IMG/VR virus record: IMGVR_UViG_3300029448_000030
Location: 1-61,195 of that record
Direction: 5' to 3' (one strand)
Origin: a virus
Length of the DNA stretch: 61,195 nucleotides
Part shown: piece after piece, positions 1 to 61,195 of the stretch
Numbering within the stretch: position 1 is the stretch's first letter
Layout: every line of letters begins with the position of its first letter
Made by a program: the position numbers and the translations under genes
The notes under the pieces: generated by a model
The model's input: the letters and a program-made list of their open reading frames with translations, nothing else
Databases searched by the model: none
Told to the model about the DNA's origin: nothing

Positions 1-426
1 GTGTTTTAAGAAATATCTGTGATTTTTAAATACATCATCTCTGGATCTTTCTTTTTCAGTATGAAATACATATTCAAAACCTTTAATAGCTGAATTAGGA
101 GCCGTCATAGCAACGTTAGATTCAGTCCCATCATAGTATTGTTTACCCTTTATTTCATAATCAAATCTTGCAATCTTACGAATACCAAATCCATAGCGGT
201 AATCATGATTATAATAATCAGTTCCATCCACTACAACAGGTACATCGTATAAACTTCCATTTGGATTTGTTCTTACAAAATAACTTGGTGCATTTTCTTT
301 TGAGTTCTTAAGATCTCCAGATACGTAAAGAGTACTGTACTTAAAAAAATCTTTAAATAACTTTTTCTTTTCTTGTGCTTGAAAAGATAGTGTCATTAAT
401 AAAACAAGCGCTAGTAATTTTTTCAT
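1..426 (-). CDS. Secreted hypothetical protein, 3' end outside window
   Basis: This reading frame starts at the ATG complementary to 424-426 and runs off the left edge after 142 codons. The N-terminus is a classic signal peptide (Met-Lys-Lys, then a leucine/valine-rich core, then Ser-Phe-Gln-Ala-Gln), so the product is predicted to be exported. The rest is rich in Tyr, Asp and Lys with no motif I recognise. It is the last visible gene of the late minus-strand block, 7 bases after the 88-residue gene. Exported phage proteins late in the cycle may act in the envelope during lysis, but nothing here proves this. Confidence 0.75.
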   Translation of the reverse strand, partial: MKKLLALVLLMTLSFQAQEKKKLFKDFFKYSTLYVSGDLKNSKENAPSYFVRTNPNGSLYDVPVVVDGTDYYNHDYRYGFGIRKIARFDYEIKGKQYYDGTESNVAMTAPNSAIKGFEYVFHTEKERSRDDVFKNHRYFLKH

Positions 427-433
427 TAATTAT

Positions 434-700
434 TTATTTTTTTTTATTCATATTAACAGGTTTAGGACCCATATTAAGCTTTCTACCTTTTCTTTTTTTA
501 CCGGCTAACGCAGCTGGAATATCATCTATTTGATTTCCTACTTGTTTTATTGCGTTGCCTACATCAGCTAGTTCTTTAGCTGTAAGTTTATATCTTTTTT
601 GTATTTCTTCTAAAGTTGATATTACTTTTTCATCAATATCAGTTTTACTCCACATGTAATTCCACATGTCTTTCCAGTATTGTTTTGTTAATTTCCACAT
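434..700 (-). CDS. Small basic hypothetical protein (88 aa)
   Basis: The product begins with a tryptophan-rich segment (residues 1-20), followed by an amphipathic, coiled-coil-like region with evenly spaced Ile/Leu and Glu/Lys, and ends in a lysine-rich tail. It lies 5 bases downstream of the giant ejection protein gene, so it is probably a late gene of the same transcript. I recognise no family. A small DNA-binding or virion-associated role would fit the basic tail, but that is only inference. Confidence 0.6.
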   Translation of the reverse strand: MWKLTKQYWKDMWNYMWSKTDIDEKVISTLEEIQKRYKLTAKELADVGNAIKQVGNQIDDIPAALAGKKRKGRKLNMGPKPVNMNKKK

Positions 701-705
701 AATTT

Positions 706-3700
706 TTAAAATTTTATTTTTGGTTTTAAATCTAAATCTTTATCAAAATCTATATTAGGGCCAAAATCTAATTCATTAGATCTGCCTCTTCTTGTATTGT
801 TTTGTTCAAGGCCTAAGTTCCAAGTACTATAACCCATTAAAAACATAAGTCTTAATAATATTCTATAATCACTACTCATAGCATTACTTACATTTTCCAT
901 TTTTCTATGAATTCTTCCTAACGGAGCGTTTGTAAATCCTTCAATCATTTGAAGAGCCGCAGCAAGTTGATACTTATTTTTTAAACTAAAACGACCATGT
1001 TGTTGTATCAACCACTCACTCTCCTTTTTGTTCCAAACTAAAGTTTGATAAGCACTAAATATTTTTCTTAATTTTATATTTAAAGGAATCAAACCATCAG
1101 TTAAAGCTAAAACAACTTCTTGTCCTTTGTATGGTGCTTTAGGATCATTATATGTATTATACATACCAAGCGCAGCGTTCTTAGCCCATGCAACATATGC
1201 TAGTTTCAATCCTCCACCTCTTAAATAGTTATCTAACCATCCATTCCAGAATCTTTGTTGTTGTTTGTCATATTTACCAGTTGGCCATCTTTCTTCATCG
1301 TCATCAAACCATTTCATAAATAAAGCATTTTGTAAAAAAGAGAAAATAGCATATTGAATTCCACCATAATATGTTATTTTAGTTAACTTATTCCAAGTAC
1401 CGGTATCCCATTTATCAGTGTTTTTTAGTTTTTTACCTCTACCGTTTATAATATCTACTATATCCCTTTTCATAACTCTACTATATTGTAAAGGAGTATT
1501 TTGAAAAGCTAACATCCATCTCCCCATCATACCAGCTTGGTTCATAGATATTTTTGAAGGATCTCCAGATTGTTGAGTTTCTTCTGTTATTAAAAACCAA
1601 TCATAATAAGCTTTTTGTTCTGCTTCCTTTTCATTAAAACCATCTTTTATATAAGTATTAATTCTGTTTCTATAAAATGAAGCTCCACCAAACGCAATTG
1701 CAATACTATCAAAAATTCTAGTTAAGAAAAATCCTTTTTTAAGCGCCCAATTAGTAGCTTGATGAAGAATATCAACAGGATTTTTAGAATCATTGTTAAA
1801 AATAATAGCTTGAATTTCTTGTTCTTGCAGATCATTTAACATTCCTGTTCTTCTATCTTGTAAATAATCAGAATTCCATAAGTACGAAACATCTTTTCTT
1901 AGTTGAGGTAAATTAGCCATAGCTGTACCAAAAGATAATGGATTATTATCACTTGTATTTATATAGTTTAATGTAGAGACAAGCTGTAACAAACCTGATC
2001 TAGAGTTAAAGAACATTGTAACACCTACAGAACCTCTTATCCAATGCATAAAACCTTTTGTAGCATTATCCAATTGCATGTCTTTGTTTGTAGTAGCCAT
2101 TGTTTCAGTTCTATAAAGCATATCTTCTAAAGCCTCTCTATATACTTTTCCATATACAGCCTCTATTTTATTTAAATTATCTGCATTAAAAGCCATTTCA
2201 ACTGCATAAAGATAATCTTTTAACCATTTTTTTCTTTGTTGTATTTTTAATTTATCAGCAACATCCATTTGTATAGTGCTGATAAACCAATCTCCTTGTG
2301 GTTCAATATATCCATTAGGTTGCTTAGTTAGTATTGATAGCTCTTCAGCAAAAGATCGTAGCTCTGGATCTTTTCTTACAAAGTTTGATAGTTCAAACAT
2401 GTTTTTCTTATCTATATAACCAGGTTGACCTTTACTAGGCATTTGAAATTTACCTTTATTCCATAAATAAACCCTTATAGCTTGATCAATTGTAAAACTT
2501 CCAAATCCAGGAACTTCTTTTTTTAACCTATCTTTTATAGCTGGATATTTATTCATCAAGTTAACAAAGTCTTTGTTAGTTTTGTTTCTTGCAGTAGCTA
2601 TATTTAAATGACCTTGTGTGTAAGGTGCTAATATATTGTCATATAACCAATCTAATTGTTGATCAGCTTTTTTACCTTTTGTTCTAACTAGTTGCCATAA
2701 TAATCCTTTTAAATCCTGATCACCTGGCCCTAACCACCAACTATTATTATATTTTCCAAACTTTTTACCCCGGTTCCTTGCTTCAATATTATCAAATACT
2801 TTTTTAGGATCTATACCTTCACCTTCAGCTATAATTTGATTTATTGCTTGACTTATATCTGTACTATATTCGTCAAAATTAAAATCACTATTAAACTTAA
2901 CATCTCCTTCTTCTAATAATTTATTTGTAAGTTTACCTTTAGAGTTTTCTATATTTCTAAATTCAAAATTATTATAACCTTTAGAAAATTTATCTATTAA
3001 ATAAAACGCTATTACTTCGTCTTTCATGTTACCTAAATTAGGAACAGAAAACTTTATAGAATTTTTAAGTTCATGATTTTTAGATTTTATCTGCACGTTT
3101 AGCTGAGCATCCTGCATAACACTACCCATTAGAAATTGTTGTAGTACAGTTCTTCCTTTAAAGAAAGGGCTAAGCTCATTATTTAAACTAAATTTAACAA
3201 CAGATGATTTTCCACTAGCCATATCATTTAAAACATCAGCTATTATATTGTCATTTTTTAATTGATTATATAAGTTAGTATTTTTTTCACCTATTTGATT
3301 TAAAAAAGATTGACTTCTTAATGATTTTCTAGCTTGTTGTAAAACAAAAACATTACTTAATAATTCCATTAAAGCCGTTCTTCTATCATAAACTCCTGTT
3401 AGACCTATTTCTCTACCAGTTTTAGGACTTATTTCTGTAGAAACTAATTGCTTTAATTCTTTTGCTGGTGTTTTACTATATTTTTTTATTATTTCAGTAG
3501 CTTTATTTTTACCATAATATGTTTGTAAAAATAATGCTCTTGTTACTTTTTTTCTTTTAATTCTTCTACCCTCTTCATTAAACTCTTTTAAAGATTCCGG
3601 CATCATTTTAGCAGCATACGTAGCTTGTCCTGTTACAGGATCAAACGGGTTATTAATAACGTCTAATAATAATTTCCAATGAGTATACATAAACTCATCT

Positions 3701-6700
3701 AAAAAAGGACCTTTTTGAAATGTAACTTTTCTTAATAAAGGATATATGATTTTTTGAAGCTTATTTTGAAAATTATAAAATTGAAGTGTTTCTACATTTG
3801 GTGCTCTTAATATTTGATTTTCAACCTCTTTTACAAGCATGTCAACAGGTTTTTGAGGTACGCTAAGTGCTTTAAACGTTTTCAAGACTCCTCTAGAACC
3901 TAAATCATAGACTTCAAAATCTTTTAATTTTTTTAATTCATCGTTTTCAGCTTTAGTTCTACCTTTTATAGCTTCTAATTCTAAACCTCTTTTTAAATCT
4001 CTTTTTTGTTGCTCTAATTCTTTTTTAATTTTAGGATCTTCTTCAGCTGCTATTCTTCTATTTATAGTTACATCAACATCGTCTATTGTTTCTAAAGTAA
4101 TTGCTCTATCACCTAATGGTAGTGTTTCTATAATAATAGGATCTCCATTTACATCTACAAAACCAAAAATAGGATCACTTAATAGTTCAACTAGTTTTTC
4201 TTGATCTTCTTCAAACTTCATTTTTTGCTCACCAACTTTAGACTCTTCGTCTATTTCACCTAAAGTTCTTTCATCTATTTCACTTGTAAATTTTTCAGTA
4301 GTAATTCCTGGTCTTTTTAAAGCTTGTTTTATTTTGTTATTAAGTTGAGAGTTTATCCATGCATTTAAATCATTGTTCTCAGTTATTAACTCACCTTTTG
4401 AATTTTTATAACCTTTATCGTCTTGAGCCTCAACTCTTTTAGTTATTTCAGCCTTACTCAAACCTTTAGCAGCTAGTTGATCTTTAAATTTATCTCTTAA
4501 TTTTAAAAACTCTTTATTAAAATTTCTAATATGTTTTATTAATTCAAAATTAGTTTCAAACAATAAATCTTCTTTTGCAATATTAGGTAATGAACTATAT
4601 CTAGATTCTATTCTATATTCAATAACTGTTTCGTACTCTTGCATTATATCATAAAGAACACTATCAATACCAGTTTTTGTAGAAAAAACATCGCGATCAT
4701 AATAGTTGTTTATGTTTTCTTTAAAATTTTCTGGAGTTAATTTTTTATCTACTCTTAAAGAAAACTTATCATTAATTTTATTAGCTAAATCACTTTCTTC
4801 TTCATCAATGTTAGCAGCGGCGACAGCTGTTGTTATAGCTTTTTTCTTTGCTGCTTTTCTTTTCTTTCTTGTATCCGCAATTTCAGCTGCTAATTCTATA
4901 GTGGCTAAGTCTTTTTTTATCTGTTTAGCTTGCTTTTCTTTTTGTCTATCTAATTTCTTTTTTAATTTAGGTATAGTTTTTTCGTCAAGTTCTTTTTCTT
5001 CTTCTTTTAATTTCTTTTTTTCTTCTTCTGTTAAACCTTGTTTTTCTCCTAATTTTTTAAATGCCCTGTTGTATTTTAGCATTCCTGATTTAACACTTTT
5101 ATTATAATCCTGTAACATGTTAAAAACAGCTTTACCACTTCCTAAATCTATATCTCTAGCTCCTACAAACTGTAATGCTCTTCTCCAAGAGTTTCTAATT
5201 TGTTCTATAGCTGAAGCATCATATTTTAAATTTACATCAGGATCTCCAATTGCTTCTGAGTATAAGTTCATAGCCTCTTCCCATGTATCACTATATTTTT
5301 GTTCTAAAATTTGATCAGCTTTTTGTTTACTAATAATTTTGTTTTTTACTTGTCTATTTACTTTATCTTTAATAGTTTCAAAACGAGTTAAATATCCTTT
5401 TAATCTTCTTTTGAAATCAGATGGCATAACACTTTGATCTAAATCATCTTCTAATTGTAAATCAAGTTTACCTAGTTCATTAAACAATGCTTTACCTAAT
5501 AATCTACCTGCTTCAGCATCATTTGAAACTACTTCATTTATTAAAGCGTGAAAAAATTCATGCTGAGCTGTTTGAGTCATACGTTTACCACCTTTACTTT
5601 TTGCAGCATTGTATTTAAATTCAAGAGCATATTTAGTACCATCTTGAGTAAACATAGCTCCAAAAGAATTACCTTTAAAGAATCTATTTTTTAAATACCT
5701 TTCAAATTCTTGGTTTGTTCTATCTCTACCTTTTTCTTTATCAAACTTGCTAATAGTATTTTTTAAATATTCTAAAGCTTCTTCTTCAGAGTTAAAGTCT
5801 TTATATATAGTTTTACCTGCAACACCAGCTCTGGCTGCTGCCATTATACCTTTTCGTTGAGCTTTAGTTAACTCGTCATAATAAGTATTATTTATTCTAT
5901 CTTTTAATTGTTGAATTTCATCATCAAAACCTGTAAAACCTTTTGGTGCTTTTTTCTTATCGTTTTCAAGTTTGTTTAACTGCTGTATATCTTCTAGTAT
6001 TGTAGAAGCAGCATTTGCTGACATATTAGGCGGTACATGATTTATTGTATTTCTATATTGATCAACTTCTCCAAGTAAATTATCAGCTTCTTCTTGAGTA
6101 TAAAGACCTTGATCAATTTGACTTGCTAATAATTTTTTTAAATCAGACTCATGGTAAGCCATATAAGCCAATGAGTTAAATCTATCAACAGCATCCCAAC
6201 CCATAAACTCTCTTATTTGTTGGTTTGAAGAATTTACAATCTTTCCAGCCCCTGGCATAAAAGCGCCAGCTGTAAAAGACAATGCAGAAGTGTGTATAAA
6301 ATCTTCTAAAGTATAATTTGATTTAAGTAATTGTTGACCAGCTTGTCTATTTATATCAGCTCCTATTGCTAGAGTTTCACCAGCTTGCTGTATATTTTCT
6401 TGAAAAAGTTCTTTCCAACCTTCTCTCTGAATCATATCACCTGTTCTAAGAATACCTTTTCCAGTTTCTTTTAAACCTTCTCTAGTTCCAAATCTTTGAC
6501 CTTGTGTTTTCCAAAACTCATTCCACCCTTTCCAACCTTGTTTCATATAAGTTTGAACAGCTACGTCAATATTCTCTTTAACAGGTTTTCCAAATAATAA
6601 ATTTTGAGCTTTAGTTTGAGGACTAATAGGCGCTGTAATAGCATACCAAAAACCTGTTTGAACAGAAGCGTTTGCAGCTAATTCTCTTGATTCATCATCT

Positions 6701-8661
6701 GGTAAACCAGCAGATCTAGCAGCTAATAAAGTATCTTCATAACCTCTTACAAAACCAATTGTTCCTTGAGCTATAATAGCATCAGCAACCTGACTTTTAA
6801 CAGGCAGTGATTTTAAAAAGTTTTTAGTTGGACCTAAAACTCCTAACCCTCTAGTAAATTTACCAAGAGCAGCTTTTGTTTTACCTATACCTCTAGTTAA
6901 AGCTATTTGACCAAATAAATCCCCAATAACTCTAGATGATTCAAAGGCTAAACCAGAACTAGAAAATGAACTACCTGTTCTACCCTCTTTTCTTGTTCTT
7001 TCAACTATCTTATTTCTTTGTTGTGGTGTTAAAAAAGATGTAGCTTCTACTTTGTTTCCATCATCAAATATTCTTCCATCATCACTAACTAAATATGTTG
7101 TTCCATATTCTGGGAATTCTAATATTTTACCTCTTTTATATGCGTATCTTAATTGGTCTCCTCTTTCAAAGTTATTAATTAAAGTATTACGTCTCCAGTT
7201 TTCTGCAATTTCATCAGTGTATTCACCGGGTAAAACATCCATTGCGTATGTAGCAAGTGGAGTAGTAAAATCATGCCAAAAACCCACCCAAGCATTTGAA
7301 CTTATTTTATTTAAAAATTCACCTGTTCCAACATTACCTCCTGAACTTAAAACGTTTTGATATTCTTTTTCTAATCTTAATTGGTTTTGTTCCAAATGAT
7401 TATAAACATAAGGTGTTTCTGTTTTCATCCAATTTTTTATAAAATCTGGATTGAAATTTTTAGGTGACATGTAAAACTGTATTCCCTCTGTATCAGCATC
7501 CTTAGTAGGATTAGCTTTTTCCCACATTAGTTTTTGCTGTAATAAATCTCTATTTATTTGTTCGTTTAAATATAAATTTAAACCTTGTAGTTTTAAAAGT
7601 TCTCTAGCTTTTAAAGCATTATCACTATTATCGTTTTCTATTTTAGCTAGTTGTTCTTGTAAATAATTTTTGTGACCTCTGTTTGCTAGAAAACCATTAA
7701 AATCTTTTATATTAAAATCGGGATCTTGAGATAAAGCGTCGGTGCTAAAAAAACCTTCTATAAACCCATCATCTTCAGCAAACTCTTCATATATATACGG
7801 TTGGTTTAGTTTTTGTAAATCAATAATAGATTCTATTTGACCAGGTGTTTTTAATACAAATCTATTAACTTTTTTTCTTGACTCTCTTTTTAATCTTTCT
7901 ACATCTGTATTAAACGGCATATCTGTTTGCCACATTATTTCATAAACCTCAGCATTAGATAATTCATATCCTTCAGGTGTTGTAATACCTGACATGCCAG
8001 ATATTTCTTTACTAGCATTTTTTGGCCATGCAGTATAACCAGGATACATACCGTTTTGTAAATCACCAACTGTAATCATACCTTCTTCCAAAGCTAACTT
8101 AATACTAGGTTGATTAATAAAGGTTTGTCTATCAATCTTACCATACACAGCGCTATCTCTATCTTCTTGGCTATAACTATCAATACCGCTAGCTAATTCT
8201 CCCTCTAATCCAGGAATTCTTTCATCAAATTCACCAAAAATATTTTTTTGTAAATCAATATAATTTTTAATAACTGCATCTTTAACATCTTCTCTTTCAA
8301 GATCTTCTAAAGATAGATTAAGTTTAGTATCAAATTTTTCGTCTGAATCAAACCCACCCATTTTTCTATCATATTTCTCAATGTCTCTACTAAAAAGTTG
8401 ATTTGTCAATTCAGTTAAATCAAAATCTTGATAACCTTGAGGCAAGGATGGGCCATACATGTCCGGTCCTATTTCTGACTCTGGTGTTATACCTCCTGGA
8501 ATACCAAAAATACTAGTATCTAAAGCTATCTCATTACCCTTAGGTTCTACTGCTTCTGCTTCGGAATTTTCTGCTAACCAAATAAACTTATAGTCATCAG
8601 GCCAATTAGTTATGTCAACCCTTTGTCCATCAGGTAATTGATAGATCTCTAGTTCTTCCAT
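706..8661 (-). CDS. Giant virion/ejection protein with zinc-metallopeptidase motif (2,651 aa)
   Basis: This is the largest gene in the window. It is the third gene of a trio (223, 596 and 2,651 residues) that matches the order and relative sizes of T7 gp14-gp15-gp16, the internal proteins ejected into the host at infection. An HEFFH peptide at residues 1034-1038 has the HExxH form of zinc peptidases. A very lysine/glutamate-rich coiled-coil region covers about residues 1197-1290. No transglycosylase motif like that of T7 gp16 and no DxDGD RNA polymerase motif were seen. The C-terminal 400 residues are rich in aromatic and amphipathic segments. Phage large polyvalent proteins often combine such domains. 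The virion location is inferred from context; the peptidase is suggested by the motif only. Confidence 0.8.
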   Translation of the reverse strand: MEELEIYQLPDGQRVDITNWPDDYKFIWLAENSEAEAVEPKGNEIALDTSIFGIPGGITPESEIGPDMYGPSLPQGYQDFDLTELTNQLFSRDIEKYDRKMGGFDSDEKFDTKLNLSLEDLEREDVKDAVIKNYIDLQKNIFGEFDERIPGLEGELASGIDSYSQEDRDSAVYGKIDRQTFINQPSIKLALEEGMITVGDLQNGMYPGYTAWPKNASKEISGMSGITTPEGYELSNAEVYEIMWQTDMPFNTDVERLKRESRKKVNRFVLKTPGQIESIIDLQKLNQPYIYEEFAEDDGFIEGFFSTDALSQDPDFNIKDFNGFLANRGHKNYLQEQLAKIENDNSDNALKARELLKLQGLNLYLNEQINRDLLQQKLMWEKANPTKDADTEGIQFYMSPKNFNPDFIKNWMKTETPYVYNHLEQNQLRLEKEYQNVLSSGGNVGTGEFLNKISSNAWVGFWHDFTTPLATYAMDVLPGEYTDEIAENWRRNTLINNFERGDQLRYAYKRGKILEFPEYGTTYLVSDDGRIFDDGNKVEATSFLTPQQRNKIVERTRKEGRTGSSFSSSGLAFESSRVIGDLFGQIALTRGIGKTKAALGKFTRGLGVLGPTKNFLKSLPVKSQVADAIIAQGTIGFVRGYEDTLLAARSAGLPDDESRELAANASVQTGFWYAITAPISPQTKAQNLLFGKPVKENIDVAVQTYMKQGWKGWNEFWKTQGQRFGTREGLKETGKGILRTGDMIQREGWKELFQENIQQAGETLAIGADINRQAGQQLLKSNYTLEDFIHTSALSFTAGAFMPGAGKIVNSSNQQIREFMGWDAVDRFNSLAYMAYHESDLKKLLASQIDQGLYTQEEADNLLGEVDQYRNTINHVPPNMSANAASTILEDIQQLNKLENDKKKAPKGFTGFDDEIQQLKDRINNTYYDELTKAQRKGIMAAARAGVAGKTIYKDFNSEEEALEYLKNTISKFDKEKGRDRTNQEFERYLKNRFFKGNSFGAMFTQDGTKYALEFKYNAAKSKGGKRMTQTAQHEFFHALINEVVSNDAEAGRLLGKALFNELGKLDLQLEDDLDQSVMPSDFKRRLKGYLTRFETIKDKVNRQVKNKIISKQKADQILEQKYSDTWEEAMNLYSEAIGDPDVNLKYDASAIEQIRNSWRRALQFVGARDIDLGSGKAVFNMLQDYNKSVKSGMLKYNRAFKKLGEKQGLTEEEKKKLKEEEKELDEKTIPKLKKKLDRQKEKQAKQIKKDLATIELAAEIADTRKKRKAAKKKAITTAVAAANIDEEESDLANKINDKFSLRVDKKLTPENFKENINNYYDRDVFSTKTGIDSVLYDIMQEYETVIEYRIESRYSSLPNIAKEDLLFETNFELIKHIRNFNKEFLKLRDKFKDQLAAKGLSKAEITKRVEAQDDKGYKNSKGELITENNDLNAWINSQLNNKIKQALKRPGITTEKFTSEIDERTLGEIDEESKVGEQKMKFEEDQEKLVELLSDPIFGFVDVNGDPIIIETLPLGDRAITLETIDDVDVTINRRIAAEEDPKIKKELEQQKRDLKRGLELEAIKGRTKAENDELKKLKDFEVYDLGSRGVLKTFKALSVPQKPVDMLVKEVENQILRAPNVETLQFYNFQNKLQKIIYPLLRKVTFQKGPFLDEFMYTHWKLLLDVINNPFDPVTGQATYAAKMMPESLKEFNEEGRRIKRKKVTRALFLQTYYGKNKATEIIKKYSKTPAKELKQLVSTEISPKTGREIGLTGVYDRRTALMELLSNVFVLQQARKSLRSQSFLNQIGEKNTNLYNQLKNDNIIADVLNDMASGKSSVVKFSLNNELSPFFKGRTVLQQFLMGSVMQDAQLNVQIKSKNHELKNSIKFSVPNLGNMKDEVIAFYLIDKFSKGYNNFEFRNIENSKGKLTNKLLEEGDVKFNSDFNFDEYSTDISQAINQIIAEGEGIDPKKVFDNIEARNRGKKFGKYNNSWWLGPGDQDLKGLLWQLVRTKGKKADQQLDWLYDNILAPYTQGHLNIATARNKTNKDFVNLMNKYPAIKDRLKKEVPGFGSFTIDQAIRVYLWNKGKFQMPSKGQPGYIDKKNMFELSNFVRKDPELRSFAEELSILTKQPNGYIEPQGDWFISTIQMDVADKLKIQQRKKWLKDYLYAVEMAFNADNLNKIEAVYGKVYREALEDMLYRTETMATTNKDMQLDNATKGFMHWIRGSVGVTMFFNSRSGLLQLVSTLNYINTSDNNPLSFGTAMANLPQLRKDVSYLWNSDYLQDRRTGMLNDLQEQEIQAIIFNNDSKNPVDILHQATNWALKKGFFLTRIFDSIAIAFGGASFYRNRINTYIKDGFNEKEAEQKAYYDWFLITEETQQSGDPSKISMNQAGMMGRWMLAFQNTPLQYSRVMKRDIVDIINGRGKKLKNTDKWDTGTWNKLTKITYYGGIQYAIFSFLQNALFMKWFDDDEERWPTGKYDKQQQRFWNGWLDNYLRGGGLKLAYVAWAKNAALGMYNTYNDPKAPYKGQEVVLALTDGLIPLNIKLRKIFSAYQTLVWNKKESEWLIQQHGRFSLKNKYQLAAALQMIEGFTNAPLGRIHRKMENVSNAMSSDYRILLRLMFLMGYSTWNLGLEQNNTRRGRSNELDFGPNIDFDKDLDLKPKIKF

Positions 8662-8664
8662 ATT

Positions 8665-10455
8665 TTAATAATTCTTTTTGAATTGTTCTTTGTAGGCTTT
8701 TTTCATTCTATCTACATATGCGGTTAAAGTTTCGTCTTTATTTTTTTTATTACTAGCTTTCCAATCTGTAGCCCAAGCTAATTTTCTTAATTTACTCTTA
8801 TCATTTATAAGTGATCTTTCACCCGATGTTAAGGAGTTTAATATATAATTAAGCCTCTCTTCCGCGCTATCAAAGTTATAATCACCTACAGAAGAAACTC
8901 TACCGCCTTTAACTTCAAATAAATTACCATTTTTTACTTGTTGATTAAACGTTGTTCTTGCATCAGGTGTATCTTCTAAGTTATAATGATCTCTATTTGT
9001 AGGCGCGCTGCTTTTTAAATCTTCTGCTGGAGCAGCATTTAACCAAATATCATATATTTCGTCAGCTGTATAAATATCTTTGTTAGCCATTTTCTTGATA
9101 ACTGACTTTGTTGCATCTAATGGGCTTGATCCTCCTAACAAAATAGCTCCTTGTATTGTATCAACTCTATAGCTATCTGGAGTTTTTGTTGGAGTACGTG
9201 GACTTGGTTTGTTAATAGATTTATTACTTTCCATAAATATATTACCATTTTCATCTTGAGTTATACCGTCATAACTAGTTAAACTCTCAATTACATTATC
9301 AAACAATGCTGTTTCCATAGCTAAGCTATCTGGTAACATTTCTTGATAAGAATTTTGAAATCCTTCATTTAACTTTTTTAAATCTATATTCCAAAAATTA
9401 GCTATTTGCTGTGGTCCCGTAGAAACAACACCCCCTATTTTCTGTTTTAAAAGACCAGCCATATCTTTTCTTAACAAATCTAAATTCAATTGTTTTCTTA
9501 TAGCAGCTGTTGTATAACCTTTATTTAAATTTCCAGTTACAATTTCTTCACCTATCCAGTATTTGTCAGATATAACCCCTTTATCATTTAGTATACCTAA
9601 ACCATCTCCTTCAGGAGTTTTTATTTTAGGATATAACTTTTTAATTGTTTCATTAACAATTTGAGGAACGTTTGAAACAAAACCAAAATCTTTTCCTTCA
9701 CCAGTTCTAGCATTAAATGCTCTAGCGCTCATTATTTTTTCTCTATAATCTCCTTGAACCATTTTACCATCTACTAAATCATGTTCATGACCAGAAACCT
9801 TTATCATTATATCATTATTTTCTTGATCGAAAACCATTTGGAACTGAGCATCGTCATAAATACCTCCTAAAGCATTAACGAAATATTGATTATTAGCCAT
9901 TTCTTCTTCATCATTACCTATAATAGTAATAGCACTTCCAATAGTTGGAGCTTTTTCTTTCCAATAAGAACCTAATGCTGTGAAATTAGTTACTGTATTT
10001 TTAGTAAGAGCTAACAAATCATAATAATCATTAATAGCTTTTTGAGCAGACTTTCTTTTCCCTTTATCTCCAAATTGAGTCTTTAAATAAACTTGAGCTT
10101 GTGTAGCCATATCTATCCTACCTTGTAAAGTATCTTGTAATTGATCTTGAATAGCAGAGGTTTGAGGAATAGTTTGTAGATTACTCATCTGCTCTAGATT
10201 CCAGAGATCAGCATTGGTTTGAACTCTTTGCATATTTTCTATAATAGCTTTCTGTTCTTTTTCTTTTCTAGCTTCTTCTGCTTTTCTTGCGGCTTCTTGG
10301 TCTTGACGTAATTTGTCCCCTGCTTGTAAAACGTTTACCATAGCAGCTGCTGGAGGTAGTGATCTCCCTCTTTTTGGATTAGAATATTGATTATAATTTA
10401 CACTAGGTAAACTAACTCCTGGTAAAGGATAACTTGATGATTGTTTTGTTGCCAT
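8665..10455 (-). CDS. Putative internal virion protein, T7 gp15-like position (596 aa)
   Basis: The gene lies between the 223-residue and 2,651-residue proteins with gaps of 10 and 3 bases, the place held by gp15 in T7-like phages. The N-terminus (about 35 residues) is Ser/Pro/Tyr-rich and probably disordered. Residues 40-80 form a highly charged Ala/Glu/Lys/Arg coiled coil, and the rest is mixed alpha/beta without a recognised motif. By analogy it would be part of the ejected channel or core complex. The function rests on gene order, not on sequence similarity that I can verify. Confidence 0.65.
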   Translation of the reverse strand: MATKQSSSYPLPGVSLPSVNYNQYSNPKRGRSLPPAAAMVNVLQAGDKLRQDQEAARKAEEARKEKEQKAIIENMQRVQTNADLWNLEQMSNLQTIPQTSAIQDQLQDTLQGRIDMATQAQVYLKTQFGDKGKRKSAQKAINDYYDLLALTKNTVTNFTALGSYWKEKAPTIGSAITIIGNDEEEMANNQYFVNALGGIYDDAQFQMVFDQENNDIMIKVSGHEHDLVDGKMVQGDYREKIMSARAFNARTGEGKDFGFVSNVPQIVNETIKKLYPKIKTPEGDGLGILNDKGVISDKYWIGEEIVTGNLNKGYTTAAIRKQLNLDLLRKDMAGLLKQKIGGVVSTGPQQIANFWNIDLKKLNEGFQNSYQEMLPDSLAMETALFDNVIESLTSYDGITQDENGNIFMESNKSINKPSPRTPTKTPDSYRVDTIQGAILLGGSSPLDATKSVIKKMANKDIYTADEIYDIWLNAAPAEDLKSSAPTNRDHYNLEDTPDARTTFNQQVKNGNLFEVKGGRVSSVGDYNFDSAEERLNYILNSLTSGERSLINDKSKLRKLAWATDWKASNKKNKDETLTAYVDRMKKAYKEQFKKNY

Positions 10456-10465
10456 AATTTTATTT

Positions 10466-11137
10466 TTAACCTCCTATTAAACCTCCTATACCACCAACTA
10501 CGTTACTTAATGAACTGTACATTTGTGCTTCTGCACCTGCTTCAGCGGTTCTAGCATCTCTTAAGTCTTGATTTGCATTGTCTAACATACCTGCGGTTCT
10601 ATTAAGTTCAGCTACTTCTCTTTGTTCTTTTGCACCAAACATAAATTGTTTACCCATAACATCAGCTGATTGTAACCTTTGTTCTTCTTGCATTTTAGCT
10701 TGGTTTAATCTTTCTTCACCTTGAGCATATAGTTTTTGATTTTGAGCTTCTTGTAATTGTATACTAGCAGATACTTGTTTTTTACTTTGTAATGCTGCTT
10801 GGGCTAAAGCTGTAGCACCACCTGCGCTAGCTCCAGTTGCTCTTAATGTATCTAGGGTATTAGCTAAAGAAATATCAGCTTGTTCCGCTTGAAATTTAGC
10901 AGCTTCTGTCGCTACACCTAAATTAGCATACGTGTTTGATAGTTCACCGCTAGTATCTGTTACGTCTTCGTACGGATTTATAATAGGTTGTCTTGTATTT
11001 TCTAGCGTGTTCAACTCACCTTTAAGACGGTCAGTTTCTTGTTGAGCCCTTCTTCTATCGTCTGCGGCTCTTCGCTGCGCGGCTCCTGCTCCAAGTAAGC
11101 CAACTGCCCCGCTGATTACTCCTGATGCTGCTCCCAT
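10466..11137 (-). CDS. Putative internal virion protein, T7 gp14-like (223 aa)
   Basis: Both ends are glycine-rich and hydrophobic (residues 1-19 with repeated Gly-Ala, and the C-terminal Val-Val-Gly-Gly-Ile-Gly-Gly-Leu-Ile-Gly-Gly). The middle is a long Ala/Gln/Glu-rich helical region (about 20-200). Such a membrane-tip plus coiled-coil design and the length (T7 gp14 is 196 residues) fit a protein ejected into the outer membrane to start the DNA channel. It is followed 10 bases later by the gp15-position gene. I am fairly sure of the class but not of the detailed role. Confidence 0.65.
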   Translation of the reverse strand: MGAASGVISGAVGLLGAGAAQRRAADDRRRAQQETDRLKGELNTLENTRQPIINPYEDVTDTSGELSNTYANLGVATEAAKFQAEQADISLANTLDTLRATGASAGGATALAQAALQSKKQVSASIQLQEAQNQKLYAQGEERLNQAKMQEEQRLQSADVMGKQFMFGAKEQREVAELNRTAGMLDNANQDLRDARTAEAGAEAQMYSSLSNVVGGIGGLIGG

Positions 11138-11139
11138 AT

Positions 11140-11529
11140 TTATGAATATTTATATATTATGTTGTGTTTTTTATCTAATACTTTGTAGTTTAATTTCTTA
11201 ACCTTGTCTACTATACTTGTATTAGCTGTCGTAGCCCATACAAATTTACAACCTTTATTTAAAGCTTTTTGAACCATGTGATCAATTAGCGTTGTTATTA
11301 AAGTGTTTCTATCTTTTTCTCTATATTTTATATTAGAAATAACAAAATCAACATAAGCTATTTTAGCATTGGTATAATATAAATAACCAGCTGCTACTTT
11401 AATGTTTTTGTTAGTAATAACATAACCTTTTTTAGGTAGACATTCTTGATCAGGAATTTTTAAACCCCAATCTTTCCACCAATTAATGATTTCATTATCA
11501 CTATTGGTTTTAAATTTTTTTATTATCAT
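11140..11529 (-). CDS. GNAT-like N-acetyltransferase (129 aa)
   Basis: The length, the central beta-rich stretch around residues 40-70 (Ala-Gly-Tyr-Leu-Tyr-Tyr, then Ala-Tyr-Val-Asp-Phe-Val-Ile), the following helix with Arg-Asn-Thr-Leu-Ile, and the C-terminal Lys-Lys-Leu-Asn-Tyr-Lys resemble the GNAT fold. Small GNAT-like proteins are common among tail and ejection genes of marine phages. The canonical acetyl-CoA loop (Q/RxxGxG/A) is not clear, so catalysis is uncertain. It lies 2 bases before the gp14-like gene and 5 bases after the 445-residue nozzle gene. Confidence 0.5.
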   Translation of the reverse strand: MIIKKFKTNSDNEIINWWKDWGLKIPDQECLPKKGYVITNKNIKVAAGYLYYTNAKIAYVDFVISNIKYREKDRNTLITTLIDHMVQKALNKGCKFVWATTANTSIVDKVKKLNYKVLDKKHNIIYKYS

Positions 11530-11534
11530 TTAAT

Positions 11535-12872
11535 TTAATATGATGATTGCACGTATTCTGTAGATACTGCAAATAATTCGTTTGTTTGACTTGCGCCAGC
11601 TTCATTAGTAGCACTAAACGTAGCTATACCATAAAATCCTTTTACTCCAGATATATCAGCTCCATAAATAACTTCTCCTTGATTCACTGGACTAGTGTTT
11701 AATAAATTAGCAAAATATTTATTTTCTTTTGCTTTAAAAGTATTTTGTAGCAATGCACTTTCCATGTTTGCTAAAGTAGTAGGAACTGTATAAACATCTA
11801 TAGAATGAGCTGTATCTGACGTATTAGTTAAGTATGTTACAAAAGAACTTAAAGACCAATTACCATCACCTTCATAATTAACCGTTTTAAATGTTTTACT
11901 CATAGATGGTTGAGCATTAAATATTGTTGTAACAGTGGATATATTTTTTGATCCATAAAAAGCAGCTCTATCTATATTCTCTGAATAATGTTGATATAAA
12001 TCACCGGTTAAATCAAAACTATAAAACCTATTATCTACACTAAAAGTGTAAGCTGGAATATAACTATAGAAGCTAGTCCAACCTCTAGTTTTTTCATCAA
12101 AAGAAAGAGTAACAGCTCTTGCACCACTATCTTTCCCTACAGATGGTTGAATTGATAATACATATTGTTTACTATGTATATCCCAACCACCTACTAACCT
12201 ACCTATTTCACCCAGGTTACTTAAACTTAGGTTATCTCTAAAATAATCATACATTCCATAGCTAGATATCTCTGTTAAACCATCTTGAGATAATCTCATT
12301 ACTGCACTTTTATTAGCATCAGTAAAATATTTTCTATAACCATATACTGCAAATGATTCTGGATTTGTAGCTATACCATATTCCCCTGCATAAGATTGTA
12401 CTTGACCTATAACTAAATTACTACTTGTAGTTAAAGGTTGACCTTCAGCTGTGTAAATAGCATCTTTATCTATTAAAGCTCTATTAACTTTATATTCTTG
12501 GAATATTATCAAGTTAGTATCTTCAGCATATAGTAATTGTATAGTTCCTTTAGAAGGATCTACAGTTCTTGTAATCTCATTAGCAACTGAAAATTGATTT
12601 GTTTCATTAACATCTGTTCTAGAATTAAAAATTCCAGAATATATAATACTATTACCAAATGATTCTTGATATTTATTCTCTGTAGCTAAATAAGCTCTAG
12701 GAGCAATACCAGAAAACTTACCATTGAAATCACCTTTTATTCTTGATTCTTCAACATACCAATCATATTGAGCGTTTGTTCTATCCATATTACCAGTAGA
12801 AGCATTCCATGTTTGGTTTATCTTCTTTAAAATATAGGTATTATAGTATTTTATCTGTAGTGTCGTTGCCAT
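11535..12872 (-). CDS. Tail nozzle/stabilisation protein, second part (445 aa)
   Basis: The protein is rich in beta strands with a repeating pattern of Tyr/Phe and Asp/Asn turns, as in beta-propeller nozzle proteins of podoviruses (P22 gp10, T7 gp12, crAss-like muzzle). A central stretch with Ala-Gly-Glu-Tyr-Gly-Ile and Asn-Pro-Glu-Ser-Phe-Ala, then Tyr-Arg-Lys-Tyr-Phe-Thr-Asp, is what I know from the C-terminal half of stabilisation-type proteins. It directly follows the 1,610-residue gene whose N-terminus carries the matching first half, so the two probably form one nozzle assembly. Confidence 0.6.
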   Translation of the reverse strand: MATTLQIKYYNTYILKKINQTWNASTGNMDRTNAQYDWYVEESRIKGDFNGKFSGIAPRAYLATENKYQESFGNSIIYSGIFNSRTDVNETNQFSVANEITRTVDPSKGTIQLLYAEDTNLIIFQEYKVNRALIDKDAIYTAEGQPLTTSSNLVIGQVQSYAGEYGIATNPESFAVYGYRKYFTDANKSAVMRLSQDGLTEISSYGMYDYFRDNLSLSNLGEIGRLVGGWDIHSKQYVLSIQPSVGKDSGARAVTLSFDEKTRGWTSFYSYIPAYTFSVDNRFYSFDLTGDLYQHYSENIDRAAFYGSKNISTVTTIFNAQPSMSKTFKTVNYEGDGNWSLSSFVTYLTNTSDTAHSIDVYTVPTTLANMESALLQNTFKAKENKYFANLLNTSPVNQGEVIYGADISGVKGFYGIATFSATNEAGASQTNELFAVSTEYVQSSY

Positions 12873-12904
12873 CTATTATAATCACTTATTTATTTAATAT
12901 TTTA

Positions 12905-15900
12905 CTATGCTCCTGGCCAGCCACTTGTTTTATACCAAACACTAGTGTGAAATGGTGGAACACCTGAAGCTGCTGTTACATTTTGTGGACTAACCGGTGC
13001 TGGATTTCCTACTAAATCATAAACCAAAGTTACTTTAGCACCAGCTGAACAATCTGTGAAATTTGTCCATTCAAGTTTACAGTTTATCCACGCAGAATCT
13101 TTAAAGTTTTGACTAGCTCCAAAAGCAGCAGATGCATTATCTCCTGGTACTACGCCAGCGTTTGTAGCAGCTGCGGTTGGAGTAAACGCTTCTAAAGAAC
13201 CTACTAAAGAATAAACTATTCCTGTAGTATCATAAGCCACTGTAGCTGGTCCGTTTGTAGGAGAACTTCCAGAGGGATCTAAACCATTTGTTCCATCTCC
13301 ATAAGCTGGAGCTTTCATTGCTGAAGTGGTATCTGTATTGTACCCTCCAAAACTTGCTTGTAATGCAAATGCTGGAGTAGGTAAAGCCGTACTATATACT
13401 TTCATGTATATATATATTTTATTAGATGTCCAGTTTTGTATACCTCCTACCCATATTGGTAATGTTGGTGATGCATAAGCTGATGAACAACCTGGTTGCA
13501 TACCACTTCCTGTTGGCGTACTTAACCAGTGTTGTGCTGGAACTATATAATTTGGATCACTTGGAGTTGTAGATGCTGTATAATAATTAGCAACTACTCC
13601 TGTATATGTTACTGCTGAAGGCGTGAATTGAATAGCTAATGTTTCAGAAGCACTAGTTCCATTTGTGTCGCTTAATTGAATAACAACTTCATGCAATGTA
13701 GATGAAAAGAAATCACCTTGTAAAGTTCCTATACTACCACTTACATCTGCTTTTCTTTCCAACCATATACCATAAAAATTCTCTGGACTACCTCCACTAC
13801 ACGTAGCCGCATTTTGTTCTGATTGTGCTTTTATGTAAAAATACGTAGCAATATCTGTAGAAGCTAAAGGAGCGGCGGTATTAGTACCTGTTATTTCACT
13901 ATACCAATTACCTGTTACAACACTTTTCCATCTACAACTTTGTATTGTCCAAACTAAATCTTTAGACTTATCACATGCATCACAACTACCATTAAATCCT
14001 TCTACTTTTCCTATTCCATTAAAAGCAGTTCCTGTCCATTTTAAAATAGTAGTATCAGTTGCCTCAGGTTGTGGACTATTTACTAGATTTATAATAGGCA
14101 CATCATTTGCTAAAGTCCTAGTAAAACTTTGATTAGAAGTAGTACCATCAGCTTGAGTAAACTGTATGTTAAATTGATATTTTTGTAACCATTCAAAATC
14201 TGTTAAACAAGCGTTTGTAGCTGTATTTTGCAACTTCCATGCACCACCACCGGCAGCCGCTATCTGAAATTCATTATTTCTATTAACACTTGTATCTAGA
14301 TTTTGAGATACAGGGTCATAAGAATAAACAGATGATAATATAGCTGTAGTGCTTACATCGTTACCTTGAGGTGTTTGTGCGAAAAAAGCTGTTGTTATAT
14401 CAGATCCTGCGCAATCTCCTTCGTTATATTGCCAAACAAAACTACTTAATCCTGTTATAGCTGTTCCTGATCCTACCACTGCTTCGTTTATGTCTGAGAT
14501 TAAACCCGTTGTAGAACTCTCCCAAAATAAATCAAGATTAGAAACTGTTGGTGAAGTTTCATAAACAGATAAAGACATAACATCAGGATATTCAGCACTA
14601 CCAGTGGTTGTATTAAAATCTCCTTGAGGAACTCCCATAGCTTTTTGTACACTAATTTTTGCTACAAATGGTTTTTGGTCTAAATCAAAAATAGAATTAG
14701 AATTTATATAAGGAGGTGTACCTGCGGCTCCCGCAGTAAAGTCTATTTCTGGAAATACATCTCTAATACCACCTATTAATTCAACTGAATCAGGAGTTGT
14801 ATTTGGAAAAAACTGCGTATTATTTCCAGCCCCTGCAACTGTATTGTTAGTTACTCTACCAAACCACGTAAGATCACTATTAAATTGAACGTCTTGATTA
14901 CTAATTTCTGTTAATTGTCTCGGTACTTTATTTATATTATCATGTACTAAAACACAAAAAGCTGTACTACCTATTTCAGTAGTGTTACCCTGTATTGGAT
15001 AACCGCTTATAATTCCAGGTAGATAAACATTATAAAATTCTTGTTGCTGTTGCTTTACTACTACTCTATATGAATAGAAACCATTTACATTTATATTATA
15101 AGTAAAATTACTTACTTGTTTATCTGTTTTTGGTTCTGTCCTAGTAGTTGGATTACTAGCGGGGTCAGTGTCTCCTTGAAACATATAGTTATCTGAAATT
15201 TCATCATCAGTATATATATTAAAAACATCAGTTGTTCCAACTTGTGCAAATGTTTTTACCTCTGTATAATCTACATATTTACCTCTTAAACTTCTACCTA
15301 CTCCAAATAAAGCTGTTGTATTAGCTATACTAGCAGTAGTATCAGCATCCAACTTTAAATAATCTAATTGATACCTATATTTACCTGCTTCATTAGTAGT
15401 TCCTTCAAATAAATATACTAATTTAATTTTTAAACCACTAACAGATAAACTAGCACCGCTATTAAAACAAGTTTGCAATTGACCGCTACCGTTGGTAGAT
15501 GCTGTAAATGGTAAAGTGACTTCTACCCATCCAGATCCATCGTTTGTATAAAGCTTTAAAGTGTTGCCTGAAGCAACAGTACCTACTAACATATTTGTCC
15601 AGGCATAACAAACTTGACTTGCTACAGTATTCTGTTCTTGCACGCTATAATTTAAAAATCCAGCCCATGGAGAAGCATATGTTGGAGCTGATGAGCTACC
15701 AATTGTATACATACTTGGTTGTGCATATAAAGCACTATTATCACCATTTATATTTATTACGCTGTCAAATGTTAAATTTAAGTTTTCACCTGTCCAAGAC
15801 TTTGTTAATTCTGCGTTTTCAGCATATCTGTAAGTTGTAAAATAATTAGATCCTTCAACTGGTTCACCACCAGCAACTAATACATTATCTTTTGAAGATA

Positions 15901-17737
15901 GCACTACATCTGTTTGTCTACCCCATTTATCAGCTAATATTATACCAACTTGATAGTTTCGGTTTTGTTTAACTGAATGTTGAGGATATTCTTCAGCGCC
16001 TTGAGCTGTTCTATCTCCAGATGCAACAGCATAATCTAATCCTAAAGGAGCGTTGTATCCTTGTATAAAATTACCATACATTACTCTATTACCTGCAACT
16101 TCTTGAGTTAAAGCTCTTACTGGAACTTTATCATATACTCTAGTAGTTTCGTCTGTAGGTAGGGTTTTAAAAGGAATAGTTGACTGATATGTGTACTGAT
16201 ATATATTAGTGTTATTTAGATTGGTTATAAATTGAGGAGTTACCTCTATACTTTGTAGTATTTTATAAGCAAGAGAATCTGATTCTTTATATATAATATC
16301 TATATCACTAACTTGATAATCACTTACAATATCTAAGGAAGGTAATTGTATATTTAAAACAATATTATTAATACTATTTTGCATAAATTTAATAATAGTT
16401 GATCTCATTGCATCATCTTCATCATCATTTAAAAACCAACCTTCTTGTTGTGGTATAAAACACTCTTGTGTGAAAGGAGCAATGATTGAATACTCTCCAT
16501 CTGCAAATTTAAATCTATAACTAAATCTAACAAATTTATCTTTTATAAATTCTGGGTCACCTTGCCATCCTTTAAATCCAGCGTTTTGAGTTACTCTTAC
16601 AGCGTAACCTTGTTTTGTGCCTGAATTAGTAACAATAGTTGGCGCGTTAGCATTATCTTCAATTAGAAAATACTTGTTAGCATCAGCTATCCAATATCTA
16701 GCTTCAGTTGTCAAATTAGCAAAATCATCGTTAGCAGCAGTAGCTTTTCTCTGACCTGAAGGAGTTCCATCAAAACCTTTAGTGTTATTAGAAGCACTAG
16801 ACGTACTTGTCCATAAATCTGTAGATTTTATATTACCTGGAGTTCCTGTTGCTGTGTCTGATTTAAGATTAGTAAACATAGCTTCTGTAGCTAACGTATA
16901 ACCATAAGGAGCTAAATTTCTAGAATCTGTTACAGCATGTCTATTATAGAGTTTTTGATAAACAACACCATTACTTAATTGATTATCATAATAACACCAA
17001 CAACCTGTTGAAGCGGTATCATAATTAACCCAATCTGTATAAGATTCAGCTTGTGGTATTAAATCACCATTTCTATATCTAGTTACATCTAAGTTGTCTG
17101 TAGCCCATGTATATGAACCTATAGCTATAACAGGTAGATTTTCAGCATCAGACATTGTACTAGGTTTTAAATCACTAATACTTCTAAGATCTATTAGATC
17201 AGGCGCTAAATAAGGCGCAAACTTACATACTGTTACGCTAGTCTCACTATCATAATAAGAACTGTTTAAAGATGCTGTTACTACATTTATAACTCTAGGT
17301 TGGTTTCTATTATCAGTCCAAAATAATAAATTCTCTAATAAGTTAATCCCAGTAACTCTACTAGTTGTTGAAAAGTTTAAGAAAACACCTGACACTAAAG
17401 TTTGAGGCGTAGAAGTATTTGAACTTGGTTGCCATCTTAATATTTTACATTTTTTAGTAGAAGTAGATAAAAGAGTGGCAGATGCAGTGTTATCTGTCAT
17501 GAAGTAATATATGTACCCACTAGCGTCATCAATATGTGTTCCAATACATTGAGTACCATCTGAGCTATCTATAACTTTTTCATTACCTAAAACAGCTTCT
17601 AGCGCACCAACATCTTGGTCTTCAGATCTAGAGACTGCTATGTTTTGAGCGTCTCTGTATTCATTATTTGGTACTAGTCTATCGTCTAAGTCTTTATTCA
17701 TCTTAGACTTGATAAAGCTATTTTTATTTTCTGCCAT
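12905..17737 (-). CDS. Tail nozzle/stabilisation protein, large part with added beta domains (1,610 aa)
   Basis: The N-terminus (Ser-Lys-Met-Asn-Lys-Asp-Leu-Asp, Leu-Val-Pro-Asn-Asn-Glu-Tyr-Arg-Asp-Ala, Gly-Ala-Leu-Glu, Leu-Gly-Asn-Glu within residues 8-55) is the conserved opening of tail stabilisation proteins in crAss-like and related phages. Residues 55-700 are beta-rich and propeller-like. From about 1,000 onward the sequence is Ser/Thr/Ala/Gly-rich with paired cysteines and resembles Ig-like or receptor-facing beta domains. The gene follows the ring/adaptor gene by 2 bases. It is probably the main tail body plus an outer decoration. Confidence 0.65.
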   Translation of the reverse strand: MAENKNSFIKSKMNKDLDDRLVPNNEYRDAQNIAVSRSEDQDVGALEAVLGNEKVIDSSDGTQCIGTHIDDASGYIYYFMTDNTASATLLSTSTKKCKILRWQPSSNTSTPQTLVSGVFLNFSTTSRVTGINLLENLLFWTDNRNQPRVINVVTASLNSSYYDSETSVTVCKFAPYLAPDLIDLRSISDLKPSTMSDAENLPVIAIGSYTWATDNLDVTRYRNGDLIPQAESYTDWVNYDTASTGCWCYYDNQLSNGVVYQKLYNRHAVTDSRNLAPYGYTLATEAMFTNLKSDTATGTPGNIKSTDLWTSTSSASNNTKGFDGTPSGQRKATAANDDFANLTTEARYWIADANKYFLIEDNANAPTIVTNSGTKQGYAVRVTQNAGFKGWQGDPEFIKDKFVRFSYRFKFADGEYSIIAPFTQECFIPQQEGWFLNDDEDDAMRSTIIKFMQNSINNIVLNIQLPSLDIVSDYQVSDIDIIYKESDSLAYKILQSIEVTPQFITNLNNTNIYQYTYQSTIPFKTLPTDETTRVYDKVPVRALTQEVAGNRVMYGNFIQGYNAPLGLDYAVASGDRTAQGAEEYPQHSVKQNRNYQVGIILADKWGRQTDVVLSSKDNVLVAGGEPVEGSNYFTTYRYAENAELTKSWTGENLNLTFDSVININGDNSALYAQPSMYTIGSSSAPTYASPWAGFLNYSVQEQNTVASQVCYAWTNMLVGTVASGNTLKLYTNDGSGWVEVTLPFTASTNGSGQLQTCFNSGASLSVSGLKIKLVYLFEGTTNEAGKYRYQLDYLKLDADTTASIANTTALFGVGRSLRGKYVDYTEVKTFAQVGTTDVFNIYTDDEISDNYMFQGDTDPASNPTTRTEPKTDKQVSNFTYNINVNGFYSYRVVVKQQQQEFYNVYLPGIISGYPIQGNTTEIGSTAFCVLVHDNINKVPRQLTEISNQDVQFNSDLTWFGRVTNNTVAGAGNNTQFFPNTTPDSVELIGGIRDVFPEIDFTAGAAGTPPYINSNSIFDLDQKPFVAKISVQKAMGVPQGDFNTTTGSAEYPDVMSLSVYETSPTVSNLDLFWESSTTGLISDINEAVVGSGTAITGLSSFVWQYNEGDCAGSDITTAFFAQTPQGNDVSTTAILSSVYSYDPVSQNLDTSVNRNNEFQIAAAGGGAWKLQNTATNACLTDFEWLQKYQFNIQFTQADGTTSNQSFTRTLANDVPIINLVNSPQPEATDTTILKWTGTAFNGIGKVEGFNGSCDACDKSKDLVWTIQSCRWKSVVTGNWYSEITGTNTAAPLASTDIATYFYIKAQSEQNAATCSGGSPENFYGIWLERKADVSGSIGTLQGDFFSSTLHEVVIQLSDTNGTSASETLAIQFTPSAVTYTGVVANYYTASTTPSDPNYIVPAQHWLSTPTGSGMQPGCSSAYASPTLPIWVGGIQNWTSNKIYIYMKVYSTALPTPAFALQASFGGYNTDTTSAMKAPAYGDGTNGLDPSGSSPTNGPATVAYDTTGIVYSLVGSLEAFTPTAAATNAGVVPGDNASAAFGASQNFKDSAWINCKLEWTNFTDCSAGAKVTLVYDLVGNPAPVSPQNVTAASGVPPFHTSVWYKTSGWPGA

Positions 17738-17739
17738 AT

Positions 17740-19014
17740 TTAATTTTTAATCCACTTAGATTTGTTGCGCATAACTTGTACTATCTCATCTAGTTTGATA
17801 TTAGATAATCTAATTTTAGCATTTCTTAATTTAGCTGCTTTTTCTTTTTTAAGTCTTAAAACAACATATTCAGGTTGATTAATTCTACTAGCTATAATAG
17901 AGTATATTATATAAGAATACATAGCGTCTTCAGCAAGTTTAGGAACTTTACTATCTAAATCATAAGCTAATCCATCTGAAACATATTCAAAAACCATTAG
18001 ATTTCCTGCTAAATTACTAGAAAAAGATAATTTATTTTCTCTTTCATTTATATTAAACCAACCATTCATTTGAGAAGCCGAAGGTTCTAAACCATATCTT
18101 TGACCCCAGCCGTATCCAGTTCCAAGTCCCCAACCATATCCATACCCATACCAATCTGGGTCCATACCGTTACTTATCTCAGCATCAGTTAAATTATTAT
18201 TTATTAAAGTTGTGTTTGCATCATGCCATCTTTCTTGTGTTAGTGATGTACCTTCTGTATCATTACCGAAATTATCTTGAGTAGGTACTCCTTGATCATC
18301 TTGTAATTGCGTGTAATATGGACTAATAGTTATATTGTTAGTAGGGTATATAATATGTTTAACACCTAAATCATCTATCCATGAACATCTAACATAATTT
18401 ACATAGTCTTGAGGTAATATTAATGTTAAATTAGAAGGAATTGTTAGCTCTGCAGATTTTATACTTTTTAGTGTATCATAACTAAACTCTTGCATTGCTC
18501 GTTTAGCATGGAAAATTACATCTGTTCTTTTAACATCTGGGATTAATTTATCTTTTCCTACATATCCAACTAAGAAGTTGTTTACAACATCATTTAGTTT
18601 TATGTATTGATAACTACCGTAGTTGTCCTCTACAGCTTGACCATAAGCTTTATCTGCTTGAGTGTTACCATATTTACCGCCGGATAAACTTTTTAATTGA
18701 ACAACGATAAAAACATTAGCACCTGGATTTCCAGTTATAGTAATAACATTATTAGCTAGCGTGTAAGCTGCTGTGTATTCTGTCCAAGTTCCTGGGGTTC
18801 CTAATACACTAGTGTATATTTTAAAATTATTTAAAGCATAATCAGTTGTAGTAGGATCATAATTACCTAAATACAAATCAGTATCAAAGGTTGTTTCTAG
18901 TTTTTGCGCAGCGGTGTTACCGGCGTCACCTTTAAAGTTTTGAGATCCTGAATAGTATTGTTGTGCTGTTTCGCTTATCATACCATTGTTAGGTGGTTTT
19001 ATTATACTTGCCAT
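17740..19014 (-). CDS. Neck/tail ring (adaptor) protein (424 aa)
   Basis: Residues about 150-210 contain Ile-Pro-Asp-Val-Lys-Arg, Phe-His-Ala-Lys-Arg-Ala-Met-Gln-Glu-Phe-Ser-Tyr-Asp and a Leu-Pro-x-Asp-Tyr-Val pattern typical of tail tubular A/ring proteins in podoviruses and crAss-like phages. An extra N-terminal beta domain covers about residues 35-115. A striking Tyr/Gly/Trp-rich loop (about 288-308) precedes the C-terminal helical part. The gene sits between the 305-residue neck gene and the nozzle gene with gaps of 6 and 2 bases, fitting a head-to-tail connector. Confidence 0.65.
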   Translation of the reverse strand: MASIIKPPNNGMISETAQQYYSGSQNFKGDAGNTAAQKLETTFDTDLYLGNYDPTTTDYALNNFKIYTSVLGTPGTWTEYTAAYTLANNVITITGNPGANVFIVVQLKSLSGGKYGNTQADKAYGQAVEDNYGSYQYIKLNDVVNNFLVGYVGKDKLIPDVKRTDVIFHAKRAMQEFSYDTLKSIKSAELTIPSNLTLILPQDYVNYVRCSWIDDLGVKHIIYPTNNITISPYYTQLQDDQGVPTQDNFGNDTEGTSLTQERWHDANTTLINNNLTDAEISNGMDPDWYGYGYGWGLGTGYGWGQRYGLEPSASQMNGWFNINERENKLSFSSNLAGNLMVFEYVSDGLAYDLDSKVPKLAEDAMYSYIIYSIIASRINQPEYVVLRLKKEKAAKLRNAKIRLSNIKLDEIVQVMRNKSKWIKN

Positions 19015-19020
19015 AACTTA

Positions 19021-19938
19021 TTATTGTTTTTCATTTATTTCATTAGCAGCTAATTCTTGTGAAGCTGCTTGAACTATCATTGGATCTTTAATTGTGATAC
19101 CAGCATATTTTAATATTTCTAAAATAACTGTAGTTTGTTCAGATATATCTAATTCAAAATCTACTGAAGTGGTAGGATTCCAAACGTAATAACCAGTAGT
19201 AGATGTAAAATTCCACGTCACATCACCAGGTTTTCTTATATAGCTTACTGAAACGTCAGATGTTATTGTTTGTGGATATATTATTATATAATTATTTTCA
19301 TAAACATATACTGGAAAATATTCAGAAGGTTTAGTGATAGTAGACATGTTCATTTGAGCTATTTCATTTCTTTGAACACATTGAACTTCTTTATTGTCTT
19401 TGTAAAATACAGTTCCAAGTTTATAAAAATCTTGTGGATATAACGTAATTAATAAAGTAGAACCTGCAGCAATAGCACCGGCTGTTAAATTAAATACACC
19501 ACCAGTAATATTATAATTAGTATAAGCAACACCATCTAAAGTGACTACTACGTTACTATCTTCTACTTGAGCTTGTGTTATTGTTGTTAATGTATAAGCA
19601 GTTTGTGTATTAACTGTGGGGAAAGTTTGCGTTCCGCTAGCCACTCCTGAAGAATTTGGGTGGGTAAAATAATTAGGTGTTGCGACAACATAAGAAGCGT
19701 CGCCTAATACTTTAAATATATCAAGTTTTTCTTGAACCGTTTTATATCTGTTACCGTACTCACTTTCATTTTGTGGTACACGTATTTGTTGATTTAACGT
19801 TTCAAAATAGCTTTCAAATATTTCTAATTGAACTTGAGTAGCAATTTTATTAAACTCATCTGGAGTTAAATAACCTCTTTGTTCTTTATTTATTATTAAT
19901 AAGACTGTTTTGTAAACTTTATCTACGTTTATAGCCAT
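19021..19938 (-). CDS. Putative head-tail connector/ring protein (305 aa)
   Basis: The N-terminus (Val-Asp-Lys-Val-Tyr-Lys-Thr-Val-Leu, then Gly-Tyr-Leu-Thr-Pro-Asp-Glu-Phe-Asn-Lys and Ala-Gln-like helices) resembles small connector proteins that precede the ring protein in marine podovirus-type genomes. Residues about 95-175 form a Thr/Val-rich beta domain. It lies between the capsid-linked 257-residue gene and the 424-residue ring gene, and its leader contains a strong UUCG hairpin. The role is inferred from order and composition. Confidence 0.5.
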   Translation of the reverse strand: MAINVDKVYKTVLLIINKEQRGYLTPDEFNKIATQVQLEIFESYFETLNQQIRVPQNESEYGNRYKTVQEKLDIFKVLGDASYVVATPNYFTHPNSSGVASGTQTFPTVNTQTAYTLTTITQAQVEDSNVVVTLDGVAYTNYNITGGVFNLTAGAIAAGSTLLITLYPQDFYKLGTVFYKDNKEVQCVQRNEIAQMNMSTITKPSEYFPVYVYENNYIIIYPQTITSDVSVSYIRKPGDVTWNFTSTTGYYVWNPTTSVDFELDISEQTTVILEILKYAGITIKDPMIVQAASQELAANEINEKQ

Positions 19939-19956
19939 TTATATTTCTTTTAATTA

Positions 19957-19987
19957 TATAGTTCAGGGCCCGAAGACCCTGACTATA
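19957..19987 (-). promoter_or_regulatory. UUCG-capped RNA hairpin between two head genes
   Basis: On the minus strand the bases form a stem (ATAGT-CAGGGTC / GGCCCTG-A-ACTAT) with a UUCG tetraloop. One pair is G-U only when read as minus-strand RNA, which fits minus-strand transcription. No strong U-tract follows, so it is more likely an attenuator, processing site or mRNA stabiliser than a simple terminator. Confidence 0.6.
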
Positions 19988-20006
19988 TTGTTATAATTAC
20001 AGGTAT

Positions 20007-20780
20007 TTATAGTTTTTTATCTATAGACTTGTAAATTTCTACCCCTTCATCTGTCTTGAAAAAGGCAGCCATTGCTGAATAAGGATTTTCATCAAAAGGA
20101 ACATTCATTAGTTTTCTATTATTAGAAGCCCATGAAAATGATCTTTGATCTTGAGATAGTTTTATAATTCCTGCTTCAGTTGCTCTAACTGCAACATTTC
20201 TAAGCTGAACATTCTCATCTCGCGCTAACTCTATAAACAACATAGGTCTACTTCTTGCAAAAATCAATAAGTCTCTTTTTAATTCTTTTGAAGACATTTC
20301 ATTTACTTTTGATCCTATTTCAACTCTTAATATTGCTTCAGCTAGATTAATATCTATTTCTCTAGCTAAATTAAGAGCATCAACTTGTAGACCTAACAAC
20401 TCTAATTCATCAGTTGCTTCTTCTACTGCATCAAACTCACTATAAATTTTACTTCTTAATGGATGGTATTGTGATAATAGTCTCTGTAGATTTTGTTTTT
20501 CTTTAGGAACTGATAGCACCCCATCTCTAAAAGTTATATGACCTAATGTTGCTTCACCTTTTTGTTCATCTACAAATGGTGAATCTTGATTAGTTGCATA
20601 TCTTAATTCTCTTTGTTTACCTGACTCTGTATCAAAATAAAGTAATGAGTGTTTTCTTGTATGTTTAGAAGGTATTGTATAAGTCAAAGGTTCTTTCTTA
20701 TCATTTAAAAAATATCTTCTATCTTTTATCTCCCATTTAGGAGCTTGAGGTTTTTTAACCTCTTTTTCTTTTGTTGCCAT
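20007..20780 (-). CDS. Capsid-linked hypothetical protein (257 aa)
   Basis: The product has a charged Lys/Glu/Pro N-terminus, a beta-rich region around residues 25-90 and a helical C-terminal half with many Leu/Glu/Arg heptad-like repeats (about 115-215). It directly follows the major capsid gene and is flanked on both sides by UUCG hairpins. Position suggests a head accessory or head-completion protein. I recognise no named family. Its leader shares 19 identical bases with that of the scaffold gene (20781-20799 and 23502-23520), hinting at shared translational control. Confidence 0.55.
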   Translation of the reverse strand: MATKEKEVKKPQAPKWEIKDRRYFLNDKKEPLTYTIPSKHTRKHSLLYFDTESGKQRELRYATNQDSPFVDEQKGEATLGHITFRDGVLSVPKEKQNLQRLLSQYHPLRSKIYSEFDAVEEATDELELLGLQVDALNLAREIDINLAEAILRVEIGSKVNEMSSKELKRDLLIFARSRPMLFIELARDENVQLRNVAVRATEAGIIKLSQDQRSFSWASNNRKLMNVPFDENPYSAMAAFFKTDEGVEIYKSIDKKL

Positions 20781-20803
20781 AATATAATATAATTAAATAG
20801 TTA

Positions 20804-20835
20804 AAGGTATATGGGCGCCGAAGCGCCCTTACCTT
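20804..20835 (-). promoter_or_regulatory. UUCG-capped RNA hairpin after the capsid gene
   Basis: Minus-strand RNA folds as AAGGTA / GGGCGC - UUCG - GCGCCC / TACCTT with a small internal loop. It begins 10 bases beyond the capsid stop codon. There is no strong U-tract. It is GC-rich in an otherwise AT-rich genome, so it is very likely selected, perhaps as a partial terminator or 3'-end protector for abundant capsid mRNA. Confidence 0.65.
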
Positions 20836-20844
20836 ATAAATCAA

Positions 20845-22290
20845 CTACACACCTTTGAATAATACAAAGTTGTTAGCTGCTTGAGTGACTAGACATCTTT
20901 CTGATAAGAAGTTAACTTCCATAGCATCAAGAGTAGAAGTATAAGCACCGCCAACAGAACCTGTTAACCATGATTTCATTCTTCTATCATCAGCTTGAGA
21001 AGCTCTATATCTTACATGTAAGAAAGGTCTTCTAATGTTAGTACCAAGAATTTGGTCATAAACAGTAGATGTTCCAGCAGGTATTAATACACCTTCAATA
21101 GAACTTACACCGTCCATAGCACCTCTTGTAGAAGCATCATTTAAATATTTCCAGTCAGTTTTGTAGAAGTCATAAGAACCTCTTCTGAAACCAGAGAAAC
21201 CTAAATTTAATGCCATTTCCTCAGAGTTTTCAAATAAACCAAATGCAGTACCACCAGCATAACCACCTGAGATTTGCGCAAGCATATCATCAAAGTCAAG
21301 AGCTGTTTGTCTTTGTAAGAAAAGCATGTTTTCTTCAATTGCACCTTGTGTATCTAAATTCTTAAGAATAGCATCGAATGAATCAATACCAGCAGAAGCA
21401 GTGAATCCAACGTTTACATTACCTCTATCTTCGATAGCAGCAAATAAACCTTGTGTACCAGCAGTAAGCGCTTTAATAGCAGCACCACCGTTTTTAGATA
21501 ATTCACCTTCAACCATAGACATTTCTAGGTAATCTTCAAATCTAAGTCTTGTTTCAGACTCAGCTTTAAGATACCATAAATATCCACTTGTTCCATCTTC
21601 AGTAGCAACTTCTACCCAACCGATTTGTGCAGTATCAGAACCAGATACAACGTATTTGCTTCTAATAATGATTGGTGAGTTAGAATATTGTTGGAAAGAA
21701 GGATCAACGCTAATGTATTGATCGCCATTTACAAGACCCGCAGTGTCAGAAGCATTGCTTACAGACTGACCTTTTTGTACGTCAGAACCGTAAACAAAGA
21801 TCTTACCAGTTGCAGCAAATCCTTGTAAATCAGCAGCTGTGTAAGGAAGAACGTTTAATACACCTGTAGCAGTATTACTATCAGATACATAAGCTTTAAT
21901 TTCTTTACCAGCATCATCCATTATAACTATAGTACTCTTAGGAGATACTACGTTTTTTACTGTAGCAGTTACAGTAATTGTAACAGTATTTACACCTACA
22001 CCGTTTCCGATAGCAATACCATCATATGCAATGTGTAATCTGTTTTGCTCAGACCAAATAACCTGATCAGACGTCATAGGCATTTCTGCACCTACCATTC
22101 TCAAGAATCCAGATAAAGTTCTATTACCGTATCTTTCAACTTCTTGTTCATAAACTTCTGGCAAATATTGTTGCGCGAAGTCTGCGAATGTTGCAGCTGT
22201 ACCTGAATCAGTCCACTGTAAATAGTTACTGTTAAGTAACTCTTGTTTTTGTGATGGGACAATAGACCCAAATTGTGGAGTTAAACTCAT
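20845..22290 (-). CDS. Major capsid protein (481 aa)
   Basis: Length, position (portal - scaffold - capsid) and composition fit an HK97-fold major capsid protein. The N-terminal arm is helical and contains Phe-Ala-Asp-Phe-Ala-Gln-Gln-Tyr-Leu-Pro. A Ser/Thr/Val-rich beta section (about 95-225) follows, then a long helix-rich section with a Met-Leu-Phe-Leu-Gln-Arg-Gln stretch around 320 and a C-terminal part with Arg-Arg-Pro-Phe-Leu-His-Val-Arg-Tyr-Arg. It is followed by a strong RNA hairpin. The fold is inferred; no motif alone is diagnostic. Confidence 0.8.
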   Translation of the reverse strand: MSLTPQFGSIVPSQKQELLNSNYLQWTDSGTAATFADFAQQYLPEVYEQEVERYGNRTLSGFLRMVGAEMPMTSDQVIWSEQNRLHIAYDGIAIGNGVGVNTVTITVTATVKNVVSPKSTIVIMDDAGKEIKAYVSDSNTATGVLNVLPYTAADLQGFAATGKIFVYGSDVQKGQSVSNASDTAGLVNGDQYISVDPSFQQYSNSPIIIRSKYVVSGSDTAQIGWVEVATEDGTSGYLWYLKAESETRLRFEDYLEMSMVEGELSKNGGAAIKALTAGTQGLFAAIEDRGNVNVGFTASAGIDSFDAILKNLDTQGAIEENMLFLQRQTALDFDDMLAQISGGYAGGTAFGLFENSEEMALNLGFSGFRRGSYDFYKTDWKYLNDASTRGAMDGVSSIEGVLIPAGTSTVYDQILGTNIRRPFLHVRYRASQADDRRMKSWLTGSVGGAYTSTLDAMEVNFLSERCLVTQAANNFVLFKGV

Positions 22291-22301
22291 TTTAAATTGT
22301 T

Positions 22302-23501
22302 TTAATTGTTAAATTTCCGTTTTTTTATTCTAAGTTTTGAAGCATCAGCACCACTTATTGCTTTAATTTTAATACCTCCAACAAAAACATCTCCAGAAGC
22401 TTCTTTTCTAGGTTCAGTACTTAAGTTTTTAGTTTTTGCAACTAATTCTTTTGTAGCATCAGCCTTTCCTTGCTCGTAAAAATGTTTTGCGATTGTATCA
22501 GAATTTCTAGCAGCGTACATGGCCTTATGGTATCCCTGTGGATCCACTAGCATTCCCTTATCATCTAAGAACGTCTCGACAAAAGGAGAAATATCTGTTT
22601 GTTTTTCCACTATTTCGTTAGGATTTTTTACTCCGTACCTAAATTTTTTATCACCTACTTTAAAATCAAAACCTTTGAATTCATCAGTAAAAGTATCTTT
22701 AGTTACTTTTTGAAAAACCTCTCTCTGTTGAGATAGTGTTTTCTGATCTTCGTTGTATCGGTTGAAAAAATTTATAGCTTTTTCTTGGTCTGCATTTACA
22801 TTAGATCTCAACTTGATTTCATCATAGTATTTGCTTTTCAAATCATTTAAATAGCTTTTAGCTTTTCCAACTTCTTCTTTGTACGCAAGGTTTTTCTTTC
22901 TAACCTCGCGTTCTTCGTCTACTTCTTCATCTACTTTAAAATTATCTTCTAATAAAAAGTTAACTTCATCGTAAGTTAGATGTGGACGAGTATTTTTATA
23001 ATATTCTCGTAATAACGCCTCATTATCTATAGTTTCGTAATCAGCGTTTAATCTTACATAATCTTCTACCGTTCCCCCAGTTTCTTCCATAAATGAAACT
23101 AGCTTTTCAACATTTTCAGGTAATTGCTTTACAGGTTGTTCTACTGGTTTAGTTTCTTCAACCTTTTGCTCTACCTCTTTTTTCTTATCTTCTTCTGTTA
23201 CTGGTATTTCTTCAATAACATTTTCAGTGGTCCCTTCGTGTGCTTGTCCCACTTCTTGCAATCCCATCTCGGATCCTTCTTTGCGTAACACGCTCTCCTC
23301 TGTTTTTTGTTCTTGAACGGCATCTTTGTTTTCTGTTTTAGTTAAATCAACTTTGATTGGTTCATCAGCTTTTTTTACCGCTGCTAAATCAATTTTAACT
23401 GTTTCTTCTGGAACCGTTAATTTTTTAGGTACTCTTTTCTTTTTAAGTTTAAAGTCACCTTCCTGTTTAACTGGTTCAGTTGTTTTTGTTTCTTTTGACA
23501 T
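22302..23501 (-). CDS. Putative scaffolding protein (399 aa)
   Basis: The protein is highly charged, Lys/Glu/Val/Pro-rich and low in aromatics over residues 1-130, with predicted coiled coils around 180-260, the usual look of phage scaffolding proteins. It is located between portal and major capsid genes, the standard scaffold slot. The C-terminal 25 residues are very basic (ending in Arg-Ile-Lys-Lys-Arg-Lys-Phe-Asn-Asn), which fits a capsid-binding tail. No protease domain was seen. Confidence 0.7.
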   Translation of the reverse strand: MSKETKTTEPVKQEGDFKLKKKRVPKKLTVPEETVKIDLAAVKKADEPIKVDLTKTENKDAVQEQKTEESVLRKEGSEMGLQEVGQAHEGTTENVIEEIPVTEEDKKKEVEQKVEETKPVEQPVKQLPENVEKLVSFMEETGGTVEDYVRLNADYETIDNEALLREYYKNTRPHLTYDEVNFLLEDNFKVDEEVDEEREVRKKNLAYKEEVGKAKSYLNDLKSKYYDEIKLRSNVNADQEKAINFFNRYNEDQKTLSQQREVFQKVTKDTFTDEFKGFDFKVGDKKFRYGVKNPNEIVEKQTDISPFVETFLDDKGMLVDPQGYHKAMYAARNSDTIAKHFYEQGKADATKELVAKTKNLSTEPRKEASGDVFVGGIKIKAISGADASKLRIKKRKFNN

Positions 23502-23533
23502 AATATAATATAATTAAATAATTAGTAAATAAT

Positions 23534-25948
23534 TTATCTAGGTTCAAACTGTTCTAATCCAAACCCACCTAACGAATCAAAACCGGCAGATTCAAAATCA
23601 GTAGGCAAAGCATTATTTTGTCTTTGCTGTATTAATTGAGATTCTTGTGTGCCCTGCATTTTAATTCTGTTATCTTTTCTATTTTCAATTTCTTTTTCTT
23701 TCATACCTTCTGCATCAGCTTTAATTCTAGCTAACTGCATGTTGTAACCAAACTCTTCAGCCATTAATTCTTTTTTAATTGTAGCTTCTGTTTGCATTCT
23801 TTGAATTTCAAATTGAGATTTAGCTTGTTCTATTTGAACTTCTGTTTCTGCTAAAGCTTGTTGTTTTTGCATTTCTGCCAACGTTGCTTGTTCAGCTGCT
23901 TGAGCATTTGCAGCAGCTTGAGCCTGTATATTAGCTTGTTGTGCCGCTTGATCTTTTTCTAATTTCTTTTTACGTTTTTGCTTTAATAATTGATTAGCTA
24001 GTTTTAAATTTTTAACTTGTCTAATATCTATAGCATCATCTAAATCTATACCACCTGAAGCTAAAGCTACTTGTATATTTTGTTCAAGTTGTGCTTTTTG
24101 TTCTTCATCTGGTTCTAATTCTAAAAATATACCAAAGTCTTGTAAACTTTTTTCTTGTAATTCCTCTAATGTACCTGTATTATAAGCAGATATAGAATCA
24201 ATTAAAGCAGCTCTAGTTAATGGAAATTGTAAAACATCTGCTATTCTTAAAGCTACATTTTCACAAATTCTCAAAGTTAAATATAAACTAGATTTCATTA
24301 AATGTCTTAATGCTGTGTTGGAGTTAGCAGCTGCTATTTTTTGCAATCCAACTAAAGCTTTAACATCTGGAGTACTAGCATCAGTGGCTTCATTTAATCC
24401 GGTCACATCTCTTATCATTTGTAAATAGTATTGATATGTTTGAATTAAACTTGCTATTTTTTGACCACCTGCTGATGTTTGTAATTCTTGAATAGGAACT
24501 TTTCCTCTATTTATATCTCCTTCTTGAGTCATAGATCTACCTACTATACTACCAGTTTGGAAATACATGTTTAATGCTTCTGCGGGATTATAATTTGTTC
24601 CATTACCTAAATCAACCTCTGCTAAACCATCAACATCTACAAATACTCCATCTGGAACCATTCTTGATAATACTTGTTGAAGCTTTAAATGTGTCAACTG
24701 AATCATGTCTGCAAAACCAGTGATACGACTAACAGTAGATTCTATCATACCTTTATAAAGTTTAGGTGCACAAATACAGTAGTTCATGTTTACTCTACTA
24801 ACGTTAGATGTAGGTCTTGTCATATTCTCAGACATTTTCCAATCTAACATCATTTCGTGACCTAATATTTTAGCTCCAGTATATAAAACCTCTATAGATC
24901 TTCCTACTCTTTCAAAATTATCATTTGAAGGTGGATCAAAGGTATCAGGTTTTTCTAATGCTTTTTCTAAACCTTGTTCTGTTTGTTTTATTTTAAATAC
25001 TTGATTACTATATGTTTTGTATTCAAAATATAATACTTGAACTTGATTGTAAGAATCTTGTTGAGCATAAAAATTCCTAGTATAATTAGCATCACCTGGG
25101 AATTTTTGTATTTTTTCTAATTCTTGGTCAGATAACCATGGAAACTGTTTTTTAACTTCTACTAAACTCAGAGATTTTACTTCTCCAACATAGTATATAT
25201 CTTCAAAGTTTGGATCATCAGTATAAGAATAAACTAAATTAGCAGGATCTACATATTCTATATCAATACCATTAGCTAAATTAAAGTTAGTTTTCACTGC
25301 TCCAATTCCAATAACTGTTAAATCTTCAGTGATTCTTCTTTTTACTAATTCATATTTATTAGCTTGTAAAACACTATCAATAGCTTCTTCTTCTGCAATT
25401 TCTATAGATTGCTTATAACTTAATTGCATGTGAAGATCTAAATCTTCTTGAGTTTCAGGTATATTATTTGGATCAGCTGAATTAAAAAAGTCCATTCCTG
25501 TAGCTTCTTTCGTTGCTTGTATCAACTCTTTAGCATACATGTCACGCATTATAGCGTCAGCATATTTTGTTCTTTGTTTTAAAGATTCAGGATCTTGCGC
25601 ATAAGCTTTTATATCAAAAACTCTCTGAGACATTCCATTTACTATTATATCTACAAATTTAGGAATAATAGGAACTGGTTTCCAGTCTAAATTTAAATAA
25701 GATAAATCACCATTTACAGCTAATTCATCTTTGTATTTTTGCACAGGTTGTTCTCCTCTAGCATATAATCTTAATCTATGGAAATTTAACCAACTGTTTT
25801 GGTATCTATTTCCCATGCCTCCTCTGTCTCCAGAGAACCATTCACCTTCTATGGCTCTACCAACAGCATAACCATATTCCATTGTTTGCTTTTCCGCGTC
25901 TGGTACTACCTGACTAGGAAACGAGCCTGCGTAATTATATGTTATCAT
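23534..25948 (-). CDS. Portal protein (804 aa)
   Basis: The gene directly follows the large terminase, sharing its stop/start boundary. The N-terminal two thirds contain portal-like features: a Trp-Leu-Asn-Phe-His-Arg-Leu-Arg motif near residue 55, many Asp/Asn/Tyr turns and a long helix region around 470-560. The C-terminal 140 residues are an Ala/Gln/Glu-rich coiled coil ending in a Gly/Phe-rich tail, as in barrel/crown regions of large portals. The length resembles crAss-like portals. Function is packaging motor attachment and DNA channel of the capsid vertex. Confidence 0.8.
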   Translation of the reverse strand: MITYNYAGSFPSQVVPDAEKQTMEYGYAVGRAIEGEWFSGDRGGMGNRYQNSWLNFHRLRLYARGEQPVQKYKDELAVNGDLSYLNLDWKPVPIIPKFVDIIVNGMSQRVFDIKAYAQDPESLKQRTKYADAIMRDMYAKELIQATKEATGMDFFNSADPNNIPETQEDLDLHMQLSYKQSIEIAEEEAIDSVLQANKYELVKRRITEDLTVIGIGAVKTNFNLANGIDIEYVDPANLVYSYTDDPNFEDIYYVGEVKSLSLVEVKKQFPWLSDQELEKIQKFPGDANYTRNFYAQQDSYNQVQVLYFEYKTYSNQVFKIKQTEQGLEKALEKPDTFDPPSNDNFERVGRSIEVLYTGAKILGHEMMLDWKMSENMTRPTSNVSRVNMNYCICAPKLYKGMIESTVSRITGFADMIQLTHLKLQQVLSRMVPDGVFVDVDGLAEVDLGNGTNYNPAEALNMYFQTGSIVGRSMTQEGDINRGKVPIQELQTSAGGQKIASLIQTYQYYLQMIRDVTGLNEATDASTPDVKALVGLQKIAAANSNTALRHLMKSSLYLTLRICENVALRIADVLQFPLTRAALIDSISAYNTGTLEELQEKSLQDFGIFLELEPDEEQKAQLEQNIQVALASGGIDLDDAIDIRQVKNLKLANQLLKQKRKKKLEKDQAAQQANIQAQAAANAQAAEQATLAEMQKQQALAETEVQIEQAKSQFEIQRMQTEATIKKELMAEEFGYNMQLARIKADAEGMKEKEIENRKDNRIKMQGTQESQLIQQRQNNALPTDFESAGFDSLGGFGLEQFEPR

Positions 25949-28159
25949 TTATTTTATTATTTTTGATAATGTTCCTTTATTACTATATTTTTTAAAACCT
26001 AAAGGCTTTGGCGTTAAAGTTCTAGTAAATATGGGTTTATACATGTTTCTATTACAACCCATTATTGCTAAACCACTACTAATAGAAGCATCGTGCTTTG
26101 TTCTATTATTAATATCGAATTTAGCCCAATCTTCTAATGTTTTTTGAAAATACATATCACCATATTTTGAACCTAAATTACCAATGTAGGTTTCTATGTA
26201 TGATTCTATAGCAGCGGCATGCGCTTGTTTTATATCTTCACTTGAGTTAGGTATTCCACCTATTTCTCTTTCTGTTACTGAAAGTTTCATTAAGAGTTTA
26301 TCAGGTCTATTCATACTAAAACCTCTATAACCTCTTCTTTTAAAATGATACAACAATCTTGGTTTATTATTCTCCGCAAGTATTGGCATACCGTAAAAAA
26401 CACAAGCCATTAAAACATCTTCAAAAAATATCTCCGCTGTTTGTGGTCTTGATATATATTCTAGAAAAAACATATTTGGTGGTATGGTTTCCATAGAAAA
26501 TTTTGTAAGTCCGTGTAGTGAACCATTTGAACCTCTTGAATCTACAGTACCAGATATATCGTATGGGTCACAACCAAAACATCCTGTATGATCATTACCC
26601 GGGTATCTTACACCGTTTTTCATTATTACATTATTTTGTAAATGAATTGGTGGAACCCATGATATATTAAATCTACCGTTTTCATTAGGCATAAAAATCA
26701 CCTTAGTATCTTTAACTCCGTGTTCCCATTGAAAAGAACCTTTTGTTACTGTTTTATAACTTTGACAATCTTCGTTGAAATCTATTTGCTCATATATCCT
26801 TACTAGATTAAATAAAGATGCTTTAGATTCATCTCTAAAAGCATGTTGAGTTGTTCGTGGAAATTGTCTATAAAATTCGTTTAATCCGTTTTGATCTTGC
26901 TTTAATCCTTCAACTTCGTTTTCCCAGTACTTAATAACCCCAAGCTCAATTTTGTCTCCTTTGGGTCCGATAACCGGTCGACTAGGTGTGTCGAACACAG
27001 GTAATCCATAAGAATCAATGTATCCTTCGTAGTTCCATTCCATAGGAATGAACAAAGAATAGAGTCCCGAACGAGTCTGTCCGTTGGCGTTTCGTTGCGT
27101 AACATTTGAGTCATCGTATAGTTTTTTAAAGTTATCACCTCCTTTATCTAAAGCGTTTGATGTTGATCCCATCATACACTTACCAATAATTCTGCTTCCT
27201 AATCTTAATGTAGTTTTTGTAACTCTCCAGTTATTTAAAATATTATTAGGTCTTTCCCATTTACCTGATTCATCATGTACTAATAGTTTTAATTTTTCAC
27301 CATCATAACTATTATCACCTGTGTTTTTCCAGTCAATAGTTGTGTCAAGACCTTTTAATTCTTCAAGAGTTTCGTTGTTATCTAATTTACGTCTAGTAAA
27401 TTTAGAGGCTGGCACTCTATATGCTAATTCTGTTTTAGGTCGATCCATACCATCTTGAATCGGTTTAAAAAAGAAAGGATAATTAACTGATATTGGTACA
27501 ACCTTATCAGTAAACATTTTTTTTGCATCAGGTCCAGATTTTGATAATATACCATATCTTGAATCACTTGATATTGTTGCTAAGTTTACAACTTCTCCGG
27601 ACGCCATGAAAGAGAATCCAGAACGACGGTTTTTGAGGTAGCACATTCCGTAACATCTTGTATCTGCTTTGCAAGCTTCCCAGAATATGAAGAATAATCT
27701 ATTGGCTTCTCTAAAGTCTGGTGCCCCAACGTCAATCTTACTCCACTGCAAGTACATATAATGAGTGCCAGTAAGATAAGTAGGAACATCTTTGTTATAA
27801 AACCAAAAACCTTCTTCTCTACGTGTAAACTCTTTATCAATGTAATCATACCATTTTTCTTTAAAATCTTCAGGATATTGTCTCCAATCAAAAACAGTTT
27901 TTATTTTAGATAGAATCTTAGGGTAATCTGTTTTACTCCATTTATTGTTATCAAAAGTATGTGTATCTTTTTCCTTAGGTAAAGCAATTTTTAAATCTTG
28001 TATTTCATAAATATCACCTATTTCTCCAGTTTTACTTATGACTATAACATCATGCTCTTTATTATAACCATATTCCCACTTTTTCTTTTTATTGTTTTTC
28101 TTTACAATATGTGGTTTAATATAGTTTTTTAATATTTTATATAAACTTTGCTGATACAT
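25949..28159 (-). CDS. Terminase large subunit (736 aa)
   Basis: Two-domain packaging motor. The ATPase domain has a deviant Walker A-like segment KNRRSGFS at 176-183 (Phe where Lys is usual) and a Walker B LLVHDE at 292-297. The C-terminal RNase H-like nuclease has the three expected acids: Asp531 in GCDPYD, Glu596 in ILAENN and Asp690 in KHDAS. The order and spacing of these motifs fit phage large terminases. The gene is followed without gap by the portal gene and overlaps the start of a putative small terminase by one base. Confidence 0.9.
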   Translation of the reverse strand: MYQQSLYKILKNYIKPHIVKKNNKKKKWEYGYNKEHDVIVISKTGEIGDIYEIQDLKIALPKEKDTHTFDNNKWSKTDYPKILSKIKTVFDWRQYPEDFKEKWYDYIDKEFTRREEGFWFYNKDVPTYLTGTHYMYLQWSKIDVGAPDFREANRLFFIFWEACKADTRCYGMCYLKNRRSGFSFMASGEVVNLATISSDSRYGILSKSGPDAKKMFTDKVVPISVNYPFFFKPIQDGMDRPKTELAYRVPASKFTRRKLDNNETLEELKGLDTTIDWKNTGDNSYDGEKLKLLVHDESGKWERPNNILNNWRVTKTTLRLGSRIIGKCMMGSTSNALDKGGDNFKKLYDDSNVTQRNANGQTRSGLYSLFIPMEWNYEGYIDSYGLPVFDTPSRPVIGPKGDKIELGVIKYWENEVEGLKQDQNGLNEFYRQFPRTTQHAFRDESKASLFNLVRIYEQIDFNEDCQSYKTVTKGSFQWEHGVKDTKVIFMPNENGRFNISWVPPIHLQNNVIMKNGVRYPGNDHTGCFGCDPYDISGTVDSRGSNGSLHGLTKFSMETIPPNMFFLEYISRPQTAEIFFEDVLMACVFYGMPILAENNKPRLLYHFKRRGYRGFSMNRPDKLLMKLSVTEREIGGIPNSSEDIKQAHAAAIESYIETYIGNLGSKYGDMYFQKTLEDWAKFDINNRTKHDASISSGLAIMGCNRNMYKPIFTRTLTPKPLGFKKYSNKGTLSKIIK

Positions 28160-28437
28160 TACTTTGATCTACCTTCTGCAAAACCTCTAAAGGTTTTTTC
28201 TTTTTTAACTTCTTCTTTTGGCTTATCTTCTAACATATTTTTTTCTTCTTCAATTCTATTAAGTATTTCAAAAGCATCAAATATAGCTAGTTTTTTTGTA
28301 GCCGCAGCATTCTTTAATCTATCCGCTGATATATCATCGTCTGAATCAACAATTGGTTCTTTAGCTACTTTGATTAGCTCGTCTACCGCTACTTGCCCAG
28401 CTTGGATTATATTCTTCTTGGTTTCTTTTATTTTCAT
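28159..28437 (-). CDS. Putative terminase small subunit (92 aa)
   Basis: Short, helical and charged: Lys-rich start, a central acidic Asp-Ser-Asp-Asp-Asp patch and a second helix with Ile-Phe-Asp-Ala-Phe-Glu-Ile-Leu-Asn-Arg-Ile. It lies immediately upstream of the large terminase, the usual place for TerS. Its 5' end overlaps the 208-residue gene by 77 bases in another frame, which is long for this genome. TerS proteins are poorly conserved, so the call rests on position and size. Confidence 0.45.
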   Translation of the reverse strand: MKIKETKKNIIQAGQVAVDELIKVAKEPIVDSDDDISADRLKNAAATKKLAIFDAFEILNRIEEEKNMLEDKPKEEVKKEKTFRGFAEGRSK

Positions 28438-28987
28438 ACTTAATTACAATATCATTTGATTTCATACAATAAAGACGCTCACCATCTATAATAAACTCCC
28501 ATTCTCCATATGGAGTATAACCCACTGTGTCTTCTGGGTATATTCCCTTGTCTTCTAAGGAACTATTACTATATTTTAGTATACCTATAAGCTTTTGTTC
28601 TTTTTCACTGCTTAGAGATGAATTGTTCTTTAGTGGTTTTATGAAACATCTATCATTAAAAGTATTCCAAATATCATTTTGTTTATATAAATATATTTGA
28701 TCTGGTTGACAAAAATATAAATCATCTTTAAACCATGATCTACTTTTTTTTCTTTTACCTTTAGTATCATAAAAAACTCTAAAAACATTTTGATGAACTA
28801 TAATAATATCTCCTACATTTATAGGAGTATAATAAGCTAATGGACATGTTTTAACTATCGCGTACCTGTTAACAAACTTAAAGCTTTCAATTTTAGAATT
28901 TAAAATTAAACTCTTATCTTCTATTTGAATCTCATTATTATATGTTTCACCCAGAGGTTCTACGATAAAATCATATAAACTTTTCAT
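28361..28987 (-). CDS. Hypothetical protein with possible tandem GroES-like folds (208 aa)
   Basis: Two segments resemble co-chaperonin strands. The first (about 3-105) has Phe-Ile-Val-Glu-Pro-Leu, Val-Gly-Asp-Ile-Ile-Ile-Val and a closing Gln-Ile-Tyr-Leu-Tyr; the second (about 108-187) has Asp-Arg-Cys-Phe-Ile-Lys-Pro-Leu, Asp-Thr-Val-Gly-Tyr and a closing Met-Lys-Ser-Asn-Asp-Ile-Val-Ile. GroES has the same order of an opening strand, a GD-turn and a closing xDIxxI strand. This would be in addition to the separate GroES gene at 36.8 kb. The similarity is weak and judged by eye; an unrelated beta-barrel is possible. Confidence 0.45.
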   Translation of the reverse strand: MKSLYDFIVEPLGETYNNEIQIEDKSLILNSKIESFKFVNRYAIVKTCPLAYYTPINVGDIIIVHQNVFRVFYDTKGKRKKSRSWFKDDLYFCQPDQIYLYKQNDIWNTFNDRCFIKPLKNNSSLSSEKEQKLIGILKYSNSSLEDKGIYPEDTVGYTPYGEWEFIIDGERLYCMKSNDIVIKYENKRNQEEYNPSWASSGRRANQSS

Positions 28988-29214
28988 TAATACTCTAAGT
29001 CATATTCAACGGATATAGCCATGTTAGAGTTAAACTTTTTCCATGGCAATACCTCGTTGTTTTTCTTTATATAAATATTATAAGAATTATCTTGTGGTTC
29101 TAAAATAATATGAGATATAACATGGCCACCGTATACTTGTTGTCCTACGGCATAATGCATAGCGTCATTTTTATAATCAGAACCAATACTGATTTTTCTT
29201 ATATTATTTTCCAT
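28987..29214 (-). CDS. Small hypothetical protein (75 aa)
   Basis: A short beta-rich product with a Gly-Gly-His-Val-Ile-Ser-His-Ile-Ile-Leu strand and an acidic C-terminus. It shares one base with the following 208-residue gene and overlaps the preceding 85-residue gene by 11 bases, so the three are probably translationally coupled. I recognise no family. Confidence 0.6.
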   Translation of the reverse strand: MENNIRKISIGSDYKNDAMHYAVGQQVYGGHVISHIILEPQDNSYNIYIKKNNEVLPWKKFNSNMAISVEYDLEY

Positions 29215-29461
29215 CTTTAGCTACAACCTCTTCTGTTTCACTAATAGTTCCATCTTGTAAATCAATAGAAATATTACCATATTTTTCCATTAATTCTTTT
29301 TTAGATTCCTCTATTAAAACATTGTTTTCTTTAAACTGTTCTCTTAATAAACTTTTTTGAACATCTAAAGAACCTAATTGCATAGCTATTTGATTAGCTT
29401 TATTAGTTAATTCTGTAACTTTTGCTAATTCTTCTTTACTTAGTTTTTTTACTTTTGCCAT
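29204..29461 (-). CDS. Small coiled-coil protein (85 aa)
   Basis: The sequence is almost entirely alpha-helical with heptad-like Leu/Ile spacing and alternating Lys/Glu (residues 5-60), ending in an acidic segment. It starts at an ATG preceded by repeated AATTT units (29462-29480). Small coiled-coil proteins near head genes can be scaffolding or decoration helpers; no specific function can be assigned. Confidence 0.6.
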   Translation of the reverse strand: MAKVKKLSKEELAKVTELTNKANQIAMQLGSLDVQKSLLREQFKENNVLIEESKKELMEKYGNISIDLQDGTISETEEVVAKDGK

Positions 29462-29480
29462 AATTTAATTTAATTTAATT
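29462..29480 (-). repeat. AATTT tandem repeat in gene leader
   Basis: About four copies of a five-base unit lie directly upstream of the start codon at 29461 (minus strand). The same type of leader, with more copies, occurs upstream of groEL. It probably keeps the ribosome landing site unfolded, since no Shine-Dalgarno sequence is present. Confidence 0.6.
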
Positions 29481-29494
29481 GTTAATAATTGTTT

Positions 29495-30085
29495 TTATTG
29501 TAGTAACACCACATCCCCTGCGGTAGTACTTGTACTATTAAGTGATTTGTATGATAAAGGAACCGCTCCTTGACCAGCTGACACCTTTATTGTTGATTCA
29601 TCTTCATCTGACGCTAATACGCCTACTATATTTCCAGCTGTTCCTCCTACATATATAGAAACACATTCATTGTTCCAATATTTTGTAGAAATAGGAAAAT
29701 CAAGCTGTGCTGCTTGTAAAGTAACCGTAACTACACCAGCTATTGGGTTAGCCCCATCACCTCCTAAAGGAGCTAATGCCGCTGCGTTAAATATAAAGGT
29801 TTCACCCACTAAAGCTTTATTATAAGCTTTTGGTCCTACATAAGTAGCTTTAACTTGGTTAACAGCAGCATTAGGAACACTGCTATTAGTAGTTAATGTG
29901 AATATGTAATCTGTAGATTTTGCCCATGCTGTTCCACTTGAAGGAACACATATAGCTGTTTGTGAAGCTGCTAAATTCGCACTTGTATTTGCGCTTAAAT
30001 TTAAAGCAGTGTCTTCTTTTACTGTACTAGCAACAAAAGGTATTGCTTTAGTTGCGAAATCACTTTGGTTTGCTGTATAACCCAT
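29495..30085 (-). CDS. Putative capsid decoration or head fibre protein (196 aa)
   Basis: The composition is Ala/Thr/Ser/Val-rich with few charges and no cysteine-based motif except two Cys. Beta strands alternate with short turns, as in small head decoration or head-fibre proteins of marine phages. The start Met-Gly-Tyr-Thr-Ala-Asn-Gln-Ser-Asp-Phe-Ala-Thr-Lys is similar to what I recall from such proteins. It lies between the holin and small head-proximal genes. The assignment is tentative. Confidence 0.45.
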   Translation of the reverse strand: MGYTANQSDFATKAIPFVASTVKEDTALNLSANTSANLAASQTAICVPSSGTAWAKSTDYIFTLTTNSSVPNAAVNQVKATYVGPKAYNKALVGETFIFNAAALAPLGGDGANPIAGVVTVTLQAAQLDFPISTKYWNNECVSIYVGGTAGNIVGVLASDEDESTIKVSAGQGAVPLSYKSLNSTSTTAGDVVLLQ

Positions 30086-30094
30086 TTTTAATTT

Positions 30095-30553
30095 TTATTT
30101 TTTGTTAAATATATTACTTGCCTTTTCTGTCGTACGTCCGCCGAAATAGGCTAAAACGACGGCCATCATGACCTTCTCGAAAGTATCATTCCATAATTCA
30201 TTAATATGAAAAGGTATAGTTTCAACGCTGTCTAAAATACCAGCTAATGAAAATATACATATACACCATACTAATACTAATGGACGTACGTTTTTTGACA
30301 TCCATGAATCACTCATGGAGTCTGCTTGCCATCTTGATGTGATAGCTTCAATTTCTTTTGTTTGTTGTTCGTATATTATTTGTTGTAATTTTACTTTATC
30401 CTCAGCAGGAGCATCTGCTTTAGTAATAGCTTCAATAGCTTCTTTTGGTGAAGTTACGCCTTGTAATACATTTCCTAAAGTAGGATTTATTACAGAAGCA
30501 GCACCAAACAACAATTGTCCAACAGTAGTGTCTTTAAACTTCTTTTTACTCAT
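30095..30553 (-). CDS. Holin-like membrane protein (152 aa)
   Basis: Resembles the three-TM holin family used for phage or gene-transfer-agent release. It has a helical N-terminal region (1-75) and a Ser-Trp-Met-Ser-Lys-Asn-Val-Arg-Pro motif at about 83-91 just before a transmembrane helix (91-109). A second hydrophobic helix (126-139) follows, ending in Phe-Gly-Gly-Arg-Thr, then a short basic tail. The family motif is usually a Trp-x-x-Lys-x-x-Arg-Pro before TM. No endolysin is adjacent, so the partner lytic enzyme is unknown. Confidence 0.7.
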   Translation of the reverse strand: MSKKKFKDTTVGQLLFGAASVINPTLGNVLQGVTSPKEAIEAITKADAPAEDKVKLQQIIYEQQTKEIEAITSRWQADSMSDSWMSKNVRPLVLVWCICIFSLAGILDSVETIPFHINELWNDTFEKVMMAVVLAYFGGRTTEKASNIFNKK

Positions 30554-30585
30554 ATTTTATAATTACTTGATTCTCAGTGTTTTTA

Positions 30586-31983
30586 CTAATATTTAGGATT
30601 TCTTCTTCTACCACCACCTCGGCCACCTTTATATTTAAAACTAGGACCACTTTTGCTTCTTCTTTTCCCCTTTGTTCTTGCTCCTTTATATCGTGCTGGT
30701 CTAAATAAGTTTAAATCATCTACAACATCTCCAATTTTACTTATAATCCCAGGACCTTTCTTTTTCTTAGGTTTTTTATCTTCAATCATTGCTGGAGTTA
30801 CAATTTCAGTTAGATAATCTAAAGGATTTATTTCATTTCCTACATCAGTAACAATCCCATGTTCATTTAACCATGATTCATTACGGCTATCTCCATGTTT
30901 AATTCGATCATAAACTTGATTTATCTTATCATGAACTAGTTGTGAATATTCAAGTTCGTCATCTGTGGGTCCATCCCATTGGTTTGTGCGTTGAGGGTCT
31001 AGTGCTGTTCCTTGGTTAGATCCTTTAGGATAAAACACTTTATTTGGATCAAGTACTGATAAAAGGTCAGCTATATAAGATCTTCCAGTTCTTGGATCTA
31101 TTAAATTCGCATCAGTCCCTTCTGTAATACCTACATAATCATTATTGTAATTACCTCTACCACGACTCCTATTTTTGTTTAATTTATTAAAAAGTATATT
31201 AATAACATCGCCTTCAGGACCTAAATGTTGAGCTATAGCTTGATTTGCACCTGCACCTCGTTCTGACCCAATATAATTTCCAGCTTGATCATGACTCCTA
31301 TACGGATGTGCTTCATCTCCTCCTGGTAAATAAGGAGTAAAAGTATTCCAATTACCTCCTCTACTCCACTCTTTAGGATTTCTAGAATCAATCCCGCCTG
31401 TATAAAACTGACCCATGTGTTGAGGATTTTGTAATATATCTTGGAACTCTTGGAATCCATCTGGATTTTTTAAGTCTGCTGGAACACCACCATCAGCACC
31501 TCCTAATAAGGAATATAGAGTTCGTCTTCCTGATGTATTATATTGAGGAAAATTAGCTTTTTCTTCATCAGAAAGTTTAAGATATTGTTGAACATCTATA
31601 GGCACGTCTTTAGCGTAAGGAGTAGTTTCATTATCAGCCCATGTAGTTCCTTGATAATTTGAAGGATTATAACTTTTAGTACGAAATCTAATATTTGTAT
31701 TAGGATTTCTTGCTTTTCTTTTAAAATAATGGCCTGATGGTATGTCAAAATTTCCAAAACCTGATTCACCTAAATCTGAAGGTGTGTAATGTTTTGTGAG
31801 CATTTGTAATTGCTCAGGTGTTATATTGTAATCACTAGCAATAGATAGGCGCCCATCATTATAAGGATTATCAGGATTTCTTTGTTTAACCGGAGAATTG
31901 TTTATAACTCTACCATCACGATTTAATGTTCTATCACTACTTGCAGTGATGTTGTTTCTAAAAGGATTTTTGATTTTTATCAT
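30586..31983 (-). CDS. Late hypothetical protein with SPVKQ motif and basic Gly/Arg tail (465 aa)
   Basis: The N-terminus has the Ile-Lys-Asn-Pro start shared with the next gene and a Ser-Pro-Val-Lys-Gln peptide at 30-34. The middle is Asn/Gly/Asp-rich without a recognised fold. The last 60 residues are extremely basic and Gly/Arg-rich, as in nucleic-acid-binding tails. It lies among virion-type genes and is likely packaged or head-associated. Function unknown. Confidence 0.55.
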   Translation of the reverse strand: MIKIKNPFRNNITASSDRTLNRDGRVINNSPVKQRNPDNPYNDGRLSIASDYNITPEQLQMLTKHYTPSDLGESGFGNFDIPSGHYFKRKARNPNTNIRFRTKSYNPSNYQGTTWADNETTPYAKDVPIDVQQYLKLSDEEKANFPQYNTSGRRTLYSLLGGADGGVPADLKNPDGFQEFQDILQNPQHMGQFYTGGIDSRNPKEWSRGGNWNTFTPYLPGGDEAHPYRSHDQAGNYIGSERGAGANQAIAQHLGPEGDVINILFNKLNKNRSRGRGNYNNDYVGITEGTDANLIDPRTGRSYIADLLSVLDPNKVFYPKGSNQGTALDPQRTNQWDGPTDDELEYSQLVHDKINQVYDRIKHGDSRNESWLNEHGIVTDVGNEINPLDYLTEIVTPAMIEDKKPKKKKGPGIISKIGDVVDDLNLFRPARYKGARTKGKRRSKSGPSFKYKGGRGGGRRRNPKY

Positions 31984-31992
31984 AATAGTTTT

Positions 31993-33525
31993 TTAAGCAT
32001 ACATTGAAGAGTTATCTTCTTCTATATCATTTAAAATATCTTTTCCACTTAACATGTCAAATTTAACAGAACCTGGTGATTTACCTTCTCTACTTGCTAT
32101 TGTATTTAAAGCTTCTATTATAGAGTCTTCTGTAAAAACATTATTAAACGAATTAAATATGGCGTCACGTGGGTTTTCTGAATTTTTGATATATTCCTTT
32201 AATTTTTTTGAATCAAATTGCTCGCCAGGTTTCATTCCTAATGCTTTTCTATATTTGTGAAATTTAGCATATAACTCATCAGGCGCTTGCATATACTCAG
32301 GCATTGTAAAGTCACTGTGATCTATTCTAGAAACCAATGTGTTTCTAAGCGCTGGATCCATAGCTGCCGCAATGTTAGAAGCATGCATAAATTCTTCGCC
32401 TGCAACTGGACCTAAAGGATAAGCAGGGCCATGAAGATTTCCGTGCTTATCTGGTGTTTTTAAATTAACATCGTTAAAGTTTTGAAATTTAATATCATTT
32501 TCACTTATACCTGCGGCATCCCAGCTCTCATATTCGCCACCCTCACCACTTGGTAATCCAATGATTTCAGACATCTTTTTAAAATAATTTAAAGGCTCTG
32601 TATTTCTATTTCTATGAAGTTCATATGATCCCAATTGATCTCCTGGCATTCTATCTTTAAAAGTAACATTAGACTTAGCCAATGTTGTTAGCATATTATC
32701 TAAATCATAGTCTGACATTAGATTAGGTTGGTCTAGTATATTTATATCTTTAAATCTTTGAGTATTTCCATACTCATCTTTCCCATATAAGTGGTCTAAC
32801 GTGTAATCTGATCCAGCAAACTGAGCTTGTTTTTTCCATCTCTCTCTAGTTATAGGATTATTAAACCACTCAACATCTTTTATTTTAGCTTTGTTTAATA
32901 TATCGTTCCATTCTGGATTTCTTGCATCATAATTTGGAAATAAAGTTTTTAAATGCTCTGTTTTTTCTTCATTAGTCATTCCATACATAGAATTCTCTGG
33001 TTTATTTCCTCTAGCCACTAAAAAGTTTGGATCATATCCAGAAAAACTCCAGTTAGGATTTGATTTATATAAGATATTTCTAGGCATAATAGGTGGTGTA
33101 TCAGCACCTCCTCTTTCACCTAGTGGAACATCACCCTCACGATCTATTCTCATATCTCCATAATCCTTTGAAGGATAACCTTGACCTCTTACTCCTTGTG
33201 TGTTGTACTGAGTTTTTTCACCCGATATTATTTTTCCTCTATTAGGATTAAGAGCGTATTCTTTTAATTCTGCTTCAGAAGCATTTGGGTGCATTTGTTT
33301 TAATTCCGCTAATGTTGTTGCGTCAATAGTATTTTGTAATTGATCTTTTTTTGCTTGATGGTCTTTTTTAGGATCAAATTTTTCTTTACCAAATTCAAAA
33401 AAGTTTTGAATCTTATCATTAGTTAGTAATTTACTAAGTAACGAGGTTGGAAAACTAGATGGACCAGGGTTTGGGCCCATTTGTTTTAGTGGTGTGTTTA
33501 TAGGGTTTTTTATTTTAAATGCCAT
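31993..33525 (-). CDS. Late hypothetical protein with TPLKQ motif (510 aa)
   Basis: Begins Met-Ala-Phe-Lys-Ile-Lys-Asn-Pro and carries Thr-Pro-Leu-Lys-Gln at residues 11-15, a motif shared with four other late proteins. The body is charged and soluble, with many Asp/Asn/Tyr/Pro turns and no hydrophobic helix. It shares one base with the start region of the preceding HExxH gene. A virion or assembly role is inferred from the block it belongs to. Confidence 0.55.
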   Translation of the reverse strand: MAFKIKNPINTPLKQMGPNPGPSSFPTSLLSKLLTNDKIQNFFEFGKEKFDPKKDHQAKKDQLQNTIDATTLAELKQMHPNASEAELKEYALNPNRGKIISGEKTQYNTQGVRGQGYPSKDYGDMRIDREGDVPLGERGGADTPPIMPRNILYKSNPNWSFSGYDPNFLVARGNKPENSMYGMTNEEKTEHLKTLFPNYDARNPEWNDILNKAKIKDVEWFNNPITRERWKKQAQFAGSDYTLDHLYGKDEYGNTQRFKDINILDQPNLMSDYDLDNMLTTLAKSNVTFKDRMPGDQLGSYELHRNRNTEPLNYFKKMSEIIGLPSGEGGEYESWDAAGISENDIKFQNFNDVNLKTPDKHGNLHGPAYPLGPVAGEEFMHASNIAAAMDPALRNTLVSRIDHSDFTMPEYMQAPDELYAKFHKYRKALGMKPGEQFDSKKLKEYIKNSENPRDAIFNSFNNVFTEDSIIEALNTIASREGKSPGSVKFDMLSGKDILNDIEEDNSSMYA

Positions 33526-33884
33526 TATGAATTATATGCTTCTTTTTCCCATTTAAATCCTGGCCAACCCTCTATTCTCCATTTACCTTCATAGTATATC
33601 TTACCGTCTTTTCGTGGATATTTTACTCCATCAAATACTAGATAATCATCTTCATAATCTAAGCCTTTTTGACCACCAGTTTTATGAAATTCTTTTACTT
33701 GTTGATAGTGTACTTCTTCATGATTTTTAACTTCTTCTTCCTGATCTGGAGAAAGTTTATCGTTAATTAAAATGCTTCCGTTTTTAGTAGCCATACCATT
33801 CGTATTATCTTCCATGTCTATATGATAAACTGGAGTATTTAACGTACCTCTACAATAAGGTGCACCTTTCATTTTAAAAGCCAT
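33525..33884 (-). CDS. Small putative zinc-binding peptidase with HEEVH motif (119 aa)
   Basis: HEEVH at residues 55-59 has the HExxH zinc-peptidase form and lies in a predicted helix (Asn-His-Glu-Glu-Val-His-Tyr-Gln-Gln-Val). A later Trp-Glu-Lys-Glu-Ala-Tyr near residues 112-117 offers a possible third ligand, as in phage and bacterial minimal gluzincin-like domains. The N-terminus (Met-Ala-Phe-Lys-Met-Lys) matches the downstream 510-residue protein. It could process virion proteins or act in the periplasm; no signal peptide is seen. Confidence 0.55.
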   Translation of the reverse strand: MAFKMKGAPYCRGTLNTPVYHIDMEDNTNGMATKNGSILINDKLSPDQEEEVKNHEEVHYQQVKEFHKTGGQKGLDYEDDYLVFDGVKYPRKDGKIYYEGKWRIEGWPGFKWEKEAYNS

Positions 33885-33885
33885 A

Positions 33886-34086
33886 CTATATACGTTCTTC
33901 TACAACGTAACGTGCCCCGGGAAACGTATAATCGTAACCGGGGTACATCACTTTTGTATATCCTCTGTGATCAGTACCTTTTACTTTAAAATCAACTCCT
34001 TTCATAGTGATTTTATTTCCAGGTATAATGTTTTGAGGTTTATTAATATCTGGACTATTTCTTAAATAACCCTTTTGTGAAAACAT
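33886..34086 (-). CDS. Small hypothetical protein (66 aa)
   Basis: Short beta-rich product with Lys-Ile-Thr-Met-Lys-Gly-Val-Asp-Phe-Lys-Val and a Tyr/Pro/Gly-rich C-terminal half. It begins with a basic, Asn-Ser-Pro-containing N-terminus like neighbouring late proteins. No known family was recognised. Tight spacing to both neighbours (1 and 2 bases) supports a real late gene. Confidence 0.55.
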   Translation of the reverse strand: MFSQKGYLRNSPDINKPQNIIPGNKITMKGVDFKVKGTDHRGYTKVMYPGYDYTFPGARYVVEERI

Positions 34087-34088
34087 TT

Positions 34089-34499
34089 TTATTTATGTAT
34101 TCCCTTGTTGTGTCTAGAACCCCACTTTCCGTAAGACTCATTTCTACGTGACATCCAACTTTGATGACTATTTTTATGTCCTACTCGTGCTCCAATAGAT
34201 TCATCTTCTCTGTCATCATAACCTTGATTGTGGTTTTTAGCCGGTTCTTCCATACCAGCAACTTTTCCTAAATGACCTTCTGGTCCACCAGCATAAACTG
34301 GATTTTCTAAGTTCATGTCATCACTTAATACCGGATCTTTTAAATCTGCACTCATCTTAGCTGGATGATGAGTTTCATCATTCTCTAAATAATGTAGTCT
34401 TGCAGAAGCGGATAAGTCTTTATCGTGTGCCATCTTAGCATCATAATGCTCTTCTTGTCTTTTTGAAAAACGTGGATGGTTTCCTGAATATTCTCCCAT
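34089..34499 (-). CDS. Charged His-rich hypothetical protein (136 aa)
   Basis: The protein is rich in His, Asp, Glu, Lys and Arg with very few hydrophobic residues, so it is probably disordered. It contains His-Tyr-Asp-Ala and several His-x-x-His spacings that might bind metal. It follows a clear rho-independent terminator (34508-34541), suggesting its own promoter or read-through. No family recognised. Confidence 0.5.
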   Translation of the reverse strand: MGEYSGNHPRFSKRQEEHYDAKMAHDKDLSASARLHYLENDETHHPAKMSADLKDPVLSDDMNLENPVYAGGPEGHLGKVAGMEEPAKNHNQGYDDREDESIGARVGHKNSHQSWMSRRNESYGKWGSRHNKGIHK

Positions 34500-34507
34500 T
34501 TTTGTTA

Positions 34508-34541
34508 GTTTTAATAAAACCCTGCTAGAAAACTAACAGGG
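34508..34541 (-). terminator. Rho-independent terminator between 34563 and 34499 genes
   Basis: Minus-strand RNA forms CCCTGTTAG - TTTT - CTAGCAGGG (nine pairs, one G-U) directly followed by TTTTATTAA. It lies 22 bases after the stop of the 101-residue gene. The G-U pair exists only on the minus strand, supporting transcription in that direction. Confidence 0.8.
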
Positions 34542-34562
34542 AATTATGATTAATAATTTGTG

Positions 34563-34868
34563 TTACGAACCTGAAATTCCAGATATTTTCACACCTGTAC
34601 TGTTTTGTACAATTGACATAACCCCTCCTGGATTAGCTGTTACTGCTGAGATCACTTGGTTAGCCCAATCTAGACCTTTTCCAGTAACTGTAAATGTCCA
34701 ACTAGATGCACCTTCAGCACCTTCAGTTACAACGCTAAAAGTATCCGCACTACCAGTACCATTTGCTGCTCCTTGAGCAACATATATAATTTTACCGATT
34801 AGTATGTCAGAACCATTAGTTGTGCCTCCATCTATGTCTGCCGCTTTAATTTTAATGTAATTTGCCAT
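34563..34868 (-). CDS. Small hypothetical structural protein (101 aa)
   Basis: Ala/Gly/Thr/Ser/Val-rich, beta-type sequence with a central Ser-Trp-Thr-Phe-Thr-Val-Thr-Gly-Lys-Gly-Leu strand pair. The look is that of a small decoration or fibre-type protein. It is the only gene in this block bracketed by a six-base tandem repeat leader on one side and a strong terminator on the other, which suggests high or separately tuned expression. No family recognised. Confidence 0.55.
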   Translation of the reverse strand: MANYIKIKAADIDGGTTNGSDILIGKIIYVAQGAANGTGSADTFSVVTEGAEGASSWTFTVTGKGLDWANQVISAVTANPGGVMSIVQNSTGVKISGISGS

Positions 34869-34910
34869 AATGTTAATGTTAATGTTAATGTTAATGTTAA
34901 TGTTAATGTT
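34869..34910 (-). repeat. Hexanucleotide tandem repeat abutting a start codon
   Basis: The plus strand reads (TGTTAA) about seven times; on the minus strand this is (TTAACA)n placed directly before the ATG of the 101-residue gene. Such a simple repeat next to the start could vary in copy number by slippage and so tune translation or spacing. Confidence 0.8.
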
Positions 34911-34934
34911 GAGTTTTACACAGTTCTCTTACTG

Positions 34935-35081
34935 TTATTTCATACGAGCTTTTTGAGCAGCAGTAGGTCCAGAACCAGCGCCTTTTAATTTAGCGTTAGC
35001 TATAGATCCAGCTATTTTCATTGCTGAAGTTCTTGACTTACCTTCTCTCATAAGTTTATCTACTAGACTTTCAAAACTCAT
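34935..35081 (-). CDS. Small basic hypothetical protein (48 aa)
   Basis: Short reading frame starting at the ATG complementary to 35079-35081. The product has an amphipathic helix (Glu-Ser-Leu-Val-Asp-Lys-Leu-Met) followed by Ala/Lys-rich helix and a basic tail with Lys-Gly-Ala-Gly-Ser-Gly-Pro-Thr. The even spacing to neighbouring genes (3 bases downstream of the next start) supports it. Similar tiny Lys/Ala/Gly-rich proteins are common in late regions of marine phages; function unknown. Confidence 0.6.
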   Translation of the reverse strand: MSFESLVDKLMREGKSRTSAMKIAGSIANAKLKGAGSGPTAAQKARMK

Positions 35082-35084
35082 AAC

Positions 35085-35297
35085 TTATCCTTTTGCAATT
35101 GTAGTAATAGGTCCGGCCTTATACATAGAAGGAGCTTTTAAAACTTCCATTCCTTTTATACCTGAACTAGAACCTTTACCATGAGGTCTACCAACTTGGT
35201 CTAGAGGCCCATCCCATATATGAGATTCTCCAACTATACCAACTTTAGTTCCTGGTTTTAATCTTTCCATTGCTGGATCATATTTTTTATGATTCAT
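35085..35297 (-). CDS. Small hypothetical protein (70 aa)
   Basis: A Gly/Lys/Pro-rich protein with short beta strands (Gly-Thr-Lys-Val-Gly-Ile-Val-Gly-Glu) and a Lys-Gly-rich middle. It lies between the 48- and 162-residue genes with gaps of 3 and 10 bases, consistent with a co-transcribed late cluster. No family recognised. Confidence 0.55.
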   Translation of the reverse strand: MNHKKYDPAMERLKPGTKVGIVGESHIWDGPLDQVGRPHGKGSSSGIKGMEVLKAPSMYKAGPITTIAKG

Positions 35298-35307
35298 AAT
35301 TTTTGTG

Positions 35308-35796
35308 TTAAACTGGTTTATATAATTCTTCTAATTTATTTTGTGGACTTGCCGCTACTTCATTGCCACCTACTTTGTTCATTACTTCGTTTACTACTTC
35401 GTTTTTAAATTCTGATTTATCAGAAGGATCTATTTCTGATGAAAAAGTATTAACAGATTCTTTAGCATTTGATGCAACATCTTCCACCATAGGTTTACCT
35501 GCATTTATAGCGTTTTGTCTTGCTAGTCCTTTTACTTTATTTGCTGCACCACCAAAATTAAAAGGTGTTAACGTAGTTTCGTTTTGAGCGCCTTGATTCC
35601 AATGTCTTTGATTAGCTATATAAGTGGGCTGAAAACCACCGGGTGCAGTACCCATTGAAGCAGTTCTATCCATATGTCCAGCTAAAAAACTTTCTGGAGT
35701 TGCAAATTGTTGATAATTTGTATTGTTTAAAAAACTTTCATGAGGAAGCATTTTTACTGGAGGTACTTTGTACGATATTTTTCTTCTTCTTGCCAT
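35308..35796 (-). CDS. Hypothetical late protein (162 aa)
   Basis: Begins with a very basic Ala-Arg-Arg-Arg-Lys stretch, then an Asn/Gln/Thr/Phe-rich middle and an acidic-helical C-terminal half (about 100-160). There are no membrane segments. It shares one base with the start of the 191-residue gene upstream. The basic start and likely disorder are typical of small virion or DNA-associated proteins; no specific function can be stated. Confidence 0.5.
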   Translation of the reverse strand: MARRRKISYKVPPVKMLPHESFLNNTNYQQFATPESFLAGHMDRTASMGTAPGGFQPTYIANQRHWNQGAQNETTLTPFNFGGAANKVKGLARQNAINAGKPMVEDVASNAKESVNTFSSEIDPSDKSEFKNEVVNEVMNKVGGNEVAASPQNKLEELYKPV

Positions 35797-36371
35797 TATA
35801 AGATATTTTTAGGATTAATTTTATCTAAGAAATCTCCACTTGCTCTTGCTTCTTGATTGTTAGTAAAGTTTTTTAATTTCTTCTCTAATCTAGCTTTTTT
35901 AGCTAATTTACCATCAGCTTCAGCTTGTTTAATTCTTGCATCTAAAGAAGTTTTATTTCTTTTATGAAAACCAAATTTATTTCTATTTGGATCTTGTTCT
36001 TTAGATTGTGGCCCTTCATTCATATCTTCCATAAAACTATAATTTAAAGAACTACTATTAGAATTAGCTCCTGAATCTGTTGTAGAAGATGGATTCGCAT
36101 AACTACCTGAAGAAAAATTAGCATTTTGATTTGGTACTCCAGGTAAAGCAACTGATGCTCCCATGCTACGTGATCCTTGAGGCATATTGCCATGATAAGC
36201 TGAGCTTGTAGGATTTAAACTAGATTTTAATTGGTTAACGGCATCCATAGCGTTATAACCAGCATTAGCAGCTGTTAAACCTATTTGCTTTAATGGGTGA
36301 TCCATTTCTCTTTCATGTTCTTCACCAAACATTATTTTAGCAGCGTTTTTTGTTTTATTATTAAAACTCAT
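35796..36371 (-). CDS. Hypothetical late protein with HPLKQ motif (191 aa)
   Basis: Contains His-Pro-Leu-Lys-Gln at residues 25-29, shared with four other late proteins. Residues 50-120 are Ser/Asn/Gly-rich and probably disordered; residues 130-175 form a Lys/Ala/Glu helix. It lies just after the winged-helix gene. A virion-associated role is possible based on the shared motif, without direct evidence. Confidence 0.5.
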   Translation of the reverse strand: MSFNNKTKNAAKIMFGEEHEREMDHPLKQIGLTAANAGYNAMDAVNQLKSSLNPTSSAYHGNMPQGSRSMGASVALPGVPNQNANFSSGSYANPSSTTDSGANSNSSSLNYSFMEDMNEGPQSKEQDPNRNKFGFHKRNKTSLDARIKQAEADGKLAKKARLEKKLKNFTNNQEARASGDFLDKINPKNIL

Positions 36372-36372
36372 T

Positions 36373-36819
36373 TTATCTATTTTTATCTGTATTTACACTA
36401 TATATAGAAGTTCTTAAAACCTTATTACTATATGTATTTTTTCTCATTATAATATTTCTTCTTTCACTTGTTGGTATATCTTCATATCCTAACATTATTT
36501 TATAAATTTTATTTATAAGTTGTTTAGCTTTAAAAGAAATTTTATATATATTATACTTTTGAGTAGTTCTATTTCTATGTCTCCATACTACTATCCAGTC
36601 ATTTTTTATTAATTTATTCCATCTTTTTTTATTCCAACTATAACTATATGTTCCTAGTTTAAAATCTTTTATCGTGAATAAATCTATACAATCTAGGTAT
36701 ATTAATAATTCTACTTCAGCACCAGTTATATCGTTGTTTTTGGAAGCCCATCTTCGTATTATACGGTAATGTTTAAGCAGGTTAAGATCTTTTAAATCTC
36801 CTGCGTCTAGCCTTTTCAT
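36373..36819 (-). CDS. Putative winged-helix (MarR-like) DNA-binding protein (148 aa)
   Basis: Residues about 12-95 read like a winged helix: Leu-Leu-Lys-His-Tyr-Arg-Ile-Ile-Arg-Arg-Trp-Ala, Ala-Glu-Val-Glu-Leu-Leu-Ile-Tyr-Leu, then a recognition-helix-like Lys-Lys-Arg-Trp-Asn-Lys-Leu-Ile and a wing with Trp-Arg-His-Arg-Asn-Arg. The C-terminal part is basic and helical with Ile-Pro-Thr-Ser-Glu-Arg-Arg-Asn. It overlaps groES by 4 bases. It may regulate late transcription or bind virion DNA; direct evidence is lacking. Confidence 0.55.
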   Translation of the reverse strand: MKRLDAGDLKDLNLLKHYRIIRRWASKNNDITGAEVELLIYLDCIDLFTIKDFKLGTYSYSWNKKRWNKLIKNDWIVVWRHRNRTTQKYNIYKISFKAKQLINKIYKIMLGYEDIPTSERRNIIMRKNTYSNKVLRTSIYSVNTDKNR

Positions 36820-37076
36820 AAAACAACGACCACATCTTGTGATTTTATAACATGGTAAGTATTATCTTCTACCTCAATTTTATGTCCAGCGTGACGATCA
36901 AAATAAATAACATCATTTTTGTTTAATCCATTTATCTCATCACCTACAGATAAAACCTTAGCTTTTGTATACCTAATGTCTTCTTTATGTTTTTCAGCAA
37001 GTAACAAACCACCTTTAGTTTTCGTAGTTCCTTGTTTAGCTTTTTCTATTATTAAATTTCTACCTATTGCTTTCAT
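36816..37076 (-). CDS. groES: GroES co-chaperonin (86 aa)
   Basis: Phage-encoded co-chaperonin that caps GroEL. The start chosen is the ATG at 37076 rather than the preceding TTG. The mobile loop is visible as Lys-Thr-Lys-Gly-Gly-Leu-Leu-Leu (about 19-26), followed by Ala-Lys-Val-Leu-Ser-Val-Gly-Asp-Glu and the closing Ser-Gln-Asp-Val-Val-Val-Val-Leu. Length (86) is close to the usual 95. The start overlaps the groEL stop by 17 bases, so the order is groEL then groES, the reverse of most bacterial operons. Expected to act in the cytoplasm on capsid or tail proteins. Confidence 0.88.
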   Translation of the reverse strand: MKAIGRNLIIEKAKQGTTKTKGGLLLAEKHKEDIRYTKAKVLSVGDEINGLNKNDVIYFDRHAGHKIEVEDNTYHVIKSQDVVVVL

Positions 37077-38616
37077 CAACTCTTAAATTATTAATTACAC
37101 AATCTGTAGATAAAATAGTAGTAGCTACGGAAGCTGCATTTTTTAAAGCGCTTTTAGTTACTAATAAAGGATCTATAATTCCTGCTTTAACCATATTAAC
37201 AACTTCGCCAGTTAAAACATTTACTCCATGTCCATCTTCAGCTGGAATTGTTATTTGTTCTGAACCCGCATTTAATAAAATAGTTTTATACGGTGACAAT
37301 ATAGAAGCAGTTAATACTCTTTCTCCTTTATTTTTTTCATCTACTTTCATTGCTGCATTTAATAAAGCAACTCCCCCACCGGGAACTATACCTTCTTTTA
37401 TTGCAGCTTTAGTTGCACAAATAGCGTCTTCTGCTCTGTCGAGTTTTTCTTTTAACTCTACTTCAGAATTAGCACCTATTTTAACAACAGCTATTTTAGC
37501 AGCTAATCTTGCTAATCTTTTTTCTAAACTTATAATTTGGTCTGGAATCTTACAAGTTTTTAATTCTTTTTTTAACTCTTTAATTATAGAGAGTGTTTCA
37601 GGTTTAGTTTCCTGAATTTGTATTATGGTTTCATCTTGATTTGTAACACTTTTAGAACAAGTGCCTAAGAAATCAATATTTATAACATCCATATCATCTC
37701 CTAAATCTTCGTTTATTACTACTGCATTAGTTAGTAAAGCAATATCATCTAAGATTTGTTTTCTATTTATTCCTAATACAGGCGCCTCAATTACATTGAC
37801 TTTTATATTGCCTTTAGTTTTATTCATTGCTAACGCTGTTAAAACATCAGGTTCTAAGTCACCTATAATTAAAAGAGATTTTTTGTTTTTAATAACATAC
37901 TCTAATATTCCTTGTATCTGTCTAATATTAGATACTTCAGAATCAATAATAAGAACAACTGGATTATCTAGTTCAGCAGTCTTTTTTTCTTTATTTGTTA
38001 TAAAATGAGGACTAACAATACCTTTTGGATACTGAGCTCCATCTATTATTTCTACTTTAGTTTCTCCTGAAACTGAAACCTCCATCATAACAACTCCTGT
38101 TTTATCTACTTCTCTAAAAGCATCAGCTATTAGTTTTCCTAAAACTTTATCATTGTTTGTAGATATAGTAGCTACATTATCTAGCATTTTATCTTCTACA
38201 GGTATAGATATACTATCTAAATATTTTAATACTTCTTCAACAGCTGTATTTATACCTTCTTTTATTTCTCTTACATTTTTCTTATCTAATATACCATAAG
38301 CTTGCTCTAACATTGCATGAGCTAATACTGTAGCAGTTGTGGTACCATCTCCAGCTTCTTGTACAGTTTTTTTAGCAGCTTGTTTTAATAAGGTAGCACC
38401 CATGTTTTCCACTGGATCTCTTAATATTATATTTTCAGCTACTGTTACACCGTCTTTTGTAATAATAGGATTACCTCCTCCATCTTCAAGTATCACACAC
38501 TTACCGCTAGCTCCAAGTGTGGAGCTAACAGCTTTAGTGAGTTTTTCAATACCTTCAAATATTTTTGTCCTAGCTTCGTCACCGAAGTTAAGATTTTTAA
38601 CTATCATATTTGACAT
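37060..38616 (-). CDS. groEL: GroEL chaperonin (518 aa)
   Basis: Full-length type I chaperonin subunit. ATP-site residues are present: Asp55 in Ile-Thr-Lys-Asp-Gly-Val, Gly-Asp90-Gly-Thr-Thr-Thr, and the Asp in Ala-Glu-Asp-Ala-Ile with the later Val-Pro-Gly-Gly-Gly-Val-Ala-Leu-Leu. The bacterial C-terminal Gly-Gly-Met repeat tail is missing and the apical region is slightly shorter than in E. coli (548 residues). Together with its own GroES it could form a complete folding machine for phage proteins. The leader has AATTT repeats. Acquisition from a bacterial host at some time is likely but ancient, since codon use matches the phage. Confidence 0.95.
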   Translation of the reverse strand: MSNMIVKNLNFGDEARTKIFEGIEKLTKAVSSTLGASGKCVILEDGGGNPIITKDGVTVAENIILRDPVENMGATLLKQAAKKTVQEAGDGTTTATVLAHAMLEQAYGILDKKNVREIKEGINTAVEEVLKYLDSISIPVEDKMLDNVATISTNNDKVLGKLIADAFREVDKTGVVMMEVSVSGETKVEIIDGAQYPKGIVSPHFITNKEKKTAELDNPVVLIIDSEVSNIRQIQGILEYVIKNKKSLLIIGDLEPDVLTALAMNKTKGNIKVNVIEAPVLGINRKQILDDIALLTNAVVINEDLGDDMDVINIDFLGTCSKSVTNQDETIIQIQETKPETLSIIKELKKELKTCKIPDQIISLEKRLARLAAKIAVVKIGANSEVELKEKLDRAEDAICATKAAIKEGIVPGGGVALLNAAMKVDEKNKGERVLTASILSPYKTILLNAGSEQITIPAEDGHGVNVLTGEVVNMVKAGIIDPLLVTKSALKNAASVATTILSTDCVINNLRVDESNR

Positions 38617-38640
38617 AATTTAATTTAATTTAATTTAATT
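38617..38640 (-). repeat. AATTT tandem repeat in the groEL leader
   Basis: Nearly five copies of AATTT lie directly upstream of the groEL start codon, longer than the similar leader at 29462-29480. No Shine-Dalgarno sequence is present. The copy number could influence translation. Confidence 0.7.
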
Positions 38641-38641
38641 G

Positions 38642-38929
38642 TTATTTAAAGGTTTTTACGACTTTAGGACCTTTTAAGAAATCTACTTTTTTAGCATAAT
38701 GCTCTACTGATCCATCAATAGCGCTCTCTGCTCCTTCAATAGTTTCACGTCTTGTAACGTCGTGCCAAGTATCATCATTTGGATCTTGGTATTCAGTTTG
38801 ATAAAAACCGTTAGGTAATTGGGTTATTCTCCAGTTCTTTTTATCTGAGAGATGTTTCCAAAGGTTAATGGTTTCTTCTGAAATTTGTGGTTGACTATTC
38901 CACGTTCTAGTCTGATAATAAAACGTCAT
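38642..38929 (-). CDS. Hypothetical protein (95 aa)
   Basis: Tyr/Trp-rich start (Phe-Tyr-Tyr-Gln-Thr-Arg-Thr-Trp), then a helix with Ile-Asn-Leu-Trp-Lys-His-Leu and a Glu/Asp-rich middle (Asn-Asp-Asp-Thr-Trp-His-Asp-Val). The sequence looks like a compact soluble phage protein. It sits between the fibre genes and groEL. No family can be named. Confidence 0.55.
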   Translation of the reverse strand: MTFYYQTRTWNSQPQISEETINLWKHLSDKKNWRITQLPNGFYQTEYQDPNDDTWHDVTRRETIEGAESAIDGSVEHYAKKVDFLKGPKVVKTFK

Positions 38930-38965
38930 AATTTTGGTTTTAATTTAATATTTGGTTTATGTCCT

Positions 38966-38980
38966 AACCCGGACCGGGTA
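38966..38980 (-). other. Short GC-rich hairpin after the 238-aa fibre gene
   Basis: ACCCG - GTC - CGGGT on the minus strand gives five GC-rich pairs with a three-base loop, extended by A-T pairs, in an otherwise AT-rich 86-base gap. No U-tract is next to it, so termination is unproven. Confidence 0.4.
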
Positions 38981-39015
38981 TATGTTTATTATTACTGGTT
39001 TTTGTTATTTTTTAC

Positions 39016-39732
39016 TTAAACGCCTATGACATTCTCTATGTCTGCAGATGATACAGTAAGTACTGAATCTATATTTGATGATGAAACACCTAACACATCG
39101 TTACCGTACCCAGTTGGAGTTGCAGTAAAACTTAAATAAGGCACTGTGCTAAAATTAGCATAAGCTCTTATGTTAGTACCAGCTACTGTTGGTGCTGTAT
39201 CTGGATAATCATATAGATACTCCATTATACATATCTTAAGATATCCAGTGCTTGTTATAGCGCTAATAGCTGTTGAATTTAAATCAACTGATTGTAAAGT
39301 AGATAAATCTCTCCATGTATTAGCCATAGATCCATCGTTAGCCGCATAGTCTACGGTATCATCAAAATTATTAATATCACTAGTTGTTAAATCTGCATTA
39401 GCATTTCCTTGAGCTGTTGATTTTACTAGTGCCATTTTTGCACCCGCACCACTACTTCCTGCTGTACTAGTAGTAGGTAAGTAATATAGTTTTAAATTTG
39501 TTATAGTATAACCAGTTTGATAAGTTGTAGCATTAAACGCTAAAAACATTCTTTTTACATACCATTCACTTCCTTTACCTCCTGATGTATATTTTGCAGA
39601 AAACTGCATGTTGTTTGAACTTGTTGATTGATTCGTAATATTATTTCCTGTAGTAGCATTACGAGCCGTCGTCCAACCTAATTCACTGGATGCATCTACC
39701 GCACCATATTTTCCCGCTGTTATTGTTGCCAT
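39016..39732 (-). CDS. Putative tail fibre or receptor-binding module (238 aa)
   Basis: Thr/Ser/Ala/Asn-rich beta sequence with no charged clusters, in line with fibre tip or carbohydrate-binding domains. Aromatic-rich strands are visible (Lys-Arg-Met-Phe-Leu-Ala-Phe-Asn-Ala-Thr, Leu-Lys-Leu-Tyr-Tyr-Leu). The C-terminal 40 residues repeat Ser-Ser-x-Asp/Asn-Ile-Asp/Glu. It follows two larger fibre genes by 3 bases, forming one module. Confidence 0.55.
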   Translation of the reverse strand: MATITAGKYGAVDASSELGWTTARNATTGNNITNQSTSSNNMQFSAKYTSGGKGSEWYVKRMFLAFNATTYQTGYTITNLKLYYLPTTSTAGSSGAGAKMALVKSTAQGNANADLTTSDINNFDDTVDYAANDGSMANTWRDLSTLQSVDLNSTAISAITSTGYLKICIMEYLYDYPDTAPTVAGTNIRAYANFSTVPYLSFTATPTGYGNDVLGVSSSNIDSVLTVSSADIENVIGV

Positions 39733-39735
39733 AAT

Positions 39736-41805
39736 TTAATCAATTTTTACCCATGTATTATCTGGGGAGAAATATATACGATTAGAATCTATTGCATACC
39801 CTAATACTCTTACGTAATCTCCACTTCCACTTGGAGCTGTATTTGTCATTAACATAGGTGTTGTTGATAAATAAATAGGTTCACCAACTGTTAATCCATG
39901 AGATGCTTTATGATAAATACCATTTAATAACATACCATCAACATCAGCATCAGTTCCTAAAGATAGCGCTAGCATGTTCTCAGTAGAAGATGAATCTGCA
40001 TCTGCTCCGTACCAGTATAAATTACCCATTGAATTACCTGCATAATAAATATTTCCTGCTACTAACGCAGACATGTGTGATCCAATTTTTATTATAGTAC
40101 CTGAACTTTGCGTGGAAGAAACTGAAGTATCTAGTACTATATTAGTATTGTCTAAAACTATATCAGTTTTTGCTGTAATTTCATCTGATTTTACTAATAA
40201 ACTAGTATTACCCCCTCCTGAAAATGCTATAATATCTGTTCCACCACTGTACATACCAGTATCTCTATCGCTATCAAAACTATATGATGGTGCGCCTTTA
40301 CTACCGTCTCCTACACGAACTTGACTAGTAGTTGTTAAATGCTCAGCTGCGGCATATGTTAATCCAGCATTTGAAGTTAATGTATCACTATCTGACCAAT
40401 ATGCTAGTCTAGTTGCAGCACCACTACCATCTATTGTAGCAGGGGCTGTATTAGTAATTGTATAAACTCCAGAAGAATCTGATACACTTATACCCGTGCC
40501 AGCATCTACAGCCGCAGCACCTACTGTAGTACCTGTTGCATTACTTATACTTATATCAGGAGTAGTACCTCCAGAACTTGCTATCGGAGTAGTACCTCCT
40601 ACACTTGTTACCGTACCTTGTGGATTACTAAATGAAGTAGTTAAAGTACCACCATCTTGTTGAGTTAATGTTAAAGTAATAGTTGATGAACCTGAATCAC
40701 TAAAACCCGTTATCATATTATCGTATGCAGAGTTAGACTCTGATGAACCACCACCACTCCAAGTTACTGTACCTGCAAAAGTTGCATTTTGTGAACTATC
40801 TAAATCTAAAGCCGCTGTGCCACCTGTTACAAATCTAAGAGCATTAGCACTTGGTCGTAACATTCCTGTATCTTGGTCATCATAAAACCCATAGTCAGGT
40901 TCTGCGTTACTAGCTCCACTATATACTGAAAACCTACCGTTAGTTGAAGGACCTCCAGCAACTACAACAAAATCGGTTTCAGTACTTGTTAAATGCATAG
41001 AAGCTCCACCACCTTGTGATGCTCCATCTGAGTGATAAAATGTTAAATATCCTTTTTGAGCTTGTGTTGTTGCTTGGTCACTAAATTCAATTCCTGCACC
41101 TCCACCATTTGTATCATTCCATAATGTGATAAATGGAGTTGAATAATCAGCTAAAGAATCAGTTATAATTATTGGTGATATAAAATTTACATCAGTACCA
41201 TCATCAGTAATACTTGAATCAGTAACTGTATCTGAGTCTGACCATTTAGTAATTTTGTTAGCTGTACCGCTCCCATCTACCGTACCACTTCCTGTACCTG
41301 CACCTATAAAAGATAATACCTCTGCACCAGTTGCGAACGCTATTGTACCATTGTTAGACATCAAGAACTTATCAGTATCAGTACCAACTGCAGCAATAGT
41401 AGATAATTTTACTGCTCCGTTATTACTAACTTCTATATATGCATTTCCAGTTGTAGCAGCAGCAGTATCTAAAGATGCTCCCGCAACTCTACCTAACATC
41501 CACGTATCAGCATCTTGATATTGAGTACCTGTATACCAAGTAGAGTCATCACCTTCATTAAACATAAATATCCCTTGACCTCTAGCCTCTGGAGTATCTC
41601 CAGTTCCACTTTTAATTACAATAGAACCTTGTGTATGACTACTACCTGAACCAGTAATAGTAAGACCTTGCCATCCAGTAGATGATGGAGGAGTTATTGA
41701 TATTGGTCCTGCAAAAGTTGAGGTTGATGTTCCATTAATATCTAAAACATCTGATACAGTCAATGTACCCGTAATGTTAGAATTATTTATTAAATTTATA
41801 GACAT
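39736..41805 (-). CDS. Tail fibre protein (689 aa)
   Basis: Ser/Thr/Gly/Asp-rich throughout, with two similar blocks (Val-Asp-Gly-Ser-Gly-Thr-Ala-Asn-Lys-Ile-Thr-Lys-Trp-Ser-Asp-Ser-Asp around 175 and a matching Ile-Asp-Gly-Ser-Gly-Ala-Ala-Thr-Arg-Leu-Ala-Tyr-Trp-Ser-Asp-Ser-Asp later). Two Asp-Thr-Gly-Met segments follow Tyr-Gly-Phe/Tyr-Ser-Phe stretches, as seen in marine phage fibres. The protein ends in a region resembling phage fibre trimerisation or peptidase-free tail domains. It is part of a fibre cluster (45.8-39.0 kb). Confidence 0.7.
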   Translation of the reverse strand: MSINLINNSNITGTLTVSDVLDINGTSTSTFAGPISITPPSSTGWQGLTITGSGSSHTQGSIVIKSGTGDTPEARGQGIFMFNEGDDSTWYTGTQYQDADTWMLGRVAGASLDTAAATTGNAYIEVSNNGAVKLSTIAAVGTDTDKFLMSNNGTIAFATGAEVLSFIGAGTGSGTVDGSGTANKITKWSDSDTVTDSSITDDGTDVNFISPIIITDSLADYSTPFITLWNDTNGGGAGIEFSDQATTQAQKGYLTFYHSDGASQGGGASMHLTSTETDFVVVAGGPSTNGRFSVYSGASNAEPDYGFYDDQDTGMLRPSANALRFVTGGTAALDLDSSQNATFAGTVTWSGGGSSESNSAYDNMITGFSDSGSSTITLTLTQQDGGTLTTSFSNPQGTVTSVGGTTPIASSGGTTPDISISNATGTTVGAAAVDAGTGISVSDSSGVYTITNTAPATIDGSGAATRLAYWSDSDTLTSNAGLTYAAAEHLTTTSQVRVGDGSKGAPSYSFDSDRDTGMYSGGTDIIAFSGGGNTSLLVKSDEITAKTDIVLDNTNIVLDTSVSSTQSSGTIIKIGSHMSALVAGNIYYAGNSMGNLYWYGADADSSSTENMLALSLGTDADVDGMLLNGIYHKASHGLTVGEPIYLSTTPMLMTNTAPSGSGDYVRVLGYAIDSNRIYFSPDNTWVKID

Positions 41806-41831
41806 TTAATTTAATTTATTTAACTGCTTTA

Positions 41832-44618
41832 TTATTGTACTCTATTTATAATAGCCGCGTATGTACCTTGAGTTATACTACTTCCAACAAAATTAACTGT
41901 TATATTAGCACTTGATCTGCTAACATCAGCATATACTGTTCTACCATCAGAAACTCTTTGAACTTCACAACTAACATATATAGCGTCTGAAGCACCAGTT
42001 ATTGTATCTGTTGCTATTACCCAACCTTCTGTTCCACTTGGTGGAGAACCTTGTTGAGTTACGCCTGTTGTACTTGTATTTAAAGTAATATAAGCACCAC
42101 TAGCAGCTGATTGCATTAAGTTTCCTACAGATACTTTTTTGTTAGTATCAGCAGTTTTATCCCAAATTACTATCTCATCATCTGATGCTGGAGCTGCAGA
42201 TAAATCAGTTTGCCCATTAATATCTAAACCAACTACAACAGCGCCCGTCGTTGGACTAACATGTATACCTTTTTTATCACCAGTTGTTGATGCTGCTACC
42301 GAAGTTACTGCACCAGTTGTATCTGTCCATGGGACATTAACTACTAATTGGTCACTTGAATTTTTAGTAACACCATAAGTTCTACTAGCGGTTACTGATT
42401 GTGCGTTAGCCGCAGGTGTAGAACCTAGAGCATATCTAATTTTACCTAAACCTAATAATGATGTAGTCATTGCTGAATACGTGGTATTATCATTAGGTAA
42501 TGTTATTGCCATTATGTATGGATCACTTGTAGTACCTGAACCAGTTACATTTGTTCCAGCTGTTCCAGTTGATGCAGTGAATTGAACAAATTTATTATTA
42601 CTAACACTTTTATCATCATCGTCATCATCTCTTAAAGTCCAAGTAGTAGCCTCTGTTGTATCACTCCATGGTACGTTAACAACTAGTTGATCAGATGAAT
42701 TCATTTGTATACCATAAGTTCTACTAGCAGTAGTCGTTACCGAGTTAGCTGCTGTAGTTTGTTCTGTGTCATCTTCTAATTTCACACCACCTAAAACACT
42801 ACTTGTAGCAGTTGGTAAAGTATATGATGATGTATATGATGGAACATCCCACGTATTGTCTTTACTTAAGAATCTTGTACCTGTATTTGAAGTTCCGTCA
42901 ACAGCACTTAAATCAGCGTCAAGTTCTACAGCACCAGTTGTTGCAGTTGTTGGCGTCATTGTTAAGTATGTTGAGCTAGCACTATCAGCTTTAAAACTAT
43001 TTACAACCACACCTTGAGAAACAACAATCCAATCAGTTTTTGCTGAATTACCTGCAGTCGCTGCAGTTTTACATATTACTGAATCACCATCATCTAGTGG
43101 TATTGCTGAATCACCATAGAAATCACCAGCAGTTGTACATACATACATATCTCCTATTGCGATTGCTACTCTTGAACCACCTGATGTAAGATTACCACCT
43201 CCATCAATTGAACCATCACTAGCGTTAAATCCATCTTTAAATGTTACACCGCCAGCAGCTAAAGCATCAACATAACCTTTAGTTGTTAATGTACCAGAAA
43301 CATCTCCTGATACTGTTGCAGCGGTTTGTGCTTTACCTGAAGCAATATTTAAAGCAGCATCTCCAGAACCTGAAATTGTTAAAGAAGTTGCTAATGTTAC
43401 AGCTGCAGGTAAACCAATTGTAATATCACCACCATCTCCAGTTGCAGGAGTTGTAATTTCAACTTCATTAGTAGTACCTGAGAATTTAGCAGTAGTGTTA
43501 CTACCACCTCCGGAACCAGTTAATGTTAATGTAGATTCATTTGATGATACTGCGCCTACACTTAAAGCGTAAGTATAGTTGTCATTATTATCAGTCCATG
43601 GTACATTTACTACAAGTTGATCACTACCATTTTCAGTAATACCGTATGTTCTGCTAGCTGTAGTAGTTTGAGATTCTGCAGCTGGAGTACTTCCTTGAGA
43701 ATATCTTAATTTACCTAAACCTAACGTAGAAGTTGTCATTGCGGAATAAGTAGTATTTGTATCACTCCAAGGAACGTTTACTACTAATTGATCACTACTA
43801 TTAGCTTGTACACCATATGTCCTAGAAGCTGTAGCACTTACACTATTTGCGGCTACGTCTTGCTGTGTATCAGAAAATAACTTACCAAGACCTAAAGCAG
43901 ATGATGTCATCATACTATATGTAGTGTTACTATCAGTCCAAGGGACATTAACTAACATTTGATCACTAGAATTTAATTGTACCTTATATGATCTACTAGC
44001 TGTTGTTGTTACAGTCTCACCCGCTGTTGTTTGTGTAGAATCACTACCTAGTTTTACTAAACCAAGTGCAGAGGATGTAGCTGTGCTATAAGTTGTATTA
44101 GTGTCTGTCCAAGGAACATTAACCACTGCTTGGTCACTACTATTTAATTGTATGCCGTATGTTCTACTTGCGGTTGAGGTTACTGCGTTTGCCGCTGTAC
44201 CTTGTTCAGTATTATCTTCTAATTTTATCAATCCAAGACCAGTAGCTGTTGCAACACTATAAGTTGTATTTGGAGAAGTTATAGTCATTACAAAAGGATC
44301 ACCAGTAGAACCAGCACCTGAAACGTTTGTTCCTGCGGTTCCTGTAGCAGACACAAACTTGACATATAAGCCATTTGATACTGTTACGTCATCACCATCA
44401 TCGTCTCTTAAATACCAGTTAGTCATTGTTCCAGCAGAACCATCCATTGATCTCCATGCTGATCCATTCCAGAAGTACATTGTTTTATCACCACCATCGC
44501 TATCAAAATACATTTGACCTTCTACAGGTGTTCCTGGAGCAGCTGTTAATGATTCTATTGCCGGTGCGATTATTTGATTTTGATTAAAATCTACCGAATT
44601 TAAAAATTCTATTGCCAT
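41832..44618 (-). CDS. Tail fibre protein with six approximately 50-residue repeats (928 aa)
   Basis: Six copies of a block run: Asn-Thr-Thr-Tyr-Ser, a Leu-Gly-Leu-x-Lys-Leu segment, Ala-Ser-Arg-Thr-Tyr-Gly, Asn-Ser-Ser-Asp-Gln-Leu and Val-Val-Asn-Val-Pro-Trp-Thr-Asp. Four are consecutive (about residues 113-340) and two more occur later. The N-terminus (Val-Glu-Gly-Gln-Met-Tyr-Phe-Asp-Ser-Asp) is the usual fibre opening in marine phages, and the C-terminal beta domain is distinct. It probably forms a long trimeric shaft for host binding. Confidence 0.75.
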   Translation of the reverse strand: MAIEFLNSVDFNQNQIIAPAIESLTAAPGTPVEGQMYFDSDGGDKTMYFWNGSAWRSMDGSAGTMTNWYLRDDDGDDVTVSNGLYVKFVSATGTAGTNVSGAGSTGDPFVMTITSPNTTYSVATATGLGLIKLEDNTEQGTAANAVTSTASRTYGIQLNSSDQAVVNVPWTDTNTTYSTATSSALGLVKLGSDSTQTTAGETVTTTASRSYKVQLNSSDQMLVNVPWTDSNTTYSMMTSSALGLGKLFSDTQQDVAANSVSATASRTYGVQANSSDQLVVNVPWSDTNTTYSAMTTSTLGLGKLRYSQGSTPAAESQTTTASRTYGITENGSDQLVVNVPWTDNNDNYTYALSVGAVSSNESTLTLTGSGGGSNTTAKFSGTTNEVEITTPATGDGGDITIGLPAAVTLATSLTISGSGDAALNIASGKAQTAATVSGDVSGTLTTKGYVDALAAGGVTFKDGFNASDGSIDGGGNLTSGGSRVAIAIGDMYVCTTAGDFYGDSAIPLDDGDSVICKTAATAGNSAKTDWIVVSQGVVVNSFKADSASSTYLTMTPTTATTGAVELDADLSAVDGTSNTGTRFLSKDNTWDVPSYTSSYTLPTATSSVLGGVKLEDDTEQTTAANSVTTTASRTYGIQMNSSDQLVVNVPWSDTTEATTWTLRDDDDDDKSVSNNKFVQFTASTGTAGTNVTGSGTTSDPYIMAITLPNDNTTYSAMTTSLLGLGKIRYALGSTPAANAQSVTASRTYGVTKNSSDQLVVNVPWTDTTGAVTSVAASTTGDKKGIHVSPTTGAVVVGLDINGQTDLSAAPASDDEIVIWDKTADTNKKVSVGNLMQSAASGAYITLNTSTTGVTQQGSPPSGTEGWVIATDTITGASDAIYVSCEVQRVSDGRTVYADVSRSSANITVNFVGSSITQGTYAAIINRVQ

Positions 44619-44626
44619 TTTTTGTG

Positions 44627-45325
44627 TTAGTTTAAGTATGCTTTTCCGGCAAATCCACCAGAAAACGTTATTGTTAGTTGATTAGCGCTATCATAAGTTA
44701 CCGCGCCAAACCCTGATGTATCAGCAGTATCTACTACTGAAACTGAGGGGAATTTATTTAAGTTGTGTGTTATTACCCAAGATGCTGAAGGTACACCTTG
44801 CGTAAACACAAAAGTTTTATCTTCAGAGTCACTAATATCAAAATGAATTAGTGTATATTGTTGTTCGTCTACTATAGTACCATTTCCACCTATATATGTT
44901 AAACCACCTTTATAATAAAGAGGGTTCGTGTCAACAGCGTAAGTATTTAATGTGTAGTGACCAAATTGACTTATTTGATTTCCTTGTCCTATTAAAATAT
45001 TTTTTGTTTTTATATAATCTAAAAATGCTACTACATTCTGTCCATTAAGCTCGGTTACAGATAAAAAAATATTACTTAAAGTATTAAAACCTGCACCTGC
45101 TCCACCACTACCTTCTTTAGAAATAGTACCTGGTCCTCCTTTTTCAGTATCAGACCATTTAAATGACATTTGACCACCAATATTTACTTTAGCATTTATA
45201 TTTAAATACTCAGCAACTGCCTTAGCAGTATATTGTTTAGTCCTCCTGTTCGATGCTTCTGTTCCTATCCAAGCATCGTTGTCTTTAACAACTGCATCGT
45301 ACGGATATGAATTGATTCTTGCCAT
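44627..45325 (-). CDS. Tail fibre/adaptor protein with shared N-terminal anchor (232 aa)
   Basis: The first 45 residues (Ser-Tyr-Pro-Tyr-Asp, Asp-Ala-Trp-Ile-Gly-Thr-Glu, Thr-Lys-Gln-Tyr-Thr, Val-Ala-Glu) match in spacing the N-terminus of the neighbouring 152-residue protein, suggesting a common attachment domain. The rest is Gly/Ser/Asn-rich beta structure with a C-terminal Ser-Trp-Val-Ile-Thr-His-Asn-Leu fold common in fibre tips. It is followed by the 928-residue fibre gene after 8 bases. Confidence 0.65.
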   Translation of the reverse strand: MARINSYPYDAVVKDNDAWIGTEASNRRTKQYTAKAVAEYLNINAKVNIGGQMSFKWSDTEKGGPGTISKEGSGGAGAGFNTLSNIFLSVTELNGQNVVAFLDYIKTKNILIGQGNQISQFGHYTLNTYAVDTNPLYYKGGLTYIGGNGTIVDEQQYTLIHFDISDSEDKTFVFTQGVPSASWVITHNLNKFPSVSVVDTADTSGFGAVTYDSANQLTITFSGGFAGKAYLN

Positions 45326-45335
45326 TTTTTATTTT

Positions 45336-45794
45336 TTATGAGTATATTCTAACCTCTAAAGAACCTCCAGTTATTTTTGCATCAGCACTAGCTGTCAATG
45401 TTATTACACTTGTACTAGTTCTAGCCCATCTAATCACTGTACCGTCGTTATTACCACCATTCAAAAACACTTGTACTTTGTCAGCTGTAAAAGGCGTACC
45501 AGAATTAGTTACAGTATATACACCAGAACCTGTTCTTGCCCATGTCATGGTTCCTGCAATTGTATTTTGTAGCTGAGTAGCAACCGGAGCGTTGGTTCCA
45601 GTCTGTGTTAATAACGCGGAATACAGTGTGTAACCTAAAGTTCCTACAGATTTAGCTATATCTGCAACTTGTTGTATTGTAAAGTTCCTTGTTTTATTAG
45701 TATCTCCTTCAACATTAGGATCAGCGACTTCAGTACCTAATAATAGATCACTTGCCTCTGCTGTCCCCAGCGGATATGTGCTTATATCTGACAT
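45336..45794 (-). CDS. Short tail fibre/adaptor protein with shared N-terminal anchor (152 aa)
   Basis: N-terminus: Ser-Thr-Tyr-Pro, Asp-Leu-Leu-Leu-Gly-Thr-Glu, Thr-Arg-Asn-Phe-Thr and Val-Ala-Asp line up with those of the 232-residue gene downstream. The C-terminal 90 residues are a single beta domain similar in type to fibre tips. The two may attach different tips to the same tail site. It begins the fibre cluster, 16 bases after an 80-residue basic gene. Confidence 0.6.
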   Translation of the reverse strand: MSDISTYPLGTAEASDLLLGTEVADPNVEGDTNKTRNFTIQQVADIAKSVGTLGYTLYSALLTQTGTNAPVATQLQNTIAGTMTWARTGSGVYTVTNSGTPFTADKVQVFLNGGNNDGTVIRWARTSTSVITLTASADAKITGGSLEVRIYS

Positions 45795-45810
45795 TATTTA
45801 GTTTTTTTAA

Positions 45811-46053
45811 TTATTTTTTCTTTGGTTTGGTACCTTTTCCGTAATTTCCTCTATTTTGAGATACTTTTACAAATCTTTTTTTAGTATGATCGTAATCTTT
45901 GTCCAATAACCAGTTTATACCACGTTTTTTAGCAGCATCACGTCTTTTTCGCTGATTTTCAGCCTTTTTTTTCCTTCTATCTGGGGTTTTGGCTGCGGCA
46001 AGGTCTCTTTTTGCTTTAGCTTTTCTAGCTTTAGGACTTAGTTTTTGTGGCAT
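45811..46053 (-). CDS. Small extremely basic protein (80 aa)
   Basis: About 45 percent of residues are Lys or Arg, with Ala/Lys/Arg helix in residues 5-42 and a Lys-Gly-Thr-Lys-Pro-Lys-Lys-Lys tail. Such composition fits a nucleic-acid-binding or DNA-condensing protein packaged in the head, or an RNA-binding protein. One base separates it from the gene at 46055. No family recognised. Confidence 0.6.
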   Translation of the reverse strand: MPQKLSPKARKAKAKRDLAAAKTPDRRKKKAENQRKRRDAAKKRGINWLLDKDYDHTKKRFVKVSQNRGNYGKGTKPKKK

Positions 46054-46054
46054 T

Positions 46055-46369
46055 CTACAAATCTTTCAAGTGTTCTGGATTATAACCAGCTCCTCTTGCA
46101 ACAAATTTCATGAAATTCTTAACTTTTTCCTTAAACGTAGGATTTGGGTTAGTACCTTTTGGTAATACTGGAGGTTTTACTCCTTTTACCAAAGTTGAAT
46201 CATTAAAACTTGGATTATATCTAGGTTTCGAAGCATCATATTTATCTCTTACTTTTTTATCTGCTAAAGCGTCTTGCTTTGGTTTTACGTTTTTTGCATA
46301 CCATTTCTCATATGCTGCATTTGCTAACGAATCTACGTTGACTTCTTTTTGTTTTAATGGATGTTTCAT
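46055..46369 (-). CDS. Small basic protein with HPLKQ motif (104 aa)
   Basis: Begins Met-Lys-His-Pro-Leu-Lys-Gln, so the repeated P[LV]KQ peptide is at residues 3-7. The rest is Lys/Asp/Pro-rich, mostly disordered-looking, with a short helical end. It overlaps the preceding 102-residue gene by 4 bases (ATGA type). The shared N-terminal peptide and position suggest a common fate with other late proteins. Confidence 0.6.
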   Translation of the reverse strand: MKHPLKQKEVNVDSLANAAYEKWYAKNVKPKQDALADKKVRDKYDASKPRYNPSFNDSTLVKGVKPPVLPKGTNPNPTFKEKVKNFMKFVARGAGYNPEHLKDL

Positions 46370-46674
46370 TTTTTCATGTTTTTTATAATTGGACCAAAAT
46401 CTTTAGAATAGTTTAAGAGATAGTCAATAGTTTCTTTACTTGGCCCCATTTTTTTCTTAGATAGTAATTGCTTAGTTGTGTTAAAAAACGTCCCACCCAA
46501 TTTACTAATTAATTTAACTCCTCTGCCAATAGGTAAAAGCGAAGCTGCAAACCCAGCTGCTTTAGCTTGAGATTTTCTAAAAGTCTTTTTTTCTGATGAA
46601 GTTAAATTCTGTATGTTTTTATCGTATAACGTAGTATTGAATTTAGCATCTTGTTTAAGAGGAGATTTTTTCAT
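46366..46674 (-). CDS. Small basic protein with SPLKQ motif (102 aa)
   Basis: The N-terminus has Ser-Pro-Leu-Lys-Gln at residues 4-8. A hydrophobic helix around 38-62 (Ala-Gly-Phe-Ala-Ala-Ser-Leu-Leu-Pro-Ile, with glycine-rich end) may enter a membrane; the C-terminal third is basic. It is the first gene of the leftward block, next to the divergent promoter region. No family recognised. Confidence 0.55.
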   Translation of the reverse strand: MKKSPLKQDAKFNTTLYDKNIQNLTSSEKKTFRKSQAKAAGFAASLLPIGRGVKLISKLGGTFFNTTKQLLSKKKMGPSKETIDYLLNYSKDFGPIIKNMKK

Positions 46675-46974
46675 AACTTATCTTGTTTTGTACCTATATA
46701 TATCCTTACAGATTAATCGAGAAATTTACATATTGTGACACAGCTAGTTACTAATTATACTATATATAGATATTATACCTAGTATAATATCATAAGGGAG
46801 GTTACTTATAGAGGGATATGGGGTTACTACCTATTTTTTGACTTAGCTTTTTTTTAGGAAAGTCGTTTTGTTTTTGCCGGGTTGCCCTTGTTTTAAGAGA
46901 TTTGCAATCACGCTTTTAGCTTGACCTTGTAATACCGTACAGGTTTTTAGCTTTTTTTGTAGTGCTATGCAAGT

Positions 46975-47008
46975 CACGGACTTACGAGTAATATGATATG
47001 ATGGAATC
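46975..47008 (+). promoter_or_regulatory. Early promoter-like element, weak copy 0
   Basis: CACGGACTTA at 46975-46984 has the perfect upstream box. At the expected place, 15 bases later, the sequence is GATGGAATC instead of GATAATATA. It lies 36 bases before a complete copy, so it may be a tandem weak promoter or an accessory site. Confidence 0.4.
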
Positions 47009-47010
47009 GT

Positions 47011-47044
47011 CACGGAGTTATGTCTATATTATATAGATACTATA
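47011..47044 (+). promoter_or_regulatory. Early promoter element 1 (CACGGAGTTA-N15-GATACTATA)
   Basis: Upstream box at 47011-47020 with one change and downstream box GATACTATA at 47036-47044, 15 bases apart. The 81-residue gene starts 24 bases later. Same layout as six other copies. Confidence 0.65.
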
Positions 47045-47068
47045 TATGAATTTAAAAAATAATATAAT

Positions 47069-47314
47069 ATGAAAAACACAAAAGTAAATGTATTACAAAC
47101 AAAAAGATTTGTGATACGTAAAAGTCTAATCGGCAAGAATACTGTAATCGTATTCACTAATCACAAGAATGAAGAATGTAAGTACAATCACGATGTAGTT
47201 TACAATCAATTGAAAGATAAGTTCGAGTCAATGAATTGCTTTCAGAAGTATTCAAGTTATACTAATAGTAAGAATCTACCGAAGTTTGTTAGAGAATTAA
47301 AGTCAATTGTATAA
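47069..47314 (+). CDS. Early protein, paralogue A of a tandem pair (81 aa)
   Basis: Basic protein with Lys-Arg-Phe-Val-Ile-Arg-Lys-Ser-Leu-Ile-Gly-Lys-Asn-Thr-Val-Ile near the start, a Tyr-Asn-His-Asp-Val-Val-Tyr-Asn-Gln-Leu helix and Pro-Lys-Phe-Val-Arg-Glu-Leu at the end. It is about 70 percent identical by eye to the next gene. It has its own promoter-like element and its own terminator, so it is transcribed alone. The function is unknown; as the first gene entering the host in this arm it may act on the host. Confidence 0.75.
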   Translation: MKNTKVNVLQTKRFVIRKSLIGKNTVIVFTNHKNEECKYNHDVVYNQLKDKFESMNCFQKYSSYTNSKNLPKFVRELKSIV

Positions 47315-47322
47315 TGATAATC

Positions 47323-47352
47323 AAAGAGTCAGTTTCGACTGGCTCTTTTTTT
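47323..47352 (+). terminator. Rho-independent terminator with UUCG loop
   Basis: AAAGAGTCAGT - TTCG - ACTGGCTCTTT (eleven pairs, one G-U) followed by a run of seven T. It starts 8 bases after the stop codon of the 81-residue gene. Confidence 0.9.
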
Positions 47353-47372
47353 ATACCCTTTTAACCGCGAGT

Positions 47373-47382
47373 CACGGACTTA
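47373..47382 (+). promoter_or_regulatory. Orphan CACGGACTTA box
   Basis: A perfect upstream box between the first terminator and promoter 2, but only T/A-rich sequence without GATA lies at the expected downstream place. It is probably a decayed copy or accessory binding site, 47 bases before the functional-looking copy. Confidence 0.35.
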
Positions 47383-47419
47383 CATCTTTTATTTTTTTTT
47401 AACCATTTTTATTGACCTT

Positions 47420-47453
47420 CACGGACTTACGTTATTTTAATGTGGATACTATA
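47420..47453 (+). promoter_or_regulatory. Early promoter element 2 (CACGGACTTA-N15-GATACTATA)
   Basis: Boxes at 47420-47429 and 47445-47453. The downstream gene begins at 47476, 22 bases later, which also argues against a start at 47440 for that gene because this would lie upstream of the promoter box. Confidence 0.7.
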
Positions 47454-47475
47454 TTCGAATTTTAAAAATATAAAA

Positions 47476-47718
47476 ATGAAAAACACACAAGTAAAATTAG
47501 TAACAAAGAGATTTGTCATTAGAAAGTCTCTAATTGGTAAAAACACAGTAATAACTTTTACTAATAAAAACAATGAGAAATGCACTTATAATCATGACAT
47601 AGTGTATAATCAACTAAAAGAGAAGTTTGACAATATGCCTTGCTTCAATAAATATGGTAATTATACTAACACTAATAACTTACCAAAGTTTGTTAGAGAT
47701 TTGAAGAAATTAGTATAA
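47476..47718 (+). CDS. Early protein, paralogue B of a tandem pair (80 aa)
   Basis: Start chosen at ATG 47476 because the preceding possible ATG lies inside the promoter element and the resulting N-terminus (Met-Lys-Asn-Thr) matches paralogue A. The protein conserves Lys-Arg-Phe-Val-Ile-Arg-Lys-Ser-Leu-Ile-Gly-Lys-Asn-Thr-Val-Ile and the C-terminal Leu-Pro-Lys-Phe-Val-Arg-Asp-Leu. As with A, a terminator follows immediately. The pair arose by tandem duplication of the whole promoter-gene-terminator unit. Function unknown. Confidence 0.75.
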   Translation: MKNTQVKLVTKRFVIRKSLIGKNTVITFTNKNNEKCTYNHDIVYNQLKEKFDNMPCFNKYGNYTNTNNLPKFVRDLKKLV

Positions 47719-47726
47719 TCAACTAG

Positions 47727-47775
47727 TGACATTAGGCTATTACTATTATATTATTAATAGCCTTTTGTCATTTTT
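47727..47775 (+). terminator. Rho-independent terminator after paralogue B
   Basis: Stem AGGCTATTA / TAATAGCCT (47734-47742 with 47755-47763), flanked by an outer TGACA/TGTCA helix and followed by five T. It starts 9 bases after the stop codon. Confidence 0.8.
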
Positions 47776-47796
47776 ATATCCTCAGGTCCTCACTAT

Positions 47797-47830
47797 CACG
47801 GACTTACATTATAATTCCTTCGATAATATA
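47797..47830 (+). promoter_or_regulatory. Early promoter element 3 (CACGGACTTA-N15-GATAATATA)
   Basis: Perfect boxes at 47797-47806 and 47822-47830. The next gene starts 81 bases later at 47912. The leader contains a small hairpin (GCAC/GTGC around 47841-47859). Confidence 0.75.
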
Positions 47831-47911
47831 TATACAGGTTGCACAACTAGAGTTAGTGCATCAGACCTTTTAACCAATTTTAATAACTAAACAAAATAAC
47901 ACCTTTTAACT

Positions 47912-48079
47912 ATGACTAAAAAAATCAATACTAAACACTTTATAACTCAAGAAGATAAAGAGTATATAAAGCACTTATTAATAAATCACATATACGAGCA
48001 ACAACTAGATGGCTCATATTATGAGAGTGAAATACAAAGAACTAGAGAAATGTTAACTAGATTAAAATTAGAATTATGA
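47912..48079 (+). CDS. Small hypothetical early protein (55 aa)
   Basis: Short reading frame with a basic start and amphipathic helices (Glu-Tyr-Ile-Lys-His-Leu-Leu-Ile-Asn-His and Glu-Ile-Gln-Arg-Thr-Arg-Glu-Met-Leu). It overlaps the next gene by four bases (ATGA), a typical sign of a real coupled gene. No family recognised. Confidence 0.65.
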   Translation: MTKKINTKHFITQEDKEYIKHLLINHIYEQQLDGSYYESEIQRTREMLTRLKLEL

Positions 48080-48315
48080 ACTATGATAAACTAAGTTATT
48101 TACTAGACCAACATACTGAGATACACTATGTGTCTGACTGTGATGTTTTCTTTAATGATAATAACTTAAATATACAAGACTATGAGAATTATAAATTCAT
48201 ACTATTTGAATATACTTCTGATATGGTTGAACTAATTAACTCACTTAAATCTAATAAAATACAATATACTAAAGAGACTGATGAGTGGGGACTAGATTAT
48301 ATATTAATTAAATAA
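48076..48315 (+). CDS. Small acidic hypothetical early protein (79 aa)
   Basis: Asp/Tyr/Asn-rich soluble protein with a Cys-Asp-Val-Phe-Phe-Asn-Asp motif and a helix ending in Glu-Leu-Ile-Asn-Ser-Leu-Lys. It starts inside the stop of the 55-residue gene and is the second gene after promoter 3. Function unknown. Confidence 0.65.
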   Translation: MNYDKLSYLLDQHTEIHYVSDCDVFFNDNNLNIQDYENYKFILFEYTSDMVELINSLKSNKIQYTKETDEWGLDYILIK

Positions 48316-48325
48316 CACTTAAAAA

Positions 48326-48478
48326 ATGATAAAAGAAATAACATTTAAAATAGATGAAGATAATGATTTATATGAAATCACTATCAATAATGTAAATTAT
48401 ACACTAGATAATGTATATGATTCTCCTTATGGTGAATTATTTGATGAACTAAATATATTAATAGATAAAACACAATAA
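48326..48478 (+). CDS. Small acidic hypothetical early protein (50 aa)
   Basis: Begins Met-Ile-Lys-Glu-Ile-Thr-Phe and has a beta-type first half and an acidic helical end (Glu-Leu-Phe-Asp-Glu-Leu-Asn). Gaps to the neighbouring genes are 10 and 1 bases, supporting a real gene in this crowded operon. No family recognised. Confidence 0.6.
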   Translation: MIKEITFKIDEDNDLYEITINNVNYTLDNVYDSPYGELFDELNILIDKTQ

Positions 48479-48479
48479 C

Positions 48480-48725
48480 ATGAAAACAACTTTTAGAATT
48501 AAAAATAAAACTACAATGTTTGTTACTACAACTAACGAGCACGACAAAACTACAAGAATAGAATATAAAGGTTATGTAGTTGGTGACTTACCAAACTCAT
48601 TTGGATTCAAAGAAAAATATCTTGGTCAAGACGAAGAAGGCAATGACCAATATAAATATGGTAAATACCAATGGTTTAAATTCAAAGGTTTAACTTGGTT
48701 AGTTGCGCCACCAAAAACGAATTAA
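48480..48725 (+). CDS. Small hypothetical early protein (81 aa)
   Basis: Basic, beta-rich protein with Gly-Tyr-Val-Val-Gly-Asp-Leu-Pro and a Trp-Phe-Lys-Phe-Lys-Gly-Leu-Thr-Trp end, suggestive of a small beta-barrel or SH3-like module. It ends 4 bases before promoter element 4. Last gene of the unit driven by element 3. Function unknown. Confidence 0.65.
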   Translation: MKTTFRIKNKTTMFVTTTNEHDKTTRIEYKGYVVGDLPNSFGFKEKYLGQDEEGNDQYKYGKYQWFKFKGLTWLVAPPKTN

Positions 48726-48729
48726 TCTA

Positions 48730-48763
48730 CACGGACTTATAAATAAAAACTATAGATAATATT
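48730..48763 (+). promoter_or_regulatory. Early promoter element 4 (CACGGACTTA-N15-GATAATATT)
   Basis: Boxes at 48730-48739 and 48755-48763. The next start codon is only 3 bases downstream (48767), so transcripts from here would be leaderless or nearly so. Confidence 0.7.
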
Positions 48764-48766
48764 AAT

Positions 48767-49012
48767 ATGGAAAATTTATATAATAAACTTAAGCCAAATG
48801 TGAAGTTTAAACTTAAGCAGAACAAGGTTAAGTATAAAAACTCAGTAAATTATATTATAGCGAAGTTACACGTCTACACTCGTTATAATGAAATGACAAT
48901 AGACGATATAAGAACTTTAGCCTGTTTTTCAGAAGTAGATATTCATGATTGGACAAGTTACGACTGGAAATGGGGTGAAAAATTAATTGAAGCAGATGAA
49001 AAAGAATCATAA
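48767..49012 (+). CDS. Basic hypothetical early protein (81 aa)
   Basis: Lys-rich N-terminal half followed by a mixed helix (Met-Thr-Ile-Asp-Asp-Ile-Arg-Thr-Leu) and a Trp-rich acidic end. Start is three bases after the promoter-like downstream box. It overlaps the next short gene by 17 bases. No family recognised. Confidence 0.65.
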   Translation: MENLYNKLKPNVKFKLKQNKVKYKNSVNYIIAKLHVYTRYNEMTIDDIRTLACFSEVDIHDWTSYDWKWGEKLIEADEKES

Positions 49013-49157
49013 AACAATAGTGAAAGTAACAGATTTAATACTCAAAGCGTGGGTATATAGTCTAATGGGATTAACTATTATTGGTATGCTTACATTAATC
49101 TTCGGATTAATTACTGGTGAAGCACAAATACCTAATAGTTTCGGTATATACGGGTAG
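48996..49157 (+). CDS. Small single-pass membrane protein (53 aa)
   Basis: Short frame starting inside the end of the previous gene. Basic N-terminus (Met-Lys-Lys-Asn-His-Lys) followed by a hydrophobic helix (about 20-42, with Ser-Leu-Met-Gly-Leu-Thr-Ile-Ile-Gly-Met-Leu) and a short tail. Topology would be N-inside. Possible role at the host membrane early in infection; unproven. Confidence 0.55.
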   Translation: MKKNHKTIVKVTDLILKAWVYSLMGLTIIGMLTLIFGLITGEAQIPNSFGIYG

Positions 49158-49295
49158 TAATAATAACAGTATCAACCAGGGAATCCCATGGTGATGAAGC
49201 AATATTACACCTTAGACGTGGATGCGAGTGTGGCATTGTTACTCGACCTAAAAACGTACGAGCACGTCTAAAATATAAGGCCTCTAGAGGCAACA
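49158..49295 (+). ncRNA. Structured non-coding segment upstream of tRNA-like module 1
   Basis: No gene fits here. Three inverted repeats stand out: ACCA-GGG/CCC-TGGT (49175-49192, one bulge), an eight-base perfect pair TAGACGTG/CACGTCTA (49213-49220 with 49263-49270) enclosing a CGAG/CTCG helix, and a 12-base palindrome GCCTCTAGAGGC (49280-49291). GC content is above that of the neighbouring genes, which is typical of structured RNA in AT-rich genomes. It may be part of one larger RNA with module 1. Confidence 0.45.
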
Positions 49296-49341
49296 GAGCA
49301 TACTACGGTACTAAAGTGCGGGTTCGAATCCCGCTATGCTC
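49296..49341 (+). ncRNA. tRNA-like module 1 (46 nt)
   Basis: Acceptor-type stem GAGCATA/TATGCTC (seven pairs, or eight with flanking A-T), a 15-base segment containing ACGGTACTAAAG, and a perfect T-arm (five GC-rich pairs, loop TTCGAAT) at 49318-49334. There is no anticodon arm. The 3' end is 21 bases before the start of the next gene. A possible ATG at 49336 lies inside the acceptor, so it is not used as the gene start. Confidence 0.55.
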
Positions 49342-49362
49342 TCTAACTTTAAATTAATAACT

Positions 49363-49725
49363 ATGAGCTGGAAAACAGAACAGTATCATCTAGAAAATGC
49401 ATATGCTTTGGCTATGCTTCACGAAGATGGTATCGTAGAAACTACTACGAAAAGACAATGGCGCAATGGTACGCGTCAATTTAAACTACCAACAGGTCAA
49501 ACACTAGCAACCTATAAATCAGGTTATGTACGTAGATGTGACAGTAGCGATAGAATATGGCAACTAAATCACAAGTATAAAAGAAAAGTTAGATGGACTA
49601 TGTTAGATGGTATGAATCTAGTTACAAGAGAATATGATATGTGGGATAGAGCTAAGATCTTTTCAGGTCTAGCTAGATTAAATTTCTTACATAAATACGC
49701 AAAGAAAAATTACTTAAATAAATAA
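49363..49725 (+). CDS. Basic hypothetical early protein (120 aa)
   Basis: Start chosen at 49363 because an earlier in-frame ATG (49336) lies inside the tRNA-like acceptor. The product is basic, Trp/Tyr/Arg-rich: Met-Ser-Trp-Lys-Thr-Glu-Gln, then a beta region with Arg-Gln-Phe-Lys-Leu-Pro-Thr-Gly-Gln, and a helical end with Ala-Arg-Leu-Asn-Phe-Leu-His-Lys. It could bind nucleic acids. It is preceded by the conserved leader CTAACTTTAAAT. Confidence 0.65.
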   Translation: MSWKTEQYHLENAYALAMLHEDGIVETTTKRQWRNGTRQFKLPTGQTLATYKSGYVRRCDSSDRIWQLNHKYKRKVRWTMLDGMNLVTREYDMWDRAKIFSGLARLNFLHKYAKKNYLNK

Positions 49726-49728
49726 ATT

Positions 49729-49956
49729 ATGAAACTAAATGGATTTGAAAACTATATAATTACTGAAGCAGTAAATTATTATAAAGACAAGGCTGAAAAA
49801 GAAGTAGCAAAATTAGAAAAAGCTAAGGGTAAAGATGGTAAAACCTGTTTAATAGCTCCTGGTTATTATACTATGGTATGTAAAGATTTACTATATAAAA
49901 TAGATAGATTAACTTTAGCATCTTATATTAAAGAAAGAAATAATGAAAACAAATAA
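49729..49956 (+). CDS. Small hypothetical early protein (75 aa)
   Basis: Helical, Lys/Glu-rich protein with Tyr-Lys-Asp-Lys-Ala-Glu-Lys-Glu-Val-Ala-Lys-Leu-Glu and a later Asp-Leu-Leu-Tyr-Lys-Ile-Asp-Arg-Leu helix. Three bases follow the previous stop codon and it overlaps the next gene by 14 bases. No family recognised. Confidence 0.65.
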   Translation: MKLNGFENYIITEAVNYYKDKAEKEVAKLEKAKGKDGKTCLIAPGYYTMVCKDLLYKIDRLTLASYIKERNNENK

Positions 49957-50146
49957 AGCATTAGATTTAATTAGTAAACTATTAATGTTTGCAGTAGTTT
50001 ATTTTGTAGGTGTATTTACTGCAATGTATTTCTGCTACAAACAACCACTTGATGAGCATTTACTAATACAAAATAGAGAAATTAATTTTCCTGAACAAGA
50101 ATGTTACACTCGTTCAGATATAGAATTGATAGTTTATGGTGAATAA
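49943..50146 (+). CDS. Small single-pass membrane protein (67 aa)
   Basis: A hydrophobic helix (about 13-32: Leu-Leu-Met-Phe-Ala-Val-Val-Tyr-Phe-Val-Gly-Val-Phe) follows a short basic N-terminus, with a 35-residue soluble, slightly acidic tail containing two Cys (one in the helix end, one later). It is the last gene before promoter element 5. A role in the host envelope is possible. Confidence 0.6.
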   Translation: MKTNKALDLISKLLMFAVVYFVGVFTAMYFCYKQPLDEHLLIQNREINFPEQECYTRSDIELIVYGE

Positions 50147-50152
50147 TATCTA

Positions 50153-50186
50153 CACGGACTTAATAAATTATACTACAGATAATATA
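50153..50186 (+). promoter_or_regulatory. Early promoter element 5 (CACGGACTTA-N15-GATAATATA)
   Basis: Perfect boxes at 50153-50162 and 50178-50186, 18 bases before the next start codon at 50205. The element begins 6 bases after the stop codon of the membrane protein. Confidence 0.75.
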
Positions 50187-50204
50187 AATGTAAAATAAAT
50201 AACT

Positions 50205-50417
50205 ATGGCAAAAATGAAAGAATTAGATCGAGTTGCACAAGTTTGTGCTGAAAATATGTTAGAACAATTATATGAGAATATACATTGGTCTATGCCTGCT
50301 GATGAAAATCTTGAAGGCGATGAATATATGGAAATGCATGACTATATTATGTCAAGAGCATTACATTATATGTCTAAAAAAGTAAGAAAAGAATTAAAAT
50401 TATCAAAAAAGAAATAA
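50205..50417 (+). CDS. Small hypothetical early protein (70 aa)
   Basis: Helical throughout, with an acidic middle (Pro-Ala-Asp-Glu-Asn-Leu-Glu-Gly-Asp-Glu-Tyr) and a basic Lys-rich end. First gene after promoter element 5 and 2 bases before the zinc-ribbon-like microprotein. No family recognised. Confidence 0.65.
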   Translation: MAKMKELDRVAQVCAENMLEQLYENIHWSMPADENLEGDEYMEMHDYIMSRALHYMSKKVRKELKLSKKK

Positions 50418-50419
50418 TT

Positions 50420-50542
50420 ATGGAATGGTACGATTATATGAATCCTCATGACCAACCAGAGTATGAGTGTGTGGTTTGTGAAAGACCAATACATGAAGAA
50501 GGGGTTTGTAGTAGTGATTGTTGGTACGCTAGCATGCGATAG
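50420..50542 (+). CDS. Zinc-ribbon-like microprotein (40 aa)
   Basis: Four cysteines at 17, 20, 30 and 34 (CxxC-x9-CxxxC) in a 40-residue chain, with acidic and aromatic residues around them. This spacing could bind one zinc ion. It follows the 70-residue gene by 2 bases and precedes a 290-base gene-free region. Small Cys4 proteins are known from phage early regions as inhibitors or adaptors, but no function is shown here. Confidence 0.55.
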   Translation: MEWYDYMNPHDQPEYECVVCERPIHEEGVCSSDCWYASMR

Positions 50543-50722
50543 TGTTTTTCATAGTTATAGTAAAGCATGTTAGTAGCTAGACGAGTAGGTTAATAGGATA
50601 TGTAAGACTCAGCGGGAGTATTCCTTAGAGCATTATCACGTAACTGAATTGCTAGTGCAACCGGAAGCGCACCGCTAACTACCTACTATGGTATTAAAGT
50701 TATGAGCGACTCGAGGTTGGAT
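50543..50722 (+). ncRNA. Structured non-coding segment upstream of tRNA-like module 2
   Basis: No coding frame is convincing. Pairing elements include AGTAGGT/ACCTACT (about 50585-50591 with 50682-50688), a GTGC/GCAC hairpin around 50656-50673, and GGA-GTAT-TCC near 50615-50624. A 13-base stretch TATGGTATTAAAG (50687-50699) recurs inside module 3 at 51836-51848. An alternative acceptor-like AGCTAGA at 50575-50581 could also pair (one wobble) with the 3' end of module 2, making one RNA of about 236 bases. Confidence 0.45.
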
Positions 50723-50810
50723 AACTAGGTCTGGAATTAGTAAGGACGGGTAAAACCTCAGAAAGACTAAGACTATCGACGGATAAAGAGGTTCAATCCC
50801 TCTTCTAGTT
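50723..50810 (+). ncRNA. tRNA-like module 2 (88 nt)
   Basis: Acceptor-type stem AACTAGG/TCTAGTT (seven pairs, last G-U), then TCTGGAATTAGTAAGGACGGG, which resembles a tRNA-Leu/Ser D-arm or the D-loop of tmRNA, and a good T-arm (AGAGG-TTCAATC-CCTCT) at 50787-50803. The length matches a class II tRNA, yet I found no five-pair anticodon stem with a seven-base loop. The 3' end is 22 bases before the next start codon. Confidence 0.5.
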
Positions 50811-50832
50811 ACTAAATTTTAAATAGATAAAT

Positions 50833-50964
50833 ATGGAATTTTTAGAAAAAAATAGATTTAGAGGTATTACTTTCTTAGGTAACGGTAAAGTCCACAACGG
50901 TTACATTGATAAAGAACAACCTTATGATGAATATTTAAAGTGGGCAGCAAAAAATATATACTAA
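50833..50964 (+). CDS. Small hypothetical early protein (43 aa)
   Basis: Short frame that starts 22 bases after tRNA-like module 2 with the leader ACTAAATTTTAAAT. The product has a beta-hairpin-like Arg-Gly-Ile-Thr-Phe-Leu-Gly-Asn-Gly-Lys-Val and an aromatic C-terminal helix. Its stop overlaps the next start (TAATG). No family recognised. Confidence 0.6.
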   Translation: MEFLEKNRFRGITFLGNGKVHNGYIDKEQPYDEYLKWAAKNIY

Positions 50965-51311
50965 TGGGTAAATTAAAAAACACAAGTGGTAATGGTACTT
51001 GGTTTCATGATGTAACTTTTGTAGCTACTCCTAATGAAATGAAAGCTATAGCAGAAAATAATAACTGTGAATACTGGGATAACTATGGTGCTATAAATGA
51101 TAAGTCACAATTTGATTTTAACTTTGAAACTGAAGAAGAAGTAGTGTTTACAGTTTATGACTGGAAAGAATATAGACACTATGAATTAGATGAGATGTTA
51201 TTCTGGCATATTGGTGGTTATACTAAAGCTGATACAGAAACAGGTTTAAAAGAATTAGAAGAAAATTTAAAAGATGTAAGAAGAGATCAAGCATATACTA
51301 CACGGACTTAA
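50964..51311 (+). CDS. Acidic hypothetical early protein (115 aa)
   Basis: The start at 50964 overlaps the previous stop codon by one base and is preferred over the upstream ATG at 50940 inside that gene. The protein is acidic and aromatic, with Gly-Thr-Trp-Phe-His-Asp-Val-Thr-Phe strands, a Glu-Glu-Glu-Val-Val-Phe-Thr-Val-Tyr-Asp-Trp stretch and a Leu/Glu helix near the end. Promoter element 6 lies inside its last codons. Confidence 0.6.
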   Translation: MGKLKNTSGNGTWFHDVTFVATPNEMKAIAENNNCEYWDNYGAINDKSQFDFNFETEEEVVFTVYDWKEYRHYELDEMLFWHIGGYTKADTETGLKELEENLKDVRRDQAYTTRT

Positions 51312-51334
51312 ACAAATAAACTATAGATAATATA
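51301..51334 (+). promoter_or_regulatory. Early promoter element 6 (CACGGACTTA-N15-GATAATATA)
   Basis: Perfect boxes at 51301-51310 and 51326-51334. The first box overlaps the last codons of the 115-residue gene; the next start codon is 13 bases downstream at 51348. Confidence 0.75.
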
Positions 51335-51347
51335 TTAAATAATAAAT

Positions 51348-51608
51348 ATGGATTCAAAGAAAAAATACGAGGAGATGGTAGAAGATGGAGAAATAATATC
51401 TAACACTGCTAGAGAATTATATCAGCTATCTAAATTACCTCCACCAATGCCAAGACCTAAAGGTGTTATGATGGTACCAGATGAGGCTATGGCTAGAGAA
51501 TTATGGGAACAATACTTTAAAGCTAATAGTCCAGGTATATATGGATGGGAAGATTTTGAAATAGCTTACTCATTCATAATATGGTGCTATGCAAAAAGAA
51601 TAAAATGA
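51348..51608 (+). CDS. Small hypothetical early protein (86 aa)
   Basis: Acidic helical N-terminus (Tyr-Glu-Glu-Met-Val-Glu-Asp-Gly-Glu), a proline-rich hinge (Leu-Pro-Pro-Pro-Met-Pro-Arg-Pro-Lys) and an aromatic-rich helical C-terminal half with Glu-Leu-Trp-Glu-Gln-Tyr-Phe. It overlaps the next gene by 4 bases. No family recognised. Confidence 0.65.
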   Translation: MDSKKKYEEMVEDGEIISNTARELYQLSKLPPPMPRPKGVMMVPDEAMARELWEQYFKANSPGIYGWEDFEIAYSFIIWCYAKRIK

Positions 51609-51823
51609 AAAATATAATAAGTAATATGAGAAAATTTAATAGATATAAAGAAAACTTGAGACGAGTAGGCAACGATATATGGTCTTACTCTACTCATGTA
51701 GCAACAGTAGAATATCCTGGTAAACTAATACAACATGGTTGGTGGAGTGTAACAACACAGAAACATATTAACTATGTAGCAAGGGAATTAGGTTTAACTA
51801 TTGAAAAAGATTATACAGATTAA
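51605..51823 (+). CDS. Small basic hypothetical early protein (72 aa)
   Basis: Start chosen at 51605 (ATGA overlap with previous stop). Basic N-terminal helix with Arg-Lys-Phe-Asn-Arg-Tyr-Lys-Glu-Asn-Leu-Arg-Arg, then a beta region with Thr-His-Val-Ala-Thr-Val-Glu-Tyr-Pro-Gly and a C-terminal helix. It ends 4 bases before tRNA-like module 3. No family recognised. Confidence 0.6.
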   Translation: MKNIISNMRKFNRYKENLRRVGNDIWSYSTHVATVEYPGKLIQHGWWSVTTQKHINYVARELGLTIEKDYTD

Positions 51824-51827
51824 TCTT

Positions 51828-51931
51828 AGACATGATATGGTATTAAAGAGATAACACTAATGTGTAGCTGGAACATAAGAAACACGCTAACGAATAAGAA
51901 CTCTTACGAAGGTTCAACTCCTTCCATGTCT
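51828..51931 (+). ncRNA. tRNA-like module 3 (104 nt)
   Basis: Perfect acceptor-type stem AGACATG/CATGTCT, then ATATGGTATTAAAG (D-loop-like, with GG at positions 12-13), AAGAG pairing with CTCTT just before the T-arm, and the T-arm GAAGG-TTCAACT-CCTTC at 51908-51924. The path acceptor - D-loop - connecting helix - T-arm - acceptor is the same as in the tRNA-like domain of tmRNA. There is no anticodon arm or tag frame. The next gene starts 21 bases after the 3' end. Confidence 0.55.
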
Positions 51932-51952
51932 ACTAACTTTAAATTTAAAACA

Positions 51953-52414
51953 ATGGCAGAATTATTAACTGATGAAATCATCAAAGAAAAATTAGAACAA
52001 GATGGCTTTATGGAAGAGCCTGATGGACCGTGGCTACTTGAGTATATTCAAGAAGAACATGGCGGTAAACTAGATAACACAAGCGACTTTGTAGATGACA
52101 AATGGACTTTAAAAATATACAGTGAATCAACTTATGATTCTTATGATATATTTTGGTGTACTCATGATGAAAGACCTTATGTATCACAAGATGGTTTTTA
52201 CTATGAAGATTATAATGAATGGTCAGAAAGAGCATTAAATGAACTATCTAGCGGCTCTGATGTATGGATAGATCCTAACTTGTGGTCAGATATGGAATAT
52301 GAATTTAATTATGCACTGGAAGAATGGTGGCAAGATGTATATGAAGAATTATTTCAAGAGAAAAAAGATGAACTATTAGATTCAGGAGATTATGAAGAGA
52401 ATGATAAAGAATAA
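51953..52414 (+). CDS. Strongly acidic early protein (153 aa)
   Basis: Start chosen at 51953; an earlier in-frame ATG at 51860 would lie inside the tRNA-like module. About 46 Asp/Glu against 10 Lys/Arg give a very negative protein, with many Tyr and Trp. Such charge distribution is seen in DNA-mimic anti-restriction proteins (T7 Ocr), but also in other early proteins, so this is only an idea. The 13 bases after 52401 also begin a short membrane peptide in another frame. Confidence 0.65.
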   Translation: MAELLTDEIIKEKLEQDGFMEEPDGPWLLEYIQEEHGGKLDNTSDFVDDKWTLKIYSESTYDSYDIFWCTHDERPYVSQDGFYYEDYNEWSERALNELSSGSDVWIDPNLWSDMEYEFNYALEEWWQDVYEELFQEKKDELLDSGDYEENDKE

Positions 52415-52484
52415 TATAGAAGGAATATGTGTTATAGTATTTGTTGTAGCTTATACTATAATAGTAAATAAATTATATGAATAA
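52401..52484 (+). CDS. Possible membrane micropeptide (27 aa)
   Basis: Very short frame overlapping the end of the acidic gene and the start of the sigma-factor gene. It is almost entirely a hydrophobic helix (Ile-Cys-Val-Ile-Val-Phe-Val-Val-Ala-Tyr) with a basic start. It is too short for certainty, but hydrophobic helices rarely arise by chance in-frame between two genes. Confidence 0.35.
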   Translation: MIKNNIEGICVIVFVVAYTIIVNKLYE

Positions 52485-53001
52485 TAGATTAGGAGAAATA
52501 TTTAAAAATAACTACGGAGATGTCTTTGCTGTTATATATAATAAAACAAAGAATAAACATTTGGCACACGAAATAGTTCAAAGAACTTTCTTTAAATTAT
52601 TAAATAGTAAATCTAAACCTAAAGATACTAAGCTACTGTCATATGTGATAGTAGCTGCAGGTACTACATTGTTAGACCATTATAGATCGCTTAAAACTAG
52701 AAGAAAAAATCTAGATGAAAATAGATATGACGAAAATATTTTAGACATGTTGGATAATAACCTATCAATTGAAGACGTTATAATACTGAATGATAATAAT
52801 AAATTAATTAAGAAATTAATTGATTCTTTATTACAAGAACAAAAAGATATTATAATATATAGGTATTATAAACATATGACGTTTAAGCAGATAGCTAAGA
52901 AAACAAATGTAAGTATTAATACAGCTTTAGGTAGACATAGATATGCTATTAATAATTTAAAGAAATTAGCACACGGACTTGATATAAATAACTTTAGATA
53001 A
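52477..53001 (+). CDS. ECF-type sigma factor (174 aa)
   Basis: Two-domain sigma factor of group IV form. Region 2 (about 10-80) contains Asn-Lys-His-Leu-Ala-His-Glu-Ile-Val-Gln-Arg-Thr-Phe-Phe-Lys-Leu; region 4 (about 118-170) contains Tyr-Tyr-Lys-His-Met-Thr-Phe-Lys-Gln-Ile-Ala-Lys and Ser-Ile-Asn-Thr-Ala-Leu-Gly-Arg-His-Arg. It lacks regions 1 and 3. A promoter-like element lies in its last codons. It would redirect host RNA polymerase to phage promoters; which ones is unknown. Confidence 0.82.
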   Translation: MNNRLGEIFKNNYGDVFAVIYNKTKNKHLAHEIVQRTFFKLLNSKSKPKDTKLLSYVIVAAGTTLLDHYRSLKTRRKNLDENRYDENILDMLDNNLSIEDVIILNDNNKLIKKLIDSLLQEQKDIIIYRYYKHMTFKQIAKKTNVSINTALGRHRYAINNLKKLAHGLDINNFR

Positions 53002-53005
53002 TAAA
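52972..53005 (+). promoter_or_regulatory. Early promoter element 7 (CACGGACTTG-N15-GATAATAAA)
   Basis: Boxes at 52972-52981 and 52997-53005, inside the end of the sigma-factor gene. The next start codon is 3 bases downstream (53009), implying a leaderless or very short leader transcript. It is the last copy seen in the window. Confidence 0.65.
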
Positions 53006-53008
53006 TAC

Positions 53009-53506
53009 ATGAATATATTTTATTTACATTCCGACCCAGTTAAAGCTGCACAAGTACAATACAATAAACATGTAGTAAAAATGATACTTGAATCAGCTCA
53101 AATGCTTTGTACAGCTCACCATCATTATGGTGCTGGAGATAATGTTCCTTATAAAAAAGCACATTACAATCACCCATCAACAATATGGTGTAGAGAAAAT
53201 AATAAACAATATAGATGGTTATTTAATCACATGTTAGCTTTAGGTTCAGAGTATACTAAAAGGTATGGTAGAAAGCATGTGTCAATAGATAAATGTTTTG
53301 GTCCACTATCTTTCTTACCACCTAATATACCCACAGATAAAGAATTTAAAGAACCTCCGCAGTGTATGCCTGATAAATATAAAGTTCCTGGTTGTAGTAT
53401 TACAGCGTATTGGAATTATTATGAAGGTGAAAAATATTTAATAGCATCATCAACAGAACAATTAATAACTAGACACAAACTATATGGCACAGAGAAAATT
53501 ATATAA
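53009..53506 (+). CDS. Conserved phage protein, pyrimidine-dimer glycosylase-like (165 aa)
   Basis: Begins Met-Asn-Ile-Phe-Tyr-Leu with Asp-Pro, then Asn-Lys-His-Val-Val-Lys-Met-Ile-Leu-Glu-Ser-Ala-Gln-Met-Leu-Cys-Thr-Ala-His and later Asn-His-Pro-Ser-x-Ile-Trp. I know this pattern from a widespread family in marine phages that is often annotated as pyrimidine dimer DNA glycosylase; biochemical support for that name is limited. It could repair or process DNA. It is driven by promoter element 7 and overlaps a possible small gene at its end. Confidence 0.6.
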   Translation: MNIFYLHSDPVKAAQVQYNKHVVKMILESAQMLCTAHHHYGAGDNVPYKKAHYNHPSTIWCRENNKQYRWLFNHMLALGSEYTKRYGRKHVSIDKCFGPLSFLPPNIPTDKEFKEPPQCMPDKYKVPGCSITAYWNYYEGEKYLIASSTEQLITRHKLYGTEKII

Positions 53507-53594
53507 TCATTTTATTTATACTGATGTATTTGGTATTAGAACTAAAATAAAACAATTTAAAAAGAAAAGCAATGACAGAAAAAGAACTAAATAG
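53484..53594 (+). CDS. Possible small basic peptide (36 aa)
   Basis: Frame overlapping the end of the 165-residue gene and the beginning of the 92-residue gene. Product: Lys/Arg-rich, with a Phe/Ile/Tyr stretch in the middle. It bridges the 65-base gap between the two genes, but overlaps on both sides reduce confidence. Confidence 0.3.
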   Translation: MAQRKLYNHFIYTDVFGIRTKIKQFKKKSNDRKRTK

Positions 53595-53850
53595 ATTAGC
53601 TGATTTAATAGTAGAAAAATTAGTAGGAGCTCAACAACAAAATGATGCTGAATTTAAACAAGAGTTAGCTGAGATGCAAGCTCTTAATCCTAATTTAGAA
53701 ATAGGTACTATTACACAAGAAGAATTAATTAAACAAGAGATACAAGGATTAGAAGAGTTAATGGCAAATCAAATCGCTGATGAATTATATAAAGAAGCTC
53801 AACAAACTCATGATAAAGTTGAAGAACTTAAAAAGAAATATAAATTGTAG
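53572..53850 (+). CDS. Small acidic coiled-coil protein (92 aa)
   Basis: Helical from start to end with regular Leu/Ile spacing and many Glu/Gln, in particular residues 30-75, followed by a Lys-rich end. It may form dimers or oligomers. It lies between the glycosylase-like gene and the helix-turn-helix gene. No family recognised. Confidence 0.6.
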   Translation: MTEKELNRLADLIVEKLVGAQQQNDAEFKQELAEMQALNPNLEIGTITQEELIKQEIQGLEELMANQIADELYKEAQQTHDKVEELKKKYKL

Positions 53851-53885
53851 TATGCATGGCAATGTGTATAGCATAATGAAGCATT

Positions 53886-54497
53886 ATGAATAATCGCAAT
53901 ATAGATTGGTTGGTTAAACATCGAATTGTATTTAAACGAGATCCTATAACAGATATACCTACAATTGAAACCCATCAATACAAGTATTATGAGAATGGGA
54001 CATATGAGTGTTATCATCTATTTAATAGTAAGGCTAAAATTACTACATATAAATCGTTAAAGTGGCACTTCTTTGTATTATATTATCTTAATATGGATAA
54101 TATAATAAACTCTGACTTTGTTACTTTATCTAGATTTATAGCTAATAAAGATAATGGATTTGTTACGTTTTTTATTAAAAACAAACTATTAGAAGATATT
54201 ATTAGAGATGTATTACAACAAGGTGGAGAGCCTCCAAAAAATAAACTAAGGAAGATAATATTTAAGATGTCTACAGGGTTATCTACTAGGGAAAAGTTAT
54301 CAATTGTAGGTAAATTAATTGGTAGAAGCAAAGTATCTCAAGAAGATATTTATAACACTATGATATGTATGTCTGATTCAGAAAAGATAACAATAAGTAA
54401 ACTAGCTAAGACATTAAAATGTTCTACTAGAACTATACATAGACGCATGAGTAATGATTTAAAATTAGAAAAAGAAAGATTAAATGAAGAAATATAA
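53886..54497 (+). CDS. Helix-turn-helix protein between the sigma factors (203 aa)
   Basis: The C-terminal 45 residues contain a helix-turn-helix: Ile-Ser-Lys-Leu-Ala-Lys-Thr-Leu-Lys-Cys-Ser-Thr-Arg-Thr-Ile-His-Arg-Arg-Met. A helical region (about 125-160) precedes it; the N-terminal half is Tyr/His/Lys-rich without a recognised fold. The end overlaps the second sigma factor by 14 bases, so the two are coupled. A regulator of phage transcription is plausible. Confidence 0.65.
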   Translation: MNNRNIDWLVKHRIVFKRDPITDIPTIETHQYKYYENGTYECYHLFNSKAKITTYKSLKWHFFVLYYLNMDNIINSDFVTLSRFIANKDNGFVTFFIKNKLLEDIIRDVLQQGGEPPKNKLRKIIFKMSTGLSTREKLSIVGKLIGRSKVSQEDIYNTMICMSDSEKITISKLAKTLKCSTRTIHRRMSNDLKLEKERLNEEI

Positions 54498-55233
54498 TAT
54501 TTCTAATTACGTTAGGTATAAAGAAGATCTAAAAAGATCTATGCCTAAAGATAAGTTCTATGATTATTATACACGAGATGAACTTATTATAAAGTTTTTA
54601 CCTTTAGTTGAGGCAATGGCTAGAAAATTCTCTACAGATAGTAGAGCGTGTGGAGTATTAACAATAATGGATTTAATACAAGAAGGAAGTATTGGATTAG
54701 TTAAAGCTGTTGATAAACTTGATTGGTTGTTATTAAGTGATTCAGAAGATATAGAAAAAACATTAAAATCTTTTTTCTCTAAAAGAATAAAAGGAGCAAT
54801 AAGAAGAAGAATAGATATGTTAAGAGGTACAATGCGTATTCCTGAACATAAGATGAATGAAATGCGTAGTAACCCTAAAGATAAAAAAATGGTAGCTATG
54901 TTTTTTAATAGTATATTTTTATCAATAGATAACAATAGCAATGTAGATGAGAATATGATGTATGAAATTCCAGATAAATCTGAACCATATAATATACAGT
55001 TAATGAATGTGTATTTAAAAAGTTTAATGGTAAAACATTTAAATGAAAATGAATATGAAGTATTAAGATTAAGTTATGGTTTAGACTGTGATAAATACTC
55101 AGCTAAAGAAATAGCTGAAGAATTAAAAATAGTAGGACCGAGTGCTTATGTTAGAGTTTCAGAGCTAAAAAAGCAAGCGGTACAAAAACTTATAGATAAT
55201 GTAGATCACTCGCAAGTGCTTGATTATCTGTAG
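54484..55233 (+). CDS. Sigma-70-family RNA polymerase sigma factor (249 aa)
   Basis: Region 2 core: Leu-Pro-Leu-Val-Glu-Ala-Met-Ala-Arg-Lys-Phe, then Met-Asp-Leu-Ile-Gln-Glu-Gly-Ser-Ile-Gly-Leu-Val-Lys-Ala-Val-Asp-Lys-Leu-Asp, close to the RpoD/RpoS form. Region 3-like basic part Lys-Gly-Ala-Ile-Arg-Arg-Arg-Ile, and region 4 with Tyr-Glu-Val-Leu-Arg-Leu-Ser-Tyr-Gly-Leu and a helix-turn-helix near the end. Much shorter than host primary sigma (no region 1.1). It probably directs middle or late transcription by host polymerase, possibly including the long leftward block. Confidence 0.85.
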   Translation: MKKYNISNYVRYKEDLKRSMPKDKFYDYYTRDELIIKFLPLVEAMARKFSTDSRACGVLTIMDLIQEGSIGLVKAVDKLDWLLLSDSEDIEKTLKSFFSKRIKGAIRRRIDMLRGTMRIPEHKMNEMRSNPKDKKMVAMFFNSIFLSIDNNSNVDENMMYEIPDKSEPYNIQLMNVYLKSLMVKHLNENEYEVLRLSYGLDCDKYSAKEIAEELKIVGPSAYVRVSELKKQAVQKLIDNVDHSQVLDYL

Positions 55234-55296
55234 GTTAGGTATGTAAATACCAAATAAAACATGTAATTATAATAATAACGCTTAACACAAACACGA

Positions 55297-55806
55297 ATGA
55301 CAATAAACGAAAAATTAGCGACAATTCAAACAAGGTTTAAATCGAAGAAAAGTAGATTTAACTCTTTCGGCAAATATTACTTTCGCTCTGCCGAAGATAT
55401 TCTCGAAGCAATTAAACCCTTTATTAAGGAGCTTGGTGTAACAGTAGTAATAAATGAAGAATTAGTAGATTCTGCAGTTATTAAAACTACAGCCACTGTA
55501 ACTGATGGAAAAGAAACAATTAATGCTACGGCAGTAGTTGGAGTAGATCTAGATCAGAAAGGTATGCAAATGCCTCAACGATTTGGTAGCGCATCTAGTT
55601 ATGGAAAGAAATATGCATTAGGAAATTTATTTCTTATTGACGATACCCAAGATAGTGACGCGACTAACACTCATGATAAAACAAAAATAACAGGTAGACA
55701 GTTAGCTCAAGCTAAAGACTACATTAAATCAGGTGGAAAAATCGATGCTATTAAAAAGAAATACCAACTAACGTCTGATCAAGAGAAGACATTAAATACT
55801 CTATAA
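55297..55806 (+). CDS. erf: ERF-family single-strand annealing recombinase (169 aa)
   Basis: Opens with Met-Thr-Ile-Asn-Glu-Lys-Leu-Ala-Thr-Ile-Gln and contains Phe-Gly-Lys-Tyr-Tyr-Phe-Arg-Ser-Ala-Glu-Asp-Ile (about 26-37) and the typical Gly-Ser-Ala-Ser-Ser-Tyr-Gly-Lys-Lys-Tyr-Ala-Leu-Gly-Asn-Leu-Phe. These are hallmarks of Erf proteins that anneal ssDNA during phage recombination. The C-terminus is short and helical. It is the first gene of the recombination/replication set; its partner nuclease follows two genes later. The 63-base gap before it holds a small GGTA/TACC hairpin. Confidence 0.85.
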   Translation: MTINEKLATIQTRFKSKKSRFNSFGKYYFRSAEDILEAIKPFIKELGVTVVINEELVDSAVIKTTATVTDGKETINATAVVGVDLDQKGMQMPQRFGSASSYGKKYALGNLFLIDDTQDSDATNTHDKTKITGRQLAQAKDYIKSGGKIDAIKKKYQLTSDQEKTLNTL

Positions 55807-55807
55807 T

Positions 55808-56233
55808 ATGAAATATAAAACAAAGACGATAATATATATTGTACTAGTTGCGTTATTTATATGTGACGCAGCAGCTCAGAACTTTGAGGGTTCTTATGAT
55901 GCAAAAAATAGTGCTTATTCTTTATTAATAAAAAAAGATTCATTACAAGGTTATAAATTTATTAGTTATAATTTTGTAAGTAACTTAGATGAAGACGGTT
56001 ATATATACTATGAAAGACAACCCTCCCCAGGAGTTGAAAATTTTGTAAAAGAAGAAAATGGTAGATTAACAAGTAATTATGAAATTAAAAAGCAAGATTA
56101 CTTTGTTACAGTAACTTATGGTTTTTTTGACGAAAATGAAGATTATTTAATTGCAAGCTTTGAAGGTACTTATAAAGGAAAACCTTATTTTAACCAAATA
56201 GAATATTATAAATTAGAAAGAATTGAAAAATAA
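55808..56233 (+). CDS. Secreted hypothetical protein (141 aa)
   Basis: A basic start, a 17-residue hydrophobic core and an Ala-Ala-Ala-Gln site (about 21-24) form a clear signal peptide; the Cys at about 19 is not in a standard lipobox. The mature part is Tyr/Glu/Asp-rich and beta-like. An exported protein between two recombination genes is unusual. It might protect against or exclude other phages from the envelope; this is speculation. Confidence 0.7.
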   Translation: MKYKTKTIIYIVLVALFICDAAAQNFEGSYDAKNSAYSLLIKKDSLQGYKFISYNFVSNLDEDGYIYYERQPSPGVENFVKEENGRLTSNYEIKKQDYFVTVTYGFFDENEDYLIASFEGTYKGKPYFNQIEYYKLERIEK

Positions 56234-56954
56234 AGAAATAATAGAAAAACTTAGAGAAGACGAACATTATTATGGAGAGTTTGGTAAACAATACTTAAGT
56301 AATAGTGATATTAAAACTTTATTAACTAACCCATTAGCTTTAGGACAGGAATCTGTACAGAGACCTGCATTCCTAGTCGGCGGATACTTTCATACCGCTA
56401 TACTTGAACCTAATAAGTTGAAGAAGTACCGAATAATACCTTCGTCAACTAGGAATACTAAAGTTTATAGAGAAATGTCAGGTGGTGAGATGTGCTTACT
56501 TCAACACGAAGTAGATTCATTAGAGTTAATGATAGATAAAGTTTTAAAAAATAAAATTTGTAAAGATTTAATTAGAAGTAAGAATGTAGATTATGAGAAA
56601 CCAGGTGTAAAAGAGATATGTGGTAAAATGTGGAAAGGAAAGGCTGATATAATAAATCATGATGAGAAATTAATTATAGATTTAAAAACAACTAATGATA
56701 TTCAAAAATTTTCTAAATCAGCTTGGTTATATAATTATGACTCACAAGCTTATATATATAGTTCATTGTTTGAGTATGAATTTGTATTTATAGTTGTAGA
56801 TAAAAACACGCATCAAATAGGGTTATTCGACTGTTCACCCGAATTTTTAGAGCGTGGTAAAGATAAAGTAGAAAGAGCAGTTGAACAATACAGTCTGTTT
56901 TTTGAAACCAAAGGGTTTGAACCAGATCAGTATTTTATTAATAAAACATTATAA
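56223..56954 (+). CDS. RecE/exodeoxyribonuclease VIII-like PD-(D/E)XK nuclease (243 aa)
   Basis: Uses a TTG start at 56223, 11 bases before the previous stop; no suitable ATG lies nearby. The PD-(D/E)XK core is visible as Gly-Lys-Ala-Asp142, then Asp153-Leu-Lys155 and Gln175 in Ser-Gln-Ala-Tyr. His57 in Gly-Gly-Tyr-Phe-His-Thr-Ala and Leu-Glu-Pro are typical of RecE-type domains of phages. It likely trims DNA ends to make ssDNA for Erf. The gene is followed by the SSB-tailed protein. Confidence 0.8.
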   Translation: MKNKEIIEKLREDEHYYGEFGKQYLSNSDIKTLLTNPLALGQESVQRPAFLVGGYFHTAILEPNKLKKYRIIPSSTRNTKVYREMSGGEMCLLQHEVDSLELMIDKVLKNKICKDLIRSKNVDYEKPGVKEICGKMWKGKADIINHDEKLIIDLKTTNDIQKFSKSAWLYNYDSQAYIYSSLFEYEFVFIVVDKNTHQIGLFDCSPEFLERGKDKVERAVEQYSLFFETKGFEPDQYFINKTL

Positions 56955-56955
56955 T

Positions 56956-57270
56956 ATGGCATCAATAATTAGAGCTAGTATTAATCTTAACAACGTTGAT
57001 AAAACTAAAATAATCACCGGTAAAAAAGGTAAATACTTACCTATTGTAGTTACTTTAAATGACGAAGTAGACCAGTTTGGAAACAATGGTCCTATTACAA
57101 TAGCACAAAGCAAAGAAGAACGTGAAGCTAAAGAAGCTAAAACTTATTTAGGAAATGTTCAAATAGTGTGGACAAATGGAAATAACGTAGATGTTACTCC
57201 AAGAGATAACACTCAACAACCAGTTAAACCACAAGTTAAGAAAGAAGTAGAAGACGATTTACCATTTTAA
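56956..57270 (+). CDS. Putative ssDNA-binding protein with SSB-type acidic tail (104 aa)
   Basis: Start chosen at 56956, directly after the nuclease stop. The N-terminal 75 residues are beta-rich (Ile-Ile-Arg-Ala-Ser-Ile-Asn-Leu, Tyr-Leu-Pro-Ile-Val-Val-Thr-Leu), as in an OB-fold. A flexible Gln/Pro/Lys linker follows. The last six residues (Glu-Asp-Asp-Leu-Pro-Phe) copy the conserved SSB C-terminal tip that binds partner proteins. The core is shorter than that of E. coli SSB. It lies between nuclease and primase-helicase genes, which fits replication. Confidence 0.7.
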   Translation: MASIIRASINLNNVDKTKIITGKKGKYLPIVVTLNDEVDQFGNNGPITIAQSKEEREAKEAKTYLGNVQIVWTNGNNVDVTPRDNTQQPVKPQVKKEVEDDLPF

Positions 57271-57273
57271 TAT

Positions 57274-58986
57274 ATGATAGAAAACCAAGAGATCAATGGA
57301 TTCTTGATTGACACGTTCAATCAATATAACCTAGAAGTGGGTAAGAAACAAGGGATTTGTCCTTTATGTTCTCACACTAGAAAACCCAAAAATCAGAAAG
57401 CTAAATGTTGCTCTTATGATTGGGAACGGGGTCTCGGTACTTGTCATAATTGTAATACTACTTTACAACTACATACTTATCAACGCAAAGGAGCATCAGA
57501 TAAAGATTATGTAAGACCAGAAATAACTAAATATCTTTGTGTAAAAGATAAAGTTACTGAATGGTTTGAAAGTAGAGGTATATCTCAACAAACCTTAGAC
57601 GAACTTAAAGTTGGTCAAGGTTCTGAGTATATGCCACAAACTGGGAAGTCTGAGAACACTATACAATTTAATTATATAATTGGCGATCAACTTATTAATA
57701 TTAAATATAGAGATGGTCGTAAGAATTTTAAACTATATAAAGGAGCAGAGAAAATATTTTATAATATTAATAGTGTTATAGGATATGACAGTTGCATTAT
57801 AACTGAAGGTGAAATGGACGTGTTAGCGTTACATGAAGCTGGAATTAAAAATGTTATATCAGTTCCAAATGGAGCAACACTAACTCATAATAATTTAGAT
57901 TACTTAGATAATTGTATAGATTATTTTGAAGGTAAAACTAAAATAATATTAGCAGTAGATACAGATGAACCTGGATTGGCTTTAAGATCAGAATTAGTTA
58001 GACGATTAGGAGCTGAAGTTTGTTTTTTAGTAGACTTTAAAGAATGTAAAGACGCTAATGAATATTTAATAAAACATGGCAAAGAAAAATTACAAGAGTG
58101 TATTACAAAAGCGAGGGCCTATCCCCTCGAAAATGTCACAACGTTCAAAGACATTGAGGGAGACGTTACAGATTTTGTCAAGAACGGATTCAAGCCTGGA
58201 TTCCAGGTCGGTTTACCAAACTTTGATAGAATTTTTTCAACGTATACCGGTCAGTTTATTACTGTTACTGGGATACCTAGTAGCGGTAAGTCTGATTTTG
58301 TTGACCAAATGGTTGTAGGTTATAATGCAAATTATAACTGGAAAACAGCTTTTGCTTCACCAGAAAATGCACCTAACTATTTACATGCTCATAAGTTGAT
58401 GAGAAAAGTCTGGGGTGATATGCCTAGACGAGACGATATTGGCGGAGCTAAATGGAATGAAGTTGCTGACCACGTAAATGATAATTTCTTTTTTATTGAT
58501 ATGGAAAGATATACTCTTGAATCTGTATTACGTAAAGGAGCAGAGCTAGTTAAACGTAAAGGTATTAAATGTTTAGTTATTGACCCGTTTAATAAAGTTA
58601 GAGATAAAAATGCTACATCTATAGATGTTAATATATATACTATGGAGTATCTTACTAAAATAGAAAATTTTGCTAAGAAATATGATGTGTTAGTTTTTAT
58701 TGTAGCTCATCCAACTAAAATGTATAAAGATAAAGACGGTAAGATTGAAGAACCTACTATGTATAATATTAAAGGTGGTGGTGAATGGTATGATGCTAGT
58801 TATCACGGCTTGTTAGTACATAGAGATTATGAACTTAAAAATACTAAAGTTAAAGTTCTTAAAGTTAAATTCCAAAATCTTGGAGATAATGGAGCTGAAG
58901 CTTTCTTTACGTGGGAACCTAATTCAGGTAGTTTTATACCACAAGTAACTGATGTTATAAATAATGAGCCAATGCCTTGGGAATAA
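57274..58986 (+). CDS. Primase-helicase, T7 gp4-like (570 aa)
   Basis: N-terminal zinc ribbon with Cys29, Cys32, Cys57 and Cys60; TOPRIM primase core with Thr-Glu178-Gly-Glu-Met-Asp182 and Asp229-Thr-Asp231; C-terminal DnaB-type helicase with Walker A GIPSSGKS (333-340) and Walker B Leu-Val-Ile-Asp437. The order zinc - TOPRIM - helicase is that of T7 gp4 and Twinkle. It would unwind DNA 5' to 3' and make primers at the phage fork. It follows the SSB-like gene by 3 bases. No DNA polymerase is seen yet; one is expected beyond the window. Confidence 0.92.
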   Translation: MIENQEINGFLIDTFNQYNLEVGKKQGICPLCSHTRKPKNQKAKCCSYDWERGLGTCHNCNTTLQLHTYQRKGASDKDYVRPEITKYLCVKDKVTEWFESRGISQQTLDELKVGQGSEYMPQTGKSENTIQFNYIIGDQLINIKYRDGRKNFKLYKGAEKIFYNINSVIGYDSCIITEGEMDVLALHEAGIKNVISVPNGATLTHNNLDYLDNCIDYFEGKTKIILAVDTDEPGLALRSELVRRLGAEVCFLVDFKECKDANEYLIKHGKEKLQECITKARAYPLENVTTFKDIEGDVTDFVKNGFKPGFQVGLPNFDRIFSTYTGQFITVTGIPSSGKSDFVDQMVVGYNANYNWKTAFASPENAPNYLHAHKLMRKVWGDMPRRDDIGGAKWNEVADHVNDNFFFIDMERYTLESVLRKGAELVKRKGIKCLVIDPFNKVRDKNATSIDVNIYTMEYLTKIENFAKKYDVLVFIVAHPTKMYKDKDGKIEEPTMYNIKGGGEWYDASYHGLLVHRDYELKNTKVKVLKVKFQNLGDNGAEAFFTWEPNSGSFIPQVTDVINNEPMPWE

Positions 58987-59238
58987 ATGCCAAGAATAAA
59001 GAAAAACAAAATGGGTCAGTATATGCCAACTACTGATGAGTATAAAGCTTATCATTGGTGTATAAACAATATGATATATATATCACCTTTCGCAAGTGGT
59101 GAAGGAACATGGTATATTGACATACAAATAAATAATAAAAAACATAGATCTCCAGAGACATACGGTTCTGTAACTATATGGATTAAGATTTATGAATATT
59201 ATAAATACTATTATATTAAATATGCGAACAAAGTTTAG
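58987..59238 (+). CDS. Small hypothetical protein (83 aa)
   Basis: Basic and Tyr/Ile-rich with Tyr-Lys-Ala-Tyr-His-Trp-Cys-Ile-Asn-Asn-Met and beta strands in the middle, ending in a Tyr-Tyr-Lys-Tyr-Tyr-Tyr helix. The first codon directly follows the primase stop codon and the end overlaps the next gene by 17 bases. No family recognised. Confidence 0.6.
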   Translation: MPRIKKNKMGQYMPTTDEYKAYHWCINNMIYISPFASGEGTWYIDIQINNKKHRSPETYGSVTIWIKIYEYYKYYYIKYANKV

Positions 59239-59875
59239 AAATGCAGAAGAAGCTTACAACTATTTTCTTGATAAAATTATAGTTGATGGTATACCTCAGG
59301 GAGATACTAAAGCTTTATTCAATATAGGATTTACCATGAATAAACCTATGGAAAATTATATAGTAAACGAAGAACGTAATTGGAAATTAAGATATGCAGA
59401 AGCTGAATGGGAATGGTATTTATCAGGTGATTCTAATATTAAAAAATTAGGAGATATATATGGTAAAGTACCAGCGATATGGGAACGTATGGCTGACAGT
59501 GAAGGATATGTTAACTCAAATTACGGATGGCAATGGCAAAGACAAGACCAAATAGATTATGTCGTTGCTAAATTAAGAAACCAAATAAAAACCAATAAAC
59601 CAACAAGACATGCAGCGATTTCAATTTACGACGCTAAGGAGTGGCGTCAATATAGTAAAGATACTCCTTGTACTTACGCAGTACAGTTTTATATATTACA
59701 TAATGCATTAAACATGTGCGTTGTGATGCGTTCTAATGATCTCTGGTACGGCTTCTGTAATGATCAGTATCAGTTTTCATCATTACAAAAAATGATTGCA
59801 GATATGTTGTCTATTGATGTAGGAACATATTATCATTTTGCTCACAACTTACACTTATATAATAATAAACTCTAA
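59222..59875 (+). CDS. Thymidylate synthase-family enzyme, probable dCMP hydroxymethylase (217 aa)
   Basis: Start at 59222 is preferred over an upstream in-frame Met. Family signatures: catalytic Cys150 in Thr-Pro-Cys-Thr-Tyr-Ala-Val-Gln-Phe, Arg170-Ser in Met-Arg-Ser-Asn-Asp, and His-Asn-Leu-His-Leu-Tyr near the C-terminus. The position that selects dUMP (Asn177 in E. coli) corresponds to Asp181 in Gly-Phe-Cys-Asn-Asp, as in T4 dCMP hydroxymethylase (Gly-Phe-Arg-Asn-Asp). Upstream Ser-Asn-Tyr-Gly-Trp also matches T4 gp42. The chain is shorter than TS (264) and near T4 gp42 (246). Product would be 5-hydroxymethyl-dCMP, with methylene-tetrahydrofolate. Assignment by motif only. Confidence 0.75.
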   Translation: MRTKFRNAEEAYNYFLDKIIVDGIPQGDTKALFNIGFTMNKPMENYIVNEERNWKLRYAEAEWEWYLSGDSNIKKLGDIYGKVPAIWERMADSEGYVNSNYGWQWQRQDQIDYVVAKLRNQIKTNKPTRHAAISIYDAKEWRQYSKDTPCTYAVQFYILHNALNMCVVMRSNDLWYGFCNDQYQFSSLQKMIADMLSIDVGTYYHFAHNLHLYNNKL

Positions 59876-60666
59876 TGTATTACATATATCATATACCAGG
59901 AAAAAAAATAGGTGTTACTCGTAATTTAAAAAACCGTGTTACATTAATGCAAGGTTATAAAAAAGGAGAATACGAGGTATTAGAAACACATGAAGATATA
60001 GATTATGTATCTAAAAGAGAATTAGAGTTACAAAATGATTATGGTTATAGAATAGATAATAAATCATATAAAGAATTAGTTAATAATAATAATAAAAAAA
60101 TGAATGTAAACATCACAGAGCAAACTACTACATTTCCATGTCCAGTTAATAAGCTTAAAGGACAGTTGATGGATAATTTAGATATGAGCTGGAAAACACA
60201 ACACGGTATATTTACGCTAGATAAATATATGGTTACATGGATAATGGATAACGCTAGAGTATCTATGTATAATAATGACAGAAGCTATGTATATAATAAA
60301 GCATTAGCTGAGTGGTTTAATGAACGAAATAGTTTAGAATCTTTAATTGATTATGGTGATAATATAGAAAGGATAGAGATATTTAATAAAATAAGATATT
60401 GGGCTAAGACTAGAGGATTGTTTGATGAAGGAGATACTAAAACTCAATATATTAAATTACAAGAAGAGGCAGGTGAATTAGCTAAAGCATTATTAAAACA
60501 TGATGAATTAGAAGTAATAGATGCTATTGGTGATATGGTAGTAGTATTAACTAATCTAGCTCATATACAAGGAGTGAGCATAGAAAGGTGTATAGCATGT
60601 GCTTATGATGTAATCAATAAGCGCACAGGTAAAATGATTAACGGAACATTTGTAAAAGATGAATAA
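59875..60666 (+). CDS. Fusion of GIY-YIG-like domain and MazG-type pyrophosphohydrolase (263 aa)
   Basis: Residues 1-68 resemble a small GIY-YIG nuclease: Tyr-Tyr-Ile-Tyr, Gly-x-Thr (13-15), Arg21 and Glu49/51 in a Lys-Arg-Glu-Leu-Glu helix. Residues 185-255 are MazG-like: Leu-Gln-Glu197-Glu198-Ala-Gly-Glu201-Leu-Ala-Lys and Glu213-x-x-Asp216-x-x-x-Asp220, then Arg-Cys-x-x-x-Ala-Tyr-x-Val-Ile-Asn-Lys-Arg. The linker (about 80-170) is unrecognised. MazG enzymes cleave dNTPs or ppGpp. The gene shares one base with the previous stop and its neighbour is the dCMP hydroxymethylase-like gene, so a dCTP-removing role like T4 gp56 is possible. Confidence 0.7.
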   Translation: MYYIYHIPGKKIGVTRNLKNRVTLMQGYKKGEYEVLETHEDIDYVSKRELELQNDYGYRIDNKSYKELVNNNNKKMNVNITEQTTTFPCPVNKLKGQLMDNLDMSWKTQHGIFTLDKYMVTWIMDNARVSMYNNDRSYVYNKALAEWFNERNSLESLIDYGDNIERIEIFNKIRYWAKTRGLFDEGDTKTQYIKLQEEAGELAKALLKHDELEVIDAIGDMVVVLTNLAHIQGVSIERCIACAYDVINKRTGKMINGTFVKDE

Positions 60667-60970
60667 TTATAACGTAAAGACTGAAGATAAAATCGTACAA
60701 CAAGTTATCGAAAAGATAGATCAACGTAGTCTGGTTGGTCAAGCTAAGTACGGTGCAATGATGATGGAAGAAGTTGAAGGCAAAGATAAAGACTTAAACG
60801 ACTTTCTAATCGATGTACAAGAAGAAATAATGGATGCATTGTTATACATACAAGCAGCAAGAGCTTGCTTACGTGATGAAATTGAAGAAGCAATGCTCAA
60901 CCGTATGAACATTATTGGTCAAAACGGTAATGACGGATTACATTATGAAGAAGAAGAGAACGAATTATAA
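60659..60970 (+). CDS. MazG-like/nucleotide pyrophosphohydrolase-related protein (103 aa)
   Basis: All-helical protein with Arg-Ser-Leu-Val-Gly-Gln-Ala-Lys-Tyr-Gly followed by Asp-Phe-Leu-Ile-Asp-Val-Gln-Glu-Glu-Ile-Met-Asp-Ala-Leu-Leu-Tyr-Ile. The Gly-x-x-Lys-Tyr-Gly plus Glu-Glu-x-x-Asp-Ala pattern is common in phage proteins of the all-alpha NTP pyrophosphatase superfamily. The C-terminus is very acidic. It overlaps the preceding gene by 8 bases and the next gene starts inside it. Confidence 0.6.
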   Translation: MNNYNVKTEDKIVQQVIEKIDQRSLVGQAKYGAMMMEEVEGKDKDLNDFLIDVQEEIMDALLYIQAARACLRDEIEEAMLNRMNIIGQNGNDGLHYEEEENEL

Positions 60971-61195
60971 AAGAAAACGCGGACCTGTACAAGCAAAGAA
61001 GGTAACGTACGACGGTATCAAATTTGCTTCAGGTCTTGAGCGTTATATGTATCAAGCTCTTAAAAAAGCTAAGATCAAAGCTAAATACGAAGGTAAAACT
61101 TATGAAATAGTTTCTGGTTTTGACTTTATACATCCATCGTTTGAAAGAACTGCTAATGGTAAAGGAGAGTTTAAACAACGTGGTGGTAAAAAAAT
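60945..61195 (+). CDS. T7 endonuclease I-like Holliday-junction resolvase, 3' end outside window
   Basis: Begins at ATG 60945 inside the previous gene and is open to the window edge (83 codons). After a basic N-terminus it has Phe-Ala-Ser-Gly-Leu-Glu-Arg, then a helix and Ile-Lys-Ala-Lys-Tyr-Glu-Gly-Lys. T7 endonuclease I has Phe-Arg-Ser-Gly-Leu-Glu at its active-site glutamate with a similar following helix and Phe-Glu-Tyr-Glu. The remaining catalytic residues (Asp, Glu-x-Lys) would lie beyond the edge. Expected to cut branched DNA during replication and packaging. Confidence 0.7.
   Translation, partial: MKKKRTNYKRKRGPVQAKKVTYDGIKFASGLERYMYQALKKAKIKAKYEGKTYEIVSGFDFIHPSFERTANGKGEFKQRGGKK

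Follow-up and report, generated by a model that had tools for sequence, protein, structure and literature searches.

What are three tRNA-like folds without an anticodon arm doing directly upstream of phage genes? The window analyzed here, a 61,195-nucleotide stretch of DNA, comes from a marine phage of the flavobacteria-infecting type, and the original prediction described in it three modules (M1–M3) with an acceptor-type stem, a GG-containing D-loop-like segment and a T arm. All three are real and lie on the + strand: each has a 7-bp acceptor stem, a canonical T arm with a TTCRANY loop and the D-loop-like GG, while the D stem and anticodon arm are absent. A strict descriptor returns three matches on the + strand of the window and none on the minus strand, compared with a mean of 0.003 and a maximum of one match in 300 Markov-resampled windows searched on both strands. 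The predicted spacing of 21–22 bases to the next ATG holds when counted from the acceptor stem; counted from after the base at tRNA position 73, the leaders are 20, 21 and 20 nt long.

Table 1. Coordinates of the tRNA-like modules, leaders, downstream genes and promoter-like repeats in the window.
Feature	Position	Strand	Description
M1	49296..49342	+	47-nt mini without anticodon arm; U73; GAGCATA / D-loop-like CTACGGTACTAAAGT / GCGGG TTCGAAT CCCGC / TATGCTC / T
M2	50723..50811	+	Class C tRNA-like element with TATC-GACG-GATA hairpin 5' of the T arm; AACTAGG / 57 nt / AGAGG TTCAATC CCTCT / TCTAGTT / A
M3	51828..51932	+	Long tRNA-like element, P2 helix in place of the anticodon arm; AGACATG / ATATGGTATTA..P2 AAGAG..CTCTT.. 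/ GAAGG TTCAACT CCTTC / CATGTCT / A
Leader, M1 to ATG 49363	49343..49362	+	A/T-rich; CTAACTTTAAATTAATAACT
Leader, M2 to ATG 50833	50812..50832	+	CTAAATTTTAAATAGATAAAT
Leader, M3 to ATG 51953	51933..51952	+	CTAACTTTAAATTTAAAACA
Gene after M1	49363..49725	+	MSWKTEQYHLENAY..; ortholog cluster of 12
Gene after M2	50833..50964	+	MEFLEKNRFRG.., 43 aa
Gene after M3	51953..52414	+	MAELLTDEIIKEKLE..; ortholog cluster of 6
Promoter-like repeat	48730..48772	+	CACGGACTTA..CTATAGATAATAT; 566 nt upstream of M1
Promoter-like repeat	50153..50195	+	570 nt upstream of M2
Promoter-like repeat	51301..51340	+	527 nt upstream of M3

The modules are not ordinary tRNAs. ARAGORN calls no tRNA and no tmRNA in the window, none of the modules makes a cloverleaf that includes an anticodon arm (at 15.3 bits, M3 stays below the 29-bit cut-off), and an Rfam cmscan of the window at E ≤ 1 returns a single chance miRNA match and neither a group I intron nor a ribozyme; against the tmRNA model RF00023, M3 does not rise above noise. 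A suggestion that the modules are unusual tRNAs with insertions is unsupported for M1 and for the still shorter elements described below, as there is no room for an anticodon arm; in M1 the acceptor-to-T-stem distance is only 15 nt. Folding z-scores are −2.7 for M1, −2.3 for M3 and −0.3 for M2, so that energy alone does not define the M2 interior well. M3 begins 4 nt downstream of the preceding stop codon. The promoter-like repeat, with at most one mismatch, has 11 matches against 1.7 expected by chance. A DNA-level similarity search of the region against phage records gave no match, a Pfam search gave none for the gene after M1, and neither SmpB nor a tRNA-processing gene was found among the subset of proteins scanned.

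M1–M3 belong to a large, structurally conserved family. At least one element is present in 45 of the 49 relatives with enough flanking sequence, and four have none. It comprises minis of 41 nt as well as long elements; some of the long elements have a P2 helix that covaries, and some exceed the Rfam tmRNA threshold but have no message domain. Among 30 distinct 41-nt minis, 330/330 cells are paired, both sides change in all six acceptor pairs, and the covariation score is 0.957, compared with 0.228 in shuffles; a pattern search blind to the acceptor returned 46 minis, of which 45 have complementary acceptors. At a fixed register, picked after the free-register result was seen, at least four consecutive P2 pairs form in 34/54 inserts, compared with 4.4 (maximum 11) when the 3' ends are re-dealt; the same helix test with a free register is weak (10/57 at p ≤ 0.05). 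Closer to the window, the M1 D-loop is invariant across L001, L002, L006, L262, L269 and L271, with compensatory changes in the acceptor and T stem. The class to which M2 belongs occurs in 10 relatives, where the hairpin keeps its GACG loop as the stem pairs vary, and L002 and L006 carry GGGCGCG/GGGCGTG elements at the place orthologous to M3. The stems are thus both conserved and covarying, and with some relatives passing the Rfam tmRNA threshold, the predicted likeness of the acceptor–D-loop–helix–T-arm path to the tRNA-like domain of tmRNA stands.

Two further searches used the minis. A covariance model (R1) recovers only the T arm of M1 (E 1.7); it is too closely fitted to mini sequence and so misses the whole window modules, and we do not count it as evidence for the window. 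A scan of genome contigs with the mini pattern gave seven matches, four of them chance matches with non-complementary acceptors and three full minis, the latter on short MAG contigs that are probably phage DNA in bins.

Element sequences vary widely across relatives, and anticodon arms have been lost or replaced, as would be expected if the elements were decaying relics of tRNA or tmRNA genes with no present function. We find this hardly credible, as the covariation already contradicts it: perfectly paired minis with compensatory changes and a fixed-register P2 are not marks of decay, nor are the presence of elements in nearly all relatives and their strict strand and spacing. In relatives selected by primase, 106 matches lie on the + strand and 3 on the minus strand. 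An ORF starts 12–26 nt past position 73 in 20/25 minis, 21/29 real tRNAs and 19/52 long elements, compared with 9% of random positions; the remaining 33/52 long elements have no ORF start directly in this range, and after many of these comes another structured RNA or a tRNA. The offset from element to start codon peaks at 14 and 20 nt and is rarely below 12 nt, in a histogram that includes leader-selected loci; these loci are excluded from the position and upstream-gap statistics. Among elements with a detectable upstream ORF, 18/39 long elements and 11/20 tRNAs either lie within 10 nt of its stop codon or overlap it. Overlap of minis with the stop codon upstream, considered at first, is not supported by this analysis. 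The spacing suggests that the flanking genes are co-transcribed, and the layout is that of t-elements and tRNA punctuation.

The elements also exchange with real tRNAs. Orthologous genes have a mini, a long Ala-type element, a class C element or tRNA-Met 13–22 nt upstream, differing by phage: orthologs of the gene after M1 are preceded by any of a mini, a long element, a class C element or tRNA-Met, and those of the gene after M3 by long elements, tRNA-Met or tRNA-Gly. As mini, long element and real tRNA are interchangeable, their common factor is the acceptor, T arm and elbow, the unit that RNase P and RNase Z recognize.

The best explanation, and on these comparisons the probable one, is that the elements mimic tRNAs and in this way punctuate the polycistronic early transcripts of the phage. 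Each element would fold as the top half of a tRNA, with a 12-layer acceptor/T stack and a D-loop-like strand able to form the elbow. Cleavage by host RNase P at the 5' end of the element would give the upstream mRNA its 3' end, and cleavage by host RNase Z past position 73 would release a downstream mRNA with a defined 14–21-nt leader. This leader would be A/U-rich and begin with CUAA, suited to hosts whose translation does not depend on Shine-Dalgarno sequences. With the anticodon arm dispensable, it could be deleted (minis), replaced by a changing P2 and inserts (long elements) or kept (real tRNAs). We infer both cleavages, and an effect on expression; an acceptor, T-stem and T-loop are a sufficient RNase P substrate in model AT1, which has a 12-bp ruler (PMC11143913). 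Of the roles in the original prediction, processing by RNase P and RNase Z is favored by the swaps of true tRNAs and elements before the same genes; decoys for host tRNA enzymes gained no positive evidence. Several observations count against processing: 33/52 long elements lack an ORF start directly in the 12–26-nt range, four of the 49 relatives have no element, CCA is not encoded at the elements, so that RNase P would act on N73-CUA rather than RCCA, and the long class retains G3.U70 and A73, which processing does not need.

The spacing data, with few offsets below 12 nt as expected if a stable fold avoids the ribosome, would also fit RNase P cutting the 5' side only, the tRNA-like fold remaining as an mRNA 5' cap against 5'-dependent decay and the 14–20-nt gap holding the start codon away from it. 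This is unlikely, since true tRNAs stand at the same positions, followed by the same leaders, and can work only once their 3' ends are released, which leaves the mRNA with that leader. Location in 5' leaders and recurring sub-motifs in the inserts could instead point to regulatory folds to which a phage or host protein binds without cleavage, as tRNA-mimic operators like thrS do; however, the elements share no common insert or anticodon-like part, and the minis consist of the elbow and the 12-layer stack and nothing more, which makes such regulation very improbable.

The retained G3.U70 and A73 constitute alanine identity and raise the question of charging. Both are present in all GGN-type long elements with two exceptions, even as pair 4:69 varies among CG, AT, GC and TA, and in 22/22 of the acceptor-blind set. 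The long elements also have the stemless D-loop and P2 helix of tmRNA, and L058, L070 and L080 exceed the RF00023 gathering threshold (63.9, 64.7 and 53.1 bits; cut-off 47 bits), with L013 at 25 bits. The long elements might then be message-less tmRNAs, charged with alanine and acting on the translation machinery by titrating SmpB/EF-Tu or trans-translation or by donating alanine. Against this, the mRNA-like domain with its tag ORF and pseudoknots is absent (304–326 of 374 model positions are unmatched by the inserts), and neither a message nor a resume codon is recognized. G3.U70 is missing from M1, M2 and M3 and rare in minis (2/30), so charging is not the shared function. In addition, elements with alanine identity are interchangeable before orthologous genes with elements that lack it and with tRNA-Met or tRNA-Gly. 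We regard this reading as quite improbable. A dual-purpose RNA, in which a message-less, alanine-chargeable tmRNA-like domain cuts the polycistron of a flavobacteria phage and, after charging, affects ribosome rescue or alanine use in the infected cell, seems quite unlikely.

The layout is repeated in cultured phages, namely Cellulophaga phi38:1 (gp051/gp050 and gp031/gp030), Cellulophaga phi13:2 (gp072/gp073) and Maribacter Panino (CDS0022/0023), which makes a direct test of punctuation possible. The loci concerned are 30646-30554, 28676-28584 and 20817-20650 on the minus strand of KC821614 in phi38:1, which infects Cellulophaga baltica, 27796-27903 in phi13:2 and 4941-5054 in Panino. In phi38:1, two identical tRNA-Glu genes each lie 20 nt upstream of a gene. 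The tmRNA annotated in Panino overlaps with two tRNA genes and looks to be an erroneous ARAGORN prediction. If punctuation is correct, a widespread marine phage group would use tRNA mimics to separate its early messages, the odd tRNA genes, single or duplicate, that some phages carry before early genes would have a reason, 41-nt RNase P/Z substrates would exist in nature, and tmRNA-like domains would survive without a message.

The original claim that no described system has this arrangement is partly right, as related systems do exist. The elements resemble tmRNA in their acceptor, stemless D-loop, T arm and P2-type helix substituting for the anticodon arm, and in the G3.U70/A73 of the long class; a message-less tmRNA occurs in jakobid mitochondria, according to 2004 work as cited in PMC7050145. 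Unlike tmRNA, the phage elements have neither message nor pseudoknots, their P2 is shortened and replaced by changing inserts, and they occur several per genome as gene leaders, the window copies without alanine identity. HDV-like theta ribozymes (PMC10879173) are likewise RNA-processing elements adjoining phage tRNAs, but those self-cleave, and the window has no Rfam ribozyme match. AT1-type artificial substrates share the bare acceptor, T-stem and T-loop, and host RNase P cuts natural phage RNAs such as M3 RNA, C4 RNA and T4 gene 32 mRNA (PMC11143913); the elements described here differ in being natural, repeated and upstream of many genes, and the D-loop-like strand conserved in them would complete the elbow. 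Similar in operation are plant mitochondrial t-elements and mitochondrial tRNA punctuation, where intergenic tRNAs and tRNA-like folds mark endonuclease cuts in polycistronic transcripts (PMC8003010). The phage elements are also tRNA-like folds between genes, but they lie in phage genomes, would use bacterial enzymes, shrink to 41 nt, keep a fixed distance of 14 or 20 nt to the start codon and, from relative to relative, are freely swapped with real tRNA genes. To our knowledge of the open-access literature, and with novelty provisional to that extent, the separation of messages by tRNA mimics is known only from mitochondria.

The original prediction placed three tRNA-like modules without an anticodon arm (M1–M3) in the window, and all three were recovered at exactly the predicted positions and with the predicted architecture: a 7-bp acceptor-type stem, a GG-containing D-loop-like strand, and a T arm. 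In each, the D-loop-like strand has no D stem, five base pairs and a TTCRANY loop make up the T arm, a single unpaired base occupies position 73 (tRNA numbering), and a 20–21-nt leader starting with CTAA separates this base from an ATG. ARAGORN, one of the tools suggested with the prediction, does not recognize M1–M3 as tRNA or tmRNA, and neither does the Rfam scan of the window. A strict descriptor returned three matches on the + strand of the window and none on the − strand, compared with a mean of 0.003 matches in 300 resampled windows.

The primase/helicase, structural proteins and GroEL group the window, a virus record of 61,195 bases, with podovirus-like phages of Flavobacteriia, the nearest cultured phages being Cellulophaga phi10:1, Maribacter phage Panino, the elemoviruses, and Cellulophaga phi38:1 and phi13:2. 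A primase at 77–89% identity is common to the window and 80 IMG/VR loci. Scanning the primase-sharing relatives gave 106 element matches on the + strand and 3 on the − strand; where 7.3 kb or more upstream of the primase was available (49 loci), an element is present in 45 and a non-tRNA element in 40. Minis (about 41–47 nt, including M1) consist of the acceptor, a 9–15-nt strand such as ATGGTTAAT, and the T arm. In long elements (about 70–145 nt, including M3) a tmRNA-like helix, P2, and changing inserts replace the anticodon arm, while class C elements, including M2, have AACTAGG..CTAGTT acceptors and a GACG-loop hairpin 5' of the T arm. The remainder are real tRNAs: 23 tRNA-Met(CAT), 5 tRNA-Gln and one other. 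Across primase-selected loci L001–L080, the real tRNA at element places is mostly tRNA-Met(CAT), several copies of which look initiator-like (A1xA72 or G1xA72 mismatch) and may represent a phage-borne initiator tRNA gene 14–21 nt before a start codon.

The stems are conserved in relatives, with compensatory changes in the minis, as the prediction implied. All 11 pairs form in each of 30 distinct 41-nt minis and ten vary on both sides. The covariation score is 0.957, whereas shuffled controls give 0.228 and slid registers no more than 0.144. Because these minis had been collected with a pairing criterion, more weight falls on an acceptor-blind pattern fixing only the D-loop, T-loop and CTAA, for which 45 of 46 distinct matches have complementary acceptors. 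P2 forms at least 4 consecutive pairs in fixed register in 34/54 inserts, against a mean of 4.4 and a maximum of 11 when 3' ends were dealt out anew. Close kin of M1 retain the D-loop CTACGGTACTAARGT, and their acceptor and T stems vary in matched fashion.

Among primase-selected loci, 20/25 minis, 21/29 tRNAs and 19/52 long elements have an ORF beginning 12–26 nt after position 73 (9% for random positions). The offsets peak at 14 and 20 nt. Where no ORF directly follows a long element, a tRNA or other structured RNA often comes next. Where an upstream ORF is detectable, its stop codon lies within 10 nt or is overlapped for 18/39 long elements and 11/20 tRNAs, leaving no space for a promoter between them; M3 starts 4 nt after such a stop. 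A repeat, CACGGACTTA..TATAGATAATAT, which we take as a putative promoter, lies 527–570 nt upstream of each of M1, M2 and M3, so that the interval beginning at each of these repeats contains exactly one element. The motif CACGGACTTA has 11 matches with at most one mismatch in the window (1.7 expected), later copies being followed by CTATAGATAATAT. The window phage also encodes two sigma-factor-like proteins. Further structured motifs in the non-coding stretches ahead of M1 and M2 recur in relatives, on the + strand only and at times within P2 inserts, a pattern resembling the shuffling of RNA modules.

Coordinates of elements and associated features
Feature	Position	Detail
M1	49296-49342 (+)	mini
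M2	50723-50811 (+)	class C
M3	51828-51932 (+)	long element
Promoter-like motif	46975, 47373, 47420, 47797, 48730, 50153, 51301 (+); 26506 (-)	CACGGACTTA
Non-coding stretch before M1	49160-49295	CCAGGGAATCCCATGG at 49176; TTAGACGTG..GAGTGTGGCATTGTTACTCGAC..CACGTCTAA around 49212-49272
Non-coding stretch before M2	50543-50722	ACCGGAAGCGCACCGCTA at 50660; ATGAGCGACTCGAGGTTGG at 50702
Sigma-factor-like proteins	52477-53001, 54484-55233	
L002 real tRNA	3169-3240	
L055 real tRNA	4253-4327	
Panino element	4941-5032	between CDS0022 (end 4931) and CDS0023 (start 5054)
phi38:1 tRNA-Glu	30646-30575	between gp051 and gp050
phi38:1 second tRNA-Glu	28676-28605	before gp046
phi38:1 long element	20817-20678	before gp030
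phi13:2 element	27796-27876	before gp073

When downstream genes were clustered by sequence, different element kinds were found before members of single orthologous families. The M1-downstream family is preceded by a mini in 3 phages, a long element in 6, class C in 1 and tRNA-Met in 2; the M3-downstream family by long elements (AGACATG, GGGCGCG or GGGCGTG acceptors), tRNA-Met or tRNA-Gly; and family MANMSYCRFENT by tRNA-Met in seven cases and long elements in four. These exchangeable elements and tRNAs share their acceptor stem, T arm and elbow. Read against independent annotation, the stop–element–start layout is found again in Panino, phi38:1 and phi13:2. In phi38:1, two identical tRNA-Glu genes lie outside the tRNA cluster, each 20 nt ahead of a gene, which fits punctuation better than codon supply. 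The annotated Panino tmRNA (PP540027 27557-27889), discussed in that phage's paper (PMC11590407), is probably a false annotation; it overlaps both tRNA-Asp and tRNA-Thr. Among other viral contigs picked by leader sequence (L108–L226), tRNA-Arg(TCT) lies 14–19 nt before the conserved family ..VRRKGVHAKT.. (e.g. L147, L135, L131) and tRNA-Ile(TAT) 20 nt ahead of another (e.g. L221, L153); given these cases, the layout may extend beyond the primase-sharing relatives.

Some elements resemble tmRNA. Those of L080, L070 and L058 pass the Rfam tmRNA cut-off (63.9, 64.7 and 53.1 bits) with the message and pseudoknot region wholly missing. For a GGGCGTG element tmRNA is the best model, although its 25 bits fall short of the cut-off. 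Nearly all GGN-type long elements keep the alanine identity G3.U70 and A73, while all four Watson-Crick combinations are seen at the adjacent pair 4:69. Many of the long elements thus probably represent tmRNA domains that lack a message and could still be charged. Message-less tmRNA is known from jakobid mitochondria (work cited in PMC7050145). G3.U70 is rare in minis (2/30), and charging is ruled out as the shared function because M1, M2 and M3, in orthologous places, lack it.

RNase P cuts an acceptor, T stem and T loop alone at the right place, using a 12-bp ruler (PMC11143913), and what the exchangeable kinds have in common is what this enzyme measures. Real tRNAs need freeing at both ends, and therefore the downstream mRNA begins in the CUAA leader; minis and long elements would likewise be released at both ends, their mRNAs starting in that leader. 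The best explanation, which we consider fairly likely, is that the elements act as tRNA punctuation in early transcripts of the phages and are cut by the host enzymes RNase P and RNase Z. The original statement that no such system had been described is partly right: in an open-access library we found no report of tRNA-like punctuation in phages. Single phage RNAs are already known to be cut by RNase P, and both t-elements and tRNA punctuation have an established role in mitochondria (PMC8003010), a scheme proposed here for phage transcripts as well.

Follow-up and report, generated by a model that had tools for sequence, protein, structure and literature searches.

In phage T4, gp56 removes dCTP and endonuclease II cuts unmodified DNA, and T4-type pathways require a dNMP kinase. 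The gp56 dCTPase is linked to MazG proteins through the all-alpha pyrophosphatase superfamily, and XP12 provides an example of a dCMP methylase. The available text of PMC6400193 gives the hydroxymethylase signature as a Ser-x-Tyr motif and an Asp at the third position ahead of the catalytic Cys, and describes the C-terminal tail as missing from T4 gp42. In the accessible part of PMC8670742, Asp177 and position 147 split the thymidylate synthase (TS)-family proteins of modified and unmodified virome contigs, an Asn-to-Asp change alone converts thymidylate synthase to a dCMP methylase, and Asp-type phage homologues of thymidylate synthase have already been linked with modified cytosine in environmental viromes. 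Excerpts of two further sources state that the CMP hydroxymethylase MilA carries Lys133 and Ala176 (PMC5175136) and that 5-hydroxy-dCMP synthase and dCMP hydroxymethylase are homologous (PMC13390438). Among the papers listed for the open-licence PMC literature, none deals with the hydroxymethylase of the phage clade described here, and a search on AfhB/HY126 yielded no relevant paper.

The window (the whole stretch analysed, 61,195 nucleotides of IMG/VR virus record IMGVR_UViG_3300029448_000030) probably encodes a T4-gp42-like, folate-dependent deoxycytidylate 5-hydroxymethylase, the product of which would presumably enter phage DNA and blind restriction enzymes. By its terminase the window clade is related to Elemovirus, Pachyviridae and Pervagoviridae, and the phage has relatives among viruses of Flavobacteria. 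The gene belongs to a conserved module (Table 1) with the order ERF annealing protein, exonuclease VIII-like protein, small protein, primase-helicase, small protein, hydroxymethylase, MazG fusion, 103-aa protein and DUF1064 protein, followed in relatives by ribonucleotide reductase. The MazG fusion gene is directly downstream of the hydroxymethylase in 79 of 81 sources. An in-frame ATG is present upstream of the hydroxymethylase at 59192, and the start tabulated is the family consensus.

Table 1. Features of the hydroxymethylase module and their positions in the window
Feature	Position	Strand	Remarks
Toprim primase / DnaB-type helicase	57274..58986	+	part of conserved replication module
Small conserved protein between primase-helicase and hydroxymethylase	58987..59238	+	related gene in 63/81 sources
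Predicted dCMP 5-hydroxymethylase	59222..59875	+	thymidylate-synthase fold, 217 aa
Codon, catalytic Cys150 (= T4 Cys148)	59669..59671	+	coordinate computed from residue number
Codon, Asp181 (= T4 Asp179, E. coli ThyA Asn177)	59762..59764	+	coordinate computed from residue number
Fusion: GIY-YIG-like N-terminal domain (about 1-60), middle domain, MazG pyrophosphohydrolase domain (about 165-250)	59875..60666	+	
Conserved 103-aa protein, one EExxD motif, not recognisably MazG	60659..60970	+	
DUF1064 protein	60930..61195	+	cut by window end; weakly endonuclease-I-like in one relative

Elsewhere the window encodes two sigma-70-like proteins (52477-53001 and 54484-55233), the second of which is conserved near the module in relatives, and a pyrimidine-dimer DNA glycosylase-like protein (53009-53506; PF03013, 5.3e-5) with relatives on other contigs. 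Adjacent paralogous small proteins (47069-47314 and 47440-47718) belong to a family found in 5/5 relatives examined. Phage GroEL and GroES genes are present at 36816-38616 and 28361-28987, and a second protein matching a GroES family (phrog_13932, 6.7e-21) is encoded next to the terminase.

The hydroxymethylase product matches PF00303 in Pfam (4e-26) and bears the PHROGs label thymidylate synthase, and the best PDB match of the single 217-aa sequence is T4 dCMP hydroxymethylase (1b49, 4.7e-18), with GFRND as the aligned motif. Asp181 stands within GFCND, where dUMP enzymes have Asn, and its invariance in 81/81 sequences (the window and the best 80 of 530 stretches encoding relatives that passed the IMG/VR scan) indicates that it is not due to chance. 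The original prediction of a thymidylate synthase homologue with Asp as in T4 gp42 is borne out by these matches, and the active-site alignment and structure model agree with it: 17 active-site positions are all identical in the window, phage BF486P2 and T4 gp42, and the AlphaFold model has a pLDDT of 92.7 and a pTM of 0.90. The relatives (best 80 of 530) are 63-95% identical to the window enzyme. The C-terminal tail of thymidylate synthases is absent, the proteins finishing at LHLYN-x-K across the family (81 sequences, the best 80 of 530 and the window). A truncation or frameshift of the gene was rejected, although one HMM alignment runs through stop codons, because the relatives' proteins stop at the same place; judged from these sequences, a short C-terminus is normal for the family and no sign of damage.

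Residues kept in 80/80 loci (the best 80 of 530) are Glu62, Ile86, Trp87, Ser99, Tyr101, Arg129, Asp147, Cys150, Thr151, Ser171, Asp173 and Asp181. They include the folate-handling Glu62, Trp87 and Asp173 (T4 E60, W82 and D171), the hydroxymethylation signature Ser99-x-Tyr101 with Asp147 three residues before Cys150, and the deoxyribose-type pair Arg129 and Ser171. Cys150 is likewise invariant in alignment A1, which comprises the window and 47 of the 80 loci (alignments A2 and A3 comprise 44/76 and 41/78 rows). A profile of 48 relatives matches MilA at 5.5e-23 and T4 gp42 at 6.2e-22, both ranked above thymidylate synthases.

With four rivals tested, residues and profile rank strongly support dCMP 5-hydroxymethylase as the best reading of this sequence. 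The residues speak against CMP hydroxymethylase: MilA is the top profile match but has Lys133 and Ala176 where the window enzyme has Arg129 and Ser171. A flavin-dependent 5-hydroxy-dCMP synthase (RB69 / phage HY126 AfhB; PDB 9iqc, 9iqu), which makes 5-hydroxycytosine for later glycosylation, shares the fold, the dCMP substrate and the Asp, and 9iqc has the highest VIA Z to the model (24.6, tied with MilA at 24.3, with T4 gp42 at 22.2 and thymidylate synthases at 20-21); as modelled, fold alone does not separate the candidate enzymes, this one included. The RB69-type enzyme is moreover annotated as similar to dCMP hydroxymethylase, to which it is homologous according to the part of PMC13390438 available. 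Such an activity is nevertheless improbable here, as in RB69 ORF048c, which is nearly identical to the crystallised protein 9iqc (540 bits), the folate residues are gone (Phe for Glu, Phe-Ile for Ile-Trp, Asn for the pterin Asp) and the water-activating sites are Thr and Glu, whereas the window keeps the T4 residues at all of these. The family profile also scores hydroxymethylases at 81-85 bits and 9iqc at only 54, a GT2 gene is found in 0/48 relatives, and 52 early proteins contain no convincing sugar-transfer domain.

A dCMP methylase of the XP12 kind, producing 5-methyl-dCMP, is quite improbable: the Asn-to-Asp change would suffice to make one from thymidylate synthase (PMC8670742, in the text available), but Ser99, Asp147 and the lack of a C-terminal tail fit hydroxymethylases in a comparison made without any XP12 enzyme. 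A role as thymidylate synthase or dUMP hydroxymethylase, supplying dTMP or hm-dUMP, is very improbable; PF00303 membership, the PHROGs name and the lack of another PF00303 copy in 47/48 relatives would point to it. Against it are the replacement of Asn by Asp in 81/81 sequences (window and best 80 of 530), the absent tail and scores that fall short of all NCBIfam cut-offs for thymidylate synthase (76 bits at best, against 327), and SPO1 gp29 carries Asn and Ala-x-Tyr, unlike the window (read from alignment A5, the SPO1 column being off by one in a larger alignment). A separate observation concerns locus L117 (5498-6214), which is RB69 ORF048c: its annotation names similarity to dCMP hydroxymethylase, yet it is nearly identical to the crystallised flavin dCMP hydroxylase 9iqc; database names in this family are unsafe.

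In the 5-hydroxymethylase reaction proposed by analogy with T4, Cys150 would attack C6 of dCMP, Asp181 would hold and protonate the cytosine, and Glu62 would activate methylene-tetrahydrofolate. With no C-terminal tail present, water placed by Ser99, Tyr101 and Asp147 would trap the exocyclic methylene to give 5-hydroxymethyl-dCMP. Host enzymes would then presumably phosphorylate hm-dCMP and the host replicase would build the product into phage DNA, so that part or all of the cytosine may be replaced and restriction enzymes reading C-containing sites blinded. The adjoining MazG domain may lower competing dCTP, or may merely clean the nucleotide pool.

Two MazG-like neighbours had been predicted, of which one stands. 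The fusion protein has a MazG/PRA-PH domain (PF01503, 2.2e-6 for the window protein), the MazG model PF03819 matches 41/41 relatives scanned, and the residues of the metal sites EExxE and DxxxD (E197, E198, E201, D216 and D220) are invariant in aligned relatives. The 103-aa protein has no MazG match in Pfam or NCBIfam and no PDB match below E 1.6; a MazG match occurs in 1/44 of its relatives (E 0.099), and hhalign gives a probability of 0.8% for its relationship to the fusion. The N-terminus of the fusion looks in sequence like a GIY-YIG-clan domain, with T5orf172 matching in 8/41 and MUG113 in 4/41 relatives (both below cut-off in the window protein), families belonging to that clan. The fusion matches MazG folds at Z 8-9.9; the matches include cyanophage S-2L MazG and mammalian dCTPases, and HisE and others reach equal Z, so the fold does not point to one substrate, nor can this be read from the sequence. 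The parallel drawn with gp56 is weak: a single pairwise BLASTP comparison of T4 gp56 with the fusion gives E 0.70, and MazG/PRA-PH genes are also annotated in elemoF and phi13:2, phages of the same terminase lineage without a PF00303 gene, so that a MazG gene cannot carry the inference of cytosine replacement.

Glycosyltransferase and dNMP kinase genes, for which a search outside the window had been suggested, were not found in relatives. Three Pfam families were scanned in 48 possibly incomplete records, selected on contig size from those behind the 80 loci: GT2 (PF00535) was found in 0/48, the kinase family PF02223 in 0/48 and PolA in 1/48. Walker-A patterns revealed no P-loop kinase in the window, which stops just past the module and may lack genes, or in five relatives searched end to end, apart from the helicase and chance motifs, and none near the hydroxymethylase gene across the 80 loci (best 80 of 530). 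For sugar transfer, 52 early proteins of the five relatives that had no other assignment were scanned with Pfam; the only candidate was GT87 at 0.0075, taken as chance. With no kinase, no GT2 and, in 47/48, no PolA found in relatives, the conversion of hm-dCMP to hm-dCTP would by default fall to host kinases. JmjC and cupin domains occur among the 52 early proteins. One relative, G036, encodes after ribonucleotide reductase (L106:996-2936) a KDO-8-phosphate synthase (2.1e-93) and a KDO cytidylyltransferase-like protein (1.7e-33, below cut-off), an instance of sugar genes in a hydroxymethylase phage. A second PF00303 copy was present in 1/48 records, G005, a 77-kb contig on which two hydroxymethylase copies (loci L007 and L016) have diverged from each other, with 75% and 73% identity to the enzyme of the window.

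Modification of cytosine would be expected to relax the avoidance of restriction sites that contain C. Four-bp palindromes were counted against a Markov expectation in loci of at least 5 kb (leaving out 5, 7 and 3 of 80 in the three main groups and 9/80 in the second lineage), and were called strongly depleted when observed at 20% or less of an expectation of at least 6. In the window and in five relatives, palindromes are near neutral. Loci with one or more strongly depleted palindromes number 1/75 among those with the hydroxymethylase (best 80 of 530), 0/73 in the same terminase clade and 62/77 in the sister clade around MW202828 (TerL loci, best 80 of at least 600 per scan). Pooled observed/expected counts of GATC are 2100/1860, 2560/2506 and 550/3127, respectively. 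In the sister clade (L109 and L107 (MW202828), L206-L276) GATC is purged, with 0 versus 202 expected in MW202828, and often CATG, CTAG and GGCC too; 3/17 longer loci are not depleted. All four metagenomes sampled for both clades show only the enzyme-free clade depleted.

Tests for PF00303 in the terminase clades covered the longer contigs, 25 of 160 TerL loci. The sister clade had the gene in 0/17 records tested, six of them at least 54 kb, and none in MW202828; in the window's terminase clade it was found in 2/8, the six without it being 28-48 kb fragments in which the primase is missing as well. A primase homologue is also absent from the sister clade (0/17 records, none in MW202828), so the whole module differs between the clades and not the enzyme alone. 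The two clades form one split on the TerL tree (100/100), and the palindrome difference is one evolutionary contrast. A second, BF486P2-like lineage of hydroxymethylases, its active site unchanged, shows depletion in 38/71 loci, mostly for GATC and CTAG, which weakens the case for reading modification from palindrome avoidance. Palindromes of A and T only are neutral in every group and therefore provide no control of protection. Phage phi13:2, enzyme-free and with an annotated ArdA, has mild depletion only. Given the single split, the module difference and the depleted second lineage, palindrome relief is taken as support, not proof, of protected DNA in the window clade and is not generalised to the enzyme; the predicted restriction-resistant DNA is supported indirectly by the contrast of the window's clade with its sister, the second lineage being a counter-example.

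Alternatively, the enzyme may be active without its product reaching DNA in amount, host pools being perturbed and unavoided palindromes marking restriction-poor hosts. Kinase, glycosyltransferase and own polymerase are not seen in most relatives and the second enzyme-bearing lineage is palindrome-depleted, as this would allow, but it appears unlikely given that only the enzyme-free clade is depleted in 4/4 metagenomes holding both and that an intact active site is kept in 80/80 relatives (best 80 of 530). A more far-reaching version of the hydroxymethylase reading, decidedly doubtful, would have a widespread clade with bare, unglycosylated 5-hydroxymethylcytosine, in which the minimal kit is the hydroxymethylase and the GIY-YIG/MazG protein (for dCTP removal and the cutting of unmodified DNA) with host kinase and replicase, and in which the gain would have relieved restriction-site avoidance; such a one-chain fusion would combine both jobs that T4 divides between gp56 and endonuclease II. 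If the DNA is hydroxymethylated, these phages would represent a large environmental clade with modified-cytosine genomes and apparently fewer genes than T4, and the sister clade purging GATC, CATG and GGCC would offer a ready natural comparison. The residues show how to tell hydroxymethylases from look-alike 5-hydroxy-dCMP synthases.

Among known systems, T4 gp42 (PDB 1b49, 6a9a) shares the fold, the 17 active-site residues and the missing tail at about 27% identity; the window gene differs in lying in a short replication module with no dNMP kinase or glucosyltransferase seen and in having a MazG fusion, not gp56, as its neighbour. The hydroxymethylases of Bacteroides phage BF486P2 (OP172667) are 41.6% identical over 100% of the length and have the same active site in a different genome, with a dUTPase nearby; related loci are often depleted in GATC/CTAG, and sometimes a small P-loop kinase is encoded upstream. 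MilA (PDB 5b6d), the top profile and Foldseek match, has the cytosine-binding Asp in common and differs at the positions where the window has the Arg and Ser of deoxy enzymes (PMC5175136, in the excerpt available). RB69 ORF048c / AfhB (9iqc) has fold, substrate and Asp in common, but not the folate residues. The D-type enzymes of the Enterococcus/Lactobacillus phages Planchet and ATCCB also share the Asp (34-35% identity), but stand beside an annotated nucleotide kinase, dUTPase and glycosyltransferase in Planchet and an annotated beta-glucosyltransferase in ATCCB, none of which is seen in the window's relatives. The window enzyme would thus be a new instance of the published Asp-type kind, less usual in its apparent minimal kit and in the sharp palindrome contrast between its clade and the sister clade.
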